This document shows positions 1-64,000 of a stretch of DNA of 64,000 bases, piece after piece; position 1 is the stretch's first letter; every line of letters starts with the position of its first letter. Position numbers and translations under genes: made by a program. The notes below the pieces were generated by a model that worked only from the letters and a program-made list of their open reading frames with translations, searched no databases and had not been told where the DNA came from. The DNA is from Pseudoxanthomonas sp. JBR18 (GTDB taxonomy: Bacteria > Pseudomonadota > Gammaproteobacteria > Xanthomonadales > Xanthomonadaceae). The stretch spans positions 372,001 through 436,000 of the forward strand of contig NZ_CP116339.1 in assembly GCF_028198165.1 (NCBI RefSeq), read 5' to 3'.

Positions 1-1
1 C

Positions 2-868
2 GTGGAACGCGGCATCAAATGGCTGTCCAACTTCAACCTGGGTCTGGCGGCGCTGTTGATGGCCTTCGTCCTGGTGCTGGGCCCGACCGGCTTCATCTTC
101 GACACCTTCACCACCACGCTGGGCGGCTACCTCAACAACCTGGTGACGATGAGCCTGCGCATGTCACCGTTCTCGCGCGGGACCTGGGTGGCCACCTGGA
201 CCATCTTCTACTGGGCCTGGTGGATCGCCTGGGCCCCCTTCGTCGGCGCTTTCATCGCCAAGGTGTCCTACGGCCGGCGCATCCGCGAATTCGTCTTCGG
301 CGTGGTGCTGGCGCCCAGCTTGCTGGGCTTCGTGTGGTTTTCGGTGTTCGGCGGCAGTGCGCTGTGGGCACAGCTGTTCGGGCATGTGGACCTGACCCAG
401 GCCTTCGCCGATGGCGCCAACGACTACCAGACCGTGCTGTTTTCGCTGTTCGACAGCCTGCCATTTTCGACCGGGCTCGCGGTGCTGGCCGTGCTGTTGC
501 TGTCGATCTTCTTCGTGACCTCGGCCGACTCGGCGGTGCTGGTCCTGGCCAGCATGTCCTATCACAAGGCCGAAGATCCGCCGCTGGGACGCAAGGTGGT
601 GTGGGGCGCGGCGATCGCACTGATCGCCGGCGTGCTGTTGCTGGCCGGCGGGCTGGATGCACTGCAGGCGATGATCACCGTCACCGCTCTGCCCTTCGCC
701 CTGCTGATGGCGCTGGTGATCGTCTCGTTGTACCGCGCGCTCAACGAGGAATACCTGCGCGAGCAACGCCGCGCGCATCGCGACCGACACGCCATCGAGC
801 AGTGGCTGGCGTGCGAACGCGGCGAGCCCACCAAGAGTTCCCCCGCAGCGCAGGCATCGCAGGAATAG
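2..868 (+). CDS. BCCT family betaine/choline/carnitine transporter, C-terminal part (5' end outside window)
   Basis: This is the C-terminal 288 residues of a sodium- or proton-coupled inner-membrane transporter for quaternary ammonium osmolytes. The frame is open at the left edge, so the true start lies outside. The family signature around the substrate-binding helix is visible (TIFYWAWWIAWAPFVGAFIA at about residues 67-86), followed by a basic loop and IREF. At least six further hydrophobic segments follow, including a stretch reading FVTSADSAVLVLASM, typical of late BCCT helices. It ends in a charged cytoplasmic tail (residues about 245-288). Substrate cannot be assigned from this part. It ends about 550 bases before the ilv operon and is probably unrelated to it. 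Confidence 0.9.
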   Translation: MERGIKWLSNFNLGLAALLMAFVLVLGPTGFIFDTFTTTLGGYLNNLVTMSLRMSPFSRGTWVATWTIFYWAWWIAWAPFVGAFIAKVSYGRRIREFVFGVVLAPSLLGFVWFSVFGGSALWAQLFGHVDLTQAFADGANDYQTVLFSLFDSLPFSTGLAVLAVLLLSIFFVTSADSAVLVLASMSYHKAEDPPLGRKVVWGAAIALIAGVLLLAGGLDALQAMITVTALPFALLMALVIVSLYRALNEEYLREQRRAHRDRHAIEQWLACERGEPTKSSPAAQASQE

Positions 869-1133
869 CGGCCGCCGGTCACGCTTTCCGGACCCAGGCG
901 CCCCTCAAGACGCACGCGCGCGGAAAACGCGAAAGAACCTCGCAGAGAAACCACGCCGAGCTGACGACGCAGCCGAATCCGCAGGTCGACCGCCCTGGGC
1001 GGCCGTCCACGCGCATTCCGTCAACACCATCGCTCGCGCAGGCTGAGCGGTGATCCAGCGCCTGGCACCAAGTCGGCTCCGTGACGGGGCTGGTCCGCCT
1101 TGGATCGCATGGCGCCCTGCGCCGCGTCGCACG
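869..1133. other. Intergenic stretch between transporter gene and ilv control region
   Basis: No convincing coding sequence, RNA gene or strong terminator is seen here. Reading frames that are open on both strands have the arginine- and alanine-rich composition of shadow frames. The ilv control elements begin just to the right. Confidence 0.5.
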
Positions 1134-1147
1134 GTTGCGATTGCAAC
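1134..1147. promoter_or_regulatory. Inverted repeat GTTGC-N4-GCAAC upstream of the ilv leader
   Basis: GTTGCGATTGCAAC is a dyad with 5-base arms, ending ten bases before a longer perfect palindrome. Its TTGC/GCAA arms resemble LysR-type operators such as those of IlvY. That comparison is from memory and is an inference. Confidence 0.4.
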
Positions 1148-1156
1148 AAAATAAGC

Positions 1157-1176
1157 GCTTGACAGGCCTGTCAAGC
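1157..1176. promoter_or_regulatory. Perfect 20-bp palindrome overlapping a TTGACA box, ilv operon
   Basis: GCTTGACAGGCCTGTCAAGC is its own reverse complement over all 20 bases. It contains a consensus -35 hexamer (TTGACA, 1159-1164) 34 bases before the leader-peptide ATG. No good -10 hexamer lies 17 bases downstream. It is therefore either a promoter-overlapping operator or an operator downstream of a promoter near 1135-1155. Confidence 0.55.
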
Positions 1177-1197
1177 CCGTGTTTTTCTGCCCGCCTC

Positions 1198-1311
1198 ATG
1201 AATGCACTGCGTCCCACGATGATCTCCGCCTCGACCGCGCCCTGCGCGTCGTCGCTCCTCGTGCTCGTACTTATTCTCTCGCCCACCGGCGCGGGACGTA
1301 CGGACGTGTAG
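1198..1311 (+). CDS. ilv operon leader peptide (37 aa)
   Basis: This short frame starts at ATG 1198 (a second in-frame ATG is at 1219) and encodes a 37-residue peptide. It contains eight consecutive branched-chain residues, LLVLVLIL, at codons 1255-1278. Such a run is the hallmark of a leader peptide that senses charged tRNA-Leu, tRNA-Val and tRNA-Ile. The stop codon lies 21 bases before an attenuator hairpin, and ilvC follows at 1424. No strong Shine-Dalgarno is visible before either ATG, so the exact start is uncertain. The peptide itself probably has no function beyond ribosome stalling. Confidence 0.75.
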
Positions 1312-1332
1312 GCAGGAACGCACGCAACCCTT

Positions 1333-1366
1333 ACGAAACCCCGCGCTGAGAAGTGCGGGGTTTCGT
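1333..1366 (+). terminator. Attenuator hairpin of the ilv-leu operon
   Basis: Stem ACGAAACCCCGC (1333-1344) pairs perfectly with GCGGGGTTTCGT (1355-1366) around a 10-base loop, followed by GCTTTC. A competing antiterminator helix can form between 1287-1295 and 1340-1348: seven Watson-Crick pairs, GCGCGGG with CCCGCGC, extended by one G-U and one C-G pair. The two structures share bases 1340-1344 and so exclude each other. The 1287-1295 arm starts nine bases after the branched-chain codons. A ribosome that reaches the leader stop at 1309-1311 would mask it and allow termination. Confidence 0.75.
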
Positions 1367-1423
1367 GCTTTCAGCCCCTCGAAAAGTTTCACCGTCAACC
1401 TTCAGCCAGACAGGACCAACCCC

Positions 1424-2430
<1,007 letters not shown>

Positions 2431-2434
<4 letters not shown>

Positions 2435-4158
2435 ACGCCACCACCGCCACTGCCTCCCGCAATGGCGCCCGCTGGATCGCCCACGCCCTGGAGACCGAGG
2501 GCGTGGACATCATCTTCGGATATCCCGGCGGCACCATCATGCCGTTCTATGACGCCCTGGTGGATTCCTCGCTGAAGCACATCCTGGTGCGTCACGAGCA
2601 GGGCGCGGCACTGGCCGCCAACGGCTACGCCCGCGCCTCGGGCAAGGTCGGCGTGTGCGTGGCCACCTCCGGCCCGGGCGCGTCCAACCTGGTCACCGGC
2701 ATTGCCGACGCGATGCTCGATTCGGTGCCCATGGTGTGCCTGACCGGCCAGGTCGCCACGCCGCTGATCGGCACCGATGCCTTCCAGGAACTGGACGTGT
2801 TCGGCATGACCATGCCGATCGTCAAGCACAGCTTCCTTGTGCGTCGGGTCGAAGACCTGCCGCAGGTCATGGCCGAGGCCTTCCGCATCGCGCGCGAAGG
2901 CCGGCCCGGCCCGGTCCTGGTCGACCTGCCCAAGGACGTCCAGGTCACTGATGCCTCGCACCTGCCCGACCATGTGCCGGCGGCGGTGCAGCCGCGTCCG
3001 GCACCGGCCGAGGCCGCCATCGCCGAAGCCCTGGCGGCCATCGCTGGGGCGGAGAAGCCTGTGGTCTACGGCGGCGGCGGGATTGCCCTGGGCGATGCGG
3101 TGGAGGCGTTCCGCCAGTTCGTCGAGGCCAGCGGTATCCCAACCGTGCTGACCCTGCGCGGGCTGGGTGCCCTGCCGGCCAACCACCCCAACTACCTGGG
3201 CATGCTGGGCATGCATGGAACCCGCGCGGCCAACATGGCGGTGCAGGACAGCGATCTGCTGATCGTGGTCGGGGCGCGCTTCGATGACCGCGCCACCGGC
3301 AAACTGGCCGAGTTCGCCCCGTTCGCCCGCGTCATCCACCTGGATGCCGATGCCTACGAGATCTCCAAGCTGCGCACCGCTGACATCGCTATCCCCGGTG
3401 ATGTCGCCACCGGCCTGCGTGCGCTGAGCGGCGCACGCAGCGGATGCTTCGCATGGAAGGCCAAGTGTGCGTCCAACCGCGAGCGCTTCGGCTTCCGCTA
3501 CGACGCACCGGGCAGTGACATCTATGCCCCGGCCTTGCTGAAGCGCCTGAGCGAGGTCGCCCCCGCCGATGCGATCATCACCAGCGACGTGGGCCAGCAC
3601 CAGATGTGGGTGGCCCAGCACTGCAAGTTCAACCATCCGCGCAACCACCTGACCAGCGGCGCGCTGGGCACGATGGGTTTCGGCCTGCCGGCGGCGATGG
3701 GGGCGCAGCTCGCCTGCCCCGACCGCACCGTGGTGCTGGTCAACGGCGATGGCGGCTTCATGATGAACGTGCAGGAGCTGGTGACCATCGCCCGCTGCAA
3801 GCTGCCGGTGAAGATCGTGCTGCTGGACAACTCCGCGCTGGGCATGGTCCGCCAGTGGCAGGAGCTGTTCTTCGCCGAGCGCTACAGCGAGATCGACCTG
3901 TCCGACAATCCGGACTTCGCCGCGCTGGCCAAGGTGTTCGGCATTCCGGCACGCCACATCGCCCAGCGCGAGCAGGTCGACGAGGCCCTGGCCGAACTGC
4001 TGGCCACGCCTGGCCCTGCACTGCTGCACGTGAGCATCGACATCAAGGCCAACGTGTGGCCGCTGGTGCCGCCCAACCACGCCAACAGCTCGATGCTGGA
4101 ATCCAACCCGGCCAAGGCCGCCACCACGGAGCCCAAGTCCCATGCCATACCGGCTTGA
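2431..4158 (+). CDS. ilvG: Acetolactate synthase large (catalytic) subunit (575 aa)
   Basis: This ThDP-, FAD- and Mg2+-dependent enzyme condenses two pyruvates, or pyruvate with 2-oxobutyrate. The catalytic glutamate is in [17 protein letters not shown] (about residue 56). The FAD-binding middle domain and the ThDP/Mg motif [12 protein letters not shown] (about 439-450), ending in [10 protein letters not shown], are intact. The start at ATG 2431 overlaps the ilvC stop by four bases. Its 3' end overlaps the small-subunit gene by 17 bases, and the last 25 or so residues after [13 protein letters not shown] are a non-conserved tail. The symbol ilvG follows the ilvG-ilvM arrangement; ilvB would be an equally good label. 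Confidence 0.96.
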
Positions 4159-4405
4159 CCTGATCGTGAAACCCGCCGAAGGCGCCTTGGTGCGCGTGAT
4201 CGGCATGGTCGAGCGCCGCGGCTTCCCGCCACGCAGCGTGCATGCGGTGCCGCGCGCGGACGGCCGCTGGGACCTGCAGATCGAAGTGGACGTCGGCCGG
4301 CCGCTGGAGACCCTGCGCCACCAATTGGAAAAGGTGTACGACTGCGAGTCGGTCCGCATCGTCGAAGCCGGCGCGCCAGCGCTGGCCAGCGGGGTGGCGG
4401 CATGA
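4142..4405 (+). CDS. ilvM: Acetolactate synthase small regulatory subunit, single ACT domain (87 aa)
   Basis: An 87-residue protein consisting of one ACT domain ([20 protein letters not shown]..., residues 1-75), as in IlvM. It lacks the C-terminal domain of IlvH/IlvN. The family stabilises and activates the catalytic subunit; IlvM-type subunits usually give valine-insensitive enzyme. It starts inside the 3' end of ilvG (17-base overlap), as expected for subunits made in fixed ratio. The stop overlaps another ATG (4402) as ATGA, but that frame closes after 27 codons. Confidence 0.88.
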   Translation: MPYRLDLIVKPAEGALVRVIGMVERRGFPPRSVHAVPRADGRWDLQIEVDVGRPLETLRHQLEKVYDCESVRIVEAGAPALASGVAA

Positions 4406-4485
4406 GCGCCACGCCTGTCGCCCCGGAGCCTGCCGTACGGAGGTGTCTTCTCGGTCGCCGCCCATCCGTGTGCGGCGATGCCTGA
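4402..4485 (+). other. 27-codon frame coupled to ilvM; possible stub of a lost ilvA
   Basis: The frame opens with ATGA overlapping the ilvM stop, exactly as the real genes of this operon do, but ends after 27 residues (MSATPVAPEPAVRR...). In related bacteria, as I recall, a threonine dehydratase gene follows ilvM here. The peptide shows no recognisable ilvA features. It may be the remnant of a deleted gene or chance. Confidence 0.3.
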
Positions 4486-4514
4486 CATCGCGGCTGTGAA
4501 CGTACTGCTCCCCT

Positions 4515-4545
4515 GCCCGCGCCCGATGCCGCGGGCGGGCGTTTC
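4515..4545 (+). terminator. GC-rich hairpin before leuA
   Basis: GCCCGC (4515-4520) can pair with GCGGGC at 4531-4536 or 4535-4540, followed by GTTTCGG. It is a possible weak terminator or attenuator separating ilv from leu genes. The tail is poor in T, so the call is weak. Confidence 0.35.
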
Positions 4546-4770
4546 GGCGCGCCTATTGGACCAAGTGGTCATCGTGCGTGCGGCCAGGCTGCGCGAAACT
4601 GGACACCCCTGGCTGCGCGCCGGCCATCCCCCCGATGCGCAACACCCCGGACACCGCCGCACGCCCTTTCCCATTCAATCCCCCCACACGCTTCCTTCAG
4701 ACGCGACACGACAGAAGACCCGCCGCCCCCTCGCCATCAGGACGGCCGAAGCCGTAGAGGAATCCATCGC
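4546..4770. other. Remaining ilvM-leuA intergenic sequence
   Basis: Apart from the doubtful frame ending at 4774 and a GAGGA Shine-Dalgarno before leuA, nothing is recognisable here. The spacer of 365 bases is conspicuous in an operon whose other junctions overlap or nearly touch. Confidence 0.4.
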
Positions 4771-6321
<1,551 letters not shown>

Positions 6322-6330
6322 CCCGCCGTC

Positions 6331-7137
6331 ATGTCCGCACAGACCACGTCCCTTCCCGCCGCAGGACAACACTGGAACGCCGCCGGCTACGCCACCAACG
6401 CCGGCTTCGTGCCCGCGCTGGGCGCGCCGGTGGCCGAGCTGCTGGACGCCCGCCCGGGCGACCGCATCCTCGACCTGGGCTGCGGCGACGGCGTGCTCAC
6501 CGCGCAGCTGGCCGCCCGTGGCGCCACGGTAATCGGCGTGGACGCCTCGCCCGACCTGGTGGCCGCGGCGGTGGAACGCGGCGTCGAGGCGCAGGTGATG
6601 GACGCCCACGCCCTGACCTTCGAAGCCCAGTTCGACGCGGTCTTCAGCAACGCCGCGCTGCACTGGATGCGCGAACCTGATGCGGTGCTGGCCGGCGTGC
6701 GCCGTGCGCTCAAACCGGGCGGGCGCTTCATCGGTGAGTTCGGCGGCCATGGCAACGTGGCGGCCATCGTCACCGCATTGCGTGCCGCGCTGTGCGCCAA
6801 CGATGCGGGCGAGCCCGCCTTCGCGTGGTTCTTCCCCACCGCCGACGAATACGCCGCGCGCCTGGCCGAACATGGCTTCCAGGTGGACCAGATCGCCCTG
6901 ATCCCGCGCCCGACGCCCCTGCCCACCGGCATCGGCGGCTGGCTGCGCACCTTCGCCGATCCCTTCCTGGCCCAGGTCGACACCGGCACCCGCAAGCGCG
7001 TGCTGGCCGACACCGAGACCCTGCTGCGCCCGGCGCTGTGCGATGCCTCCGGCCAGTGGCACGCCGATTACGTGCGCCTGCGCTTCAGCGCACGCATCTT
7101 TTCTTCCCAGCATTCAATGCAAGGCCAACCGCAATGA
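6331..7137 (+). CDS. Class I SAM methyltransferase, trans-aconitate-methyltransferase-like (268 aa)
   Basis: A soluble Rossmann-fold methyltransferase. Motif I is [15 protein letters not shown] (about residues 46-60), the acidic end of strand 2 is [11 protein letters not shown], and the post-motif is [17 protein letters not shown]. The phrase NAALHWM with a following GGxxRALKPGG resembles Tam (trans-aconitate methyltransferase) and UbiE-like enzymes. It sits between leuA and leuC, nine bases after leuA, with its TGA overlapping the leuC ATG, so it is part of the leucine operon. Tam-like enzymes act on tricarboxylates, and yeast Tmt1 also methylates 3-isopropylmalate, which suggests a role on a leucine-pathway intermediate. 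That role is inference. Confidence 0.85.
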
Positions 7138-8564
7138 GTTCCGCTCCCCGTACGTTGTTCGACAAGCTGTGGGACGCCCATGTCGTCGTCCCGGAAAGCG
7201 ATACCGCCCCGGCGGTGCTGTACATCGACCTGCACCTGATCCACGAAGTCACCTCGCCGCAGGCCTTCACCGAGCTGCGCGCACGCGGCCTGGCGCCACA
7301 CCGCGCCGATCGCACCAAGGCGACGATGGACCACTCCACCCCGACCTTGCCCGCTGGCGCGGACGGTAAGCTGCCGTACTACACCGCCGCCGCCGAGAAG
7401 CAGGTCGAGACCCTGGAGCGCAACTGCGCCGAGTACGGCATCGAGCTGTTCGACATGGGCTCGGACAATCGCGGCATCGTCCACGTCATCGCGCCCGAGC
7501 AGGGCTTCACCCAGCCCGGCATGACCATCGTCTGCGGCGACAGCCACACCTCCACCCATGGCGCGTTCGGCGCCCTGGCCTTCGGCATCGGCACCAGCGA
7601 AGTCGGCCACGTACTGGCCACACAGTGCCTGCTGCAGCGCAAGCCCAAGACCATGTCGATCACCGTCGATGGCCCGCTGGCGCCGGGCGTGGAGGCCAAG
7701 GACGTGGTCCTGCACATCATCGGCAAGATCGGCGTCAACGGCGGCACCGGCCACGTGCTGGAGTTCCGCGGCTCCACCATCGCCGCGATGGACATGGAGC
7801 AACGCATGACCCTGTGCAACATGTCCATCGAAGCTGGCGCGCGCGCCGGCATGGTGGCGCCGGACCAGACCACCTTCGACTACGTCGCCGCCACCCCGCG
7901 CGGGCCGAAGGGCGCCGACTTCGACGCCGCCGTCGAATACTGGAAGACCCTGACCACCGAGCCGGGGGCGCGCTTCGATGCGGAGGTGGTGATCGACGCC
8001 GCCGAGATCCGCCCGACCCTGACCTGGGGCACGCATCCGGGCACCGCGATCGCCGTCGATGCGGCCATCCCAGCGGCGAACGACGCCGCCGCGCAGAAGG
8101 GCCTGGACTACATGGGTTTCCAGGCAGGCCAGACGGTCGCCGGCGCTAAGGTCGACGTGGTCTTCGTCGGCTCGTGCACCAACGGCCGCCTGCGCGACAT
8201 GCGCGAGGTCGCGCGCGTCCTGTCCGGGCGCAAGGTCGCCGAAGGCGTGCGCATGCTGGTCGTGCCGGGCTCGGAGATCGTCAAGCGCCAGGCCGAGGCC
8301 GAAGGCATCGACGTGATCGTGCGACAGGCTGGCGCGCAGTGGCGCGAGTCCGGCTGCTCGATGTGCATCGCGATGAACGGCGACCTGGTCGCGCCAGGCG
8401 AACTGGCCGTGTCCACGTCCAACCGCAATTTCGAGGGCCGCCAGGGCCCCGGCTCGCGCACCCTGCTGGCCTCGCCGCTCACTGCGGCATGGGCGGCGGT
8501 CAACGGCCGTGTCAGCGACGTGCGTGACCTGTTCGCAGCAACCAACTCCAAGGAAGTGGCCTGA
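7134..8564 (+). CDS. leuC: 3-isopropylmalate dehydratase large subunit LeuC (476 aa)
   Basis: The aconitase-fold large subunit holds the [4Fe-4S] cluster for isomerising 2- to 3-isopropylmalate with LeuD. Visible motifs are [25 protein letters not shown], the [24 protein letters not shown] block, and the cluster cysteines in [12 protein letters not shown] and [12 protein letters not shown]. The C-terminal [19 protein letters not shown] is also present. The ATG at 7134 overlaps the methyltransferase stop. Although longer open frame extends upstream, the family N-terminus ([12 protein letters not shown]) fits this start. Confidence 0.97.
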
Positions 8565-8749
8565 TGTCCAGCCCCCAGAACACCCAGGCGGCGAACATCG
8601 CCTTCTCCGCCACCGTGGCCAGCGCCCTGGCCCGCAGCATCCGCGACACCCCGCTGCGTCCGCGTGGCAGCGACGAGGCCCTGCCGGTGCTGGACCTGAC
8701 CGACGTGCCCGCCGACTTTTCTCTGCACGAAGGCGAGGAGGCAGCCTGA
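8564..8749 (+). CDS. Small uncharacterised protein between leuC and leuD (61 aa)
   Basis: A 61-residue soluble protein of no recognised family ([20 protein letters not shown]...). It has an alanine- and serine-rich, probably helical first half and an acidic second half (VLDLTDVPADFSLHEGEEAA). The start ATG 8564 shares one base with the leuC TGA, and its own TGA shares one base with the leuD ATG (8749), so it is locked into the operon by stop-start overlaps on both sides. That placement strongly suggests real translation, perhaps only for LeuC-to-LeuD coupling or as an accessory of the isomerase. No signal peptide, cysteines or membrane segment. Confidence 0.7.
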   Translation: MSSPQNTQAANIAFSATVASALARSIRDTPLRPRGSDEALPVLDLTDVPADFSLHEGEEAA

Positions 8750-9327
8750 TGGCCGGCATCCGCACGATCACCTCGCAGGCCGTGGTGCTGCGTTCGAGCA
8801 ACATCGATACCGACCAGATCATCCCCGCGCGCTTTTTGTCCACGACCGAACGCGCCGGTCTGGGCAAGCACGCGTTCAACGACTGGCGCTGGCAGGCCGA
8901 CGGCACGCCGAATCCGGAGTTTGCCTTCAACCAGCCACAGAACGCCGGTCGTTCGATCCTGCTGGCCGGGCGCAACTTCGGTTGCGGTTCCTCGCGCGAG
9001 CACGCGCCGTGGGCACTGACCGACCTAGGCCTGAAGGCCGTGGTCTCCAGCGAGATCGCCGACATCTTCCGTGGCAACAGCCTCAAGAACGGCCTGCTGC
9101 CGGTGGTGCTGGACGAGGCCGACGTGCAGGCGCTGATGGAGCGCCCGGACGACGCGCTGACCATCGACGTGGCCACGCGCGAACTGCGCACGCCCGATGG
9201 CCGCGCCTACACCTTCCCGCTCGATGGCTTCTCGCAGACCTGCCTGCTGGAAGGCGTCGACCAACTGGGCTACCTGCTGGCCCGCATTCCCGACATCGAA
9301 CACTACGAGAGCACCCATGCGCGCTGA
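8749..9327 (+). CDS. leuD: 3-isopropylmalate dehydratase small subunit LeuD (192 aa)
   Basis: The small, swivelling aconitase domain that completes the LeuC active site. Family landmarks are [24 protein letters not shown] (about residues 16-39), [17 protein letters not shown] (about 73-89), [20 protein letters not shown], and [22 protein letters not shown] at the C-terminus. It is slightly shorter than the roughly 200-215 residues of many homologues because of a short C-terminal tail. ATG 8749 overlaps the preceding small gene, and its 3' end overlaps leuB by 11 bases. Confidence 0.97.
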
Positions 9328-10408
9328 CATCGTCGTCCTGCCAGGTGACGGCATCGGCCCCGAAGTGGCGGCCGCAGCGGTCACCGTCCTGAAAGCCGTC
9401 GCCAGCCGACATGGGCACAGCTTCACCTTCACCGAGCATGACATCGGCGGCATCGCCATCGACCGCCATGGCGAGCCGCTGCCCGAGGCCACCCGGCTGG
9501 CCTGCCAGCAGGCCGACGCCGTCCTGCTGGGTGCGGTAGGCGGCCCGAAGTGGTCCGACCCCAATGCCAAGGTCCGCCCCGAGCAAGGCCTGCTCGCCAT
9601 CCGCCGGGCGCTGGGGCTGTTCGCCAACCTGCGGCCGGTGCGTCCGCACCCTGCTGCTCTGGATGCCTCGCCGATCAAGGCCCACCTGCTGGCCGGGGTG
9701 GACATCCTGGTCGTGCGTGAGCTGACTGGCGGCATCTACTTTGGCGACAAGACCCGCACCGAGGATGCCGCCAGCGACCTGTGCCGCTATTCGGTGGCCG
9801 AGATCGAGCGCGTGATGCGCAGTGCCTTCCGGCTGGCCCAGGGCCGTCGCGGCAAGGTCACCTCGGTGGACAAGGCCAACGTGCTGGAAACCTCGCGCCT
9901 GTGGCGCGACGTGGCCACCCGCATCGGCCGCGAGGAATTCCCGGAGGTCGCCCTGGAGCACCAGCTGGTCGACTCGATGGCCATGCACCTGCTCGCCAAG
10001 CCGCGCGAGTACGACGTGATCGTGACCGAGAACATGTTCGGCGACATCCTCACCGACGAGGCCTCGATGCTGGCCGGCTCGCTGGGCCTGCTGCCGTCCG
10101 CCTCGCTGGGGCTGGAGGGCAAGGTCGGGATCTACGAGCCCATCCATGGCTCGGCCCCCGACATCGCCGGCAAGGGCATCGCCAACCCGTACGCGACCAT
10201 TCTGTCGGCGGCCATGCTGCTACGCCATTCGCTGGGACTGGAGGAAGAGGCACAGTGCATCGAACGCGCCGTCGAGGCCGCCCTGGACGCCAAGGCCTTC
10301 ACCGCTGACCTGGCCGGCCCGGCGCAAGCATTGAGCACGGCCCAGGCCTGTGATGCGGTCCTGGAGCAGTTGGAGGCCCAAGGCACGGTCCCGGCGCTCG
10401 GCGAATGA
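9317..10408 (+). CDS. leuB: 3-isopropylmalate dehydrogenase LeuB (363 aa)
   Basis: NAD-dependent oxidative decarboxylation of 3-isopropylmalate, the third step specific to leucine. Motifs are [13 protein letters not shown] (residues 5-17), [10 protein letters not shown], the substrate loop [19 protein letters not shown], the catalytic lysine region [17 protein letters not shown], and [27 protein letters not shown] with [17 protein letters not shown], the metal and NAD sites. It starts at ATG 9317 inside leuD and ends the operon. A strong GC hairpin follows at 10416-10454. Confidence 0.97.
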
Positions 10409-10415
10409 TTGCCAG

Positions 10416-10454
10416 CCGCCCCCCTGCCCCGCAGCCAGCGGGTGGAGGGGGCGG
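10416..10454 (+). terminator. Hairpin at end of the ilv-leu operon
   Basis: CCGCCCCC (10416-10423) pairs with GGGGGCGG (10447-10454). No T-run follows, so it may act as a terminator with Rho or as an mRNA 3'-end stabiliser. Confidence 0.5.
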
Positions 10455-10531
10455 GAATCCGGGCCATGGGCTGACGCTCAGATGACGGGCAGGACAGTTT
10501 GGCGCCCTGCGGGCTGTAAATATCGAACCGT

Positions 10532-10540
10532 CTAGTCTAG
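10532..10540. promoter_or_regulatory. CTAG-N-CTAG dyad before the tetR-type gene
   Basis: CTAGTCTAG lies ten bases before the ATG at 10551, next to a TAGTAT hexamer that could be a -10 box. Its position fits an autoregulatory operator for the adjacent TetR-type repressor. CTAG is generally rare in such genomes, so two copies five bases apart stand out. Confidence 0.45.
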
Positions 10541-10550
10541 TATTGCGCGG

Positions 10551-11225
10551 ATGGTCCAGCCTGCGCCTACCGATACGCCAGACCCCGTCGACCGCGCCTC
10601 GCGTGGTGCGACCGGCCCTGGACGCCCGAAGGATCTGGCCAAGCGGGCCGCGATCCTGGAAGCGGCCAAGGCGCTGTTCGGGCGGGAAGGTTTCGTCGGC
10701 GTCAGCATGGACCGTATCGCGGCCGAGGCCGGTGTTTCCAAGCTGACCGTCTACAGCCATTTTGGCGACAAGGAATCGCTGTTCTCCGAGACGGTGCGGA
10801 TTCTTTGCGAGGAAATGCTCCCGGACGAGTTCTTCCAGGTCCAGGCCGACGGCACCTTGCGTGGTCAGCTGCGCCACATCGCCGAAGGGTTCTTCAAGCT
10901 GGTGGTCAGCGATGCTGCAATCAGTACCCACCGCATCATGATCACCCCCGGGCAGGCCGATCAGGCCTTGCGCCAGATCTTCTGGAAAGCCGGTCCCCAG
11001 CGGACCCACGACGCGTTTGCCGCTTTCTTGCGTGCCGGTGTCGAGAAAGGCCAGCTGCAGATCGACGACTGCGACTGCGCGGCCAAGCAGTTTTTCACCC
11101 TGCTCAAGGGCGAGCTGTACGGCAGGATGATGTGCGGGGTGTGCGAGAAGCCTTCCAGTGAGGAGATGCAGGCTCACCTGGATGCCACCGTGGAGATGTT
11201 CCTGCGCGCCTATGCCACCCGCTGA
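10551..11225 (+). CDS. TetR/AcrR family transcriptional regulator (224 aa)
   Basis: After a disordered 25-residue N-terminus comes a TetR DNA-binding domain (about residues 27-80) with recognition helix region SMDRIAAEAGVSKLTVYSHFGDKESLF. A ligand-binding helical domain follows. It is the first of three co-directional genes with a pcm-like methyltransferase and tolC, so it probably controls efflux through TolC. Such repressors usually bind their own promoter, and a CTAG dyad lies just upstream. Ligand unknown. The C-terminal domain contains a cysteine cluster (DDCDCAA and MMCGVCE). Confidence 0.9.
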   Translation: MVQPAPTDTPDPVDRASRGATGPGRPKDLAKRAAILEAAKALFGREGFVGVSMDRIAAEAGVSKLTVYSHFGDKESLFSETVRILCEEMLPDEFFQVQADGTLRGQLRHIAEGFFKLVVSDAAISTHRIMITPGQADQALRQIFWKAGPQRTHDAFAAFLRAGVEKGQLQIDDCDCAAKQFFTLLKGELYGRMMCGVCEKPSSEEMQAHLDATVEMFLRAYATR

Positions 11226-11363
11226 AACACGGTTTACAACTGCCATGCCGTCCGGCCCGATGACTTCCGGCACTGCGTTCACGCACGTGTCGCGGCCATC
11301 CTGACCATGTCGGACATGCCCTGCACCGCTAGAATGCCCAGCCCCGCGCCCTGGAAGACGCCC

Positions 11364-12023
11364 ATGACGATCAACTACGCCCAAGCCCGCGAGAACATGG
11401 TGGAACAGCAGATCCGTCCCTGGGACGTGCTGGACGCCCGCGTGCTCGACACCCTGGCCACCCTGCCGCGCGAAGCCTTCGTGCCACCGGCCCACAGCGC
11501 CCTGGCCTATGCCGACCTGGAGCTGCCACTGGGACACGGGCAGAAGATGATGAAGCCGGTCATCGAAGGCCGCACCCTGCAGGCACTGGATCTTCAGGCA
11601 GGCGAGGATGTCCTGGAGATCGGCACGGGAAGCGGCTTTCTGACCGCCTGCCTGGCCGACCTGGGACGCGAAGTGGTCAGCCTGGAGCTGCATCCGGAAC
11701 TGGCCGCGCTGGCCCGTGGCAACCTGGACGCGGCCGGCCTGGGCAGCAACGTCCGCATTGAAACCGCCGATGCCATGTCCTGGACCACCGACCGCCAGTT
11801 CGACGTGGTCTGCGTCACCGCCGCGGTGGATGTGCTGCCCGAGGCGTTCCTGGCCTGGGTGCGTCCGGGCGGACGCCTGTTCGTGATCCGTGGGCGCTCG
11901 CCGGCCATGGAGGCGATTCTGGTCCACAACGAAGCCGGCGGCGCGCGCATCGAATCCCTGTTCGAAACCGACGACGCGACGTACCTGACCGGCGCCGCGC
12001 CGGTCCCCCAGTTCGTGTTCTGA
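11364..12023 (+). CDS. Protein-L-isoaspartate O-methyltransferase-like protein (219 aa)
   Basis: A Pcm-family SAM methyltransferase by fold. The start at ATG 11364 (MTINYAQARENMVEQQIRPW) is preferred over the upstream in-frame ATG 11307 because the family begins with this helix. SAM motif I is VLEIGTGSGFLTACLADLG (about residues 78-96), with VVSLELHPELAALARGNL after it. The family substrate motif, usually GQTIS, reads GHGQKMMKP here, so repair of isoaspartyl residues is not assured. Its fixed place before tolC in this group suggests an envelope-linked role. Confidence 0.82.
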   Translation: MTINYAQARENMVEQQIRPWDVLDARVLDTLATLPREAFVPPAHSALAYADLELPLGHGQKMMKPVIEGRTLQALDLQAGEDVLEIGTGSGFLTACLADLGREVVSLELHPELAALARGNLDAAGLGSNVRIETADAMSWTTDRQFDVVCVTAAVDVLPEAFLAWVRPGGRLFVIRGRSPAMEAILVHNEAGGARIESLFETDDATYLTGAAPVPQFVF

Positions 12024-12057
12024 GCGCTACACAAAAAACCTTCAAGGAACCCCCCCG

Positions 12058-13473
12058 ATGATCCGTCGCCCCCTCGTTCTCGCCCTGGCGTTGGCGCTGC
12101 CTTCCGCCGCCTCGGCCACCGACCTGATGCAGACCTATGAAATGGCCCGCAACGGCGACCCGACACTGGCTCAGGCCGAAGCCGCGCGCCTGTCGCAGAA
12201 GGAAGGCGTGGTTCAGGCCCGCGCCGCCCTGCTGCCGCAGGTCAACGGCAGCGCGAGCATCTCCAAAAGCAACTCCAAGACGGTCGATAACGGGGACTGG
12301 AGCGACACCGCCACCAGCCGCAACTATTCCGGCACGGTCAGTCAGCGGCTGGTGGACTTCAGCGCGTTTTCGACGGTGAAGGCGCAAAAGGCGCTCAGTC
12401 AGTCCGCGGACTTCGACCTGGATTCGGCCAACGACTCGCTGATCACCCGCACTTCGGCCGCCTACTTCAATGTGCTGATCGCGATCGAGACGCTGGCCTC
12501 GGCCGAGGCCGCCGAAGCGGCCTACCAGAAGCAGTTCGACTATGCGCAGAAGCGCCTCGATGTCGGCCTGGCCCCGATCACCGACGTGCACGAAGCGCGC
12601 GCCTCCTATGACAGCGCCCGGGCCACGGTGATCAGCCAGCGCAACACCCTCAAGGACGCCTACGAGGCCCTGAGCGAGATCACCGGTCAACCGATCACCA
12701 ATCTGCGTGGCCTGCCGGACGACTTCAAGCCGCAGCTGCCCTCCGAGTACAGCGCGCAGGGCTGGGTGGACACCGCGCTTGCGCAGAACCCGGCCCTGAA
12801 GTCGCTGCAGCTGCAGGTACAGTCCGCGCAGGCCGGTGTGAGCGGCGCCCGCGCCGGGCATCTGCCGACGCTGAGCCTGAGTGGCAGCTACGGGCGCAGC
12901 ACGGCGTGGGGCGGAGACTCCGCTGCCGTCGATACTGATGGTGACGGCGTCCCAGACACGATCGTGGGCAACAATAGCGATCGCGATTCGAGGTCCATTG
13001 GCCTGACCCTGAACGTGCCGATCTTCTCTGGCGGTGCGACCCAGTCCGCCGTGCGCCAGGCCATCGCCCAGCGCGATTCGGCCCAGGATGCCTATGAGCA
13101 GCAGCGTCGCGCCGTGGTACGTAATACGCGCAATGCCTATCAGGTGCTGGAAGCCGGCATCAGTGAGATCGAGGCCCGCCGCTCGGCGGTGGTGTCGGCC
13201 CGCAGCGCGTTCGACGCCTCCCAGGTCGGCCTGGAAGTCGGCACCCGGACCGTGCTGGACGTGCTGACCAACCAGAACAACCTGGTCGCCGCCGAAGAGA
13301 ACTACTCGCTGGCCAAGTACAACTTCCTGCAGAACCGCCTGCTCCTGGAAGCCGCGGCCGGCACCCTGGACGCCGCCGACCTGCAGGACATCAACGCCCT
13401 GCTCAGCGCCGATGCCAATGCGCGTCTGAACAGCGAAGATGCCCAGCTGATGGGAACCCCGCAGCCGCAGTAA
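12058..13473 (+). CDS. tolC: TolC family outer membrane efflux channel (471 aa)
   Basis: An outer-membrane channel protein for type I secretion and RND or MFS efflux. The signal peptide is residues 1-20 (cut after ASA). Two OEP repeats follow, with long heptad-rich helices (about 25-230 and 240-440) and the conserved NVPIFSGG at about 320. AAGG-type Shine-Dalgarno precedes ATG 12058. An unusual DTDGDGVPD sequence (residues 292-300), resembling a calcium-binding thrombospondin-3 or EF-hand-like loop, is inserted where an extracellular loop is expected. A strong bidirectional hairpin follows the gene. Confidence 0.93.
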   Translation: MIRRPLVLALALALPSAASATDLMQTYEMARNGDPTLAQAEAARLSQKEGVVQARAALLPQVNGSASISKSNSKTVDNGDWSDTATSRNYSGTVSQRLVDFSAFSTVKAQKALSQSADFDLDSANDSLITRTSAAYFNVLIAIETLASAEAAEAAYQKQFDYAQKRLDVGLAPITDVHEARASYDSARATVISQRNTLKDAYEALSEITGQPITNLRGLPDDFKPQLPSEYSAQGWVDTALAQNPALKSLQLQVQSAQAGVSGARAGHLPTLSLSGSYGRSTAWGGDSAAVDTDGDGVPDTIVGNNSDRDSRSIGLTLNVPIFSGGATQSAVRQAIAQRDSAQDAYEQQRRAVVRNTRNAYQVLEAGISEIEARRSAVVSARSAFDASQVGLEVGTRTVLDVLTNQNNLVAAEENYSLAKYNFLQNRLLLEAAAGTLDAADLQDINALLSADANARLNSEDAQLMGTPQPQ

Positions 13474-13498
13474 CGCGCCTGCGCAAGCTGTGATTCGA

Positions 13499-13524
13499 GA
13501 CAGCCGCGGTCCGCCGCGGCTGTC
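13499..13524. terminator. Bidirectional terminator between tolC and the histidine kinase gene
   Basis: GACAGCCGCGG (13499-13509) pairs perfectly with CCGCGGCTGTC (13514-13524) around a 4-base loop. It lies between convergent genes and can serve both strands. T-runs are weak. Confidence 0.75.
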
Positions 13525-13542
13525 TGCGTTTGGGGCCAGGCT

Positions 13543-14892
13543 TCAGCCGGCCACGCCGCTGGCCTGGACGTCGACGGCGTACTCGGCCGTCCCGCGCGCC
13601 AGCCGCATGCGGGGAAACCACAGGGTCATCACCGTTCCGGCGCCTACCGCGCTATCCACCTCGATGAAGCCGCCGGCCTGGCGCATCAGCGCATAGACCT
13701 GTGCCAGGCCCAGCCCGGTCCCACGTCCTTCCGGCTTGGTCGTGAAATACGGCTCGAACAGGCGCGACATGGCCGCCTGATCCATGCCGCAACCGGTATC
13801 GGAGACCGCCAGGGTCACGTAGTCACCGGCGGCACGCGTGTGGGTCGCGAAATCTTCCGGCACCTGGTCCTCCCCGCACACCAGGGTGATCGTGCCGACA
13901 CCCTCGCAGGCATCGCGCGCGTTGATGCACAGGTTCATGACCGCTTGCCCGACCCCGTGCGGGTCGGCCACGACGGGAAATGCGCGCGGCTGGCGTTCGG
14001 TCACCAGGGTCAGGTCCGGACCCAGGCTCTGCCGGATCAGGTCGGCCATGTCCAACGCCACGTCCTGCAGGTCCATCGGTTCGGCCCGGACCGGATGCTG
14101 ACGCGCGAAGCCCAGCAGCCGCTTGGCCACCATCGAGGCATGGCCGAGGGCGTCGCTGCCGCGTCCGAGCAGCTTGCGCTGCATGGGCGTGAGTGAGTCC
14201 GGATCATCGGTGACCATGCTGATGGCGGCCACCGCGGTCTGCAGCATGTTGTTGAAGTCGTGGGCGATGCCGGCCACCAGCTGACCCACCGCCTCGCCCT
14301 TCTGCGCCTGCATCGCGGCGTGCTCGGCCAGCGCACGCGCCGCCTCGGCGATATCGCGCTGCTCCAGTGCCTGGAGTTCGTGGTGGCGACGTTGCTCGCT
14401 GATGGCCTGGGCGCGGGTCAGGGTCGCTTCCAGGAATTCGTTGTGCTCGCTGGCGGCCAGCGCCCGGCTTTCGGCGCCCTGCAACTGCGAGGACAGGCTC
14501 TGGTTGAGCAGGCGCAGCGCCTGCTCGACTCGCCGCGCCTCGGTGACGTCGCGACCGACGGCCACCAGAGCGTGCACGCGCCCGGCCACATCCTGCAGTG
14601 GACCAATGGATACCGACCATTGCCGTTGCACGCCACGCAAGGTGGTCAGCGTGCCGCTATATTCGGTCGGCTGCCCCGCCATGCCGCGACGCAGGCTCTC
14701 ACGCACGACGGGCTGCAGGGCGGGCGGCCAGAACTCGGTCCAGGGGTGGCCGACCACGTCCCCGCGCTCGAAGCCCTCCAGCATGTCCAGACCATGCCGG
14801 TTGACCGACGTGATCAACCCGGCGGCATCCAGTTCCAGGATGCAGTCCTCGGAGAGATCGACGATCTGGCGATAGCGGTTGCCGGTGGGCAT
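13543..14892 (-). CDS. PAS domain sensor histidine kinase (449 aa)
   Basis: A cytoplasmic two-component kinase without membrane segments. The PAS domain spans residues 5-118, and a coiled-coil-like linker about 120-200. The phosphoacceptor H-box is VAGIAHDFNNMLQTA with His211. The HATPase domain has MNLCINARDAC (N box), VSDTGCGMD (G1) and GRGTGLGLA (G2). The HDFNN form of the H-box is typical of kinases that pair with single-domain regulators. It is divergent from such a regulator at 14995, and the shared 102-base spacer suggests they work together. The signal is unknown. Confidence 0.9.
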   Translation of the reverse strand: MPTGNRYRQIVDLSEDCILELDAAGLITSVNRHGLDMLEGFERGDVVGHPWTEFWPPALQPVVRESLRRGMAGQPTEYSGTLTTLRGVQRQWSVSIGPLQDVAGRVHALVAVGRDVTEARRVEQALRLLNQSLSSQLQGAESRALAASEHNEFLEATLTRAQAISEQRRHHELQALEQRDIAEAARALAEHAAMQAQKGEAVGQLVAGIAHDFNNMLQTAVAAISMVTDDPDSLTPMQRKLLGRGSDALGHASMVAKRLLGFARQHPVRAEPMDLQDVALDMADLIRQSLGPDLTLVTERQPRAFPVVADPHGVGQAVMNLCINARDACEGVGTITLVCGEDQVPEDFATHTRAAGDYVTLAVSDTGCGMDQAAMSRLFEPYFTTKPEGRGTGLGLAQVYALMRQAGGFIEVDSAVGAGTVMTLWFPRMRLARGTAEYAVDVQASGVAG

Positions 14893-14994
14893 GCGCCCAT
14901 TCTAGGCACTGCGACGCGCGCTTGCGCGTGGGGTCACCCCGATTTCACAGCGCGCCCCGGATACTCCGGAACTTATTTTGCCCCCGGGAACGCG

Positions 14995-15366
14995 ATGTCC
15001 ACTGACAGAAAGCCCACCATCCTCGTCGTCGAGGACGATCAGGGCGCCCGGGAGATCGCCGCCATGATCCTGGAAGCGGAGGGTTACCAAGTCGTGTCTG
15101 CCAATGGCGGTGTCCAGGCGCTGGACCTGCTGGATGGCACCCAAGGAATCGACTTGGTCTTCAGCGACATCAACATGCCCGGTGGCATGGATGGGATCCA
15201 GCTGGCACTGCGTGTGGCCGATCTCAACGAGTCCATCCCGGTCATCCTCACTTCCGGACACGCGCAAGGCAGTTTCCGCAACTTTCCCCACAACGCCGCG
15301 TTCCTGCCCAAGCCGTATAACCGGCAGGCGCTGCTGGGCGCGATGCGCAACCACTTGGCGCCCTGA
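14995..15366 (+). CDS. Single-domain response regulator (123 aa)
   Basis: A stand-alone CheY-like receiver. The acidic pocket is Glu13, Asp14 and Asp15 (VVEDD), the phosphoacceptor is Asp58 (LVFSDINMPGGMDG), the switch residue is Ser87 in ILTSGH, and the conserved lysine is Lys106 in LPKPYN. There is no output domain, so it must act by protein contact or as a phosphate sink. Divergent from the PAS histidine kinase and 77 bases before a diguanylate cyclase gene on the same strand, which hints at a link to c-di-GMP signalling. Confidence 0.92.
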   Translation: MSTDRKPTILVVEDDQGAREIAAMILEAEGYQVVSANGGVQALDLLDGTQGIDLVFSDINMPGGMDGIQLALRVADLNESIPVILTSGHAQGSFRNFPHNAAFLPKPYNRQALLGAMRNHLAP

Positions 15367-15443
15367 AGCCGCGCCACTGCGCGGGCGCCTGACGGCCCGT
15401 TGCAGAAGGTCTACCCTGTCCCCTAGTGGAGGGGATGCTGTAG

Positions 15444-16940
15444 ATGATGACGCCGGACCCGGCGCGCAGGCGCCTGCTGCCCAACCTGCTGCGGGGCTTC
15501 GTCCTGACGGTGTGCCTGCTCTTTGCCGGTGCCGAATACCGGCATGGCTTGGAGACACGCCAGGAAGCCCGCGCCCAGATCGAGCTGGATGCCGCCAATC
15601 TGGCCCGCTCGGTCAGCCAGCACGCCGAAGACTCCATCCTGCTCGCCGACAGTACCCTGTCGGGCATCGTGGAAGATCTGCAGGTGCACGGGACAGGTCG
15701 AGCCAACCTGCGCGCCCTCACCCGCTACTTGCGAAACGAGGCCGAGCGCTCCACGCGCCTGCATGGCCTGTTCGTCTACGACGCCCAAGGGAATTGGCTC
15801 GCCTCGTCGCTGGAGGCGATGCCGGAGCATTTCAACAACAGCGATCGTGCCTACTTCCGCCATCACCAGCAGGTCGATGACCAGCGGCCCTGGGTCGGCC
15901 CTCCCGTGCGCAGCCGCTCGGACCACAGCTGGATCATCACGGTGACGCGTCGTTACGAGGACGCCAACGGACGCTTCGCCGGCGTGGTCCTGGCCAGCAT
16001 CGGCGCGCAGTATTTCGCCGATTTCTACAAGGGCTTCGACGTGGGCCACGCGGGCGCTATCGGACTGCTGAACGACGCGGGCCTGGTCTGCGCGCGAACG
16101 CCGGACAACGCATCCAGCGTGGGCCGCAACCTCTCCAACACCGCCCTGTTCCGGGAGATGGCCGCACGCAGAAGCGGTGCGATCACCTATGACTCGCCGG
16201 TCGATCAGGTGCGCCGCATCAGCGGCTTCCATCATGCCGATCAGTTCCCGCTCCTGGCCGTTGCGGCCCTGTCCGAGCGCGAGGCACTGACGGCCTGGCG
16301 TCGATCGGTCCGCAGCCACGCTCTGCTGACCCTGGTCACCATCGGGCTGCTCGCCGGCCTGGGCGAGTGGCTACGGGGCCAGTTGCTGGCCCGCCAAGCG
16401 GTGCAGGAGCAGTTCGAAGCCCTGGCCCGGACCGACGGACTGACCGGGCTGGCCAACCGACGCGCGCTGGACGAATACCTGGCCGAAGCCTGGCCGCGCG
16501 CGATCCGGGAGAGCGCGCCGCTGGGCCTGCTCCTGCTGGACATCGATCACTTCAAGGATTTCAACGACACCTACGGGCACCAAGCCGGTGATGCCTGTCT
16601 CAAGCGCGTGGCCGAGGCGGTCCGGACGTGCGCACGGCGCCACGGCGATCTGGTCGCGCGCTATGGCGGCGAGGAACTGGCGCTGGTCCTGCCCGGCTGC
16701 GACGCCGCCGCGCTGCAGGCGGTTGGCCAAGCGGTGTGCCGCAGCGTGCAGGCCCTTGGGATTCCCCACGCCGAAAGCTATACCGCACCGGTGGTAACCA
16801 TCAGCGTCGGCGCCGCCTCGACCTGGCCGATGCGCATGGCACCAGAGAACGGCCCGGCCGATCTGGTGAACATCGCCGACATGGCGCTGTACGACGCCAA
16901 GGCCGGGGGCCGCAACCGGGTGGTCCTGCGCAATCAGTAA
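15444..16940 (+). CDS. Membrane diguanylate cyclase with periplasmic PDC/Cache-type sensor (498 aa)
   Basis: The first transmembrane segment is at residues 14-30 and the second at about 293-310. Between them lies a 260-residue periplasmic region with the look of a double Cache/PDC sensor (WVGPPVRSRSDHSWIITVTRRY). The cytoplasmic GGDEF domain starts at DGLTGLANRR (331-340), with LDIDHFKDFNDTYGH. The signature is GGEEL (408-412), a functional variant. An inhibitory I-site RxxD, RHGD (399-402), sits five residues before it, predicting product feedback inhibition by c-di-GMP. Confidence 0.92.
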   Translation: MMTPDPARRRLLPNLLRGFVLTVCLLFAGAEYRHGLETRQEARAQIELDAANLARSVSQHAEDSILLADSTLSGIVEDLQVHGTGRANLRALTRYLRNEAERSTRLHGLFVYDAQGNWLASSLEAMPEHFNNSDRAYFRHHQQVDDQRPWVGPPVRSRSDHSWIITVTRRYEDANGRFAGVVLASIGAQYFADFYKGFDVGHAGAIGLLNDAGLVCARTPDNASSVGRNLSNTALFREMAARRSGAITYDSPVDQVRRISGFHHADQFPLLAVAALSEREALTAWRRSVRSHALLTLVTIGLLAGLGEWLRGQLLARQAVQEQFEALARTDGLTGLANRRALDEYLAEAWPRAIRESAPLGLLLLDIDHFKDFNDTYGHQAGDACLKRVAEAVRTCARRHGDLVARYGGEELALVLPGCDAAALQAVGQAVCRSVQALGIPHAESYTAPVVTISVGAASTWPMRMAPENGPADLVNIADMALYDAKAGGRNRVVLRNQ

Positions 16941-17017
16941 TGCGTTCGACTTTGGCCCGATGGCGCAGCAGCGCACGCGCGCTACCATCGCCGATCTGAT
17001 CGATCGGAGGCTCGGCC

Positions 17018-17629
17018 CTGGCCAGCAACGCCGTCAATACAAGGCTGCTCGGCTTGCTCCTGGCAGGCGGCACCAGCTCACGCATGGGCCAGGACAAGGC
17101 GCGTCTGGCCTATGGCCCCGAGCCACAGCTCAAAGCCGCCTTCGACCTACTCAAACGCCACGTGCAGGACTGCTGGATCGCGGTGCGTCCGGACCAGCAG
17201 GAAGAACCCCTGCGCGCGATGTTCCCGCAGCTTGTGGACGTCCAGCCCGGGATCGGGCCAGCCGCCGGGCTCCTGGCCGCCCATGCCGCTTTACCGGATG
17301 CCGCCTGGCTGGTGCTGGCCTGCGACCTCCCCAGGCTGACCGACCGAACGTTGGCCACGCTGATCGCCGCGCGCGACGCGAGCCTCCAGGCGGTGGCCTT
17401 CCGCAGCCCCGTGGACGGACACGCTGACCCACTCTGCGCGATCTGGGAACCCGAAGCGCTTCGGCAGTTGGCGGCACAGGTGCACCAAGGGCAATCTGGT
17501 CTGCGACGCGCGCTGTCCGTTGTCGCAGTGCATCTGCTCGAACCACCGTCCGACCACGCGCTGGACAATGCGAACACGCCGGCGGAACACGCGCATCTGA
17601 AGACCCGCCTTGCGACCGGCCATGAGTGA
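17018..17629 (+). CDS. mobA: Molybdenum cofactor guanylyltransferase MobA, probable CTG start (203 aa)
   Basis: It transfers GMP to molybdopterin to form the MGD cofactor. The N-terminal nucleotide-binding motif LLLAGGTSSRMGQDK and the later ACDLPRLT and DGHADPL motifs fit MobA. The frame is closed upstream by TGA at 16997, and the only canonical-type start is TTG 17054, which cuts into the first beta strand. GGAGG at 17006-17010 lies seven bases before CTG 17018, giving MASNAVNTRLLGLLLAGG, which restores the expected N-terminus. I therefore choose CTG. The 3' end overlaps moeA by eight bases. Confidence 0.85.
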   Translation: MASNAVNTRLLGLLLAGGTSSRMGQDKARLAYGPEPQLKAAFDLLKRHVQDCWIAVRPDQQEEPLRAMFPQLVDVQPGIGPAAGLLAAHAALPDAAWLVLACDLPRLTDRTLATLIAARDASLQAVAFRSPVDGHADPLCAIWEPEALRQLAAQVHQGQSGLRRALSVVAVHLLEPPSDHALDNANTPAEHAHLKTRLATGHE

Positions 17630-18875
17630 TCCCTGCGCCCCGGCTCCTTCCGTCCTGCGCTATGAGCAGGCGCTGTCGCGCCTGCTCCAGGATGCCGGCC
17701 CGCTGCCGGCCCGGACCTGCACCCGCGAGGAGGCGTTCGGCCGCATCCTGGCCGAAGACGTGCTCGCCCCGATCGCGCTGCCGGGCTTTGACAACGCGGC
17801 CATGGATGGCTTTGCCCTGCACACAGACCAGCACGTCCTGTCGGCCGGCAGCGAATTTTCCATCAGCGGCACCATCGTCGCGGGCGATGCGCCTCCCGCA
17901 ACGCGCGGCGTCGCCTGGGAAATCATGACCGGTGCCCCGCTGCCTCCCGGGACCGACGCAGTGGTGCCGATCGAACACACCGAGCGGCTGAGCGCAGGGC
18001 GCATGCGCCTGACGCAGGACATCGCGCGCGGCCGGCATCTTCGCCGCATGGGCAGCGACGTGGCGGCGGGCACCTGCGTCGCAGCCGCCGGAACCCAGGT
18101 CGATGCCACCCTCGACATGCTGCTGGCGGCCCTTGGCATCACACAGCTGTCCGTGCGGCCCGCCCCCCGCGTGGCCCTGCTGTGCACCGGCAAGGAACTG
18201 GTCACCGACCCCACACAAGCCCTGCGCCCCGGGCAGATCCGCGCTTCCAACGGGGCCTATCTGGCCCGGGCCGTACAGGACGCGGGGGGCCACCTCGTGG
18301 CCTGGCACACCGTGGACGACGACCCGGCGACACTCGCCCGACACTTGGACGCGGTGGCGGCGCAGTCCGATCTGGTGCTGACCACCGGAGCGGTCTCGGC
18401 CGGCGTGCACGACTTCATCCCCGAGGCGCTGGCCGCCGCCGGCGCGCGGACGGTGTTCCGCAAGGCGGCCATTCGACCGGGCAAACCGCTGCTGGCCTCG
18501 CAGCTGGCAGGCGGGCCCCTGGTCCTGTCCCTGCCGGGTAACCCCGTCGCTTCGGTGGTGGGCATGCGCTTTTTCGCGGTGCCGTGGTTGCGCGCACGCC
18601 AGGGTCAGGCGGTCGAGCGGCCGCTGCGCGCGCGATTGAGTGCCGCCGCCCAATCACGCACGGGCCTGCGCCAGTTCCTCAAGGCCCGAGTCACCAGCGA
18701 GCCTTCAGGGCAACTGCAGGTCGAACTGCTCCATGGTCAGGAGTCGTATCGCATTGGCGCCCTGCTCGACGCCAACGCCTGGGCGGTGATCGACGAGGAC
18801 GCGACCAGCCTGCCGGCCGGCACGTTGCTGGCGGTGTATCCACGCGATGCGGGCGGGCGCTGGACGCTCGCGTGA
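17622..18875 (+). CDS. moeA: Molybdopterin molybdenumtransferase MoeA (417 aa)
   Basis: It inserts molybdate into adenylylated molybdopterin. Domain III/I motifs include PGFDNAAMDGFAL (about residues 57-69), and ITGAPLPPGTDAVVPIEH-like sequence appears as IMTGAPLPPGTDAVVPIE. LLCTGKELV, LTTGAVSAGVHDF and the KPGKP-like AIRPGKPLLA follow, then LPGNPVASVVGMRFF. ATG 17622 overlaps the mobA stop. Together with mobA and the facing molybdoenzyme gene this forms a small Moco unit. Confidence 0.94.
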   Translation: MSDPCAPAPSVLRYEQALSRLLQDAGPLPARTCTREEAFGRILAEDVLAPIALPGFDNAAMDGFALHTDQHVLSAGSEFSISGTIVAGDAPPATRGVAWEIMTGAPLPPGTDAVVPIEHTERLSAGRMRLTQDIARGRHLRRMGSDVAAGTCVAAAGTQVDATLDMLLAALGITQLSVRPAPRVALLCTGKELVTDPTQALRPGQIRASNGAYLARAVQDAGGHLVAWHTVDDDPATLARHLDAVAAQSDLVLTTGAVSAGVHDFIPEALAAAGARTVFRKAAIRPGKPLLASQLAGGPLVLSLPGNPVASVVGMRFFAVPWLRARQGQAVERPLRARLSAAAQSRTGLRQFLKARVTSEPSGQLQVELLHGQESYRIGALLDANAWAVIDEDATSLPAGTLLAVYPRDAGGRWTLA

Positions 18876-18884
18876 CCAGCCCGC

Positions 18885-21179
<2,295 letters not shown>

Positions 21180-21219
21180 GGGCAACCCGCACGAGCCGTA
21201 GGAAGCCAAATCCTGCCAT

Positions 21220-21506
21220 AGCTAGCTGCATGGGGAGTAAAACATGCGATTGATCAAATGAATGGCGCGATACAGAAGCAGGTTGCTAATGATGAAGATC
21301 TGGGACTGAGATGAAACCTGACCCCTGACTCCACATCACGATGTTGAATAATGGGGGCAATCAAACGCAGCAACGGAAAATAATCTAAAAATAACGGAAA
21401 ATAAACTCATCCCGAACGCCCCAAACCAAATGCTGCCGTCGCTCCGGGAGACCGGACGAGCAGGGATAACTAGACACCCTAGGCGTAATTTAATTAAGGA
21501 GGATTT
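21220..21506. other. AT-richer intergenic stretch with a spaced direct repeat
   Basis: Composition changes sharply from the flanking GC-rich genes. It holds AACGGAAAATAA twice (21372-21383 and 21393-21404), start to start 21 bases apart, and a TTAATTAAGGAGG translation leader before the next gene. TGAAACCTGACCCC (about 21311-21324) resembles sequence often seen beside REP-type elements; this last point is weak. Confidence 0.5.
21372..21404 (+). repeat. Two 12-bp direct repeats AACGGAAAATAA, 21 bp apart
   Basis: Copies at 21372-21383 and 21393-21404 are identical and spaced by two helical turns, as expected for a dimeric activator site. They lie 103 bases before the ATG of the small secreted protein gene. 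Confidence 0.6.
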
Positions 21507-21860
21507 ATGCGGAATCGACGTGCAATTTTAATCATGCCATTCCTGATGGCTGCCAGCGCATCATGCTTGGCTGCCGATGTCCAAGGGAATTTCCAAATCG
21601 GCACGATGCCCAAGTTCGCGGGCATACAGGCGGACATCTACATCACAGGTGGCAACACGGTAGATTACACTAGCAATTTCGTCATCAAGGCCAACGGAAA
21701 CTATCTCTGCAATACAGCAGACGAAGCCTATAGCAGTACGCCAATCCGGCACTGCAAGGCCACCATCGCCGCGCCGGGGACATACACCATCTCAGCCACT
21801 CCGAGTTCGTCGAGCCAAAACTTCAAGGCTCCGGCAGACGTCATCATCAACGTCGATTGA
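21507..21860 (+). CDS. Small secreted protein of unknown function (117 aa)
   Basis: I do not recognise the family. Residues 1-23 form a Sec signal peptide (RNRRAILIMPFLMAASASCLAADV), giving a mature protein of about 94 residues. The remainder is rich in T, S, N, A and I and predicts beta structure. Two cysteines (in YLCNTAD and RHCKATI) probably form a disulfide in the periplasm or outside. It looks like a small beta-sandwich (FNIKANGNY-type strands). It has a very strong AAGGAGG Shine-Dalgarno. Codon usage and base composition are more AT-rich than its neighbours, suggesting recent transfer. It stands alone with a terminator on its 3' side. Confidence 0.75.
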   Translation: MRNRRAILIMPFLMAASASCLAADVQGNFQIGTMPKFAGIQADIYITGGNTVDYTSNFVIKANGNYLCNTADEAYSSTPIRHCKATIAAPGTYTISATPSSSSQNFKAPADVIINVD

Positions 21861-21900
21861 TGAAAGGAGGCATCATCTGCTGAACAACGGCGTTTTTGAC

Positions 21901-21925
21901 AAGCGCCAACAGTATTATGGCGCTT
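21901..21925 (+). terminator. Hairpin after the small secreted protein gene
   Basis: AAGCGCCA (21901-21908) pairs with TGGCGCTT (21918-21925) around nine bases. It is the first of two tandem hairpins between convergent genes. Confidence 0.5.
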
Positions 21926-21954
21926 CCTCAATGCAACACACCTCCTGCTCCAGA

Positions 21955-21988
21955 CACGACAAGGCCCGCATGAACGGGCCTTGTCGTG
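21955..21988. terminator. Strong bidirectional terminator
   Basis: CACGACAAGGCCCG (21955-21968) pairs perfectly over 14 bp with CGGGCCTTGTCGTG (21975-21988), loop CATGAA, followed by CGCATTTTT. It lies between the small secreted protein gene and the convergent TonB receptor gene. Confidence 0.85.
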
Positions 21989-22007
21989 CGCATTTTTCCG
22001 GCAGTCT

Positions 22008-25000
22008 TTACCAGATCACGCGAGCACTCATGAACACGGTGCGCGGCGAGCTATAGCTCACAGCCGTGTTGCTGTCGTTATACGTCACCGAGGGTGCATA
22101 AACGCCGCTGGAGCCGTAGTCGATGTAATAGCTGCTCAGATTCTTCCAATTGAACACATTGATCACATCTGTACGCACCTGCACGGTGACGCTCTCGGTG
22201 ACATGCAAGTCCTTGGACAGCGACAAATCTAGCTGACGAGTCCCGAAAATCGGACCGCCGATCAGGAATTTCTGGCCGGGCACATTGTGCAAAGACGTGA
22301 CATGCGGCTCGCCTGCGTCGGCGCCCCAGGCATCGGGAGTAACCGCGACATTAATCGGCTGCGGCGTAGCCAGGGTAAGCTTGCCCGACAGACTGATGTC
22401 CCAAGGCAAATCATAGGTACCGGTCAGCACCAGACGGTGTTTGGGCACCGCATCCAGATCGATGAAGGGATAGTCGAAGATCGTCCCCGCATCAAATGAA
22501 TAGTGCTCGTCAGCGCCTCGATTTCCCTTGGCATTGGAGTACGTATAGGCAGCCGTAAAGCCCCAGCCCGACTCCTTGGAATAGGGCTTGTCCGCGGACA
22601 ACAGGACCTGTTTGGTCTTGGTTTCAATCCCGTTGTCGCCCAGGATCAGGCTGCCGATGCCTTCGCCATGACAGTTCCAGGCTTGGCTGAAGCCGGGATC
22701 CGTTGCCCCACACAGCTGTGGATTATTGAAGAAGCTGCCATCCGGATAGCGGTTGCCGAGCGTGAAGGCGAAGCCGTCCTTGCTGTGCACGTAGGCCAGG
22801 GTGCCCGAAAAATTCCAGTCACCCAGCGCGTGACGCAGGCCCAGCGAGAACTGGTCTGAATAGGGCGTCTTGAGATCGTTGTTGAGCATGTCGATCTCGG
22901 TTCCCGAGCGCGAGGTTGGATCGACCACCAGGCCACTGACCGCATCGATACCGCTCAGATACGCTGGGTCCCAAGCCACACAATCCTGCGGTGCCGGTGT
23001 GCAGCCCGAGGAATCAGAGAAGCGAATGGTGTAGGACGACAAAGCGCCCTTGACTTGCTCCAGGCCAAGGTAATCGAACAGGTTGCGGTCGTAGCTGCGA
23101 CCGGCACCACCGAACAACACCCAGGTTTGATCTCCATTGAAGTCATACGAAAACCCTAGGCGAGGAGCAATATTGCCCTTGTCCGCCTTGCGGTTGTTAC
23201 CGGTGCTGATGTAGTCGTTGACGTCAACGCCGCCCAGCGCCAGCGACTGGGCGTAGGTCTGCCCGGCCGGACCGTTTGGATCCTGGGTGTTGAACGCATC
23301 GATCACGGCCTGGGGCGTGCGGTAATCCAGATAGGACGGCACCTTCTCGTAGTCCCAGCGCACGCCCAGGTTGAGCTGCAGCTTGTCGGTCACATCCCAG
23401 TCGTCCTGGATGTAGAAGCCGAATTGCTTGTCTTTGGTCGTGACGATCGGCGAGAAGCCCTCGTAGGGATAGCTGAACTTGACCTCGTAGGGAATTTCAG
23501 CCGTGCCACCGCCATCGGTAACGGCGTAATAGAACGCTGGGTTGACCGTCGAGTTCTCACTCTGAGTGAGGTCGACCTGCTTGTATTTAACGCCCATCTT
23601 GATGACGTGGTCGCCATGCCAGCTGAAGCTGTTGAAGGTCAGGTCGTCCTGGAAAGACGGTCCTTTCTGCCCCTTGCGCTGGATTGCCAAGCCTGACGTG
23701 GCGTTGTCATAGATCAGCACATCGTTCTCATTCTGCCTTGCGGTGTACACCGCCTGGCTGCCGATGGTCCTGGCGGTCGGATTGAACAGCACGTCCTCGT
23801 AGGTGACGCGCGCTTCATTGAAGTAGCTCTCCCCGTAATGCTCCCACTTCAGGTCGTAGCGGTCCTCGGTGTTTTTGTTGAGCTTGGCTGCATCGCCCGT
23901 GGTGTTGCCACCGATGCTGTCCACGCTGTCCTCACGGCGCAGCTTGGCGGTCAGCTCAAGGCGATCGTTGTCGCCGATCTCCCAGTCGATCTTGCCGAAG
24001 TACAGGTCCTCAGTGAACGGGCGTGTCACCGGGCCGTACTTTGCCTGGACCGAATCGGGGAGGTCATCGGCGTAGGACAGGAAGTTGTTGTTGACCACCG
24101 CGACCGGGTCGGCCGGGATCTCGAAGCCCTTGCCTTCGTAGGAAACGAAGAAGTGCATCTTGTCCTGGATGATCGGACCGCCCAGCGCGAAGCCATACTC
24201 GTTCTGGTGGGTCTTCTGCTTACTGCCGCCAGCGCCGTCCTCAGCCGGGGTCGGCTTGCGCCAGTCGGAGTTGGTCATGCGACCGAACACTTCGCCATGA
24301 AACTCGTTGGTGCCCGACTTGGTCGCCGCCACGATCGCCGCGGAACCGACCTGGTCGAACTCGGCCTTGTAGTTGGAGGTGATCACCTTGTACTCGCCGA
24401 TGGCCAGCTGCGGGAACGGATTGCCCGCGCTCTGCTGCTGACCGGACACGCCGCCGAACAGGTAGCTCTTCTGGCCCACGCCGTCGATGTAGACGTTGAC
24501 CGCAGAGGTCTGCTGCGCGCCGCCGCGGATATCACTGTGTCCGGAGGAGTCCGTGGTGAACTGCATGCCGGGGACGGTATCGGCGAACTCCAGGAAGTTT
24601 CGCGTCAGCTGTGGAACCGAGTTGATCTGTTGCAGGGACACGTTAGTGCCCACTTCGGAGGTCTTGACCTCCTGCAGCGGCGGCGCGCTCACCTTCACCG
24701 TATCCAGATCGGTGGCCGTTACGCCCGCCGAGGCCGTCGCCGCCGGGGCCTGAAGGTCCAAGCTCACCGAGGTCGCAACGCTCAGGGTCACCGTCTGTTC
24801 GGCGCTCCCGGCCTGCACCCGATAGGTTCCTGGCGGCAGGCCGACCAGCGCGTAGCTGCCGTCGGCGCTGGCGGTCACGTGGCGGCTCAGGCCGGTGGCG
24901 GTATTAGTCGCGGTCACATCCACACCGCTCTCCGCCTTGCCGCGTAGCGTGGCGTTGGAGGACTGGGCGAAGCTGGGGACGGAGGCGGCCATGCAGCCTG

Positions 25001-25061
25001 CCAGGGCGATGGCCAGCATGCTGCGGGAGGGGGTACGGCGGGTGAGGCGCTTGCTCTTCAT
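22008..25061 (-). CDS. Oar-like TonB-dependent outer membrane receptor (1017 aa)
   Basis: A large TonB-dependent receptor. The signal peptide is about residues 1-33 (ending FAQ). A carboxypeptidase-regulatory-like beta-sandwich follows (about 36-108; TNTATGLSRHVTASADGSYALVGLPPGTYRV), then a TonB-box-like TDLDTVKVSA, the plug (about 125-255, with DIRGGAQQTSAVNVYIDG), and a beta barrel to the C-terminal aromatic residue (VIW). Such Oar-type receptors import large or oligomeric ligands, often peptides or glycans. AAGGAGG precedes the ATG. A LacI-type regulator gene lies 92 bases upstream on the same strand, which favours a carbohydrate ligand. Confidence 0.93.
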   Translation of the reverse strand: MKSKRLTRRTPSRSMLAIALAGCMAASVPSFAQSSNATLRGKAESGVDVTATNTATGLSRHVTASADGSYALVGLPPGTYRVQAGSAEQTVTLSVATSVSLDLQAPAATASAGVTATDLDTVKVSAPPLQEVKTSEVGTNVSLQQINSVPQLTRNFLEFADTVPGMQFTTDSSGHSDIRGGAQQTSAVNVYIDGVGQKSYLFGGVSGQQQSAGNPFPQLAIGEYKVITSNYKAEFDQVGSAAIVAATKSGTNEFHGEVFGRMTNSDWRKPTPAEDGAGGSKQKTHQNEYGFALGGPIIQDKMHFFVSYEGKGFEIPADPVAVVNNNFLSYADDLPDSVQAKYGPVTRPFTEDLYFGKIDWEIGDNDRLELTAKLRREDSVDSIGGNTTGDAAKLNKNTEDRYDLKWEHYGESYFNEARVTYEDVLFNPTARTIGSQAVYTARQNENDVLIYDNATSGLAIQRKGQKGPSFQDDLTFNSFSWHGDHVIKMGVKYKQVDLTQSENSTVNPAFYYAVTDGGGTAEIPYEVKFSYPYEGFSPIVTTKDKQFGFYIQDDWDVTDKLQLNLGVRWDYEKVPSYLDYRTPQAVIDAFNTQDPNGPAGQTYAQSLALGGVDVNDYISTGNNRKADKGNIAPRLGFSYDFNGDQTWVLFGGAGRSYDRNLFDYLGLEQVKGALSSYTIRFSDSSGCTPAPQDCVAWDPAYLSGIDAVSGLVVDPTSRSGTEIDMLNNDLKTPYSDQFSLGLRHALGDWNFSGTLAYVHSKDGFAFTLGNRYPDGSFFNNPQLCGATDPGFSQAWNCHGEGIGSLILGDNGIETKTKQVLLSADKPYSKESGWGFTAAYTYSNAKGNRGADEHYSFDAGTIFDYPFIDLDAVPKHRLVLTGTYDLPWDISLSGKLTLATPQPINVAVTPDAWGADAGEPHVTSLHNVPGQKFLIGGPIFGTRQLDLSLSKDLHVTESVTVQVRTDVINVFNWKNLSSYYIDYGSSGVYAPSVTYNDSNTAVSYSSPRTVFMSARVIW

Positions 25062-25153
25062 GACATTGCCCTCCTTGGGGCAGTCGGAACGCGAATGTTT
25101 GGAACGTCTTTCGGGTAACCTGGGACAGCGGAAAACACAGCGGGAGGAATGCG

Positions 25154-26170
25154 TCAGCCCATGCTTCGTCGCTCCGGCACGGCGCTGGAGTCGCGCACGA
25201 TCAGCTGGGGAACCAGGTCGGCGGTGACTGGGGTCATGTCCGCATCGCCGCCCATGGCCGGGTGTTGCAGCAGCAGTTGCAGCGCGCGGGCGCCCAGGTG
25301 GGCGATGTCCACGCGCATGGTGGTCAGCGCGGGATTGACATAGCGCGCCATCGGCACGTCGTCGAAGCCGGCCAGCGCGATGTCCTCGGGCACCCGCAGG
25401 CCTGCCTTGCGCAGCGCGAACAGACAGCCCAGGGCCATCATGTCGTTGGCAGCGAACACCGCATCAGGACGCTCACCGTCGGCGAAGCTTTCGCCCGCCG
25501 CGTAGCCGGACGCCTCATCGAAGGCCCCCTGCACCACCCACGCCGGACCGGCGTCGGCCGCGGCCAGCGCGTCGCGATAGCCACGCAAGCGTTCGCGCGC
25601 ATCGAAGTTGTTCTCCGGGCCGGCAACAAAGGCGATGCGCCGGTGGCCGACCTCAAGCAGATGCCGGGTCAGGGTCAGTGCCCCGCCGTAGTTGTCGACA
25701 TTGAGCACGGTGGCGCGCTGGCTCTGGGCGCAGTTCATCAGGACCACCGGCATGTCCGGGGTCAGTGCCTGGTCCAGGGCATCGTCGCCGTCCAGAAACG
25801 GCGACATCACCAGGACGCCATCGACCCGGCCGGGTGTGGCCCGCAGCGCATCGCGCTGTTCGTCCAGGCTGCCGTGACAGCTGGAGACCAGCAGGTGCAG
25901 GCCGCGCTCGCGTGCGGCGTGATCGATGCCCCGCATCAGCTCGGAAAAGAATTCGCCGTAGAGGTCGGGCAGGACCACGCCCACCGTATGGGTCCGCCGA
26001 CTGCTCAGGGCGCGGGCGGCGTGGTGCGGGCTGTAACGCAGGTCACTGGCGACCTTGAGGATCCGCTCGCGCACCTCCTCGGCCACGTATTGCCGCCCAT
26101 TGAGGGCGCGGGAGACGGTTGCGACGGAGACCTCGGCCACGCGTGCCACGTCCTTGATGGTGACATTCAT
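25154..26170 (-). CDS. LacI family transcriptional regulator (338 aa)
   Basis: The N-terminal LacI helix-turn-helix has the hallmark MNVTIKDVARVAEVSVATVSRALNG (residues 1-25) and a hinge helix ending LSSRRTHTVGVVLPD. The rest is a periplasmic-binding-protein-like sugar-sensor core (GFDDVPMARYVNPALTTMRVD, about 285-305). The ATG at 26170 is chosen since the HTH must begin the protein. It precedes the Oar-like receptor on the same strand. A LacI-type operator half-palindrome is about 290 bases upstream. Confidence 0.93.
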   Translation of the reverse strand: MNVTIKDVARVAEVSVATVSRALNGRQYVAEEVRERILKVASDLRYSPHHAARALSSRRTHTVGVVLPDLYGEFFSELMRGIDHAARERGLHLLVSSCHGSLDEQRDALRATPGRVDGVLVMSPFLDGDDALDQALTPDMPVVLMNCAQSQRATVLNVDNYGGALTLTRHLLEVGHRRIAFVAGPENNFDARERLRGYRDALAAADAGPAWVVQGAFDEASGYAAGESFADGERPDAVFAANDMMALGCLFALRKAGLRVPEDIALAGFDDVPMARYVNPALTTMRVDIAHLGARALQLLLQHPAMGGDADMTPVTADLVPQLIVRDSSAVPERRSMG

Positions 26171-27184
26171 ACGGCTGACTCCATGCGCTGTGAGATGCAG
26201 ACGAGGACGCTTACAAACGTCCCCGAGGGACCGCCTTGATGGCGTGTCCCGACAGGTGACTTGCGGTGGCGGAATACTGCTTTGGACACAGGAAGCTCCC
26301 CCTTCCCACGGCGACCGTCTCGTCGGCGGGCGGCACCGTAACAGGAGTTGCAACCGCTTACATGCTGCAACGCATCACACTTTGAAGGCCGATCACCGCC
26401 ATACCATGGCGTGCCGAGACATCCTTGCCACAGAAGGCTTTGCGCCGGGTTTTCAGTGTTAGCGCTACCCTGACGAGGCCATGGGGCGTCCAATTTTCGT
26501 GATCCGCGTTGCAATGCGCCAGGCAATTGCGCAGGCCGGGACATCGAACGACATCCCAACATGGACTTAGCGAAACCCTAACGCCGCTGGAAGCGAGACC
26601 ACGCCGTACAGGCGCCTCCAGGCGGGCGTGGATCGACGGCCCGCTCACCCGCAGGTGGCCGCGGCAAGCGTGGATTTCTTCGGGTTGCGAGCCGCGTTTG
26701 CCGCGGAGGACAGCGACGAGCGCACCGGCCGAGCGGAGGTCACCCTGACCAACCTCACGATTTCGGTGACCACCCAGTCCAAGCCACCCCGGCCAGACCA
26801 GCTCAACGTCCGGCATGTGGTCGCAAGTCATCGACGACAGGAACCGTCAGATCAGCGTGGTCACGGCCGGCGGTCCGCGCAGGGCGGGATCGCGCCTGCC
26901 AGCACGGCCTTGCATCGACGACGTCGCCAGATCCTGTCGACAGGGCCCGTGCGCAGCCATCCAAGCGTGGGGCCGGATCCTTGTCCGATCACCCGCCCTC
27001 GCCGTGCGAGCCTGGGCGCTCACGCCGCAATGGCAGCCCGCACTGGTCCCCATCCGCCAGAGGGTCGACCCGCCGCCATCGCGACATGATTCGTTCGACT
27101 TTCGCAGGGCCTGACGCCGCCCATTTCCGGACGTTACGATGGCCCAGGGGCCGCAGGGGGGCGGCCGAGACCTCAGGGGGATGC
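26171..27184. other. Kilobase-long region without a convincing gene
   Basis: Frames of 130-157 codons are open on both strands, but their arginine-, proline- and histidine-rich products look like shadows. Visible elements are a TAGCGCTA-centred operator (26457-26470) and a 12-bp palindrome CCTGTCGACAGG (26933-26944). The LacI-type gene reads left from this region and a small gene reads right. It may hold an unrecognised RNA or a decayed gene; nothing definite is seen. Confidence 0.4.
26457..26470. promoter_or_regulatory. LacI-family operator-like site
   Basis: TGTTAGCGCTACCC has a perfect TAGCGCTA core with a central CG, as LacI-family operators do, and an imperfect outer arm (TGT/CCC). It lies about 290 bases upstream of the LacI-type gene, so it may mark a distant promoter of the regulator-receptor pair. 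Confidence 0.4.
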
Positions 27185-27391
27185 ATGCCGCAGATCCAAA
27201 GTGAACTCGTTCGCGAACGCGTGTCCGCCGTGGCCGTCGGCTTGGCCTGTCACGCAGCGGACAACGCCGCCGACCGCGTGACCTGGGCGGTGCGGCTGCT
27301 GCTGTCGGCCACCCATGATCTGGAGCCGGCCGAACGCTCGGCCGTGCGCCAGGGCGTGGGCGGACTGATGCGGATGTTCGGCCTGAACTAA
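27185..27391 (+). CDS. Small hypothetical protein (68 aa)
   Basis: A 68-residue mostly helical protein (MPQIQSELVRERVSAVAVGLAC...) with no membrane segment or known motif. An AGGGGG Shine-Dalgarno lies four bases before ATG 27185. The product has balanced composition with helix-like spacing of hydrophobic residues, unlike the shadow frames nearby. Its stop is nine bases from the stop of the convergent alanine racemase gene. Function unknown. Confidence 0.55.
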   Translation: MPQIQSELVRERVSAVAVGLACHAADNAADRVTWAVRLLLSATHDLEPAERSAVRQGVGGLMRMFGLN

Positions 27392-27400
27392 GCGGCGAAC

Positions 27401-28486
27401 CTAGCCGACGGATTCCGGGTCCCGATAGAGACACGCCACGCGTTTGAGCCCGCACAACAGGGCGTAAGGACTGGTCTGGCAGATGTGCGCCACCTCGGTG
27501 GCGCTGGGCCGGCTGCCCCACAACACCACGCGACTGCCGACATCGGCCTTCGCAAGCGCGGTGATGTCGACGGTCAGCATGTCCATCGACACCCGTCCAA
27601 CGGTCCGGGTGGGCTGCCCGTCCACCAGCACCGGGGTGCCGTTGGGAGCCAATTGCGGATAGCCATCGGCATAGCCCATGGCAACCACGCCGATGCGCAT
27701 CGGCGCCGGCGCGGTAAAGCGCGCCCCATAGCCCACCGCCTCGCCGGCCGGGAGGTCACGCACGGCAATCAACCTGGACTCCAGTTGCATCACCGGCGAG
27801 AGCACATGCGGGATCGGCGCATCGAGCGGGAACGGACTGGCGCCGTACAACATCAGCCCCGGGCGCACCCAATCGCTACGGATACCGGGCCAGCCCAGTA
27901 GCGCCGGCGAGTTGTTGAAACTGGTCGGGCCGTCGAAGTCGCGCGTGGCCGCCTCGAACACCGCGTGCTGGGTTGCGCTGAAATCGCTGTCCAGTTCGTC
28001 GGCACGCGCCAGGTGGCTCATCGCGGTGACCGAGGCGATCTTCGGGTCGCGCGAAAGCGCCTGCAACGCCTCTCCGAACTGCGCCGGCGACAGGCCCAGC
28101 CGATGCATGCCGCTGTCCAGTTTCAGCCAGACCGTCAACGGTGTGCGCGGCGTGTAATCCGTCAGGGCCGTGAGTTGCCACGGGGAGGCCACCACGGTCC
28201 ACAGGCCATGCGCGTCGATCAACGGCAGCTCGTCCGCTTCGAGAAACCCCTCCAGCAGCAGGATCGGGTTATCGATGCCGGCTTCCCGCAACTCCAGTGC
28301 TTCCTCGATGCAGGCCACGCCGAAGGCGTCGGCCATCGGCGCCAGCGCCTGCGCGCAGCGCACCGCGCCATGGCCATAGGCATCGGCCTTGACCACCGCC
28401 ACGGCCTTGCCGCCTCCCAGTTGCCGCGCCAGCAGGTAGTTCCGCTGCAGCGCGCCCAGATCGATCAGTGCGCGGGCTGGGCGCAT
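27401..28486 (-). CDS. dadX: Alanine racemase, probably catabolic DadX (361 aa)
   Basis: A PLP enzyme interconverting L- and D-alanine. The PLP lysine is Lys33 in [11 protein letters not shown], and the second catalytic base is Tyr253 in VGYGARF. Other family motifs are [29 protein letters not shown] and [12 protein letters not shown]. It is the downstream partner of dadA, overlapping it by 22 bases, so the catabolic DadX role (making D-alanine for DadA) is more likely than the biosynthetic Alr role. If no other racemase exists in the genome it would serve both. Confidence 0.93.
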
Positions 28487-29781
28487 CGTGCCACCTTGCT
28501 GGTGCCCACGTGGGGCGTTCGATAACGGGCCATGTCCAGGCCTTCGCTGCTGATCTGCGGCACCTGCCCGGCCATCACGTCGGCCAGGTAGCGGCCCGAA
28601 CCGCAGGCCATGGTCCAGCCCAGGGTGCCATGGCCGGTGTTGGTGTAGAGGTTGTCCAGCGCGGTCGCGCCCACGATCGGCGTGCCGTCCGGCGTGGCCG
28701 GTCGCAATCCCGTCCAGAACTGCGCCGCAGCCAGGTCGCCGCCACGCGGGTACAGGTCATCGACCACGCGCTCCAGGGTTTGCCGGCGACGCGGGTTGAG
28801 CGACAGGTCAAAGCCGCTGAGCTCGGCCATGCCGCCCACGCGGATGCGCTGGTCGAAACGGGTGATGGCGACCTTGTAGCTTTCGTCCAGGATCGTGGAC
28901 ACCGGCGCGTCCGCGGCCGAGGTGATGGGCAGGGTCAGCGAATAGCCCTTCAGCGGATACACCGGCAGGTCCAGGCCCAGCGGTGCCACCAGTTGCGGCG
29001 AATAGCTGCCCAGCGCCAGCACGTAGCGGTCGGCGCGCTCGACCCTGCCATTCAGGCGCGCGCTGGTGATGCGGCGTCCATCGGACTCCAGCGCATCGAC
29101 GCGGGTGCCGTAGCGGAATTCGACGCCCGCCGCGGCCGCCATTTCGGCCAGCCGGTGGGTGAACAGGTTGCAGTCGCCGGTCTGGTCGTTGGGCAAGCGC
29201 AGCGCACCGACCAGGCGCACCGGCGCCTGCGCCAGTGCCGGCTCGTAGCGGGCAATACCGGCGGCGTCGAGCAATTCGTAGGGCACCCCGTATTCGTCCA
29301 GTACCGCCACGTCCTTGGCTGCACCGTCGAGCTGGGCCTGGGTGCGGAACAGCTGGAGGGTGCCCAGGCGGCGGCCCTCGTAGTCGATGCCGGTCTGGGC
29401 GACCAGTTCGTCCAGGCAGTCACGGCTGTATTCGGACAGGCGCACCATGCGCGCCTTGTTCACCGCATAGCGCTCGCTGGTGCAGTTGGCCAGCATCTGC
29501 AGCATCCAGGTGTACTGGCGCGCGTCCATGCCCGGCCGGATCGCCAGCGGCGCATGGCGCTGGAATAGCCACTTGAAGGCTTTCAGCGGGATGCCCGGCG
29601 CCGCCCAGGGCGAGGCGTAACCCGGCGAGACCTGCCCGGCATTGGCAAAACTGGTCTCCAGCGCAGGCCCTGGCTGACGGTCGACGACCGTGACCTCGAA
29701 GCCGGCCTTAGCCAGATACCAGGCGGTGGTGGTGCCGATCACCCCACTGCCCATGACGAGAACGCGCACTGCTGCACCCAT
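28465..29781 (-). CDS. dadA: D-amino acid dehydrogenase small subunit DadA (438 aa)
   Basis: A membrane-associated FAD dehydrogenase oxidising D-alanine and other D-amino acids to 2-oxo acids. The N-terminal FAD motif is [29 protein letters not shown] (about residues 7-35). Family signatures [30 protein letters not shown] and [14 protein letters not shown] lie further on, and [20 protein letters not shown] is near the end. Start at ATG 29781; GTG 29769 (MRVLVMGSG) is the alternative. It is the first gene of a dadA-dadX operon. The 3' end overlaps dadX. Confidence 0.95.
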
Positions 29782-30067
29782 GATGGCGACCGGCTCAACC
29801 GGCCCTGGCAAAACATTACTGCATCGCCCCCGGCAGATTGGACCCATCGCCGGATGGCTGGAGGCGAAAGCTTCAGTTATGCGGCCTGCCGGCAGCAGAG
29901 TGTGCCGCCTGCCCGGATCGCGCCTGCCGCGGACCCGACGCTTGCGGGCCATGTGCCGATCGTCCTGCCAAGCCGCCATCGGGCAGCCAGGCCCGCGATC
30001 CCGCAAGCCCAATGCCCCGCCCCGGCAAGCCGGGCTGGTGCGGGGCCGGATACGTCGCTGCGCGTGG

Positions 30068-31597
30068 TCAGGCCTCTGGCGCGTGCCAGTGCTGGTCCAG
30101 GTAGTGCTGGTGCGAGGGCATCGTCGCCACCGCCCGTGCCACCCCCTGCCTGACATCCTCGACATAGCGCTCCAGGCGCTCGAGCGGCATGTCGTCCACG
30201 ATGGGGTGGTAGCCCGCAGGGATGATGCCCTGCCCCAGCATGACCTGGACCCAGTTGGACAACGCGAAGAAATCTTCGCCATTGCGCAGGTAGCGCCCGT
30301 CGCGCCGGAACAGCACCATCGCTTCCCGTAGCGGTTCGGGGATGGACATCGTGCGGCAGGCCTCCCAGAACGGCGTGTCATCCCGCGCCGTGGCGTGGTA
30401 GTGCAGGATCAGGAAATCCCGCACCCGCTCATATTCGAAAGCCGTGTCGCGGTTGTACCGATCGACCAGTAGCGCACTGAAGTCGCGCGTGGGAAACAGG
30501 CTCAACAGCCGGCTGATGCCCGACTGCACCAGGTAAAGGCTGGTCGACTCCAGCGGTTCCATGAACCCGCTGGCCAGGCCCAGGGCCACGACGTTGCGAT
30601 GCCATTGCTTGCGTCGCATGCCCGTGGTGAAGCGCAGCAGGCGTGGTTCGCCCAGGGCGGGGCCATCCAGGTTGCCCAGCAAAGTGGCGGTGGCCTCATC
30701 GTCGCTCAGGTAGGCGCTGGCGTAGACATGGCCATTGCCGGTGCGATGCTGCAGCGGAATCCGCCATTGCCAACCGGCCTGGCGCGCCGTCGCACGTGTG
30801 TAGGGCGTGATCGGGTCACGACGCTCGGACAGCGCGGCGATGGCACGATCGCAAGGCAGCCAGTGCGACCAGTCCTCGTAACCGACTTGCAAGGTCTGCT
30901 CGATCAGCAGCCCGCGGAACCCCGAGCAGTCGACGAACAGTTCGCCCTCGATGCGCTCACCGCGCTTGAGCGTGACCGAGGTGACGTGGCCATCGCTGTC
31001 ACGCAGGCCCACATCGACGATCTCACCCTCGATGCGCTGCACGCCACGCGCCTGGGCAAGCTCGCGCAGGAAGCGCGCATAGAGCCCCGCGTCGAAATGA
31101 TAGGCGTAGGCGATGTCGGCCAGCGGCGAACCCACCGGCGCATCACGGTCACCCGGCGAAAATCGTCCCTGCGGGGCCATCACCGTCTGCAGGGAGTATT
31201 CGCCAATCGGCGCGGCGCGCCCGGCAAGGAACTGCTTCAACCAGAACTGGTGGAACGGCAGCGGCCCCATGGCGCGTCCGATCAGGCCAAAGCCATGCAC
31301 GTAACGCTCGCCAAGACGCCCCCAATCCCGGAACTCGATGCCCAGCTTGGCCGTCGCCTGGGTGTGGCGGACGAAGTCGAGCTCGTTGATCCCCAGCACC
31401 TGCGTGTTGAAGGTCCGCAGGTGCGGGACGCTGGCCTCGCCCACGCCAACGATGCCGATCTCTTCGGACTCGATCAGGCGCACCTGCGTACCCTTGCCGA
31501 GGTAGGTCGCCAGGGCGGCGGCGGCCATCCAGCCGGCACTGCCGCCTCCGACGACCACGATGTTGCGGATACGACTGTCGTTGGGGTTCGAGTCCAC
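30068..31597 (-). CDS. Flavin-dependent tryptophan halogenase family protein (509 aa)
   Basis: An FADH2-dependent halogenase-fold protein of the kind found next to TonB receptors in carbohydrate loci. The FAD motif is [17 protein letters not shown] (residues 13-29). A lysine matching the catalytic lysine of PrnA/RebH is Lys84 (ATAKLGIEF), WQWRIP (276-281) matches the halogenase WxWxIP motif, and EPLESTS is at 347-353. By motif it could be an active halogenase, but the locus has no natural-product genes and its substrate is unknown. GTG start. It reads in the same direction as the TonB receptor gene, 108 bases downstream of it and separated by a strong terminator. Confidence 0.9.
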
Positions 31598-31654
31598 TGA
31601 TCTATCCCGCCATCATCGGGGCCACCGGCCACAACAATGGGCATTGTAAAAAAA

Positions 31655-31681
31655 GACGGCCGCCATCACTTGGCGGCCGTC
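31655..31681 (-). terminator. Rho-independent terminator after the second TonB receptor gene
   Basis: Stem GACGGCCGCCA (31655-31665) and TGGCGGCCGTC (31671-31681), loop of five. On the minus strand it is followed by seven T (complement of A7 at 31648-31654). It ends the receptor transcript before the halogenase gene. Confidence 0.9.
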
Positions 31682-31705
31682 CGGCATCACACGCAAAGCA
31701 CCCGC

Positions 31706-34700
31706 TTAGAACTTGTAGGTCACACTCATGTACGCCACCCGGCCCGCATAGCCGTTGGAGTCGAAACGCGCCTTGGTGTCGTTGCCCAGGTAGGTCCGCG
31801 TCTCTTCCTTGGTCACATTGAGGATGGAGGCCGCCAGACTCAGCGAAGGCGTGAAGTTGTAGGCTGCGTTGAGGTCGATCTGGGTGTACGGTGCTTCGTA
31901 GACGTTCAAGCCACTGACCAGGCCATCGACCACCTCGCCGCGACGGTTGTACGAGGCCCGCAGCAGCAGCGCGTTGTTCTCGTAATACACGGTGAAATTG
32001 GTCTGGTTCCGGGCACTGCCCACCAACGGCGACTTGCCGATCTCGGTCCCGTCCTCCAGCGAGACCGCCGCTTCGTTGGTCTTGTTGTAGGTGTAGTTGA
32101 ACTGGAAGCCCAGGCCCATGTCGAGCGTGTGCTGACCATAGAGTTCCACACCCTCGGACACCGCATTACGGCCGCTGGCGTCGGTGTGGTAGTTCTGCAC
32201 AGTAACCGTCTGGCCATTGATGGTCTGCGAGAGGTTCAGGGTGACCGGCAAGGTGAAGTTGCTGACATTCTTGCGGAACAGGCCCACGCCCGCGACCGAA
32301 CCCGGGTGGAAATACCACTCCAGGCCAATGTCGTACTGATTGGCGAGAAATGGCTTGAGCGCCTTGTTGCTTCCGTCGCCATACCAGCCTGCGACGTCGC
32401 CACCGCCGATCAGGCGACGATCATTCACGTATTCCTCGCTGTAGTACTGCAGGCCGCCCGGCTTACCGATCGAGTTATAGCCCGGCCGCGCCATGACACG
32501 GGATGCAGCGCCACGAAGCACCCAGTTTTCGGCCAAGTCATAGGCGATGTTGAGGCTCGGCAGGCGGTTGACGTAACTGCGATCCAGCGAACTGACGGCA
32601 AACGAAGAGATATGGCCGCTGGCCGGGTTCTTCTGGCTGTCAGGCAGGGTCGTGAAGCCGCTGATGCAGCCCGATCCTTCCGGCGCACCGGCGGCTGGCT
32701 GGTTACCCGGCGCGCAGGGCAGGGGATTGCCCGCCCCGTCGTCGAAGAAGTAGTCGTTGTAGTAGTCGACGCGATCAGTCGAATCCACGTGCTGGTCGGT
32801 GTGCACAAGGCGCAGTCCGATGTTGCCGCGCAGGCGCTCGGTGCGGAAGTTGGCCTGGAAGTAGGCCGCGTAGATCTTCTCACCCACGTTGTAGACGAAG
32901 TTTGGCTCCTGCCGGGTCTGCATCGGCCCGTAGGTCTGGTTGAGATAGTCGATGTAGCCCGGATAGTTGATCGCAGGGAACGCGTTGGTGTTGAAGGCAC
33001 CGGCGATGTTGCCGATCTCATCGGCAGCCAGGAACTGGGACTGGAACACCGAGGCGTCCGGATCGCAGCCGGCTTGGAAGCGGCTGTCGTAATCGCTCGG
33101 ATCGGCACCGTTGCACACCCAGTAGTTGTTGCCAGTGCTGCGATGGGTGCCACCATCGCGGTACTTCATGCCGAACTGCACCGAGTCCAGCCAGCTGTTC
33201 ACATCGCCACGCCAGGTGAAATCCGCCTGCGCGAACTTCTGGAAGGTGCTGTTGCGCGTCCACGACGACCCGGTCGAACCCAGGTCGATCTCGCCGATGC
33301 CATTACGCAGGTTGTCCATGAGCTCGGGCGACACGCTCAGCGACGGCGTCCCGGTCAGGTCCCACGCGGTGTAGTAATTGCCCAGCGTATAGGCGCCGGT
33401 GCCATTGAGCGTGGTGTTCGCGCCAGTCTCGGGAGTCGGTTTGCGCGGCTTGACCGGCATGGTCATCTGCAGTTCCGGCCCCCCCTTGGCCCAGGTCCGA
33501 CCGCCCTTGAGGGCGATGTCCAGTCGCTCGCTGGTCCAGGCCAGCTCGATGTCCGCGGTCTGGGAGCGGGCCTTCTGCTTGTTGTAAGAGCCGGTCAGCC
33601 ACGGTGTGGGGATGGTGCAATCGTCCGGCCCCCAGCCTCCCGGCTGTCTCCCGGTCAGGGCGGTCTCTTCCTTCGAGGGTTCACTGCAGTAATACGTCTT
33701 GCCTTGGTGCGCGCTGTACTGCGCCCCCGTGACGATCGTCCCGCTTGGATCGAAGGTCAAGCCATCGAGCATGCGTCCGCCTGGCCAGTTGCCGTCACCG
33801 GAATAACGCGCCAGGTTCCATTCCGGGACCGACAAGGTATTGGTCTGCGAGTCCTGGTCCAGGTCGAAGCGGAAGTAGTTGCCGGTGACGGTCAGGTTGT
33901 CGGTCGGCTTGAACTGCAGCGTGATCTGGCCACCCTTGCGCTTGCGCTCCTCCTTCTCGGACTTGAAGTTGACGACGTTGGGCATCATGAAATCGGTGTA
34001 GGAGCCGCCGTTCTGGTCGTTGAAGCCGGACTGCCCCCACCAGTAGCTTTCGAAGCCGGACGGATTGCCGTTGACGTCGGTCGCCGGATGGGTCTCGCTG
34101 TCCTCGCTGTACCAGTTCCAGGCGCTGGTATCGACACCCAGGGTGCGCGTGGTGCGCTTCTGGCTGGTATAGCCGACGAAGACGCCGAAGCGGTCTTCCT
34201 TGTCATGCCAGGAGTACGAGCCTGAGAACTGTCCGTCGACCTTGTCGCTGGTGTCGGCCCAGGTCCCTTCTGCGGACACGAAGCCGCTGTTGGACTCCAG
34301 CTCCAGCGGCCGGCGCGTGTGCAGGATCACCGTGCCACCGATGCCGCCTTCGTCCAGTCGCGCCTCCGGCGTCTTGAACAGCTCCGCGCTGGACAGCATG
34401 TTGGACGGCAGCAGGGTGTAGTTGAACGAGCGGGTGGGATCGCCGTTGGACTCGGCGGTCGCCACGTAGTTGCCATTCAACTCGGTCAGGGTCAGGTCCG
34501 AGGCCAGGCCGCGCACGCTGACGTTCTTCCCCTCGCCACCGTCGCGCGTGATGATCACACCGGGCACGCGCTGCAGCGCGTCGGCCACGTTCTTGTCGGG
34601 GAACTTGCCGACGTCCTCGGCCGTGACCACTTCCACGATCGCGTTGGCGTCGCGCTTCTGGTCCAGGCTCTTCTCGATCGAATAGCGATAGCCAGTGACG

Positions 34701-34885
34701 GTGACCGCATCCAGATCGGTGGCGCTCTGTGCGGCCTGCGGTGCCTCGGCCGGCTGCGTGCTGTCGACCGACGACGGCGGCGTCGACGTGTCGGACTGCT
34801 GCGCCCAGGCAGCGCACGGGCTTGCGCACAAGGCGCCAATGGCGACCGCCAGCAGACGGCGCCGCGGTGACGATGCGTAACTCAT
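31706..34885 (-). CDS. TonB-dependent receptor of a carbohydrate utilisation locus (1059 aa)
   Basis: An outer-membrane active transporter. The signal peptide is residues 1-28 (ending AWAQ). A TonB-box-like sequence DLDAVTVTG is at about 58-66, and the plug domain (about 75-200) has ADALQRVPGVIITRDGGEGKNVSVRGL. A 22-strand barrel follows, ending in YMSVTYKF with the terminal phenylalanine needed for assembly. It belongs to the large SusC-like/CUT type receptors common in Xanthomonas and Caulobacter. Divergent from two GH92 alpha-mannosidase genes and followed by a halogenase-like gene, so a mannose-containing glycan is the likely ligand. Confidence 0.94.
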   Translation of the reverse strand: MSYASSPRRRLLAVAIGALCASPCAAWAQQSDTSTPPSSVDSTQPAEAPQAAQSATDLDAVTVTGYRYSIEKSLDQKRDANAIVEVVTAEDVGKFPDKNVADALQRVPGVIITRDGGEGKNVSVRGLASDLTLTELNGNYVATAESNGDPTRSFNYTLLPSNMLSSAELFKTPEARLDEGGIGGTVILHTRRPLELESNSGFVSAEGTWADTSDKVDGQFSGSYSWHDKEDRFGVFVGYTSQKRTTRTLGVDTSAWNWYSEDSETHPATDVNGNPSGFESYWWGQSGFNDQNGGSYTDFMMPNVVNFKSEKEERKRKGGQITLQFKPTDNLTVTGNYFRFDLDQDSQTNTLSVPEWNLARYSGDGNWPGGRMLDGLTFDPSGTIVTGAQYSAHQGKTYYCSEPSKEETALTGRQPGGWGPDDCTIPTPWLTGSYNKQKARSQTADIELAWTSERLDIALKGGRTWAKGGPELQMTMPVKPRKPTPETGANTTLNGTGAYTLGNYYTAWDLTGTPSLSVSPELMDNLRNGIGEIDLGSTGSSWTRNSTFQKFAQADFTWRGDVNSWLDSVQFGMKYRDGGTHRSTGNNYWVCNGADPSDYDSRFQAGCDPDASVFQSQFLAADEIGNIAGAFNTNAFPAINYPGYIDYLNQTYGPMQTRQEPNFVYNVGEKIYAAYFQANFRTERLRGNIGLRLVHTDQHVDSTDRVDYYNDYFFDDGAGNPLPCAPGNQPAAGAPEGSGCISGFTTLPDSQKNPASGHISSFAVSSLDRSYVNRLPSLNIAYDLAENWVLRGAASRVMARPGYNSIGKPGGLQYYSEEYVNDRRLIGGGDVAGWYGDGSNKALKPFLANQYDIGLEWYFHPGSVAGVGLFRKNVSNFTLPVTLNLSQTINGQTVTVQNYHTDASGRNAVSEGVELYGQHTLDMGLGFQFNYTYNKTNEAAVSLEDGTEIGKSPLVGSARNQTNFTVYYENNALLLRASYNRRGEVVDGLVSGLNVYEAPYTQIDLNAAYNFTPSLSLAASILNVTKEETRTYLGNDTKARFDSNGYAGRVAYMSVTYKF

Positions 34886-34987
34886 TGCAACTCCCCTCTC
34901 CAGGTTGACTGACGTTGCGCCGGCACACGGCCGTGGTCACGCCACATCGGCATGCCCCCCAAAGCCACGAAAGCCGGACACATCTTT

Positions 34988-35000
34988 TAAATCGTTACAA
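34988..35000 (+). repeat. TAAATCGTTACAA, receptor-side copy of a shared motif
   Basis: It lies 102 bases upstream of the receptor start on the opposite strand. Twelve of thirteen bases match the copy at 35354-35366. Confidence 0.5.
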
Positions 35001-35100
35001 GTTTCGTGACGTACTAGTAACACGGCGACATCGAAAAAATCATGTTGCCATGCAGCGAATTGTGTAAATCGAATTTCATTCGAGGCCCGAATCGGCGTCG

Positions 35101-35122
35101 GAATCGCGTCCTGACGCGATTC
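35101..35122. promoter_or_regulatory. 10-bp-arm inverted repeat in the divergent control region
   Basis: GAATCGCGTC (35101-35110) is an exact reverse complement of GACGCGATTC (35113-35122), separated by CT. It suits a dimeric regulator site or a tight hairpin. Confidence 0.5.
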
Positions 35123-35353
35123 GGAGGGCTTCCTCGGAAGCCTCTACGCGCCGACGAAAGGTCGATGTCGCGAAGCATTTCTTCGGATGATTGCGCTGAT
35201 CCAGTGATGGACTTACGGAAGATATGCCGACCGTGCGAACGCAGGTCCTGCGCACTCGGCAAGCCCCTTCGCGCCGTGCGCGAAATGCAATGAATGCTAC
35301 TTAGGACGCCACCATGGCGGCCGCACCTCGCGCCGCAACTTGTAATCAAGACC

Positions 35354-35366
35354 TAAATCGTTATAA
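35354..35366 (+). repeat. TAAATCGTTATAA, GH92-side copy of the shared motif
   Basis: It lies 68 bases before the GH92 ATG in the same orientation as the copy at 34988-35000. The matched pair brackets the divergent region. Confidence 0.5.
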
Positions 35367-35434
35367 ATCCATGGCCCCACTGGGAGCCACACCGCCGCGA
35401 CGCGCGCCGGTCCCATCGCACTGGAGAGCGCACG

Positions 35435-37909
35435 ATGGATCACACGACGAACCGCAGCCCGCGCCGCGGACACCGCCCCACATCCTGGCGCCATGGCGCG
35501 CTGCTGGGCTGCCTGCTGGGACTTGCCGTGCCCCAGGGCATGGCCCGGCCCGCCTCATCCGGCGTGGACCTGCCCGCACAGGTCAATACCTTCATCGGCA
35601 CGCGCGACGAGGGCAACACGTTCCCTGGGGCATCGGCGCCCTTCGGCATGATTCAGGTCAGCCCGATCGGCTCGCACTACGCGGGCTGGCGCGACGGCGA
35701 CGAGCGTATCCGCGGCTTCGGCCATTCCTTCCTGTCCGGCGCCGGTTGCTGGGAACAAGGCGGCCAGGTCTCCGTGCTGCCGGTCACCGGCACGATCGGC
35801 CCAGGCGGCGACTTCGATACCGCCAAGACCGATGTGTTCGATCAGACCAAGTACGGCGCGCGCTACGCGCAGACTGGCTCCACCGGCCAGGCCGGTGACT
35901 ACCGCGTCAAGCTGACCGACTACGGCGGCATCCAGGTGGAAACCACGGCGCTGACCCGTGCCTCGGGCGAACGCTATACCTATCCGGCCTCCGCCGGCGA
36001 AGGCCACGTGCTGATCAACGTCGGCCAGGCCAACCAGAAGCACCGTGTGATCGGCAGCGAGGTCCACGTGGTCGGCGATCGCGCGGTCGAAGGCAAGATC
36101 ACCACGCTGAGCTTCTGCGGCGGGCACCAGTACGCGACGTGGTTTCGGATCGAATACAGCCGCCCGTTCAAGGCCTTTGGCGTGTGGGGGCAGGCCGGCG
36201 GCACCCCGGGCGCGCGCGACAGCATGGAGAGCGAGTACGAGCCGCTCAACGGCGCCTGGGTGAGCTTCGATACGTCCAAGGACAAGGCCGTCACCGCGAT
36301 CACCGCGATCTCGCACGTCGACCAGGCCGGCGCGCGCGCCAACCTGCGCGCCGACGGCATGCAGGACGGCAAGCTGCGCCGGTTCGATCCGATGCGCGAG
36401 GCGGCACGCACGCAATGGCAGCAGGCGCTCTCGAAGATCCAGATCGACGGTGGCAGCAAGGATGAGCGCACCGTGTTCTATACCGCGCTATACCACGCAC
36501 TGCTGCAACCCACCACCGGCAACGATGCCGACGGTCGCTATCGCGGTTACGACGATGCGATCCACGAGGCCAAGGACTGGACCTATTACGAGTTCTTCTC
36601 GCTGTGGGACACCTACCGCTCGCAGAACCAACTGCTGGCCCTGATCGAGCCCGAGCGCGCGCATGACATCGGCCGCAGCCTGCTGGCCATCGATGCCCAG
36701 AACGGCTGGCTGCCACGCTGGGGCTACGCCAATTTCGACACCAACACCATGACCGGCGACCCGGTGACGCCGTTCCTGGTGGACCTGTGGCGCTATGGCG
36801 CGCTGAAGGGCCTGGAGCCGCAGGCGTGGAACGCGCTGCGCAAGAATGCCTGGGGCGTGCCGCCTTTCCAGGCGCGCTCGGAAGGCCGCGCCGGCAACGT
36901 CAACTACCTGGAGCACGGCTTCGTGTTCTTCGACCGCACCTTCCCTGCCAAGGGCATGGATGTGGATCCGCAGAACGGCGGCTCGGCGACCATGGAATAC
37001 GCGCTGGGCGACTGCGCACTGTCGCTGATGGCCGGCACGCTCGGCCACGATGCGGATGCCGCGACGCTGCGCAAGCGCGGCGGCAACTGGCGCAGCGTGT
37101 GGGATCCGGACCTGCACGAGGCCGAATCGGGCTATCAGGGCTTCCCGCGCCCACGGCTGCGCGACGCGAGCTGGTTTGCGCCGCCGACCGGCACCTACAG
37201 CCCGCGCTCGCATTACGGCTTCCACGAGGGCACGGCCTGGCAGTACCAGTGGCTGGTACCGCAGGACATCGACGGCCTGGCTCAAGCCATGGGCGGACGC
37301 GCCGCGATGGGCAAGCGTCTGGATGACTTCTTCGCCTACGACCAGCTGGTGGCCGATCCGCTGCATGCCGCGCGCAAGGCCTGGGTGGGCGGCCCGTACA
37401 GCTACTACGGCCAGTACCGCTATAACCCCAACAACGAGCCCACCATGCACGTGCCGGCGCTGTACAGCCTGATCGGCCAGCCGTGGAAGACCGCCACGGT
37501 GCTGTCCGCCGTGCAGACGCTCTTCACCAACGCGTCCAATGGCGTCACCGGCAACGACGACCTGGGCACCATGTCGGCGTTCTACCTGTTCAGCACCCTG
37601 GGTATCTCCCCGCTGATGCCGGGGACCGGCGACATGCTCCTGCACCCGCCGCGCTTCGCCAGCGCCCGGATCGACCTGGGCAACGGCCGCACCCTCACCG
37701 TGCGCGGCGACGGCACCGCCGGCGACGCCAGCCCGCGCTACGTGCAGGGCGTGCGCTTCAATGGCAAGCCGCAGTCGGCGGTGTGGATGGACGTGGACGT
37801 GCTCAAGCAGGGCGGCACGCTGGACTACCAGCTCAGCACCACGCCCGATCCGCATGGGTGGGGCACGTCCGAAGCAGCCGCCCCCGCGGCGGCCTGCCCG
37901 GTCGGTTGA
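35435..37909 (+). CDS. GH92 family alpha-mannosidase, first copy (824 aa)
   Basis: An exo-acting, calcium-dependent inverting alpha-mannosidase by family. The signal peptide is about residues 1-38 (ending MARPAS). An N-terminal beta-sandwich domain begins VDLPAQVNTFIGTRDEGNTFPGASAPFGMIQ. The (alpha/alpha)6 catalytic domain carries HYGFHEGTAWQYQW, with probable acid Glu598, and GNDDLGTMSAFYLF, with probable base among Asp708/Asp709. The +1-subsite region reads NNEPTMH rather than the form I associate with alpha-1,2 enzymes. It is in tandem with a second, distinct GH92 gene and divergent from a TonB receptor, so it probably trims imported or surface-captured mannosides in the periplasm. Confidence 0.93.
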   Translation: MDHTTNRSPRRGHRPTSWRHGALLGCLLGLAVPQGMARPASSGVDLPAQVNTFIGTRDEGNTFPGASAPFGMIQVSPIGSHYAGWRDGDERIRGFGHSFLSGAGCWEQGGQVSVLPVTGTIGPGGDFDTAKTDVFDQTKYGARYAQTGSTGQAGDYRVKLTDYGGIQVETTALTRASGERYTYPASAGEGHVLINVGQANQKHRVIGSEVHVVGDRAVEGKITTLSFCGGHQYATWFRIEYSRPFKAFGVWGQAGGTPGARDSMESEYEPLNGAWVSFDTSKDKAVTAITAISHVDQAGARANLRADGMQDGKLRRFDPMREAARTQWQQALSKIQIDGGSKDERTVFYTALYHALLQPTTGNDADGRYRGYDDAIHEAKDWTYYEFFSLWDTYRSQNQLLALIEPERAHDIGRSLLAIDAQNGWLPRWGYANFDTNTMTGDPVTPFLVDLWRYGALKGLEPQAWNALRKNAWGVPPFQARSEGRAGNVNYLEHGFVFFDRTFPAKGMDVDPQNGGSATMEYALGDCALSLMAGTLGHDADAATLRKRGGNWRSVWDPDLHEAESGYQGFPRPRLRDASWFAPPTGTYSPRSHYGFHEGTAWQYQWLVPQDIDGLAQAMGGRAAMGKRLDDFFAYDQLVADPLHAARKAWVGGPYSYYGQYRYNPNNEPTMHVPALYSLIGQPWKTATVLSAVQTLFTNASNGVTGNDDLGTMSAFYLFSTLGISPLMPGTGDMLLHPPRFASARIDLGNGRTLTVRGDGTAGDASPRYVQGVRFNGKPQSAVWMDVDVLKQGGTLDYQLSTTPDPHGWGTSEAAAPAAACPVG

Positions 37910-37962
37910 TCCGAAAGGCCGGCGTCATGCGCCGGCCGCTCCCTTCATCCCTGGAGCGCAGC

Positions 37963-40365
37963 ATGATCGATGCCACGCGCGCAACACGCGCCACTGCACG
38001 CAGGTTCACCGCTTTAGGTCATCGTCCCGCATTCGCGGTGCTGGCCTGTGCCTTGCTGGCATGTCTGCCGCTGACGCCATCGGGATCGGCGTTGGCGCAG
38101 ACGATCTCGAAGGATGCAGTCGATCTGGCCGATCCGCTGGTCGGCACCGCGCCGCTGGATCGCCCCGCGCTGATCGGCAATGCCCCGCCGCCTGGCGAGG
38201 CGCTGTACTCCGGCATGACCTCGCCCGGGGCCCGCCTGCCGCACAGCGCGACCGAGGCCGCGCCGGTCAATGCCAACCTCGACCTGAGCTATCCGGCGGG
38301 CGTCCCAGAGCCCTACCACTATCCCAACCCGACCATGTTCGCGTTCACCGGCGGCGGCGGTCCCACCTACGGGGGACGTGCCCAGCCGATGATCATGCCG
38401 GTCGTGGGCGACTGGAGCGTACCGCCGGCGTACACGCCGGCTTATTACGACAAACAGCACGAGACCGCCTCCCCCGGCTACTACGCGGTAACACTGGACA
38501 CCTTCCAGACCCGGGTGGAACTGACCGCCACGGCGCGCACCACGCTGATGCGCTTCACCTTCCCCGAAAGCCAGCGCTCGAACGTGATCGTCAACCTGCG
38601 CCGCGACGGTGGGCAGGTGGAAATCGTCGGTGACCACACCCTGCGCGGCGTCGCATCGCCACACGGCGACCGCGAGCCGACCGAGGGCCGTTACTTCGTG
38701 GCGGAGTTCTCGCGTGCGTTCTCGGCGTTCGGCAGCTTCCACGCCAACCCGGACGACCCGGGCTGGGGAATCGGCGGCAAGACGGTGATCCCGGCGGGGC
38801 ACAACGCCGAGGGAAGCTACGCCGGTGGCTATGTCACCTTCCAAACGCAGGCCGGCGACCAGGTGCTGGTGAAGCTCGCGCATGGCCACAGCTATGCCGA
38901 AGCCGAGCAGCGTCTGCGCGAGGAAGACCCAGGCTGGGACTTCGATCGCGTGCGCGGCCAGGCCCGCGCCGCCTGGGCCAATCTGTTCGACAAGGTGCAG
39001 GTCAGTGGCGGCACGCCCGCGCAGCGCAGGATGTTCTATTCCACGCTGTTCCAGTCGTTCGCCAGCCCGCGCCTGATTGCCCGCACCGGCGAGCGCTTCA
39101 CCGATGCGGCAGGCAAGGAGCGGATCGCCACGCACGACCGCTACGGGCCGGTGCCGTTCTGGGATACCGGCCGCAACCAGATCGTCCTGATGATGTTGCT
39201 TGAACCGGACGTGGTGCAGGACGTCATGCGCTCGGAGCTGGAGATGGCCCAGGAACAGGGCTACATGAACACCTCCTTCCACGGCGACCACGCGGCGCTG
39301 CTCTACGACGGGGCCTGGCAACGCGGCATTGCGTTCGACTATGCGGCCGCCTACTCCTACCTGCTCAAGAACGCGACCGACCCCAAGGGCCCGCGCCACT
39401 TCCTGGACGAATACGACACGCAGGGCTGGATCGCCGATATCGTCCCGGAAGGAAATCCCAGCCCGCCCTACGCCGGCGGCAAGGCAGGCGTGGCGACCAC
39501 CCTGGAATACGCCTGGGACGACCATGCACTGGCCGACATCGCCAGGCGTCTGGGCCGGCAGGAGGACGCGCAGCGTTTCAGCGCGCGCGCGGCGAACTAT
39601 CGCAACGTCTTCGACGCCTCGACCGGATTCATGCGCGGCAGGACCGCCGACGGCACCTGGATCTCGCCCTTCGATCCGGGCGAGCCGTACTACAACTTCA
39701 TGATGAAGGAGGCCTCGGGCTGGTCGACGCTGTGGCTGGTCCCTCACGACGTGCAGGGCCTCATCGACCTGCTCGGCGGGCGCGAGGCCTTCAACGCCAA
39801 GCTCAATGCGTTCTTCTCCACGCCCTACACGCCCAAGGGCATCTGCCGCGACTGCACCGGCCTGATCGGACAATACGTGCACGGCAACCAGCCCGACCAG
39901 CAGGCGCCGTATCTGTACGCCTGGAGCGGACAGCCGTGGAAGACGCAGGCCCTGGTGCCCCGCATCCTGACCGACATGTACGGCAGCGACGCCAGTGGCA
40001 ACGGCTATGCGGGCATGGACGACCAGGGCGCCACGTCGTCGTGGTACGTGCTCAGCGCGATGGGCTTTTATCCGGTCGATCCGGCCAGCGGGGTCTACAT
40101 CATCGGCAGCCCGGTGTTCGACGACGTCCGGCTGCGCATGGGCAACGGCAAGACGCTGGAACTGGTCGCCCGCAATGCCTCGCCAGCTCATCCCTACATC
40201 CAGTCGGCCACGTTGAACGGCAAACCCTGGACCAAGCCCTGGTTCCGCCACAGCGACATCGCCAACGGCGGCCGCTTCGAGTTCGTCATGGGCCCGGCGC
40301 CGAATACACACTGGGGCGCCGCACCGGAGGACGCGCCGCCCTCCATGTCGCAAGCCACGCACTGA
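37963..40365 (+). CDS. GH92 family alpha-mannosidase, second copy (800 aa)
   Basis: A second GH92 enzyme, clearly divergent from its neighbour. The signal peptide is about residues 1-46 (ending ALAQ). The N-terminal domain has DPLVGTAPLD...TSPGARLPHSATEAAPVN. In the catalytic domain FMMKEASGWSTLWLVPHD places Glu583 at the acid position, and NGYAGMDDQGATSSWYVLSAMGFYPV places Asp686/Asp687 at the base. The +1 region reads GNQPDQQAPYLY. The start at ATG 37963 is favoured by GGAG seven bases upstream; ATG 37927 is in frame but lacks this. The different subsite residues suggest a different linkage preference from the first copy. Confidence 0.93.
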   Translation: MIDATRATRATARRFTALGHRPAFAVLACALLACLPLTPSGSALAQTISKDAVDLADPLVGTAPLDRPALIGNAPPPGEALYSGMTSPGARLPHSATEAAPVNANLDLSYPAGVPEPYHYPNPTMFAFTGGGGPTYGGRAQPMIMPVVGDWSVPPAYTPAYYDKQHETASPGYYAVTLDTFQTRVELTATARTTLMRFTFPESQRSNVIVNLRRDGGQVEIVGDHTLRGVASPHGDREPTEGRYFVAEFSRAFSAFGSFHANPDDPGWGIGGKTVIPAGHNAEGSYAGGYVTFQTQAGDQVLVKLAHGHSYAEAEQRLREEDPGWDFDRVRGQARAAWANLFDKVQVSGGTPAQRRMFYSTLFQSFASPRLIARTGERFTDAAGKERIATHDRYGPVPFWDTGRNQIVLMMLLEPDVVQDVMRSELEMAQEQGYMNTSFHGDHAALLYDGAWQRGIAFDYAAAYSYLLKNATDPKGPRHFLDEYDTQGWIADIVPEGNPSPPYAGGKAGVATTLEYAWDDHALADIARRLGRQEDAQRFSARAANYRNVFDASTGFMRGRTADGTWISPFDPGEPYYNFMMKEASGWSTLWLVPHDVQGLIDLLGGREAFNAKLNAFFSTPYTPKGICRDCTGLIGQYVHGNQPDQQAPYLYAWSGQPWKTQALVPRILTDMYGSDASGNGYAGMDDQGATSSWYVLSAMGFYPVDPASGVYIIGSPVFDDVRLRMGNGKTLELVARNASPAHPYIQSATLNGKPWTKPWFRHSDIANGGRFEFVMGPAPNTHWGAAPEDAPPSMSQATH

Positions 40366-40429
40366 GTACGCAGCCGCAGCCCGGCGAGTCACCCGTGCCG
40401 GCCCGGAGGCTACAATGCCGGGCTTGTGC

Positions 40430-40502
<73 letters not shown>

Positions 40503-40522
40503 GATTCCGGCGTCTTCCCGCG

Positions 40523-42484
40523 TTATTGCGTGGCACCTTCCGACGCCGCTTCCGCCTCTTCCTCGATCTTTTGGCGCAGGCGACCGGCGCGCACCAGGAT
40601 CGCGGGCGGGCGCGTTTCTTCGGGAATGCTGAGCAGGCGCAGCCGGCGCAGGAACTGCCCCGGGCCGCGTGCGGAGGTCAGGGCCACGATCGGGATGGAG
40701 AACACCAGCCCAATGATCACCGGCGACATCCAGGCCAGCAGCGCGGGTGAAACAAAATACGCCGCCGCGCCCATCATCACGCCGAACAGGGACAGACCGC
40801 CGTAGCGCAGGGTCAGCGTGGACCACGGCATGGAGCCGTCATCGCGACGCTGCGCGTCCCAGCCCGAATCCTTGCCGGCCAGTACCTCGGCCACGCCGCG
40901 CGACTGTACGTACATGACGATCGGCGCCATCAACGCGGCCAGCACGCTTTCGATCACGATGCTGACGATCATCCGCGCCGCGCCGCCGCAGCCACGCCGG
41001 ACCTTGCCATCGGCCAGCACCGCCAGATAACCCATCACTTTCGGCGCAAACAGGGCGAACATCGTCGCGCCGAATACCCAGACAATGCGCTCGGGATCGA
41101 GTGAACGCCAATAATCGACCGGCGAAAAATGCGCCAGGTCCTGCAGGCTCACCAGCACGCCCGACTGGTCCAGCGGGATCGCGATGCCGATCAGCATCAT
41201 CAAGGCCCACATCGGCGCGGTGAGGTAATGGCCGATGCCGATCAGGAAATGGGTGCGGCTGATCCAGTGCATGCCGCGGGTCGGCAGCACGCCCACATGC
41301 TGCAGGTTGCCCTGGCACCAGCGGCGGTCACGCACCAGCAGGTCGGTCAGCGACGGCGGGCCTTCCTCGAAGCTGCCGCCCAGCGCGGGCGTCATGTGAC
41401 AGGCCCAGCCGCCGCGGCGGATCAACGCGGCCTCAACGAAGTCATGACTCAGCACATGGCCGTTGAAGGGCCGCACGCCCTCCAACTCGGGCAGTCCACA
41501 GTGATCGGCGAATGCCTTGGTGCGGATGACGGCGTTATGCCCCCAGTAGTTGCTCTCGGTGCCGTGCCACCAAGCCACGCCATGGGCGATCACCGGCCCG
41601 TACACGCGACCGGCGAACTGCTGCATCCGCGCGAATAAGGTGCTGCCGTTGACGATCAGCGGCAGCGATTGGATCAGCCCCACATCGGGGTGGGTTTCCA
41701 GGCCCCAGGCCAGGCGCACGATGGTGTCGCCGGTCATCAGGCTGTCTGCGTCCAGGATCAGCATCTGCGGATAGGCGCCGCCAAAGCGGCGTACCCACTC
41801 GGCGATATTGCCGGCCTTGCGCTCGCGGTTGTCCGCGCGATGGCGGTAGTACAGGTTCGGCGCGCCGCCCAGGCGCTCGCGCAGGCGGTGGAACTCGGCC
41901 ACCTCCTCCATGCGGATGGCGCCACGCGTGGTGTCCGAGAGGATGAAGAAGTCGAACTGCTCCAGATACCCGGTTTCGCGCACCGACTCGTAGATCGCCT
42001 GCAGGCCGGCCATCAGCCGCTGCGGCTCCTCGTTGTAGGTGGGCATCAGCAGTGCGGTGCGCACGGAGGGGGCAGGCAGCGGATCCTCCGGACGCAGGCC
42101 CAGGCGGCGCCGGCGGCGGGTGACGATCAGCATGAACCCGGCGAACGCACTGACGAAGGACAACGCCACCCAGGCGAACAGCAGGGTGAAGAATGCGAGG
42201 AACACCACCTCCAGGACGCCGAGCCCATCGGTGGCCATGACCCGCATCATCTGGAACAGGCCCGCCAGCGTGATCGCCGCGGTGCCGCCGAAGATGTAGA
42301 TGCGCCGGGCGACCATGTTCGGCGGCGAGGACGGCATCGGGGGCGTTTTCAGCTTGCCTTGGCGCAGGGACTGGACCGGCATGTCCAGCCGATGTTCCGG
42401 CGGCATCTGCTCGTAGGCGCGGGCTTCGTCGCTGACGGTGATCTCGACCTTGGGGCCGATGCTGATGGGTTGGACGACCCTCAC
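40523..42484 (-). CDS. mdoH: Glucan biosynthesis glucosyltransferase OpgH/MdoH (653 aa)
   Basis: An inner-membrane processive GT2 enzyme that builds the beta-1,2 backbone of osmoregulated periplasmic glucans from UDP-glucose. N-terminal transmembrane segments are at about residues 63-85 and 92-122. The cytoplasmic GT domain begins [19 protein letters not shown]. It has the DxD motif LDADSLM, a second acidic site in [12 protein letters not shown], and the RRWCQGN (QxxRW-type) motif. Several C-terminal transmembrane helices follow. GTG start at 42484. No opgG is adjacent. It faces tRNA-Ile2. Confidence 0.94.
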
Positions 42485-42914
42485 GCGCGTGCGCTCCGGC
42501 GCAATGCCGGCAAGTCCGCATGGACGGAAAGTGCTTGCAAGGGCGGCGAGAGGAAAGCCGGGAGAAAGTTCAAGGCAGTACGACCGGATGCAGGGGCACG
42601 CGGAACAGAATACAGGCGAGCAAGGCCGGACTGCATGGCGGCGCGAACGGGACCAGCCGCGCCCTGCACGGCGGTGGCGGCAGGCTGGGCGAACCCTCGC
42701 GCGCCCGGGCTGACCGCTTCGGCGCCCGGCGGAAGTTCATGGGACGACACGCATTCTCCAGATGGGGGAGGCAGGAGTGCTGGTCGAGCGTACGCCAGCG
42801 CGTGTGAGCGGCAGGACACGACGCGAATCGCAGGACCAGAACGCAAACAGGTCCGCCTCTCGGCGGACCTGTTGCATTCAACGGGCCAGGCAGTCGGCCC
42901 TCGCGCTCCTGGGA
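42485..42914. other. Spacer between mdoH and rpoD
   Basis: No gene is recognised. The left part must hold the mdoH promoter on the minus strand. The right end holds the rpoD terminator (42846-42873). Open frames here are short and of shadow composition. Confidence 0.5.
42846..42873 (-). terminator. rpoD terminator
   Basis: AACAGGTCCGCC (42846-42857) pairs perfectly with GGCGGACCTGTT (42862-42873) around TCTC. On the minus strand it is followed by TTTGCG. It lies 41 bases beyond the rpoD stop. Confidence 0.85.
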
Positions 42915-44795
<1,881 letters not shown>

Positions 44796-44837
44796 GAGTG
44801 CTTGCGCCGCCTAAGAGAAAGGTCAGGAGAACCACGT

Positions 44838-44846
44838 ATTATACCA
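44838..44846 (-). promoter_or_regulatory. Extended -10 promoter of rpoD
   Basis: The minus strand reads TGGTATAAT: a consensus TATAAT preceded by the TGn extension. The predicted start site is near 44831, giving a leader of about 35 bases. No good -35 box is seen. Confidence 0.65.
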
Positions 44847-44904
44847 GCCGGACCGTGTCCAGTCTGGTGCCGCGGCGTTCATATTCCGGTTTTTCGCGGC
44901 CTGT

Positions 44905-45342
44905 TCAGGTCCGCAGCAGGAAGGTGACTGGTCCATCGTTGACCAGCTCAACCACCATGTGGGCGCCAAAGCGCCCGGTTTCCACCCCCGCGTGTCGCTG
45001 CCGGCAGACCTCGACCAAACGGTTGAAGCCGCGTTCAGCCTGATCGGGCGCTGCTGCCGTGGTGAAGCTGGGCCGCATGCCCGAACGCGTGTCGGCCGCA
45101 AGGGTGAACTGGCTGACCAGCAACAAGCCACCGCCGGTGTCGGCCACGGAGCGATTCATCCGCCCCTGTGCGTCGGAAAACACCCGGTAGCCCAGAAGCC
45201 GCTCGGCCATGCGCAGGATCTGGGGCTCGTCGTCGCCAGGTTCAAGCCCCACCAAGGCCAACAGGCCCGGCCCGATCGCCCCGATGGTGCCTCCCTCTAC
45301 CACGACCGAAGCCCGGGTCACGCGCTGGATCAACGAGAGCAT
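44905..45342 (-). CDS. dtd: D-aminoacyl-tRNA deacylase Dtd (145 aa)
   Basis: It hydrolyses D-amino acids, and glycine mischarged on tRNA-Ala, from tRNA, acting as a chiral proofreader. The N-terminus [17 protein letters not shown], the SQFTLAADT active-site motif (about 76-84), and the [24 protein letters not shown]-terminus are diagnostic. The start at ATG 45342 gives exactly the family length of 145; the frame is open further but lacks conservation. It lies upstream of rpoD on the same strand and divergent from lpxL. It is close by the D-amino acid genes dadA-dadX only in a loose sense. Confidence 0.96.
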
Positions 45343-45437
45343 GGAGCGCCTTGTACGGAAGTGGGATGGCCGGCCAGATGCGGGCGATCGCCGCCCTTTG
45401 CAATGCCCGCGGCGCACGCAGCCGATAGACTGACCGG

Positions 45438-46358
45438 ATGAAACCAAACACCGTGGCCGGGCTCGCGTATCGCGCCACCGCCGTCTTCACCGCCCTGCCC
45501 TGGCCGATGCTGCGCCGCCTGGGCGACGCCCTGGCCTGGGTCTGGACCCGGCTGGACGCGCGGGAGAGCCGGGTCGCCCGACGCAACCTGGAACTGGCCT
45601 ATCCCGACCTGCTGCCCAGTGAACGGGCCGACCTGCACCGGCGGATCCTGCGCGGGACCGCGCGCCAGGCGCTGGAGACCCTGCGCTTCTGGACCCGCCC
45701 GCACGCGGCCAACCTGGAGCAGCACCTGCGTCAGCGCCATGGCCAGGACCTATACGACGCTGCGCTGAAATCAGGTCGCGGCGTGATCGTGGCCGCGCCG
45801 CATTTCGGCAACTGGGAGTTGCTCAACCAATGGCTGGCCTCGCGCGGGGACATCGCCATCGTCTACCGCCCACCCGAGTCGGACGTGGGCGATGCCTTCC
45901 TGCAGCGCGTGCGCGGGGCCGAGAACATCCGCCAGGTGCGGGCCGAGGGGCCGGCCGTGCGGCAGTTGTTCAAGGTCCTCAAAGAGGGCGGCGCGGTCGG
46001 GATCCTGCCCGACCAGCAGCCCAAGGCCGGCGATGGCGTGTTTGCGCCGTTCTTCGGCGTGCAGGCCCTCACCATGACCCTGGTCAACCGTCTGGCCGAG
46101 CGGACCGGCGCCATCGTCCTGTTCGGCTGGTGCGAACGGGTGGGCACGGATCTGGACTTCGCCCTGCACGTGGAGCCTGCGCCGGCAGGCATGGGCGACC
46201 CGGACCCGCAGGTGGGCGCGGCCACGCTCAACGCGCAGGTCGAACGCATCGCCCGGCGCGATCCGGCGCAGTATCAGTGGACCTACAAGCGCTACACCCT
46301 GCGCCCTTCCGAAAGCGGGGAGGCCAATCCCTACTGGACCGCGCGCCACCCGCACTGA
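45438..46358 (+). CDS. Lipid A biosynthesis lauroyl/acyl acyltransferase, LpxL/HtrB family (306 aa)
   Basis: An inner-membrane acyltransferase adding secondary acyl chains to lipid A. The catalytic HxxxxE motif is His122-Glu127 in APHFGNWE. Other landmarks are [26 protein letters not shown] and [11 protein letters not shown], matching LpxL-type late acyltransferases. It has an N-terminal hydrophobic anchor (residues 7-37). It is the first of a run of plus-strand genes; the next begins 146 bases later, so co-transcription with the following cluster is possible but not shown. Confidence 0.92.
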
Positions 46359-46504
46359 TGTTTCAGCCCGCGCTGGTGTGAAACGGGCATTCGCACCGGA
46401 CTGACTAGGCTGTGCGCGCCCTTCCCCCAGGCCACTGTCTTGCTCCCACGCTTCCGACCCGGACATGCGTCGCGCCGTCCATCACTTATCCCGGCCCCCC
46501 TTCG

Positions 46505-47479
46505 GTGAGCACGGCCACGCAGGCGCTGTGGATCGAGGGAAAAGGCCGTTTCGCGCTGCGCGAAACACTGTTGCCGACGCCAGGACCCGATCAGGTCCTG
46601 GTGCGCACCCGCTACAGCGGGATCAGCCGTGGCACCGAGGCCCTGGTTGCAGCGGGCAAGGTCCCACCTTCCGAACACGCACGCATGCGGGCTCCCTTCC
46701 AGGAAGGCCAGTTCCCGTTCCCGGTCAAGTACGGCTATGCCTGCGTGGGCACGGTGGAGGCCGGGCCTGAGCCGCTGCGCGGTCGCGAGGTGTTCTGCCT
46801 GCATCCGCACCAGGGCGCCTTCGTCGTCGCCGCCGATCGTGTCACTCCGCTGCCGCCGCAGCTGCCCGCCGCGCGTGCCGTGCTGGCCGCCAACGCGGAA
46901 ACCGCGCTCAACGTGCTGTGGGACGCCCGCATCGCCGCGGGCGACCGGGTCGTGGTGGTCGGCGCCGGCGTGGTCGGCGCGCTGGTCGCCCACCTGGCCG
47001 GGCGACTGCCGGCGACCGAGGTCACCCTGGTCGACATCGACACCTCGCGCCAGTCCCTGGCCGACCAACTGGGCGTGTCATTCACCGTGCCCGACCAGGC
47101 ACCACGGAACTGCGATGTCGTGGTCCACGCCAGTGCGAGCGAGTCCGGCTTGTCCACCGCGCTGGCTTGTGCGGGGTTCGAGGCCCGGGTGGTGGAGGCC
47201 AGCTGGTATGGCGAGCGGATCGCCCGCCTGCCTCTGGGAGAAAGCTTCCACAGCCAACGCCTGCAGCTGGTGTCCTCGCAGGTGGGCCACCTGCCGCCCT
47301 CGCAGCGCGCGCGCTGGGACTACGCACGGCGCATGGCCACCGCCCTGTCGCTGCTCGACGACCCCCGCCTGGACGCCCTGATCTCCGGGGAGACGCCTTT
47401 CCAAGACGCCCCCAACGACTACCCCACAGTGCTGGCCCACGCCGGCACCCTGTGCCATCGCTTCCGCTATCCCGACTGA
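46505..47479 (+). CDS. MDR-superfamily oxidoreductase without zinc ligands (324 aa)
   Basis: A medium-chain dehydrogenase/reductase fold protein. The N-terminal GroES-like domain carries YSGISRGTEALVAAG, where classical alcohol dehydrogenases have a Cys zinc ligand, and KYGYACVGTVE in place of GHE, so the catalytic zinc is absent. The Rossmann motif is VVVVGAGVVGALVAHL (about 157-172), followed by VTLVDID. This SRGTE type resembles BchC and related oxidoreductases acting on complex substrates. GTG 46505 (MSTATQALWIEG) is chosen over the upstream ATG 46412, whose extension looks non-coding. It is followed after 20 bases by the PTPS-like gene, in the same operon. Confidence 0.85.
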   Translation: MSTATQALWIEGKGRFALRETLLPTPGPDQVLVRTRYSGISRGTEALVAAGKVPPSEHARMRAPFQEGQFPFPVKYGYACVGTVEAGPEPLRGREVFCLHPHQGAFVVAADRVTPLPPQLPAARAVLAANAETALNVLWDARIAAGDRVVVVGAGVVGALVAHLAGRLPATEVTLVDIDTSRQSLADQLGVSFTVPDQAPRNCDVVVHASASESGLSTALACAGFEARVVEASWYGERIARLPLGESFHSQRLQLVSSQVGHLPPSQRARWDYARRMATALSLLDDPRLDALISGETPFQDAPNDYPTVLAHAGTLCHRFRYPD

Positions 47480-47499
47480 CCGCAAGGAGCTCGCCCCGC

Positions 47500-47898
47500 A
47501 TGTTCGCCGTCGAAGTCCGAGACCACGTGATGATCGCCCACAGCCTGCCGGGGGAGACCTTCGGACCCGCCCAGGGCCTGCACGGCGCCACCTTCGTCGT
47601 CGACGCCGCGTTCTACGCCGCCGAATTGGACGATGACGGCCTGGTCGTGGACATCGGCCTGGCCACGCCGCTGCTGGCCGAAATCCTCAAACCGCTCAAC
47701 TACCAGAACCTGGACGCGCTGCCGCAGTTCGTCGGCAAGACCACGACCACCGAGTTCCTGGCCAAGTACATCTTCGACCAGTTGCGCGCGGCCATCGCCA
47801 CCGGCCGCCTGGGCGCAGGCGGCGCACGGGTGAAGAAGCTGCGCGTGCTGCTGCACGAGTCGCACGTGGCCCGCGCCTGGTACGAGTCCGAGCTATGA
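47500..47898 (+). CDS. 6-pyruvoyltetrahydropterin synthase/QueD-fold protein with altered active site (132 aa)
   Basis: It has the T-fold of PTPS/QueD by pattern: MIAHSL with His14, GLHGATF with His28, KTTTTEFLAKYIFDQL, and LHESHVARAWYE with Glu120. Yet the third zinc ligand is Ala30 (HGA instead of HGH), the catalytic Cys is Ala24, and the Asp-His pair (LDHHY in QueD) reads LNYQN. Normal 6-carboxytetrahydropterin or pyruvoyltetrahydropterin chemistry is therefore unlikely. The pterin-binding glutamate region is kept, so pterin or pyrimidine binding is plausible. AAGGAG precedes ATG 47500; its TGA overlaps the glycosyltransferase ATG. Confidence 0.85.
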   Translation: MFAVEVRDHVMIAHSLPGETFGPAQGLHGATFVVDAAFYAAELDDDGLVVDIGLATPLLAEILKPLNYQNLDALPQFVGKTTTTEFLAKYIFDQLRAAIATGRLGAGGARVKKLRVLLHESHVARAWYESEL

Positions 47899-48962
47899 GC
47901 CAGCGCGCGCTGGTGTTCGCCATCCCCGGCAACCTGGACAGCCCCACCGGCGGCTATGGCTACGACCGCCGGATCATCTCCGGCCTGCGCGCGCACGGTT
48001 GGCAGGTGCAGGTCCTCGGCCTGCCCGACGGTTTCCCGCACCCCACCGCGGCCGACCAGACCGCGACGCTCCAGGCACTGGCAGGCCTGCCTGATGGGAC
48101 GCTGGTCATGATCGACGGACTGGCGCTAGGAGCGATGGAGACCGACGCGGTGGCCGAAGCCGCCGCACGCCTGGACGTGGTGGCGCTGGTCCATCATCCG
48201 CTGGGGCTGGAAGACGGGCTCGAACCTGCCCGCGCGCAGGCGCTGCTGGACGCCGAGCGTGCGGCGCTTGCGCAGGTCCGCAGGGTCGTCACGACCAGCG
48301 ACACCACGGCGCGCACCCTGCAGGCCGACTTCGACATCCCTTGCGAACGTCTGCGCGTGGTGCCGCCCGGGCTGGACAAGCCGGACCTGCCCCCGCACGA
48401 CCCGGTCACCGATGAACTCGAGACTCCGGCCACACCGCTGCGCCTGCTGTCCGTCGGCAGCCTGATTCCGCGCAAGGGCCACGCGCGGCTGATCGAGGCG
48501 CTGGCGCCCTTGCGCGACCTGGATTGGACGCTGCGCATCGTCGGCGGTGGGCGCGAGGGGGATACCGGCCGTGATCTGCAGGCCCGCATCGCGCGGCACG
48601 GACTGCAGGCCCGCATCACCCTGGTCGGCCCAGTGCCTGACACGGCACCGGAACTCGCGCAGGCCGACGTGTTCGTCCTGCCCAGCCGTTACGAGGGCTA
48701 CGGCATGGCCTTCGCCGAGGCCATGGCCTACGGCCTGCCGGTGATCGGCTGCGGAGCCGGCGCGGTTCCCGAAGTGGTGCCGCCCTCGGCCGGGATCCTG
48801 GTGCCGGTCGACGACGTGGAGGCCCTGACCGACGCCCTGCGCTCGCTGCTGACCGATGCGCCGCGCCGTCAGCTGCTGGCCGCCGGCGCGCGCCAGGCCG
48901 CGGCGATGCTGCCGGACTGGTCCGCACGCGCGGCGCAGATGGCGCAGGTGTTGGAGGCATGA
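47895..48962 (+). CDS. GT4-family glycosyltransferase (355 aa)
   Basis: A GT-B fold glycosyltransferase. The N-terminal glycine-rich loop is NLDSPTGGYGYDRRIISGLRAHG. The C-terminal nucleotide-sugar domain carries LLSVGSLIPRKGHARLIEAL, LVGPVPDTAPELAQADVFVLPSRYEGYGMAFAEAMAYGLPVIG with the EX7E-type motif, and AGAVPEVV. It has no membrane segment. ATGA overlaps with both neighbours place it in one translationally coupled unit with the PTPS-like protein and a methyltransferase. Acceptor unknown; a pterin- or pyrimidine-derived molecule is inferred from context. Confidence 0.9.
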   Translation: MSQRALVFAIPGNLDSPTGGYGYDRRIISGLRAHGWQVQVLGLPDGFPHPTAADQTATLQALAGLPDGTLVMIDGLALGAMETDAVAEAAARLDVVALVHHPLGLEDGLEPARAQALLDAERAALAQVRRVVTTSDTTARTLQADFDIPCERLRVVPPGLDKPDLPPHDPVTDELETPATPLRLLSVGSLIPRKGHARLIEALAPLRDLDWTLRIVGGGREGDTGRDLQARIARHGLQARITLVGPVPDTAPELAQADVFVLPSRYEGYGMAFAEAMAYGLPVIGCGAGAVPEVVPPSAGILVPVDDVEALTDALRSLLTDAPRRQLLAAGARQAAAMLPDWSARAAQMAQVLEA

Positions 48963-49744
48963 GCGGCTTTTCCGAGCAATGGCTGGACCTGCGCGAACCG
49001 GCCGATCACGCCGCGCGCGACCAAACCCTGCTCGGCCTCGCCGCCGCGCGCCTGGACGCTCGGCCGCACGCAACGCTGGTGGATCTGGGCTGCGGAACCG
49101 GCGCCAGCTACCGGGCGTTGGGCCCGCAGCTGCAGGCCCGGCAGACCTGGCATCTGGTCGACCACGATCCGGGCCTGCTGCGGGCCGCGCAGGCCCGGCT
49201 GGCGCCCCACGTCGCGGTGGAAACCCACGCGCTGGACCTCCGCGCCCTGGACACCTTGCCGCTGGAAGGCGCCGACCTGGTGACTGCCTCGGCCCTGTTC
49301 GACCTGGCTGGCGACGCCTGGCTGAGCGCGTTCGCCGATCGCCTCGCGCAGACCGGCGTCGGGCTGTACGCGGTGCTTACCTACGATGGCCGCATGGACT
49401 GGTCCACGCCGCTGCCGGCCGACGTAGCGGTGGTCGAGGCCTTCAACCGCCATCAGCGCGGCGACAAGGGACTGGGCCCGGCCCTGGGGCCGGCGGCCGG
49501 CGGACGCCTGGTCGAACTGCTGCAGACGCGTGGCTACCGTGTGCAGACCGCCGCCAGCCCGTGGGTCCTGACCCAGCCAGGGCCCTTCCAGCAAGCCCTT
49601 CTCGAAGGCATCGTGCAGGCCGCGACCGAAGCAGGGATGGCGTCGGAGCAGGCGCAGGACTGGCTGGCCGAACGCCTGGGCGCGATGCGGTCGTGCACCG
49701 CACGAGTCGGTCATTCGGACGTGCTCGCCTTTCCGCCCGGCTGA
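48959..49744 (+). CDS. SAM-dependent methyltransferase, class I (261 aa)
   Basis: A class I methyltransferase. Motif I is TLVDLGCGTGASYRAL (about residues 40-55), the acidic loop is HLVDHDPGLLRAA, and the motif IV-like stretch is LVTASALFDLAGDAWL. No known subfamily signature is recognised. It overlaps the preceding glycosyltransferase gene by ATGA and closes the operon. The next gene faces it, with 12 bases between stops. Likely modifies the product of the upstream glycosyltransferase; that is an inference. Confidence 0.87.
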   Translation: MSGFSEQWLDLREPADHAARDQTLLGLAAARLDARPHATLVDLGCGTGASYRALGPQLQARQTWHLVDHDPGLLRAAQARLAPHVAVETHALDLRALDTLPLEGADLVTASALFDLAGDAWLSAFADRLAQTGVGLYAVLTYDGRMDWSTPLPADVAVVEAFNRHQRGDKGLGPALGPAAGGRLVELLQTRGYRVQTAASPWVLTQPGPFQQALLEGIVQAATEAGMASEQAQDWLAERLGAMRSCTARVGHSDVLAFPPG

Positions 49745-49756
49745 ACGCCGCGACTT

Positions 49757-50584
49757 TCAGGACATTGGCGCTTCGCGCAGCTCGCAATCGAACACGACAT
49801 CCCCCCCCAGGTCGTAGCTGGTCGTGCGCGGCCTTCGGGCCTGGGCCAGCGAGGACACCGGCGGCAGGGCCAGGCCGGTCGGCCCGGCGCCGATGATCAG
49901 CGGCGCGATCGCCACGTGCAGGCGATCCAGGCAGCCGGCCTCCAGAAAAGAGGCGATGGTGCAGGCACCACCTTCGACCAGCACGCGCCGCAGGCCGCGC
50001 GCGGCCAGCGCCTGGACAATGGCCGGCGCCTCAATGCGCCCGGCATCGTCCATCGGCAATGCCAGGCACGGCACCGTTAGGTCATCGACCCTGGCATTGG
50101 GACCGTGCACCAACAGGACCGGCGCGGCCGCGTCGTGCAGCAGCCGGGCCTGACGCGGGATACGCCCACGCGGATCGATGACCACCCGCACCGGATTGCG
50201 CCCCTCCACCAGGCGCACGGTAAGCGAGGGATCGTCGGCCACGACGGTGCCGACTCCGACCACAATGGCATCCACCAGCGCGCGGCAGCGATGCAGGTGG
50301 CGCAATCCCGCCGCGCCGGAGATGTTGCGCGCGTCGCCATCCACCGTGGCGACCCGCCCGTCGAGCGACTGGCCCACCTGGGCCAGGACGAACGCCGGGC
50401 TGCGCGCGAGTGGCGCGTACAGGGCCCCGCACCGTTCTGCGTATGGCGCCCCCATGGCCTGGCGCGATGGGGGACAATGGCCAGGCCATGTCCCGGCTTC
50501 GGCCTGCGCACGCAAGGCCGCCCAGCTGGCGCTGGTCAATTCTTCGCCATCGTTGCGCGCGTCGGAATGCACCTGCTGGTCCAT
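49757..50584 (-). CDS. RibD-type reductase domain protein without deaminase domain (275 aa)
   Basis: The C-terminal two thirds match the 5-amino-6-(5-phosphoribosylamino)uracil reductase domain of RibD: FVLAQVGQSLDGRVAT (about residues 69-84), VVGVGTVVADDPSLTVR, RVVIDPRGRIP, RVLVEGG and LHVAIAPLIIGAG. The zinc deaminase domain that RibD carries in front is missing; instead there is an unrelated N-terminus of about 65 residues. It may reduce the ribosyl group of a GTP-cyclohydrolase II product. It is divergent from a GTP cyclohydrolase II gene with 229 bases between starts. Confidence 0.88.
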   Translation of the reverse strand: MDQQVHSDARNDGEELTSASWAALRAQAEAGTWPGHCPPSRQAMGAPYAERCGALYAPLARSPAFVLAQVGQSLDGRVATVDGDARNISGAAGLRHLHRCRALVDAIVVGVGTVVADDPSLTVRLVEGRNPVRVVIDPRGRIPRQARLLHDAAAPVLLVHGPNARVDDLTVPCLALPMDDAGRIEAPAIVQALAARGLRRVLVEGGACTIASFLEAGCLDRLHVAIAPLIIGAGPTGLALPPVSSLAQARRPRTTSYDLGGDVVFDCELREAPMS

Positions 50585-50813
50585 GCATTCAAGCTAGGGA
50601 TGGCAAGGTATGGGGGTTGTGAAATGGCCCAAGACCCCTATAGACAGGATCTCCCGCTCAGCCCCATTCGATCAGGACGACTTCGCACCGCTTTCATCAC
50701 AGCACTCCTAGCGTGACCTTGTTGTTCCGGATGCGTCCGGTCTTACAGGTGCGATGCGCGGGATCAGGAACGGCAATGACGCCGGCCTTCCCTCCATGCC
50801 CGCAGGAGTCCCC
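50585..50813. promoter_or_regulatory. Divergent spacer between RibD-like and GTP cyclohydrolase II genes
   Basis: It must contain promoters for both genes. I looked for an FMN (RFN) riboswitch, expected if these were housekeeping riboflavin genes, and saw none of its conserved helices. An AGGAG Shine-Dalgarno is at 50804-50808. Confidence 0.45.
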
Positions 50814-51965
50814 ATGTCCGCATTGCCCAACCACCTGTTCAACATGCCCACTCGCGTCTCTTCCTCCCTGGCCTTGTTCGGCGACCCTGCCGCGGTCGCC
50901 TGTGAACGTGCCGCCGGGGAACTGCGCAGCGGACGGCCGGTGGTGGTAGTGGACGATGCTGGCGCCGGCACGGCCGTGCTGTCGATCGAGGGCGTGACAC
51001 CGGAGACCTTTGCCAGCTTTGACGAAGCCAGTGGCGGGCAGCACCAGTTGTTCCTCTCTCCGACGCGCGCCCGGGTGCTGGGCCTGGATGCGCCGCATGG
51101 CGCGCGCATCCCGCTAGCCGGGCATGCATTCGATGCCTTGGCCGAACTGGCCTACCTGCCGGCGCAGGCGTATGCCGGCGCCTGGACCAGCGGCACGGGC
51201 CGCGACGCGGGCGCCTCCGCGTTGGCCCGGCTGGGCCTGCTGCTACCGGCCCTGCTGGTCCACGACCTGCCCCGGCAGGCAACCCCCTTCGATGCCTGCG
51301 CCCGGGTCACCTTGCGCCACTTGGCCGATGGCGCGGCCCATGCCGGCCGTGACTGGGAACTGGTGGCGCGTACCCGCGTGCCACTCCGCGAGGTGGGCGA
51401 CGCCCATTTCGTTGTCTTCCGCGGTGGGGTCGCGCTGCGCGATCAGGTCGCCATCGTGGTCGGCCAGCCCGACCTGTCCAAGCCGGTGCCGGTGCGCGTG
51501 CATTCGTCCTGCCTGACCGGCGACCTGTTCGGCTCGCTCAAGTGCGATTGCGGCGACCAGTTGCGCAACGGCCTGCTCAAGCTCAAGGAGCTGGGCGGCG
51601 GCGTGCTGCTGTACCTGGATCAGGAAGGCCGCGGGACCGGCATCGCCGCCAAGATGCGTGCCTATGGCTACCAGCACGATGGCCTGGACACCATCGACGC
51701 CGATGCGCTGCTGGGCTTTGGGCCGGATGAGCGTCGTTACGAAAGCGCGGCCGCGATGCTGCGCGCCTTGGGTGTTGCACGCGTTCGCCTGCTGACCAAC
51801 AACCCCTCCAAGGTCGACCGGCTGCGTGCGGCCGGCGTGGAGGTGATCGGGCGCACCCCGGTGACCGGACGCATCACCGCCGACAACGAGGGTTATCTGC
51901 GCACCAAGGCAGCACGGGCCGGGCACGCGCTGGATGTCGATGCGCTGATTGCCTCGCTGTCCTGA
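50814..51965 (+). CDS. ribA: GTP cyclohydrolase II with a degenerate DHBP-synthase-like N-domain (383 aa)
   Basis: It opens the imidazole ring of GTP to give a 2,5-diaminopyrimidine. Residues about 25-200 resemble DHBP synthase (RibB), but the acidic motif reads VVVVDDAGAGT instead of DDEDRENEGD, so that activity is probably lost. The C-terminal GCH II domain has the zinc cysteines in SSCLTGDLFGSLKCDCGD, the active-site DQEGRGTGIAAKMRAYGYQ, GFGPDERRYE and RLLTNNPSKVDRL. The start at ATG 50814 has AGGAG five bases upstream; the in-frame ATG 50754 is less likely. The gene is probably a paralogue of the housekeeping riboflavin enzyme. Confidence 0.9.
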   Translation: MSALPNHLFNMPTRVSSSLALFGDPAAVACERAAGELRSGRPVVVVDDAGAGTAVLSIEGVTPETFASFDEASGGQHQLFLSPTRARVLGLDAPHGARIPLAGHAFDALAELAYLPAQAYAGAWTSGTGRDAGASALARLGLLLPALLVHDLPRQATPFDACARVTLRHLADGAAHAGRDWELVARTRVPLREVGDAHFVVFRGGVALRDQVAIVVGQPDLSKPVPVRVHSSCLTGDLFGSLKCDCGDQLRNGLLKLKELGGGVLLYLDQEGRGTGIAAKMRAYGYQHDGLDTIDADALLGFGPDERRYESAAAMLRALGVARVRLLTNNPSKVDRLRAAGVEVIGRTPVTGRITADNEGYLRTKAARAGHALDVDALIASLS

Positions 51966-51983
51966 CGGCGTGGAAGCAACGTC

Positions 51984-52808
51984 ATGGCCACCGTCCTCTC
52001 CCGGACTCACGGATACGCGCACGCAGCTGCACGACGTCGCAGCGCGGCGCTGAGTTTTCTTGGCTGCGGCGCCGTCGGCGCGGCGCTGGTCGTTGCGCTG
52101 TCGCGTGCCATCCCGCTGGACTGGCATTTTGGCGTGGCCTCGGCCGCCGTTTACTTGGGCATCGCCTGCGTCGCGCTGACACGGGTGAGCGGACATCACG
52201 CCGGTCCCCGCTTCGGCCTCGCCAACCAGATCACCACCCTGCGTGCGGCGCTGACCTCGCTGTTCGGTGGGCTAGCCACGATGACCCAGACCGTGACGGC
52301 AGACAATGCGTGGCTGTGGGTGTTCGCACTGCTCGGCGCGCTGGCGTTGGCGTTGGACGGCGTGGACGGCTGGCTCGCACGGCGGCTGGGACTCGCCTCG
52401 AAATTCGGCGCGCGTTACGACATGGAGATCGACGCGCTGCTCATCGCCTTGCTGTCGCTGCTGGCCTGGCGTCTGGGCAAGGCGGGACCGTGGGTGCTGG
52501 CCATCGGCGGCATGCGCTATGGCTTCATCGCCGCGGCGGCCGTTCTTCCCCGGCTGCGCGGGCAACTGCCGGACAGCACGCGTCGCAAGACGATCTGCGT
52601 GGTCCAGGGCAGCGTGCTCTGCGCGCTGCTGGCGCCCCCGCTGTTGGGCATCTGGAGCCAGCTGCTGGCCGGTGCCGCACTGACGATGCTGGCGCTATCC
52701 TTTGCCACGGATGTGTGTTGGCTCTGGCGCCATGCACGGCCCGGCGTTTCGGTGTCAGGGCACGCTGACCTGGGTGCGTCGCCGCACCAGGGTCCACAGC
52801 CCCGGTAG
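51984..52808 (+). CDS. CDP-alcohol phosphatidyltransferase family membrane protein (274 aa)
   Basis: An integral membrane enzyme that swaps CMP on a CDP-linked lipid for an alcohol. The full family signature is present: DGVDGWLARRLGLASKFGARYDMEID, where D-x2-D-G-x2-A-R-x8-G-x3-D-x3-D carries the metal-binding aspartates (about residues 121-146). About six transmembrane helices surround it. It follows the GTP cyclohydrolase II gene by 18 bases, so the two are probably one operon. The acceptor alcohol is unknown and need not be glycerol phosphate. The last 54 bases overlap the 3' end of the facing gene. Confidence 0.9.
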   Translation: MATVLSRTHGYAHAAARRRSAALSFLGCGAVGAALVVALSRAIPLDWHFGVASAAVYLGIACVALTRVSGHHAGPRFGLANQITTLRAALTSLFGGLATMTQTVTADNAWLWVFALLGALALALDGVDGWLARRLGLASKFGARYDMEIDALLIALLSLLAWRLGKAGPWVLAIGGMRYGFIAAAAVLPRLRGQLPDSTRRKTICVVQGSVLCALLAPPLLGIWSQLLAGAALTMLALSFATDVCWLWRHARPGVSVSGHADLGASPHQGPQPR

Positions 52809-53651
52809 GGCCCCCACCACGTTCACCAGCCCATAAAGGACCGAGCTGGCAACGCCGTGTTCCGCGCTCAGCCCGACCAGGGGCCACAGCGCCGCGGCGG
52901 CGGCTTCGCGCACGCCCCAGCCGCCAACCGAAATGGGGATGAGCATCGTGGCCAGGGTCAGCGGCAGCACGGTGAGCCAGGCCTGTGCGGGCAACGCATC
53001 GCCCAGTGTCCTGGCGCACAGGGCGAACACCGCCACATAGCTGCCCACGATGCTCACGCTCAACACAGACTGCGTCAGCCAGGCGTCGTCACGCCACCAT
53101 GCGCGCGCCACATCCGGGCCAAGCCCCTGGAGCGCGCGCCGCACCCGCACCGGCCCGCGGCGGGCCAAGCCCCAAACCACGAGTGCGGCCACCACCACCA
53201 GCACGGCCGCCAACAGCAGCGTGACCGCAACGCCTGCCGGACGCGCAGCATCGCGGGCCAGCAGTGGCCAGGCGACAAGACCGAGGCCGGCCAGCACGAA
53301 GAACGCCACCTGCCCGGCCAGCCGCTCCAGAACCACCGCACGCACCGCGCGCGCGGTGCTGGCCGCTTCGCCGGCATGGCGCCAGGCACGCACGGCGTCA
53401 CCTCCGACGCCGCCAGGGAGCGTCTGGTTGAGCAGCGTCGCCAAGTAGTACTCGGCGATGGCCCGTGGCAATGGCAGGACAACCTGGAGGCGCACCGCGG
53501 TGAAACGCCAGCGCATCGCCGAGAGCACGACCTGCAGCTGCACGACCAGCAGCGCCAACAGCAGCCAGACCGGCTGGGCCTGCTTCAGCCCTTCCAGCGT
53601 CGCCGACAGATCCAGCCGCCAGGCGAGCACGGCCAGCAGCGCGAGCGGCAA
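52755..53651 (-). CDS. YbhN/UPF0104-family membrane protein, LPG-synthase TM domain type (about 298 aa)
   Basis: A protein of about eight transmembrane helices similar to the flippase-like domain of lysylphosphatidylglycerol synthase. Family motifs are NQTLPGGVGGDAVRAWR (about 72-88), VVLERLAGQ and LIPISVGGWGVREAA. It may move a lipid-linked product across the inner membrane. TTG 53651 is the first available start, but coding-like sequence (HRPLSWLRW, basic then hydrophobic) continues upstream without any ATG, GTG or TTG, so the real N-terminus is uncertain. It converges on, and overlaps, the phosphatidyltransferase gene. Confidence 0.82.
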   Translation of the reverse strand: MPLALLAVLAWRLDLSATLEGLKQAQPVWLLLALLVVQLQVVLSAMRWRFTAVRLQVVLPLPRAIAEYYLATLLNQTLPGGVGGDAVRAWRHAGEAASTARAVRAVVLERLAGQVAFFVLAGLGLVAWPLLARDAARPAGVAVTLLLAAVLVVVAALVVWGLARRGPVRVRRALQGLGPDVARAWWRDDAWLTQSVLSVSIVGSYVAVFALCARTLGDALPAQAWLTVLPLTLATMLIPISVGGWGVREAAAAALWPLVGLSAEHGVASSVLYGLVNVVGALPGLWTLVRRRTQVSVP

Positions 53652-53972
53652 CAGCCACCGCAGCCACGACAGCGGGCGATGAGGACCAGTGTGGCGGGTG
53701 TGCGTGCGAATACGGCGGCTCCTCGGCTTGATGCTGGAGACGTTACTAGAACCTCGCGTTCGCCTCCTGCAATGCGCCGTGGTCCGGCGACTGTCGGCGC
53801 GACTCGGTGGCTGCCGGCAGAGCGCCGCGAAATCGACTCCAGCCGCTCGCCTTCCTGCTCACCGAAAACCGCGCGAATGGGGACGACCACTGCGATGGTA
53901 GGCTCCCCGCCCTGGCCGTCCAGCTGATGACACCGCCTGACGGCGACTTCTTTCCTTCCAGGCGCCTCCTGC

Positions 53973-54494
53973 TTGTACGACGTTTCCGATCCGAACCCGG
54001 CCCCGACTTCTCCCCCGGCCCTGCCTGACACCTGGCAGCCGCTGCCTGCGCGCGGGGCCAAGCTGGCCGCAACCGGCGCATTGCTGGGAACACTGACGGC
54101 TGCCGCCGTCGCGCTGGGCGTGGCGCGCCTGTCCGCACCGGTACCGCTGCCCTGGCGCTGGTTGGGACTGGCGGCGGTGCTGGTAGCGTTGGGAGCGGCC
54201 TGGATCGCCTGGCGCCGGCACCGCACGATCCGCTGGCGCCTGAACGCGCAGGGGTTCGCGGTGAGCCGCGGCCACCTGTGGCAGAGCGAGACCCACGTGC
54301 CAATCTCGCGCGTGCAGCATCTGGACGTGCGCCGCGGCCCGCTGGAACGCGCCGCGCGCCTGGCGACCCTGGTCGTGCATACCGCCGGGACCCGACTGAG
54401 CGCGGTCTCACTCTCCGGGCTGGACCACGACGATGCCGAACGCCTGCGTGATCGCCTGGCCCATCAGCTGGACCAGGACGACGACGCGCTGTGA
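53973..54494 (+). CDS. PH-domain membrane protein, YdbS-like (173 aa)
   Basis: Two transmembrane helices (about residues 30-54 and 60-80) are followed by a bacterial PH domain (bPH2; about 85-160: WRLNAQGFAVSRGHLWQSETHVPISRVQHLDVRRGPLER). In E. coli and Bacillus the ydbS-ydbT pair occurs together; in Bacillus it affects membrane protein and bacteriocin phenotypes. TTG start at 53973 with a weak Shine-Dalgarno. Its TGA overlaps the GTG of the next gene, so the two proteins probably form a complex. Confidence 0.83.
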   Translation: MYDVSDPNPAPTSPPALPDTWQPLPARGAKLAATGALLGTLTAAAVALGVARLSAPVPLPWRWLGLAAVLVALGAAWIAWRRHRTIRWRLNAQGFAVSRGHLWQSETHVPISRVQHLDVRRGPLERAARLATLVVHTAGTRLSAVSLSGLDHDDAERLRDRLAHQLDQDDDAL

Positions 54495-56002
54495 GCGGAG
54501 TCGTCCCCAGCCGGCCGGAGACCAAAGCGCCGGACCAGCGCCTGCATCCCTGGTCGTGGCTGTTCGTGCTGTTGCAACAGCTGCGTCAGTTCCTGGTGCC
54601 GCTAGTCGTGCTGCTGGTGTTCGGCGGTCGCGATGGCGAACGCGATCATTACGACAACATCGCCTGGCTGGTGGTCATGGCGATCCTGGTCGGCAGCGCC
54701 CTGTTGCGCTATCTGACCTACCGCTACGCCATCGGCTGCGATGGCCTGAGCATCCGTAGCGGCCTGTTCCACCGCAACCGCCGCGAGATCCCCTTCGCGC
54801 GCATCCATAACGTGGTGGTGCATCAGTCACTGCTGCATCGCCTGTTCGGCGTGGCCGAACTGCGCCTGGAATCGGCCGGTGGAACCAAGCCCGAGGCGCA
54901 GATGCGGGTGCTGCGCATGGATCAGGCCTTGGCGCTGGAACAGTTGGTCCGCCACCGCGGCCAGGCGCCTGTAGTTGATGCGCCGCCGGAGGCCTCGACC
55001 ACGCTGCTGGCCCTGCCCGCCAGCGAGATCGTCCGCCTCGGGCTGATTTCCAACCGCGGCATGATCGTCATGGCGGCCACGTTTGGCGCGCTCTACCAGA
55101 CCCTGCCGCAAAAGCTGGTGGCCGACGCCGTCGAGGACTATGGCGGCCAGGTCTTCGGCTTCGCCAGCCACCTGCACATGGGCTGGATGTCCGGGCTGAT
55201 CACGGTGATCAGCCTGCTGGCGTGGGCGCTGGTCTGCCTGCGGCTGCTCTCCATTGCCCTGGCGATCGTGCAGTACCACGGCTTCCGCCTGAGCGAATCG
55301 GAGCGTCGGCTGACGGTGGAACGCGGCCTGCTGGCACGCATTCGCAGCAGCGCCGCGCGCCGGCGCATCCAATCCTGGACGCTGCATGAAAGCGTGCTGC
55401 ATCGCTGCTTCAAGCGCCGCAGCCTGAGCATCGACACGGCCGTGGCCGGCGTCCAGGGCGAACAGGGCCGCGCCATCCGCGAACTGGTACCCCTGGCCAC
55501 GCCGGAGCGCTGCGACGATCTGGTGCGCCATGTGCTGCCCCATGCGCAGTGGCCACCTGCGCAGTGGCATCCAGTCCCAGCGGGACAATGGTGGCGGCTG
55601 TGCCTGTGGCCGGCATTCTGGCTGGCCTGCGGCGTGGCGGCGCTGTGGATGATGACGGAGGGATGGAGCCTGCTGCTCCTGGCCTGGCTACCGTGGTCGG
55701 CCTTCAAGGCCTACCGACAGATGCGGCGGATGGGCTGGAGCGTGGACGCCGATCTGGTCGCGGTGCGCGGCGGATGGTGGACGCGCTGGTGGCGTCTGGC
55801 CGAGCTCGACAAACTGCAGGCGCTCAAGCTTGCGCGTTCGCCGCTGGACCGGTGCTGCGGGACGGCCTCGCTGCTGCTGGATACCGCGGGTGCCTCGGGG
55901 GAGAGTCCACGCCTGCGGTTGCGCTATCTCCCGGTCGACCAGGCCCGCGCGCTGCACGCGCAGCTCATCGCCACACTGGCCCGCCGACGCCTGCGCTGGT
56001 GA
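54491..56002 (+). CDS. PH-domain membrane protein, YdbT-like (503 aa)
   Basis: A multi-pass membrane protein with two or three bacterial PH domains. The first (about 73-145) contains CDGLSIRSGLFHRNRREIPFARIHNVVVHQ, and the repeats follow at about 265-330 and 415-495. Paired transmembrane helices lie at about 25-45, 52-70, 190-215, 240-262 and 375-400. The GTG start overlaps the upstream stop as GTGA. Partner of the YdbS-like protein. Function in the family is poorly defined; membrane organisation is likely. Confidence 0.85.
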   Translation: MSGVVPSRPETKAPDQRLHPWSWLFVLLQQLRQFLVPLVVLLVFGGRDGERDHYDNIAWLVVMAILVGSALLRYLTYRYAIGCDGLSIRSGLFHRNRREIPFARIHNVVVHQSLLHRLFGVAELRLESAGGTKPEAQMRVLRMDQALALEQLVRHRGQAPVVDAPPEASTTLLALPASEIVRLGLISNRGMIVMAATFGALYQTLPQKLVADAVEDYGGQVFGFASHLHMGWMSGLITVISLLAWALVCLRLLSIALAIVQYHGFRLSESERRLTVERGLLARIRSSAARRRIQSWTLHESVLHRCFKRRSLSIDTAVAGVQGEQGRAIRELVPLATPERCDDLVRHVLPHAQWPPAQWHPVPAGQWWRLCLWPAFWLACGVAALWMMTEGWSLLLLAWLPWSAFKAYRQMRRMGWSVDADLVAVRGGWWTRWWRLAELDKLQALKLARSPLDRCCGTASLLLDTAGASGESPRLRLRYLPVDQARALHAQLIATLARRRLRW

Positions 56003-56033
56003 ACCCGCCAGGCGCTGGGCGCAATGACGCCTG

Positions 56034-57098
56034 CTAGCGCGCGCCGCGTCCCCAGTAGCGCAGCTCCCGACGGATCTGCAGGGCACGCAGGCGGGCGCCG
56101 AATGGCTTGGACCGGAGCGTGCCCAACTCGCCGTCGATGAAGTCCTCGGTCGCGGTGATCACCCGTTCGGAGGCATGACCATCGCGGTCAGGATGGATCG
56201 CATCGGCGTAGCGCACGATGGCGTCCATCAGCGCGGCCGAAGGGTGCAGCGCACTTTCGAGCTGGACCGGCAACTGTGCCGGGTCGTGGAAATCCAACAT
56301 GTGCGGTTTGGGCGCCCGGTTGCGCAGGGTCACCACCGGTTTGTGCTGGACGATGAACTCCGACACGATCGAGGAGGTATCGGAGACCAGGACATCGGCG
56401 GCGCGCTGGGCGGCCATGACCTGTTCGGGCTCGATGAAGGCCGCGTTCGGGCCGGCCAGCGCGCGGTAGCGGTAGAACAGCGCCTGCGGACATTTGGGGT
56501 GCAGGGTCAGCAGCCAATAGTGTTCACCGCGCGCGATGTCGGCGGCGATCTGATCGATCAACAGCGGCGCCGCGCTCAGGCGCTCGGTGAAGGTGGAGCC
56601 GAACAGGATCACTGGCCGGCCACCGGTCCGCGCGCGCAACGCGGCGCTGGCCCCACCGTCGTCGCGGAACAGTGGATCGAGCTTGGGCCAGCCGGTCTGG
56701 GCCACGGCGAAGTGGCCCTCGCGCTCGGCCAGTGCGCGAAACGGCACGGTCGTGGCCGGGCCCTGGGTGCAATACAGGTCGAACAACCCACGCACGCGGA
56801 AGTGCCCGCGCGTATCGGCGCGCTTCTCCACGTTGAAGCCGTGGAACAGCTGCACCTTGGCCCCGGACAGGAACGTCGGCACCCAGTTGGCCGCGCTGAA
56901 CACCGCGCGCGGGCGCAGGGCCACGGCCTGTTTCAAGTCGACCTTGCGCACGAAGGGCGCGACCTGGCCTTCCAGTCCGCGCGCATTGCCCTCGAACCAC
57001 GCACTGACCTGCTGGCCGGAGGCGTGCAGGGCCTGGGCCAGAGGCGCGAGAATAGGCAGCGCGTACCGTTCGGTCGCAAACAGCAGGTAGTCGCTCAA
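56034..57098 (-). CDS. CDP-glycerol glycerophosphotransferase (TagB/TagF)-like family protein (354 aa)
   Basis: A GT-B-like polyol-phosphate transferase fold. Motifs include QLFHGFNVEKR, VILFGSTFTERLS, LLTLHPKCPQALFYRYRAL and VLVSDTSSIVSEFIVQHKPVVTLRN, where the SDTSSI motif matches the CDP-glycerol-binding site of TagF. In Gram-negative bacteria such proteins decorate LPS or capsule with glycerol phosphate or similar. TTG 57098 is chosen as start because TCCTCC (GGAGGA on this strand) lies six bases upstream; the ATG further upstream at 57122 is a poor fit. The start codon is separated by only three bases from that of the divergent GT2 gene. Confidence 0.83.
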   Translation of the reverse strand: MSDYLLFATERYALPILAPLAQALHASGQQVSAWFEGNARGLEGQVAPFVRKVDLKQAVALRPRAVFSAANWVPTFLSGAKVQLFHGFNVEKRADTRGHFRVRGLFDLYCTQGPATTVPFRALAEREGHFAVAQTGWPKLDPLFRDDGGASAALRARTGGRPVILFGSTFTERLSAAPLLIDQIAADIARGEHYWLLTLHPKCPQALFYRYRALAGPNAAFIEPEQVMAAQRAADVLVSDTSSIVSEFIVQHKPVVTLRNRAPKPHMLDFHDPAQLPVQLESALHPSAALMDAIVRYADAIHPDRDGHASERVITATEDFIDGELGTLRSKPFGARLRALQIRRELRYWGRGAR

Positions 57099-57101
57099 GC
57101 C

Positions 57102-57908
57102 ATGTCCTCCACGTCCGCACACGGCGAACGGCCGCGCATCTCGGCCTGCATTATCACGTTCAACGAAGCCGACCGCATCGGCGCCTGCCTGGACTCGCTG
57201 GCGTTCTGCGACGAATGCGTGGTGGTCGATTCAGGGTCTAGCGATGCGACCGCGCAGATCGCACAGGCACGTGGCGCGCGTGTCCTGCGGCGCGACTTCG
57301 ATGGCTACCGCAGCCAGAAGGACTTCGCCGTGCAGCAGGCCACCTACGACTGGGTGCTGTGCCTGGACGCGGACGAACGCGTGGACACCCCCTTGCAGGC
57401 GGCGATCCTGGCGGCGCGCGAAGCCGGGTTCTCGGGCGCGGCGGGCTACCGCTTCAACCGGCTCTCGGACTACTTCGGCCGCTTCCTGCGCCATGGCAAC
57501 GCGTATCCGGACCGCGTGCTGCGCCTGTTCGACCGCCGCCAGGGCGGCTGGCGGGGCAAGCGCGAGATCCACGAGGCCGCCAGCGTGGATGGGCCGGTGC
57601 GGCCCCTGGCCGGCGACCTGATCCATTACCCCTACCGCTCGCTCGCCCAGCAACTGATCAAGACCCAGCGCTATGCGCAGATGATGGCCGAGCACGAGTA
57701 CGCGCGTGGCAAGCGGGCGTCCTGGGGCAAGCTGGTGGTGTCGCCGGCCTGGCGCTTCTGGCGTGGATACGTGTTCCGACTGGGATTCCTGGATGGCTGG
57801 CGCGGGCTGGTCTATGCCTACGTGCGCGCCAACTACGTGCGCCAGAAGGCGATCATGTTGTGGCTGCTCCAGCACGGGCAACCAGTCAACGATCCGCCGC
57901 GCAACTGA
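57102..57908 (+). CDS. GT2-family glycosyltransferase, WaaE/KdtX-like (268 aa)
   Basis: A GT-A glycosyltransferase with ISACIITFNEADRIGACLDSLAFCDECVVVDSGSSD (about residues 13-47) and the metal-binding DxD as LDADERVDTPL. The pattern KREIHEAASVDG...DLIHYPYRSLAQQLIKTQRYA fits WaaE/KdtX-type core LPS transferases. It has no signal peptide; a hydrophobic C-terminal region may touch the membrane. ATG 57102 faces a divergent start at 57098. Stop-to-stop distance to the O-antigen ligase-like gene is three bases. Confidence 0.88.
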   Translation: MSSTSAHGERPRISACIITFNEADRIGACLDSLAFCDECVVVDSGSSDATAQIAQARGARVLRRDFDGYRSQKDFAVQQATYDWVLCLDADERVDTPLQAAILAAREAGFSGAAGYRFNRLSDYFGRFLRHGNAYPDRVLRLFDRRQGGWRGKREIHEAASVDGPVRPLAGDLIHYPYRSLAQQLIKTQRYAQMMAEHEYARGKRASWGKLVVSPAWRFWRGYVFRLGFLDGWRGLVYAYVRANYVRQKAIMLWLLQHGQPVNDPPRN

Positions 57909-57911
57909 GTC

Positions 57912-59171
57912 TCAGGCCTTGCGCGGATCCTCGCGCAGGCTGAAGCCCAGCAGGATCCCCACCAGGGTCAGATAGGTTCCGCCACTGAGTTGGTGCGCCC
58001 ACATCGACTGGCTCAGCCCGCACAGCACGAAGCTGACCACCACCACCAGTCCCGCCAGTGCCGCACTGCGCGAGCGCCGCGGAAACGGCCTGACGTTCAG
58101 GCGCCGGAGGAACAACCACGCCGGCACCCCGTACAACAGGGCCAGTGCCACCAGACCCGGAATGCCCATCGTCGCGCCCCACTCGGGGAAATCGCTGTGC
58201 GCATGCCCCAGTTGGCACCAGGCATCCGGCACGGCGACCTGGCAGGCCGGTGCCGCGGCCAGCACCCGCTCGAAGCGGCCCACGCCCACGCCCACCCAGG
58301 GATCGGCTTCGAGCTCGTCGCCAGCCAGGCCCATCAATTGCAGACGCGCTCCGGCGGAGGTATCCGAATCACCGGACGCATAGCGCAGCATGTCGATCTG
58401 GAGTGAATCGACACGCTGCTGCACCTGGGGTGACACCGCAGCCACTGCGGCCAGCGCCAGCACGGCCAGCACCCAGGCCTCGAGCCGGTGCGCTCCGCCG
58501 CCGCTGCCGCGGGCAAACAGGGCGATGGCCACCACCAGGGCCGCCGCAGGCCAGGCCCCGCGCGTTCCGCTCAGTCCGATCGCCACCAGGCCTGCGGCGG
58601 TCGCCACCACGGTCAAGACAAACCGCCCCGAAGGACGCAGGAACACGACCAGCACCAGCAGCAGCACCGCCATGTCGCCGAAGGTGATCGCGTTGTTCCA
58701 GCCATCGGCCCGGTCCAGGCCGTGTAAGGTCTGGACCAACGCGACGACACAGGCGCCGATCAGTCCGATCACCGCGCCGCTCCAGAGCGCCGCGCGTGGG
58801 GGCGACAGGCCCAGGACCAGCAGACTGGCCAAGGGGATCACCAGCACCCGTCCCCGAGTGCCGGCTTCGCTCCAGGTGTCTTGATGCACCAGGACGGAAA
58901 AGCTCACGACGCCAACGACGCAAAGCGCCACCAAGAGCATGCCCAGCACCGGCCAGCCGGCGGCGCGGCGCGCGGCCCACAGCCGGTCTGGCGCCAGCAA
59001 GACCGCCGCCAGGGTGCAGCAGGCTGCAGGCGTCAGGCCCCAGGGCGTGGCAATCAGACAGGCGGGCATCAGGAACAAGGCAAGCGCGTACAGCCCGCGC
59101 GCGGCGCGCAGGCGCAAGCCATCGGGAAACGGCTGGTCGAACCACAACGCTCGGTCAGGACGTGCCCGCAT
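57912..59171 (-). CDS. O-antigen ligase/polymerase family membrane protein (419 aa)
   Basis: A polytopic protein with about eleven transmembrane helices and a Wzy_C-type large periplasmic loop (about residues 265-345). The conserved GVGVGRFERVL is at about 296-306, and the basic/histidine motif CQLGHAHSDFPEWGATMGIPGL corresponds to the catalytic H in WaaL-type ligases. It would join O-chains or another undecaprenyl-linked glycan to lipid A-core. Convergent with the GT2 gene and 35 bases after the ArnT-like gene on the same strand. Confidence 0.85.
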   Translation of the reverse strand: MRARPDRALWFDQPFPDGLRLRAARGLYALALFLMPACLIATPWGLTPAACCTLAAVLLAPDRLWAARRAAGWPVLGMLLVALCVVGVVSFSVLVHQDTWSEAGTRGRVLVIPLASLLVLGLSPPRAALWSGAVIGLIGACVVALVQTLHGLDRADGWNNAITFGDMAVLLLVLVVFLRPSGRFVLTVVATAAGLVAIGLSGTRGAWPAAALVVAIALFARGSGGGAHRLEAWVLAVLALAAVAAVSPQVQQRVDSLQIDMLRYASGDSDTSAGARLQLMGLAGDELEADPWVGVGVGRFERVLAAAPACQVAVPDAWCQLGHAHSDFPEWGATMGIPGLVALALLYGVPAWLFLRRLNVRPFPRRSRSAALAGLVVVVSFVLCGLSQSMWAHQLSGGTYLTLVGILLGFSLREDPRKA

Positions 59172-59206
59172 CGCCTCGTTCTACGCGATCAAGCCCGAAC
59201 GCGCGC

Positions 59207-60940
59207 TCACTCATCGCCCGCTTCGATCCGCGCAGCGCGCGCGGCGTCGTCGAAGGGTATCTCAGGCGAAGCCGGGCAGTGTACCCGCGCCGTCATCGGC
59301 ACCAGCCACCAACCCCGACGATTGGAGTCGCCGATATCGTCAGCCAAGGCACGGTCGACACAGGCCGGGAGCGACACGTCCTGGATCAGCAGCCAGCGCG
59401 TGGTCGGTTTCTCCGCCTGCCAGGCCAGGCCGAGCCGCAACTGCTCCTTCCACGGCATCCGGAAGCCGAAATTGGTCGTCCTGGACTGGGTCATGAGCAG
59501 GTTCTGCTCCTTCCAGGCCACCAGGCCGAGTTCGGCATCCGGACCGATCCGGCGGGCGGTGGCCATCATCACCCCCCGCGCCGAACTGGAGTCGTTGACC
59601 AAGGGTGCCAGGGCGATGCCATACAGCACCCAGATCGCGCCCAGGGTGGACAACAACCCCACCACCGGTCGACGCCGGAACATCAGCACGCTGCCCATGC
59701 CCCAGGTACCCATGGCCACCAGCACGTAGGCCAGGGTCGCGGTGACCACCTCGCTCATGCCGCGATCGGTATGCAGCTTGCGCTCGAAGGAGGGGTCGCC
59801 GGTCAGCATGGCAATACCCATGCCCAGCGTGGCCAGGGCCAGCACCAGGGCGAATCCACGGGCAAGCCATTGTGGACCCGGCTTGCGCAGCAAGCCCGGC
59901 AGCAAGGGCGCTAGCGCCAGACAGACCATGGGCAGGGCCGGCATGATGTAGACGTCGCGCTTGCCGTGCGGAATGGAAAAGAACACCAGCACGATCAACC
60001 ACCACGCAATCGGCACCAGGTAGCGCGGATCGTGCCGCAGGCGCAGGCGCCGCGCCCAGGGCCGGATCGCCCACGGCAGCGCCAGGATCGTCGGCGCCCA
60101 CATGAACATGACTTCCAGGAAGTACCACACCGGCTGCGGGTGGTCCCAGGAATTGGCATAGCGCTTGGCGGTCTGGCGGAACAAGATGTCGTTGAGATAG
60201 GCGCGGTGCTCGGGATCACCGGACAACAGCACCGTGGAGACCATGGGCACCAGCCAGACCGACACGGCGACCAGGAACGCCAGCGGCCCCAGCCAGAAGC
60301 GGCGGTCGCCCGCGCCCACCTTGACGTCCGGCCAGCCGCGAACCGAGGCCACCGCCGCCGGGACGATGCTGAGCAGCGCCAGGAAACCCACGCCCTTGGT
60401 GATCGTGCCCAGACCGGCGAAGAACCAGCCCAGCACCCACATCTTCCAGTCCGGGCCCTTCAGCAGGTGCCGCAGCAAGCCGTAGTTGGCCAGGGTGATC
60501 ATGCCCAGCACCAACGCATCGATCTGCGCGCGCTTGGCCTGGTAGGTGAACTGGAAGGCGAACAGCAGCGCCCAGCCCGCGTAGAGGCCGACCTTGCGCG
60601 TCCACAGCCGCTGGCCCAGGTCCTTCACGCACCAGATCGCGCCCATCGTGGCGATCAGCGAGGGCATCAGGAACGCAACCCGCCAGTTGCCCGTGATCAG
60701 GAAGAACAGCCCTTCCAGCCACATCAGCATCGGCGGCTTGTCCGGATACAGCTCCACGCCGCGATGCGGGAACAGCCAGTTACCGCTTTCCACCATCTGC
60801 TTGGCGACCAGCGCAAAACGCGGCTCGTCGGCCGGCCACGGATCGCGCAGGCCGATGCCGGCGCCGATGACCAGCAGGGCGGTGATGAAGAGCAGCCAGG
60901 TGTCGAGGGAACGGGTCTTGGCGAAGGTCATCTGACGCAT
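59207..60940 (-). CDS. ArnT-like GT39/GT83 polyprenyl-phosphate glycosyltransferase (577 aa)
   Basis: An integral membrane GT-C transferase. After the first helix comes the DxE-type catalytic loop RDPWPADEPRFALVAKQMVESGNWLFPHRGVELYPDKPPMLMWLEG (about residues 30-75), diagnostic of PMT/ArnT enzymes. Eleven or more helices and a periplasmic C-terminal domain follow. Such proteins transfer L-Ara4N or other sugars from undecaprenyl phosphate to lipid A or proteins; no other arn genes are near, so the donor sugar is not assigned. ATG 60940 is chosen; the in-frame upstream codons overlap rsmB. Confidence 0.87.
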   Translation of the reverse strand: MRQMTFAKTRSLDTWLLFITALLVIGAGIGLRDPWPADEPRFALVAKQMVESGNWLFPHRGVELYPDKPPMLMWLEGLFFLITGNWRVAFLMPSLIATMGAIWCVKDLGQRLWTRKVGLYAGWALLFAFQFTYQAKRAQIDALVLGMITLANYGLLRHLLKGPDWKMWVLGWFFAGLGTITKGVGFLALLSIVPAAVASVRGWPDVKVGAGDRRFWLGPLAFLVAVSVWLVPMVSTVLLSGDPEHRAYLNDILFRQTAKRYANSWDHPQPVWYFLEVMFMWAPTILALPWAIRPWARRLRLRHDPRYLVPIAWWLIVLVFFSIPHGKRDVYIMPALPMVCLALAPLLPGLLRKPGPQWLARGFALVLALATLGMGIAMLTGDPSFERKLHTDRGMSEVVTATLAYVLVAMGTWGMGSVLMFRRRPVVGLLSTLGAIWVLYGIALAPLVNDSSSARGVMMATARRIGPDAELGLVAWKEQNLLMTQSRTTNFGFRMPWKEQLRLGLAWQAEKPTTRWLLIQDVSLPACVDRALADDIGDSNRRGWWLVPMTARVHCPASPEIPFDDAARAARIEAGDE

Positions 60941-60992
60941 GGCGCGGAATGATAAACGGGGGCTGTCGGAAGGGCGTTGGCGCCTGATGGCT

Positions 60993-62309
60993 TCAAGCAG
61001 GTGGCGCGCTGGCCTTGCGCAGGCGAGCGTAGAAAAAGCCATCCATTCCCGCTTCGCCGGTCAGACGCTGGCGGAAGGCGGCCTGCTGGCCACAGGCATG
61101 GCCGAACGCCGCGCCCGGATCGTCCACCACGGCCTCGGCATGCCGCTGCAAGAAGGCATCGACCTGGTCGGCGTTCTCGGCGGCCAGCAGCGAACAGGTG
61201 GAGTAGACCAGCGTCCCGCCCGGGGCCAGCACCTGCCAGGCCGCCTCGAGCAGCCGGGCCTGCAGCGCCGTGAGCGCGACGATATCGGTGTCTCGGCGAT
61301 GCAGCAGCACGTCGGGCTGGCGACGCACGATACCGGTGGCCGAACACGGCGCGTCCAGCAGCACCGCATCGAAGGGCACTCCGTCCCACCACGCGTCCGG
61401 CACGCTGGCGTCCGCCACCTTCAGGTCCGCCTGCACGCCGACGCGTTCGAGCGTCTGGGCCACGCGGCGCAGGCGCCGGGCATCGACGTCCAGTGCGGTC
61501 AGCCGCAGCCCAGGCTGGCGCTCCAGCAGGTGCGCGGCCTTGCCACCGGGCGCGGCGCAGGCATCCAGGACCCGGGCCTGGTCCTCCAGGGTGAACAGAT
61601 CCGCCACCTGCTGCGCCGAGCCGTCCTGAACCGACAGTGCGCCGTCGGCGAAGCCGGGCAGGCCCGCCACGGCCACCGACCCGGGCAGGCGTAGCGCATC
61701 GGGCAGAGTCTCAAAGATCTCGGTCTCGAACCCCGCCTCGGCGAGCGTGGCGCGCCTGGCATCCCGGTCCGCCAGGCGCCGGTTGGCGCGCAGCCACAGC
61801 GGTGCGGCCTGGGCACTGGCCGCAAAGATCCCGTCCGCGTGACCCGGCCAGTCGGCCCGAACCTGCTGCGCCAGCCAGCGTGGCCAGGCGGCCGAGGCAT
61901 CAACCTGCGGGACGCCCTCGCGCTGGGTTCTGCGCAGCAGCGCGTTGACCATCCCCGCCTGGTGCGGGCGGCCCAGGGTCCGTGCCGCCTCGACCGTGGC
62001 CGACAGGGCGGCATGGGCCGGCAGGCCCAGGGAATCCAACTGGGCCATGCCCGCCAGCAGCAGCGCGCGCAGTTCGTTGTCGCGCGCCTGCAGCGGACGT
62101 GGCATCCAGGCGGCCAGTGCCGCGTCGTACCCTGCCCGCCCGCGCAGCGCGGCGAAGCAGATCGCCTCCAGCAAGGCGCGATCGCGGGTGTCCTCCAGCC
62201 GGGGCAGCGATGTCGCCAGCTCCGCCTTGAGCGAGCGGCCGCGGTGCAGGACGGCATCCAGCACGCGGGCCGCCATCACCCGCACCACGACGCCGGCCTG
62301 GGTGCTCAT
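60993..62309 (-). CDS. rsmB: 16S rRNA (cytosine(967)-C5)-methyltransferase RsmB (438 aa)
   Basis: It methylates C967 of 16S rRNA. The N-terminal NusB-like helical domain covers about residues 1-140. The catalytic domain has the SAM motif [17 protein letters not shown] (about 253-269), and the two cysteines of RCMT enzymes lie in [17 protein letters not shown] and VYSTCSLL. The length is normal. ATG 62309 overlaps the fmt stop as ATGA, so rsmB is coupled to fmt. Confidence 0.96.
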
Positions 62310-63226
62310 GCGCTGATCAGGTCGCGTCGTGCGTTGAGATAATCGGCGGCAGTAATGGCCTTGCCGCCCTCGCGCTGGACGGTCCGCAGGCGTAGCGCGC
62401 CCTGCCCGCAAGCAATGTCCAGGCCTTGCTTGGATGCCATCAGCAAGGTCCCCGGGGCGGCCTGATGACGCAGCTCCAGCGCCACGGCGCCATGGATGCG
62501 CAGGCGCTCACCGGCCACGACGCCTTCGGCGATCGGCCAGGGCACGAAGGCCCGGACCTTGCGCGCCAGCACCTCGGCCGGCTGCTGCCAGTCCAGCCGC
62601 GCCTCGGCCTTGTCCAGCTTGTGGGCGTAGGTCACCCCGCCTGCCGGCTGCGGGGTCGGCACCGGTCGCATGCCGGCGCGCAGCAGGCCCAGGCCGTCGG
62701 CCAGCACCTGTGCGCCCAACTCGGCCAGTCGGTCATGCAGCTGGCCACCGGTGTCGGTGTCGGCGATCGGCGTGACCTGGCGCAGGAGCACCGGCCCGGT
62801 GTCCAGTCCGGCCTCCATCTGCATCAGACACACGCCGCTTTCGGCATCGCCGGCCTCGATCGCGCGCTGGATCGGCGCGGCGCCGCGCCAACGCGGCAGC
62901 AGCGAGGCATGCACGTTCCAGCAGCCGAAGCGGGGAATCTCCAGCACCGCACGGGGCAGGATCAACCCATAGGCGACCACGATCATGATGTCCGGGGCCA
63001 TCTGCCGCAGTGCCGCCTGGCTATCCGGATGCTTCAGCGTCTCCGGCTGCAGCACCGGGATGCCGCGCTTGACCGCCTCCAGCTTGACCGGCGAGGCCGC
63101 CAGCCCGCGACCGCGCCCGGCGGGGCGATCAGGCTGGGTGTAGACCGCGATCACTTCATTGTGGCGGGCGGCCGCACGCAGCGACGGCACGGCGAAGTCC
63201 GGCGTGCCGGCGAAGACGATTTTCAT
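62306..63226 (-). CDS. fmt: Methionyl-tRNA formyltransferase Fmt (306 aa)
   Basis: It formylates initiator Met-tRNA using 10-formyltetrahydrofolate. The N-terminus is [18 protein letters not shown], the catalytic segment [22 protein letters not shown] carries the Asn-His pair, and the catalytic aspartate is in [13 protein letters not shown]. The C-terminal OB-like domain covers about 205-306. It lies between def and rsmB on the minus strand. A terminator-like hairpin separates it from def, while it overlaps rsmB. Confidence 0.97.
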
Positions 63227-63256
63227 GGGTGACGGCCCTGATCCAGAAATACAAAA

Positions 63257-63278
63257 GCGCCCCGCCTGCGCGGAGCGT
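63257..63278 (-). terminator. Terminator-like hairpin between def and fmt
   Basis: On the minus strand a 9-bp stem (with G-U wobble) around a 4-base loop is followed by CTTTTGTATTT. It lies about 40 bases after the def stop, so def may be transcribed separately from fmt-rsmB, or only partly read through. Confidence 0.65.
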
Positions 63279-63316
63279 CAAGCCGAGCTCCCTCGCGGAC
63301 GCCCGGCAGACTCACC

Positions 63317-63829
63317 TCAAGCGGCGTTGCGGCGCGCCTTGGCCAGCTTCTTCTTGACCATCTCGCGCTTGAGCGGGGACAGGTAATCGACGAAGAGCTT
63401 GCCGTCCAAGTGGTCCATCTCGTGCTGGATGCACACCGCCAGCAGGCCGTCGACGTGCAACTCCTGCGCGGTCCCCGTGCGATCCAGGAAGCGGACGGTG
63501 ATCTCATCGGCGCGGGTGACATCGGCGAAGATGCCCGGGACGGACAGGCAGCCTTCCTGATAGACCTGTTCGCCGGCCTTGTCGACGATTTCGGGGTTGA
63601 TGAACACCCGCGGGTCGCCCTTTTCCTCGCTCACGTCGATCACCATGAAGCGCTTGTGGACATCCACCTGGCTGGCGGCCAGGCCGATGCCCGGGGCGTC
63701 GTACATGGTCTCGAACATGTCGTCGAGCAGCGTCTGGAAGGCCGGGGTACCGACCTCTTCGGGCGTGACCGGCACCGCGCGCGTGCGCAGGCGGGGGTCG
63801 GGAAATTCAAGGATGGGGAGCTGTGCCAT
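63317..63829 (-). CDS. def: Peptide deformylase Def (170 aa)
   Basis: A metallohydrolase that removes the formyl group from nascent proteins. All three family motifs are present: GIGLAASQ (residues 47-54), EGCLS (92-96, metal cysteine) and QHEMDHLDG (135-143, two metal histidines and the catalytic glutamate). The length is typical. It is the first of the def-fmt-rsmB group and divergent from a gene at the right edge. Confidence 0.98.
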
Positions 63830-63907
63830 GGTGGGACCTACATGGGGCGCCAGCGTGGTTCTGGCAAGTCATGGGTCATTCTAGCGCAGCGCCTGCCGAC
63901 GCAGCGC

Positions 63908-63938
63908 TTGCGCCGGCCTGTGATTTCTGGACTATAGT
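63908..63938 (+). promoter_or_regulatory. Possible promoter of the gene at the right edge
   Basis: TATAGT (63933-63938) is a good -10 box 36 bases before ATG 63975. TTGCGC (63908-63913) could be a -35 box, but the 19-base spacing is long. Confidence 0.4.
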
Positions 63939-63974
63939 GCCGACCGCCTGTTGGGGAATCAGGTACATACCGCC

Positions 63975-64000
63975 ATGTTCAAACACTTTCGTACAGCTGC
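63975..64000 (+). CDS. Start of a divergent gene, truncated by the window
   Basis: ATG 63975 opens a frame MFKHFRTA that runs off the right edge. The basic-then-hydrophobic beginning suggests a signal peptide. In related genomes, as I recall, a LysM-domain protein gene lies divergent from def, but too little is visible to assign it. Confidence 0.5.

Follow-up and report, generated by a model that had tools for sequence, protein, structure and literature searches.

In Streptomyces coelicolor, SCO6650 (PDB 3d7j) is said to lack both the catalytic triad and the zinc of the pyruvoyl-tetrahydropterin synthases (PTPS) and to have no PTPS activity, while SCO6655 reportedly stops at a formylated product owing to a methionine. 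SCO6650-type proteins fall into the PTPS-IV group. For a cluster of 561 sequences in an AGeNNT network, the neighbours of this group are known to include genes of the families PF00925 and PF01872 (PMC5445326). The accessible part of that paper calls PF00925 a folate enzyme and assigns PTPS-IV no function. Here, we describe a relative of SCO6650 (E 1e-41) encoded in a 64,000-nucleotide stretch of the Pseudoxanthomonas sp. JBR18 genome (the window), where PF00925 and PF01872 genes likewise lie nearby, together with the following features:

46505–47479, + strand: MDR-family dehydrogenase of the zinc-free type, a distant BchC relative (a longer in-frame ORF starts from GTG 46412)
47500–47898, + strand: PTPS-IV T-fold protein, SCO6650 (PDB 3d7j) relative (Pfam PTPS, E 1.6e-21)
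47560–47574, + strand: FGPAQ signature, PTPS-IV residues 21–25 (motif name as in the accessible part of PMC5445326)
47895–48962, + strand: GT4 glycosyltransferase (Pfam Glyco_trans_1_4, E 5.7e-34), ATGA overlap with PTPS
48959–49744, + strand: class I SAM methyltransferase (Pfam Methyltransf_12, E 2.5e-8), ATGA overlap with GT4
49757–50584, − strand: reductase-only RibD_C protein, 275 aa (Pfam RibD_C, E 3.4e-44), divergent from GCH II
50754–51965, + strand: GTP cyclohydrolase II (GCH II), PRK08815 type (Pfam GTP_cyclohydro2, E 3e-51)
51984–52808, + strand: CDP-alcohol phosphatidyltransferase of a distinct subfamily (Pfam CDP-OH_P_transf, E 5.4e-16)
52356–52433, + strand: catalytic motif DxxDGxxARx8GxxxDxxxD of the transferase, residues 125–150
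52755–53651, − strand: YbhN-type flippase-like membrane protein (Pfam LPG_synthase_TM, E 8e-40)

The eight gene families that an earlier note on this DNA had placed within 7 kb were thus all recovered at 46505–53651 by ORF calls together with Pfam and other family searches. The same note regarded the middle genes as fused by ATGA overlaps, which is accurate for the PTPS/GT4 and GT4/methyltransferase junctions, the only ones with such overlaps, but not for the RibD reductase and YbhN genes. As these two lie on the opposite strand, the cluster needs at least three transcripts and is not one operon; the YbhN gene converges on the transferase gene with a 54-base overlap. A foreign origin was considered on the basis of composition and dismissed, since the GC content of the cluster (0.707) is close to that of its flanks (0.709 and 0.696). 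The GCH II/RibD neighbourhood of PTPS-IV is already published. The dehydrogenase, GT4, CDP-alcohol transferase, YbhN and YceI are not named in the accessible part of PMC5445326, and a literature search found nothing on the gene set beyond that neighbourhood.

Most of the cluster genes recur together in distant bacteria and partly in haloarchaea. The expectation that they would keep together in relatives was borne out far beyond the genus: across 52 loci from 25 families, PTPS is found at 47, GT4 at 48, the methyltransferase at 44, the RibD reductase at 41, YbhN at 27 and GCH II at 26, the counts other than that of PTPS having been taken from the automatically chosen best open frame and being lower bounds, as several loci stop at contig ends. 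Among 299 genomes sampled from the order, the dehydrogenase and the CDP-alcohol transferase occur in 26 each, with 25 common to both, and PTPS in 25, 24 of them shared; 23 of the 26 dehydrogenase genomes belong to one family. In a sample of the phylum, the cluster is present in 27 of 398 genomes. It is also found in single genomes of only 1.0–1.1 Mb, and versions of it reside on plasmids of haloarchaea, rhizobia, streptomycetes and one methanotroph, with some actinobacterial plasmids among the carriers. The distribution is patchy yet very wide and vertical-looking. This pattern, the small genomes and the lipid-type partners argue against a toxoflavin-like route to a nucleoside-like or azapteridine antibiotic. 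Toxoflavin synthesis likewise draws on GCH II, a methyltransferase and a protein of the RibD type; despite these three shared components, we consider such a route very unlikely.

Our preferred reading, which we advance tentatively, is a conserved pathway in which GTP gives rise to a 2-aminopyrimidinone or a pterin, which receives glycosyl and methyl groups and, where the transferase exists, a link to a lipid. In this pathway, GCH II would open GTP to yield 2,5-diamino-6-ribosylamino-pyrimidinone 5'-phosphate, and the RibD reductase would convert the ribosyl into a ribityl chain without deamination, as archaea and fungi do, so that the 2-amino group would be retained. The NAD-type dehydrogenase could then oxidize a side-chain hydroxyl to a ketone, comparable to BchC on its own substrate, before the zinc-free PTPS-IV protein, gripping the aminopyrimidine via conserved glutamates, would close or rearrange the ring. 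GT4 and the methyltransferase would decorate the ring product, a PgsA-like transferase would transfer phosphatidate from CDP-diacylglycerol to its phosphate-bearing polyol tail, and YbhN would flip the resulting lipid, to be carried in many relatives by the periplasmic lipid-binding protein YceI. The product is probably a vitamin-like compound made from GTP, bearing sugar and methyl groups and, in many of the organisms that carry the cluster, attached to a membrane lipid.

Key residues are kept in GCH II and the CDP-alcohol transferase and lost in PTPS. In the window protein, neither the PTPS-II motif CxxxxxHGH, with its catalytic cysteine and zinc histidine, nor the QueD (PTPS-I) motif CxxxHGH is present, and the QueD model scores 37.6 bits against a cut-off of 89.25. 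The catalytic cysteine is replaced by glycine in all 60 sequences compared, which makes a role as pyruvoyl-tetrahydropterin synthase unlikely. One zinc histidine is lost, as the window protein reads HGA instead of HGH (the third histidine is kept in one of the 60, at L219), while Glu85 and Glu120 are conserved. PTPS, counted with phmmer, was found at 59 of 67 loci, the exceptions being L167, L177–L180, L208, L215 and L217; 52 of the 59 carry FGPAQ, five FGPAR or FGPAK, and two neither. One of these exceptions, L208, does carry a PTPS by annotation, though a more distant one. Scores at E ≤ 1e-10 against the window protein were obtained for no fewer than 8000 clustered sequences.

F420 production may occur in the haloarchaea and actinobacteria that carry the cluster. 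No match to a CofH-type FO synthase was found at E ≤ 0.001 in the window's own genome, using a search whose control matched 11 of 14 genomes, three of them above the cut-off. We therefore abandoned a link to F420, which PTPS-IV is said to help synthesize in an unpublished remark reported in the accessible part of PMC5041015, and regard it as scarcely credible for this cluster.

The cluster GCH II has all three zinc cysteines as well as the active-site tyrosine and arginine and is, by these residues, predicted to be active as a GTP cyclohydrolase II; its family match begins at residue 34, so its true start may lie further in than 50754. A second, riboswitch-controlled riboflavin operon had been anticipated elsewhere in the genome and is indeed present at C1:821–825 kb. 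It carries the only FMN riboswitch (RF00050) match of the genome (C1:823516–823689), with none at the cluster locus. The idea of GCH II as a recruited paralogue nevertheless finds no support, because the RibBA of this operon is degenerate, with none of the three zinc cysteines, and a PF00925 search of the genome yields no intact GCH II besides that of the cluster. The claim that the cluster genes are not the sole riboflavin genes holds for ribD, of which there is another, and only in part for GCH II; neither of the conditions under which the earlier note would have given up its reading led to its refutation.

The same gene stands apart from the cluster in most of the relatives listed: among the 80 that have it, the dehydrogenase, PTPS, methyltransferase, RibD reductase and CDP-alcohol transferase adjoin it in two (L032 and L071), whereas none of these five was detected beside GCH II in the other 78 (tblastn, E ≤ 1e-6; weak GT4 matches of 29–31% in three loci were set aside). 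Like the co-occurrence in the order sample, this pattern points to more than a chance grouping. Being the only intact copy found and kept alone in those relatives, it very likely feeds riboflavin synthesis too, as it presumably must, given the state of RibBA. For the cluster as a whole to be a back-up or regulated riboflavin branch is, however, extremely unlikely, since RibD, RibBA, RibE and RibH are encoded outside it, with the FMN riboswitch, and riboflavin synthesis has no use for PTPS, GT4, the methyltransferase or the lipid enzymes. We also looked for remnants of the cluster at five loci of cluster-less Xanthomonas (L007, L010, L021, L048 and L068) and rejected them; the extra stretch 5' of GCH II at L021 and L010 reads, by eye, as a GNAT acetyltransferase.

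In contrast to SCO6655, the window GCH II has a tyrosine at the decisive position, and among the GCH II sequences of the window and of 31 loci (32 in all) methionine replaces it only at L207, a Streptomyces plasmid locus. A creatininase-family protein is encoded at 18 loci, though not in the window cluster, and this family includes a proven AFRPP formamidase, BrbF (PMC9478397, accessible part). As 13 of the 14 loci with both genes pair it with a tyrosine-type GCH II, the creatininase is not simply a sign of a formylated product, and we discarded it as a marker of a formyl-retaining GCH II.

Like the reductases of the archaeal and fungal riboflavin branch (ArfC/Rib7), the RibD protein is reductase-only, with RibD_C and no N-terminal deaminase domain found by Pfam in its 275 residues, although it scores below the cut-off of the archaeal reductase model (123.5 versus 186.5 bits). 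The dehydrogenase lies below the Pfam cut-offs (ADH_zinc_N, 3.6e-4); its conserved GxGxxG and the aspartate ending the second strand suggest that it uses NAD. Its best NCBIfam match is BchC (E 4.7e-18, 65 bits versus a cut-off of 291), a 3-hydroxyethyl bacteriochlorophyllide dehydrogenase that is also a zinc-free MDR protein and turns a secondary alcohol into a ketone, but no chlorophyll context is present. An NADPH-type reductase family beside an NAD-type dehydrogenase with BchC as its best named relative would fit a more specific version of our preferred reading, in which RibD reduction and NAD-dependent C2' oxidation replace the Amadori step of GTP cyclohydrolase I (GCH I) and ring closure by the T-fold protein yields 7,8-dihydroneopterin 3'-phosphate for later modification; GCH I is likewise a T-fold enzyme. 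This route is derived purely from chemistry, has no residue-level support for ring closure and runs against the normal bacterial use of GCH I for dihydroneopterin, and we judge it distinctly unlikely. The methyltransferase has the predicted fold of an ordinary class I enzyme (best TM 0.63–0.66, to 3mgg).

The CDP-alcohol transferase shares its motif, intact in the window and at 43 of 43 loci, and its predicted fold with PgsA and other CDP-alcohol phosphatidyltransferases, but represents a distinct subfamily: phmmer gives no match in the PDB, and in the phylum sample, scored on up to six candidates per genome, its members reach at least 175 bits and everything else at most 63. The pgsA model gives 27.6 bits (cut-off 109.1), and Foldseek of the predicted structure found nothing at E ≤ 0.001 (best 1.9e-3). 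In the phylum sample, 12 of the 27 dehydrogenase genomes have no such transferase, and four genomes of one family have it without the dehydrogenase. These 12 genomes and Rhodobacteraceae SC52, where only the dehydrogenase, PTPS, methyltransferase and RibD genes occur together, would suit a core from dehydrogenase to RibD reductase whose product is a soluble pterin or pyrimidine with glycosyl and methyl groups, be it a cofactor or a secreted metabolite, while transferase and YbhN serve a separate lipid used alongside. We find this somewhat unlikely, given the coincidence of dehydrogenase and transferase in the order sample, with one exception each way in genomes that are 63–65% complete, and given that the two genes usually lie within about 1 kb.

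With respect to lipid attachment in our preferred pathway, the proposal that the last two proteins link the product to a lipid remains plausible in view of this co-occurrence, the motif, the PgsA-like predicted fold and a YceI gene adjoining the transferase in 22 loci, but the transferase is not universal. YbhN is a putative lipid flippase, and the attachment itself is inferred. Several observations count against the preferred reading: the phylum-sample genomes in which dehydrogenase and transferase occur apart, the reduced gene set of SC52, the detection of YbhN and GCH II at only 27 and 26 of the 52 loci, the lack of a YceI gene near the window's own cluster and the Foldseek result. In addition, in eight loci, an MdoH-like glycosyltransferase gene lies just upstream of the dehydrogenase and divergent from it, at the position that the transferase occupies elsewhere. 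In its fullest form, which we consider unlikely, the proposal is a cross-domain pathway to a phosphatidyl-linked, glycosylated, methylated pterin membrane lipid that bypasses GCH I chemistry by relying on GCH II, the RibD reductase, the NAD dehydrogenase and the T-fold enzyme devoid of zinc; the lipid would be flipped by YbhN, carried by YceI and possibly exchange electrons via cytochrome b561, whose gene adjoins the cluster in 10 loci.

Many proteins annotated as PTPS or 6-carboxytetrahydropterin synthase would join one pathway, and a pterin-bearing lipid, if it is the product, would add a new class to the known membrane molecules. The named gene set and the ordered scheme make the role of SCO6650-type proteins directly testable.

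The eight genes at 46505..53651 encode a real, widely conserved and as yet unexplained pathway, which extends the GCH II/RibD type of chemistry by a new branch. Eight open frames are present at this place in the window, and seven of the eight families are recognized above the Pfam cut-off; the dehydrogenase MDR falls under it and has BchC as its top match. On the plus strand, MDR, PTPS, GT4 and the methyltransferase (MT) form one run, with ATGA overlaps at the PTPS/GT4 and GT4/MT junctions. The reductase-only RibD protein is encoded on the minus strand, facing this run and divergent from GCH II. A gap of 18 bases separates GCH II from the CDP-alcohol phosphatidyltransferase behind it, on which YbhN converges from the opposite side. 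The flanks hold a lipid A-type acyltransferase upstream and, on the downstream side, two open frames, of which the first has a bPH_2 domain. MdoH-like genes adjoin the cluster directly in other loci, and a frame of this kind, of possible relevance, lies further upstream in the window:

40523-42484 (-): MdoH-type glucosyltransferase-like open frame, roughly 4 kb before the cluster

With MDR as the probe (E <= 1e-20), matches were obtained in 26/299 genomes of the window organism's order, 16/274 of its class and 27/398 of its phylum, a few class-level ones being distant (29-39% identity). The 26 order-level matches are not 26 independent events, because 23 stem from one family. In the same order sample, the transferase occurs in 26/299 genomes, 25 of them in common with MDR, and PTPS in 25/299, 24 in common. 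Four exceptions are genomes of 63-84% completeness (G220, G226, G158, G209); in a fifth (G094, 99% complete), PTPS lies close to a contig end. Of the 65 other genomes with MDR, 52, representing 25 families, had their loci fetched; seen in these are GT4 (48), PTPS (47), MT (44), RibD reductase (41), the transferase (35), YbhN (27), GCH II (26), YceI (23), creatininase (16), FkbM (15), a sulfatase-like protein (11), MdoH (10) and cytochrome b561 (7). Versions of the cluster are also found on plasmid records of Streptomyces (L207), Microbacterium (L210), Methylosinus (L211), rhizobia (L212, L218) and haloarchaea (L208, L215, L217, L219); in L208, MDR, GTP cyclohydrolase IIa and a CDP-alcohol transferase are fused in this order.

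In the phylum sample, the transferase profile scores at least 175 bits in 19/398 genomes and at most 63 in the remainder. MDR accompanies it in 15 of these 19, the other four all belonging to one family (f224). Conversely, 12 of the 27 MDR genomes of the phylum have no such transferase, with at most six candidates scored per genome and absence thus uncertain; in G582 and G891 it lies at another place in the genome. Since no such transferase is seen in part of the MDR genomes, and an MdoH-like glycosyltransferase stands divergently and directly upstream of MDR in eight loci, the core is MDR-PTPS-GT4-MT-RibD, joined by a lipid module in part of its range and by other genes in another part.

The lipid end of the pathway is uncertain. 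In 22 loci, YceI, a periplasmic lipid-binding protein, is encoded next to the transferase in the same orientation, either abutting it or at most 490 bases away; in a 23rd (L169), it lies at a distance of 979 bases on the opposite strand. These loci span seven families. Together with YbhN, YceI is the best new pointer to a lipid-like product. A sulfatase-like membrane protein, which could be a head-group transferase, adjoins the cluster in 14 loci, often with FkbM, for example:

L183, 12960-14648 (+): sulfatase-like membrane protein, slightly under the Pfam Sulfatase cut-off
L212, 3487-5112 (-): sulfatase-like membrane protein

Known reactions of these protein families account for the proposed steps as far as the reduced pyrimidine phosphate; those beyond it we infer. 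A creatininase-family protein is present in 18/67 loci and, by analogy, could be a formamidase like BrbF, for which this activity and family are described (PMC9478397); it occurs mostly in loci whose GCH II should have no need of a formamidase.

The earlier note called for a check on a second, riboswitch-controlled riboflavin operon elsewhere in the genome, and this operon exists and holds the only FMN riboswitch found there. PF00925 has two matches in the genome (the cluster GCH II and the operon RibBA) and PF01872 three (the cluster RibD reductase, the operon RibD and a distant one). The operon RibBA carries N, D and F at the three zinc Cys positions; therefore, the cluster GCH II is the only intact copy by PF00925 and most likely makes the riboflavin precursor too. 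The note's view of it as a recruited paralogue is thus reversed, and its counter-case, that the cluster holds the genome's sole riboflavin genes, fails for RibD but partly holds for GCH II. In eight of 12 other genomes of the genus (G032, G946, G947, G948, G950, G951, G953, G956), PF00925 finds a degenerate RibBA alone and no GCH II that is intact.

Among the best 80 of 174 confirmed GCH II relatives, 78 are lone, with no MDR, PTPS, MT, RibD reductase or transferase nearby; the set accompanies GCH II in Xanthomonas sp. AmX2 (L032) and Coralloluteibacterium (L071). The window GCH II is nearest to a cluster-less Pseudoxanthomonas copy (L007, 78%), and that of L032 to other lone copies. The cluster may have been gained in pieces. 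We read it instead as an old cluster at this place, lost piecemeal around an essential GCH II: a GNAT-like gene that precedes GCH II in cluster-less Xanthomonas loci (L021, L010) lies inside the set in L032, between MT and RibD reductase (7989-8507, -), which argues for loss in pieces. A contig titled Bacillus subtilis SK7B5 (L075) shows a Stenotrophomonas-type rpoD/GCH II neighbourhood and is probably contamination.

The PTPS-IV neighbourhood is half known in print, but its function is not. One paper describes PTPS-IV with an FGPAQ motif and PF00925 and PF01872 neighbours in 561 sequences (PMC5445326); another lists it with an unpublished F420 role (PMC5041015), which does not fit the window genome. 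No paper with the whole gene set was found in the open-access literature searched; the lipid module appears to be new, and so does its almost perfect co-occurrence in the order sample.

In the more distant loci L177, L179 and L180, GCH II, RibD reductase and an MDR of just 26-35% identity (tblastn) are consecutive on one strand, possibly a second version of the pathway. In two genomes of 1.0-1.1 Mb (L175, L176), cytochrome c maturation-like genes lie on one side of the cluster, and a PRA-CH (HisI-type) gene with MOSC-, ThiF/MoeB- and MoaA-like genes on the other, these neighbours being named by eye except PRA-CH and YceI. Two Streptomyces plasmids (L213, 9001-9399; L214, 9001-9426) carry a lone SCO6650-type PTPS without the cluster, surrounded by MEKHLA, cupin and regulator genes.
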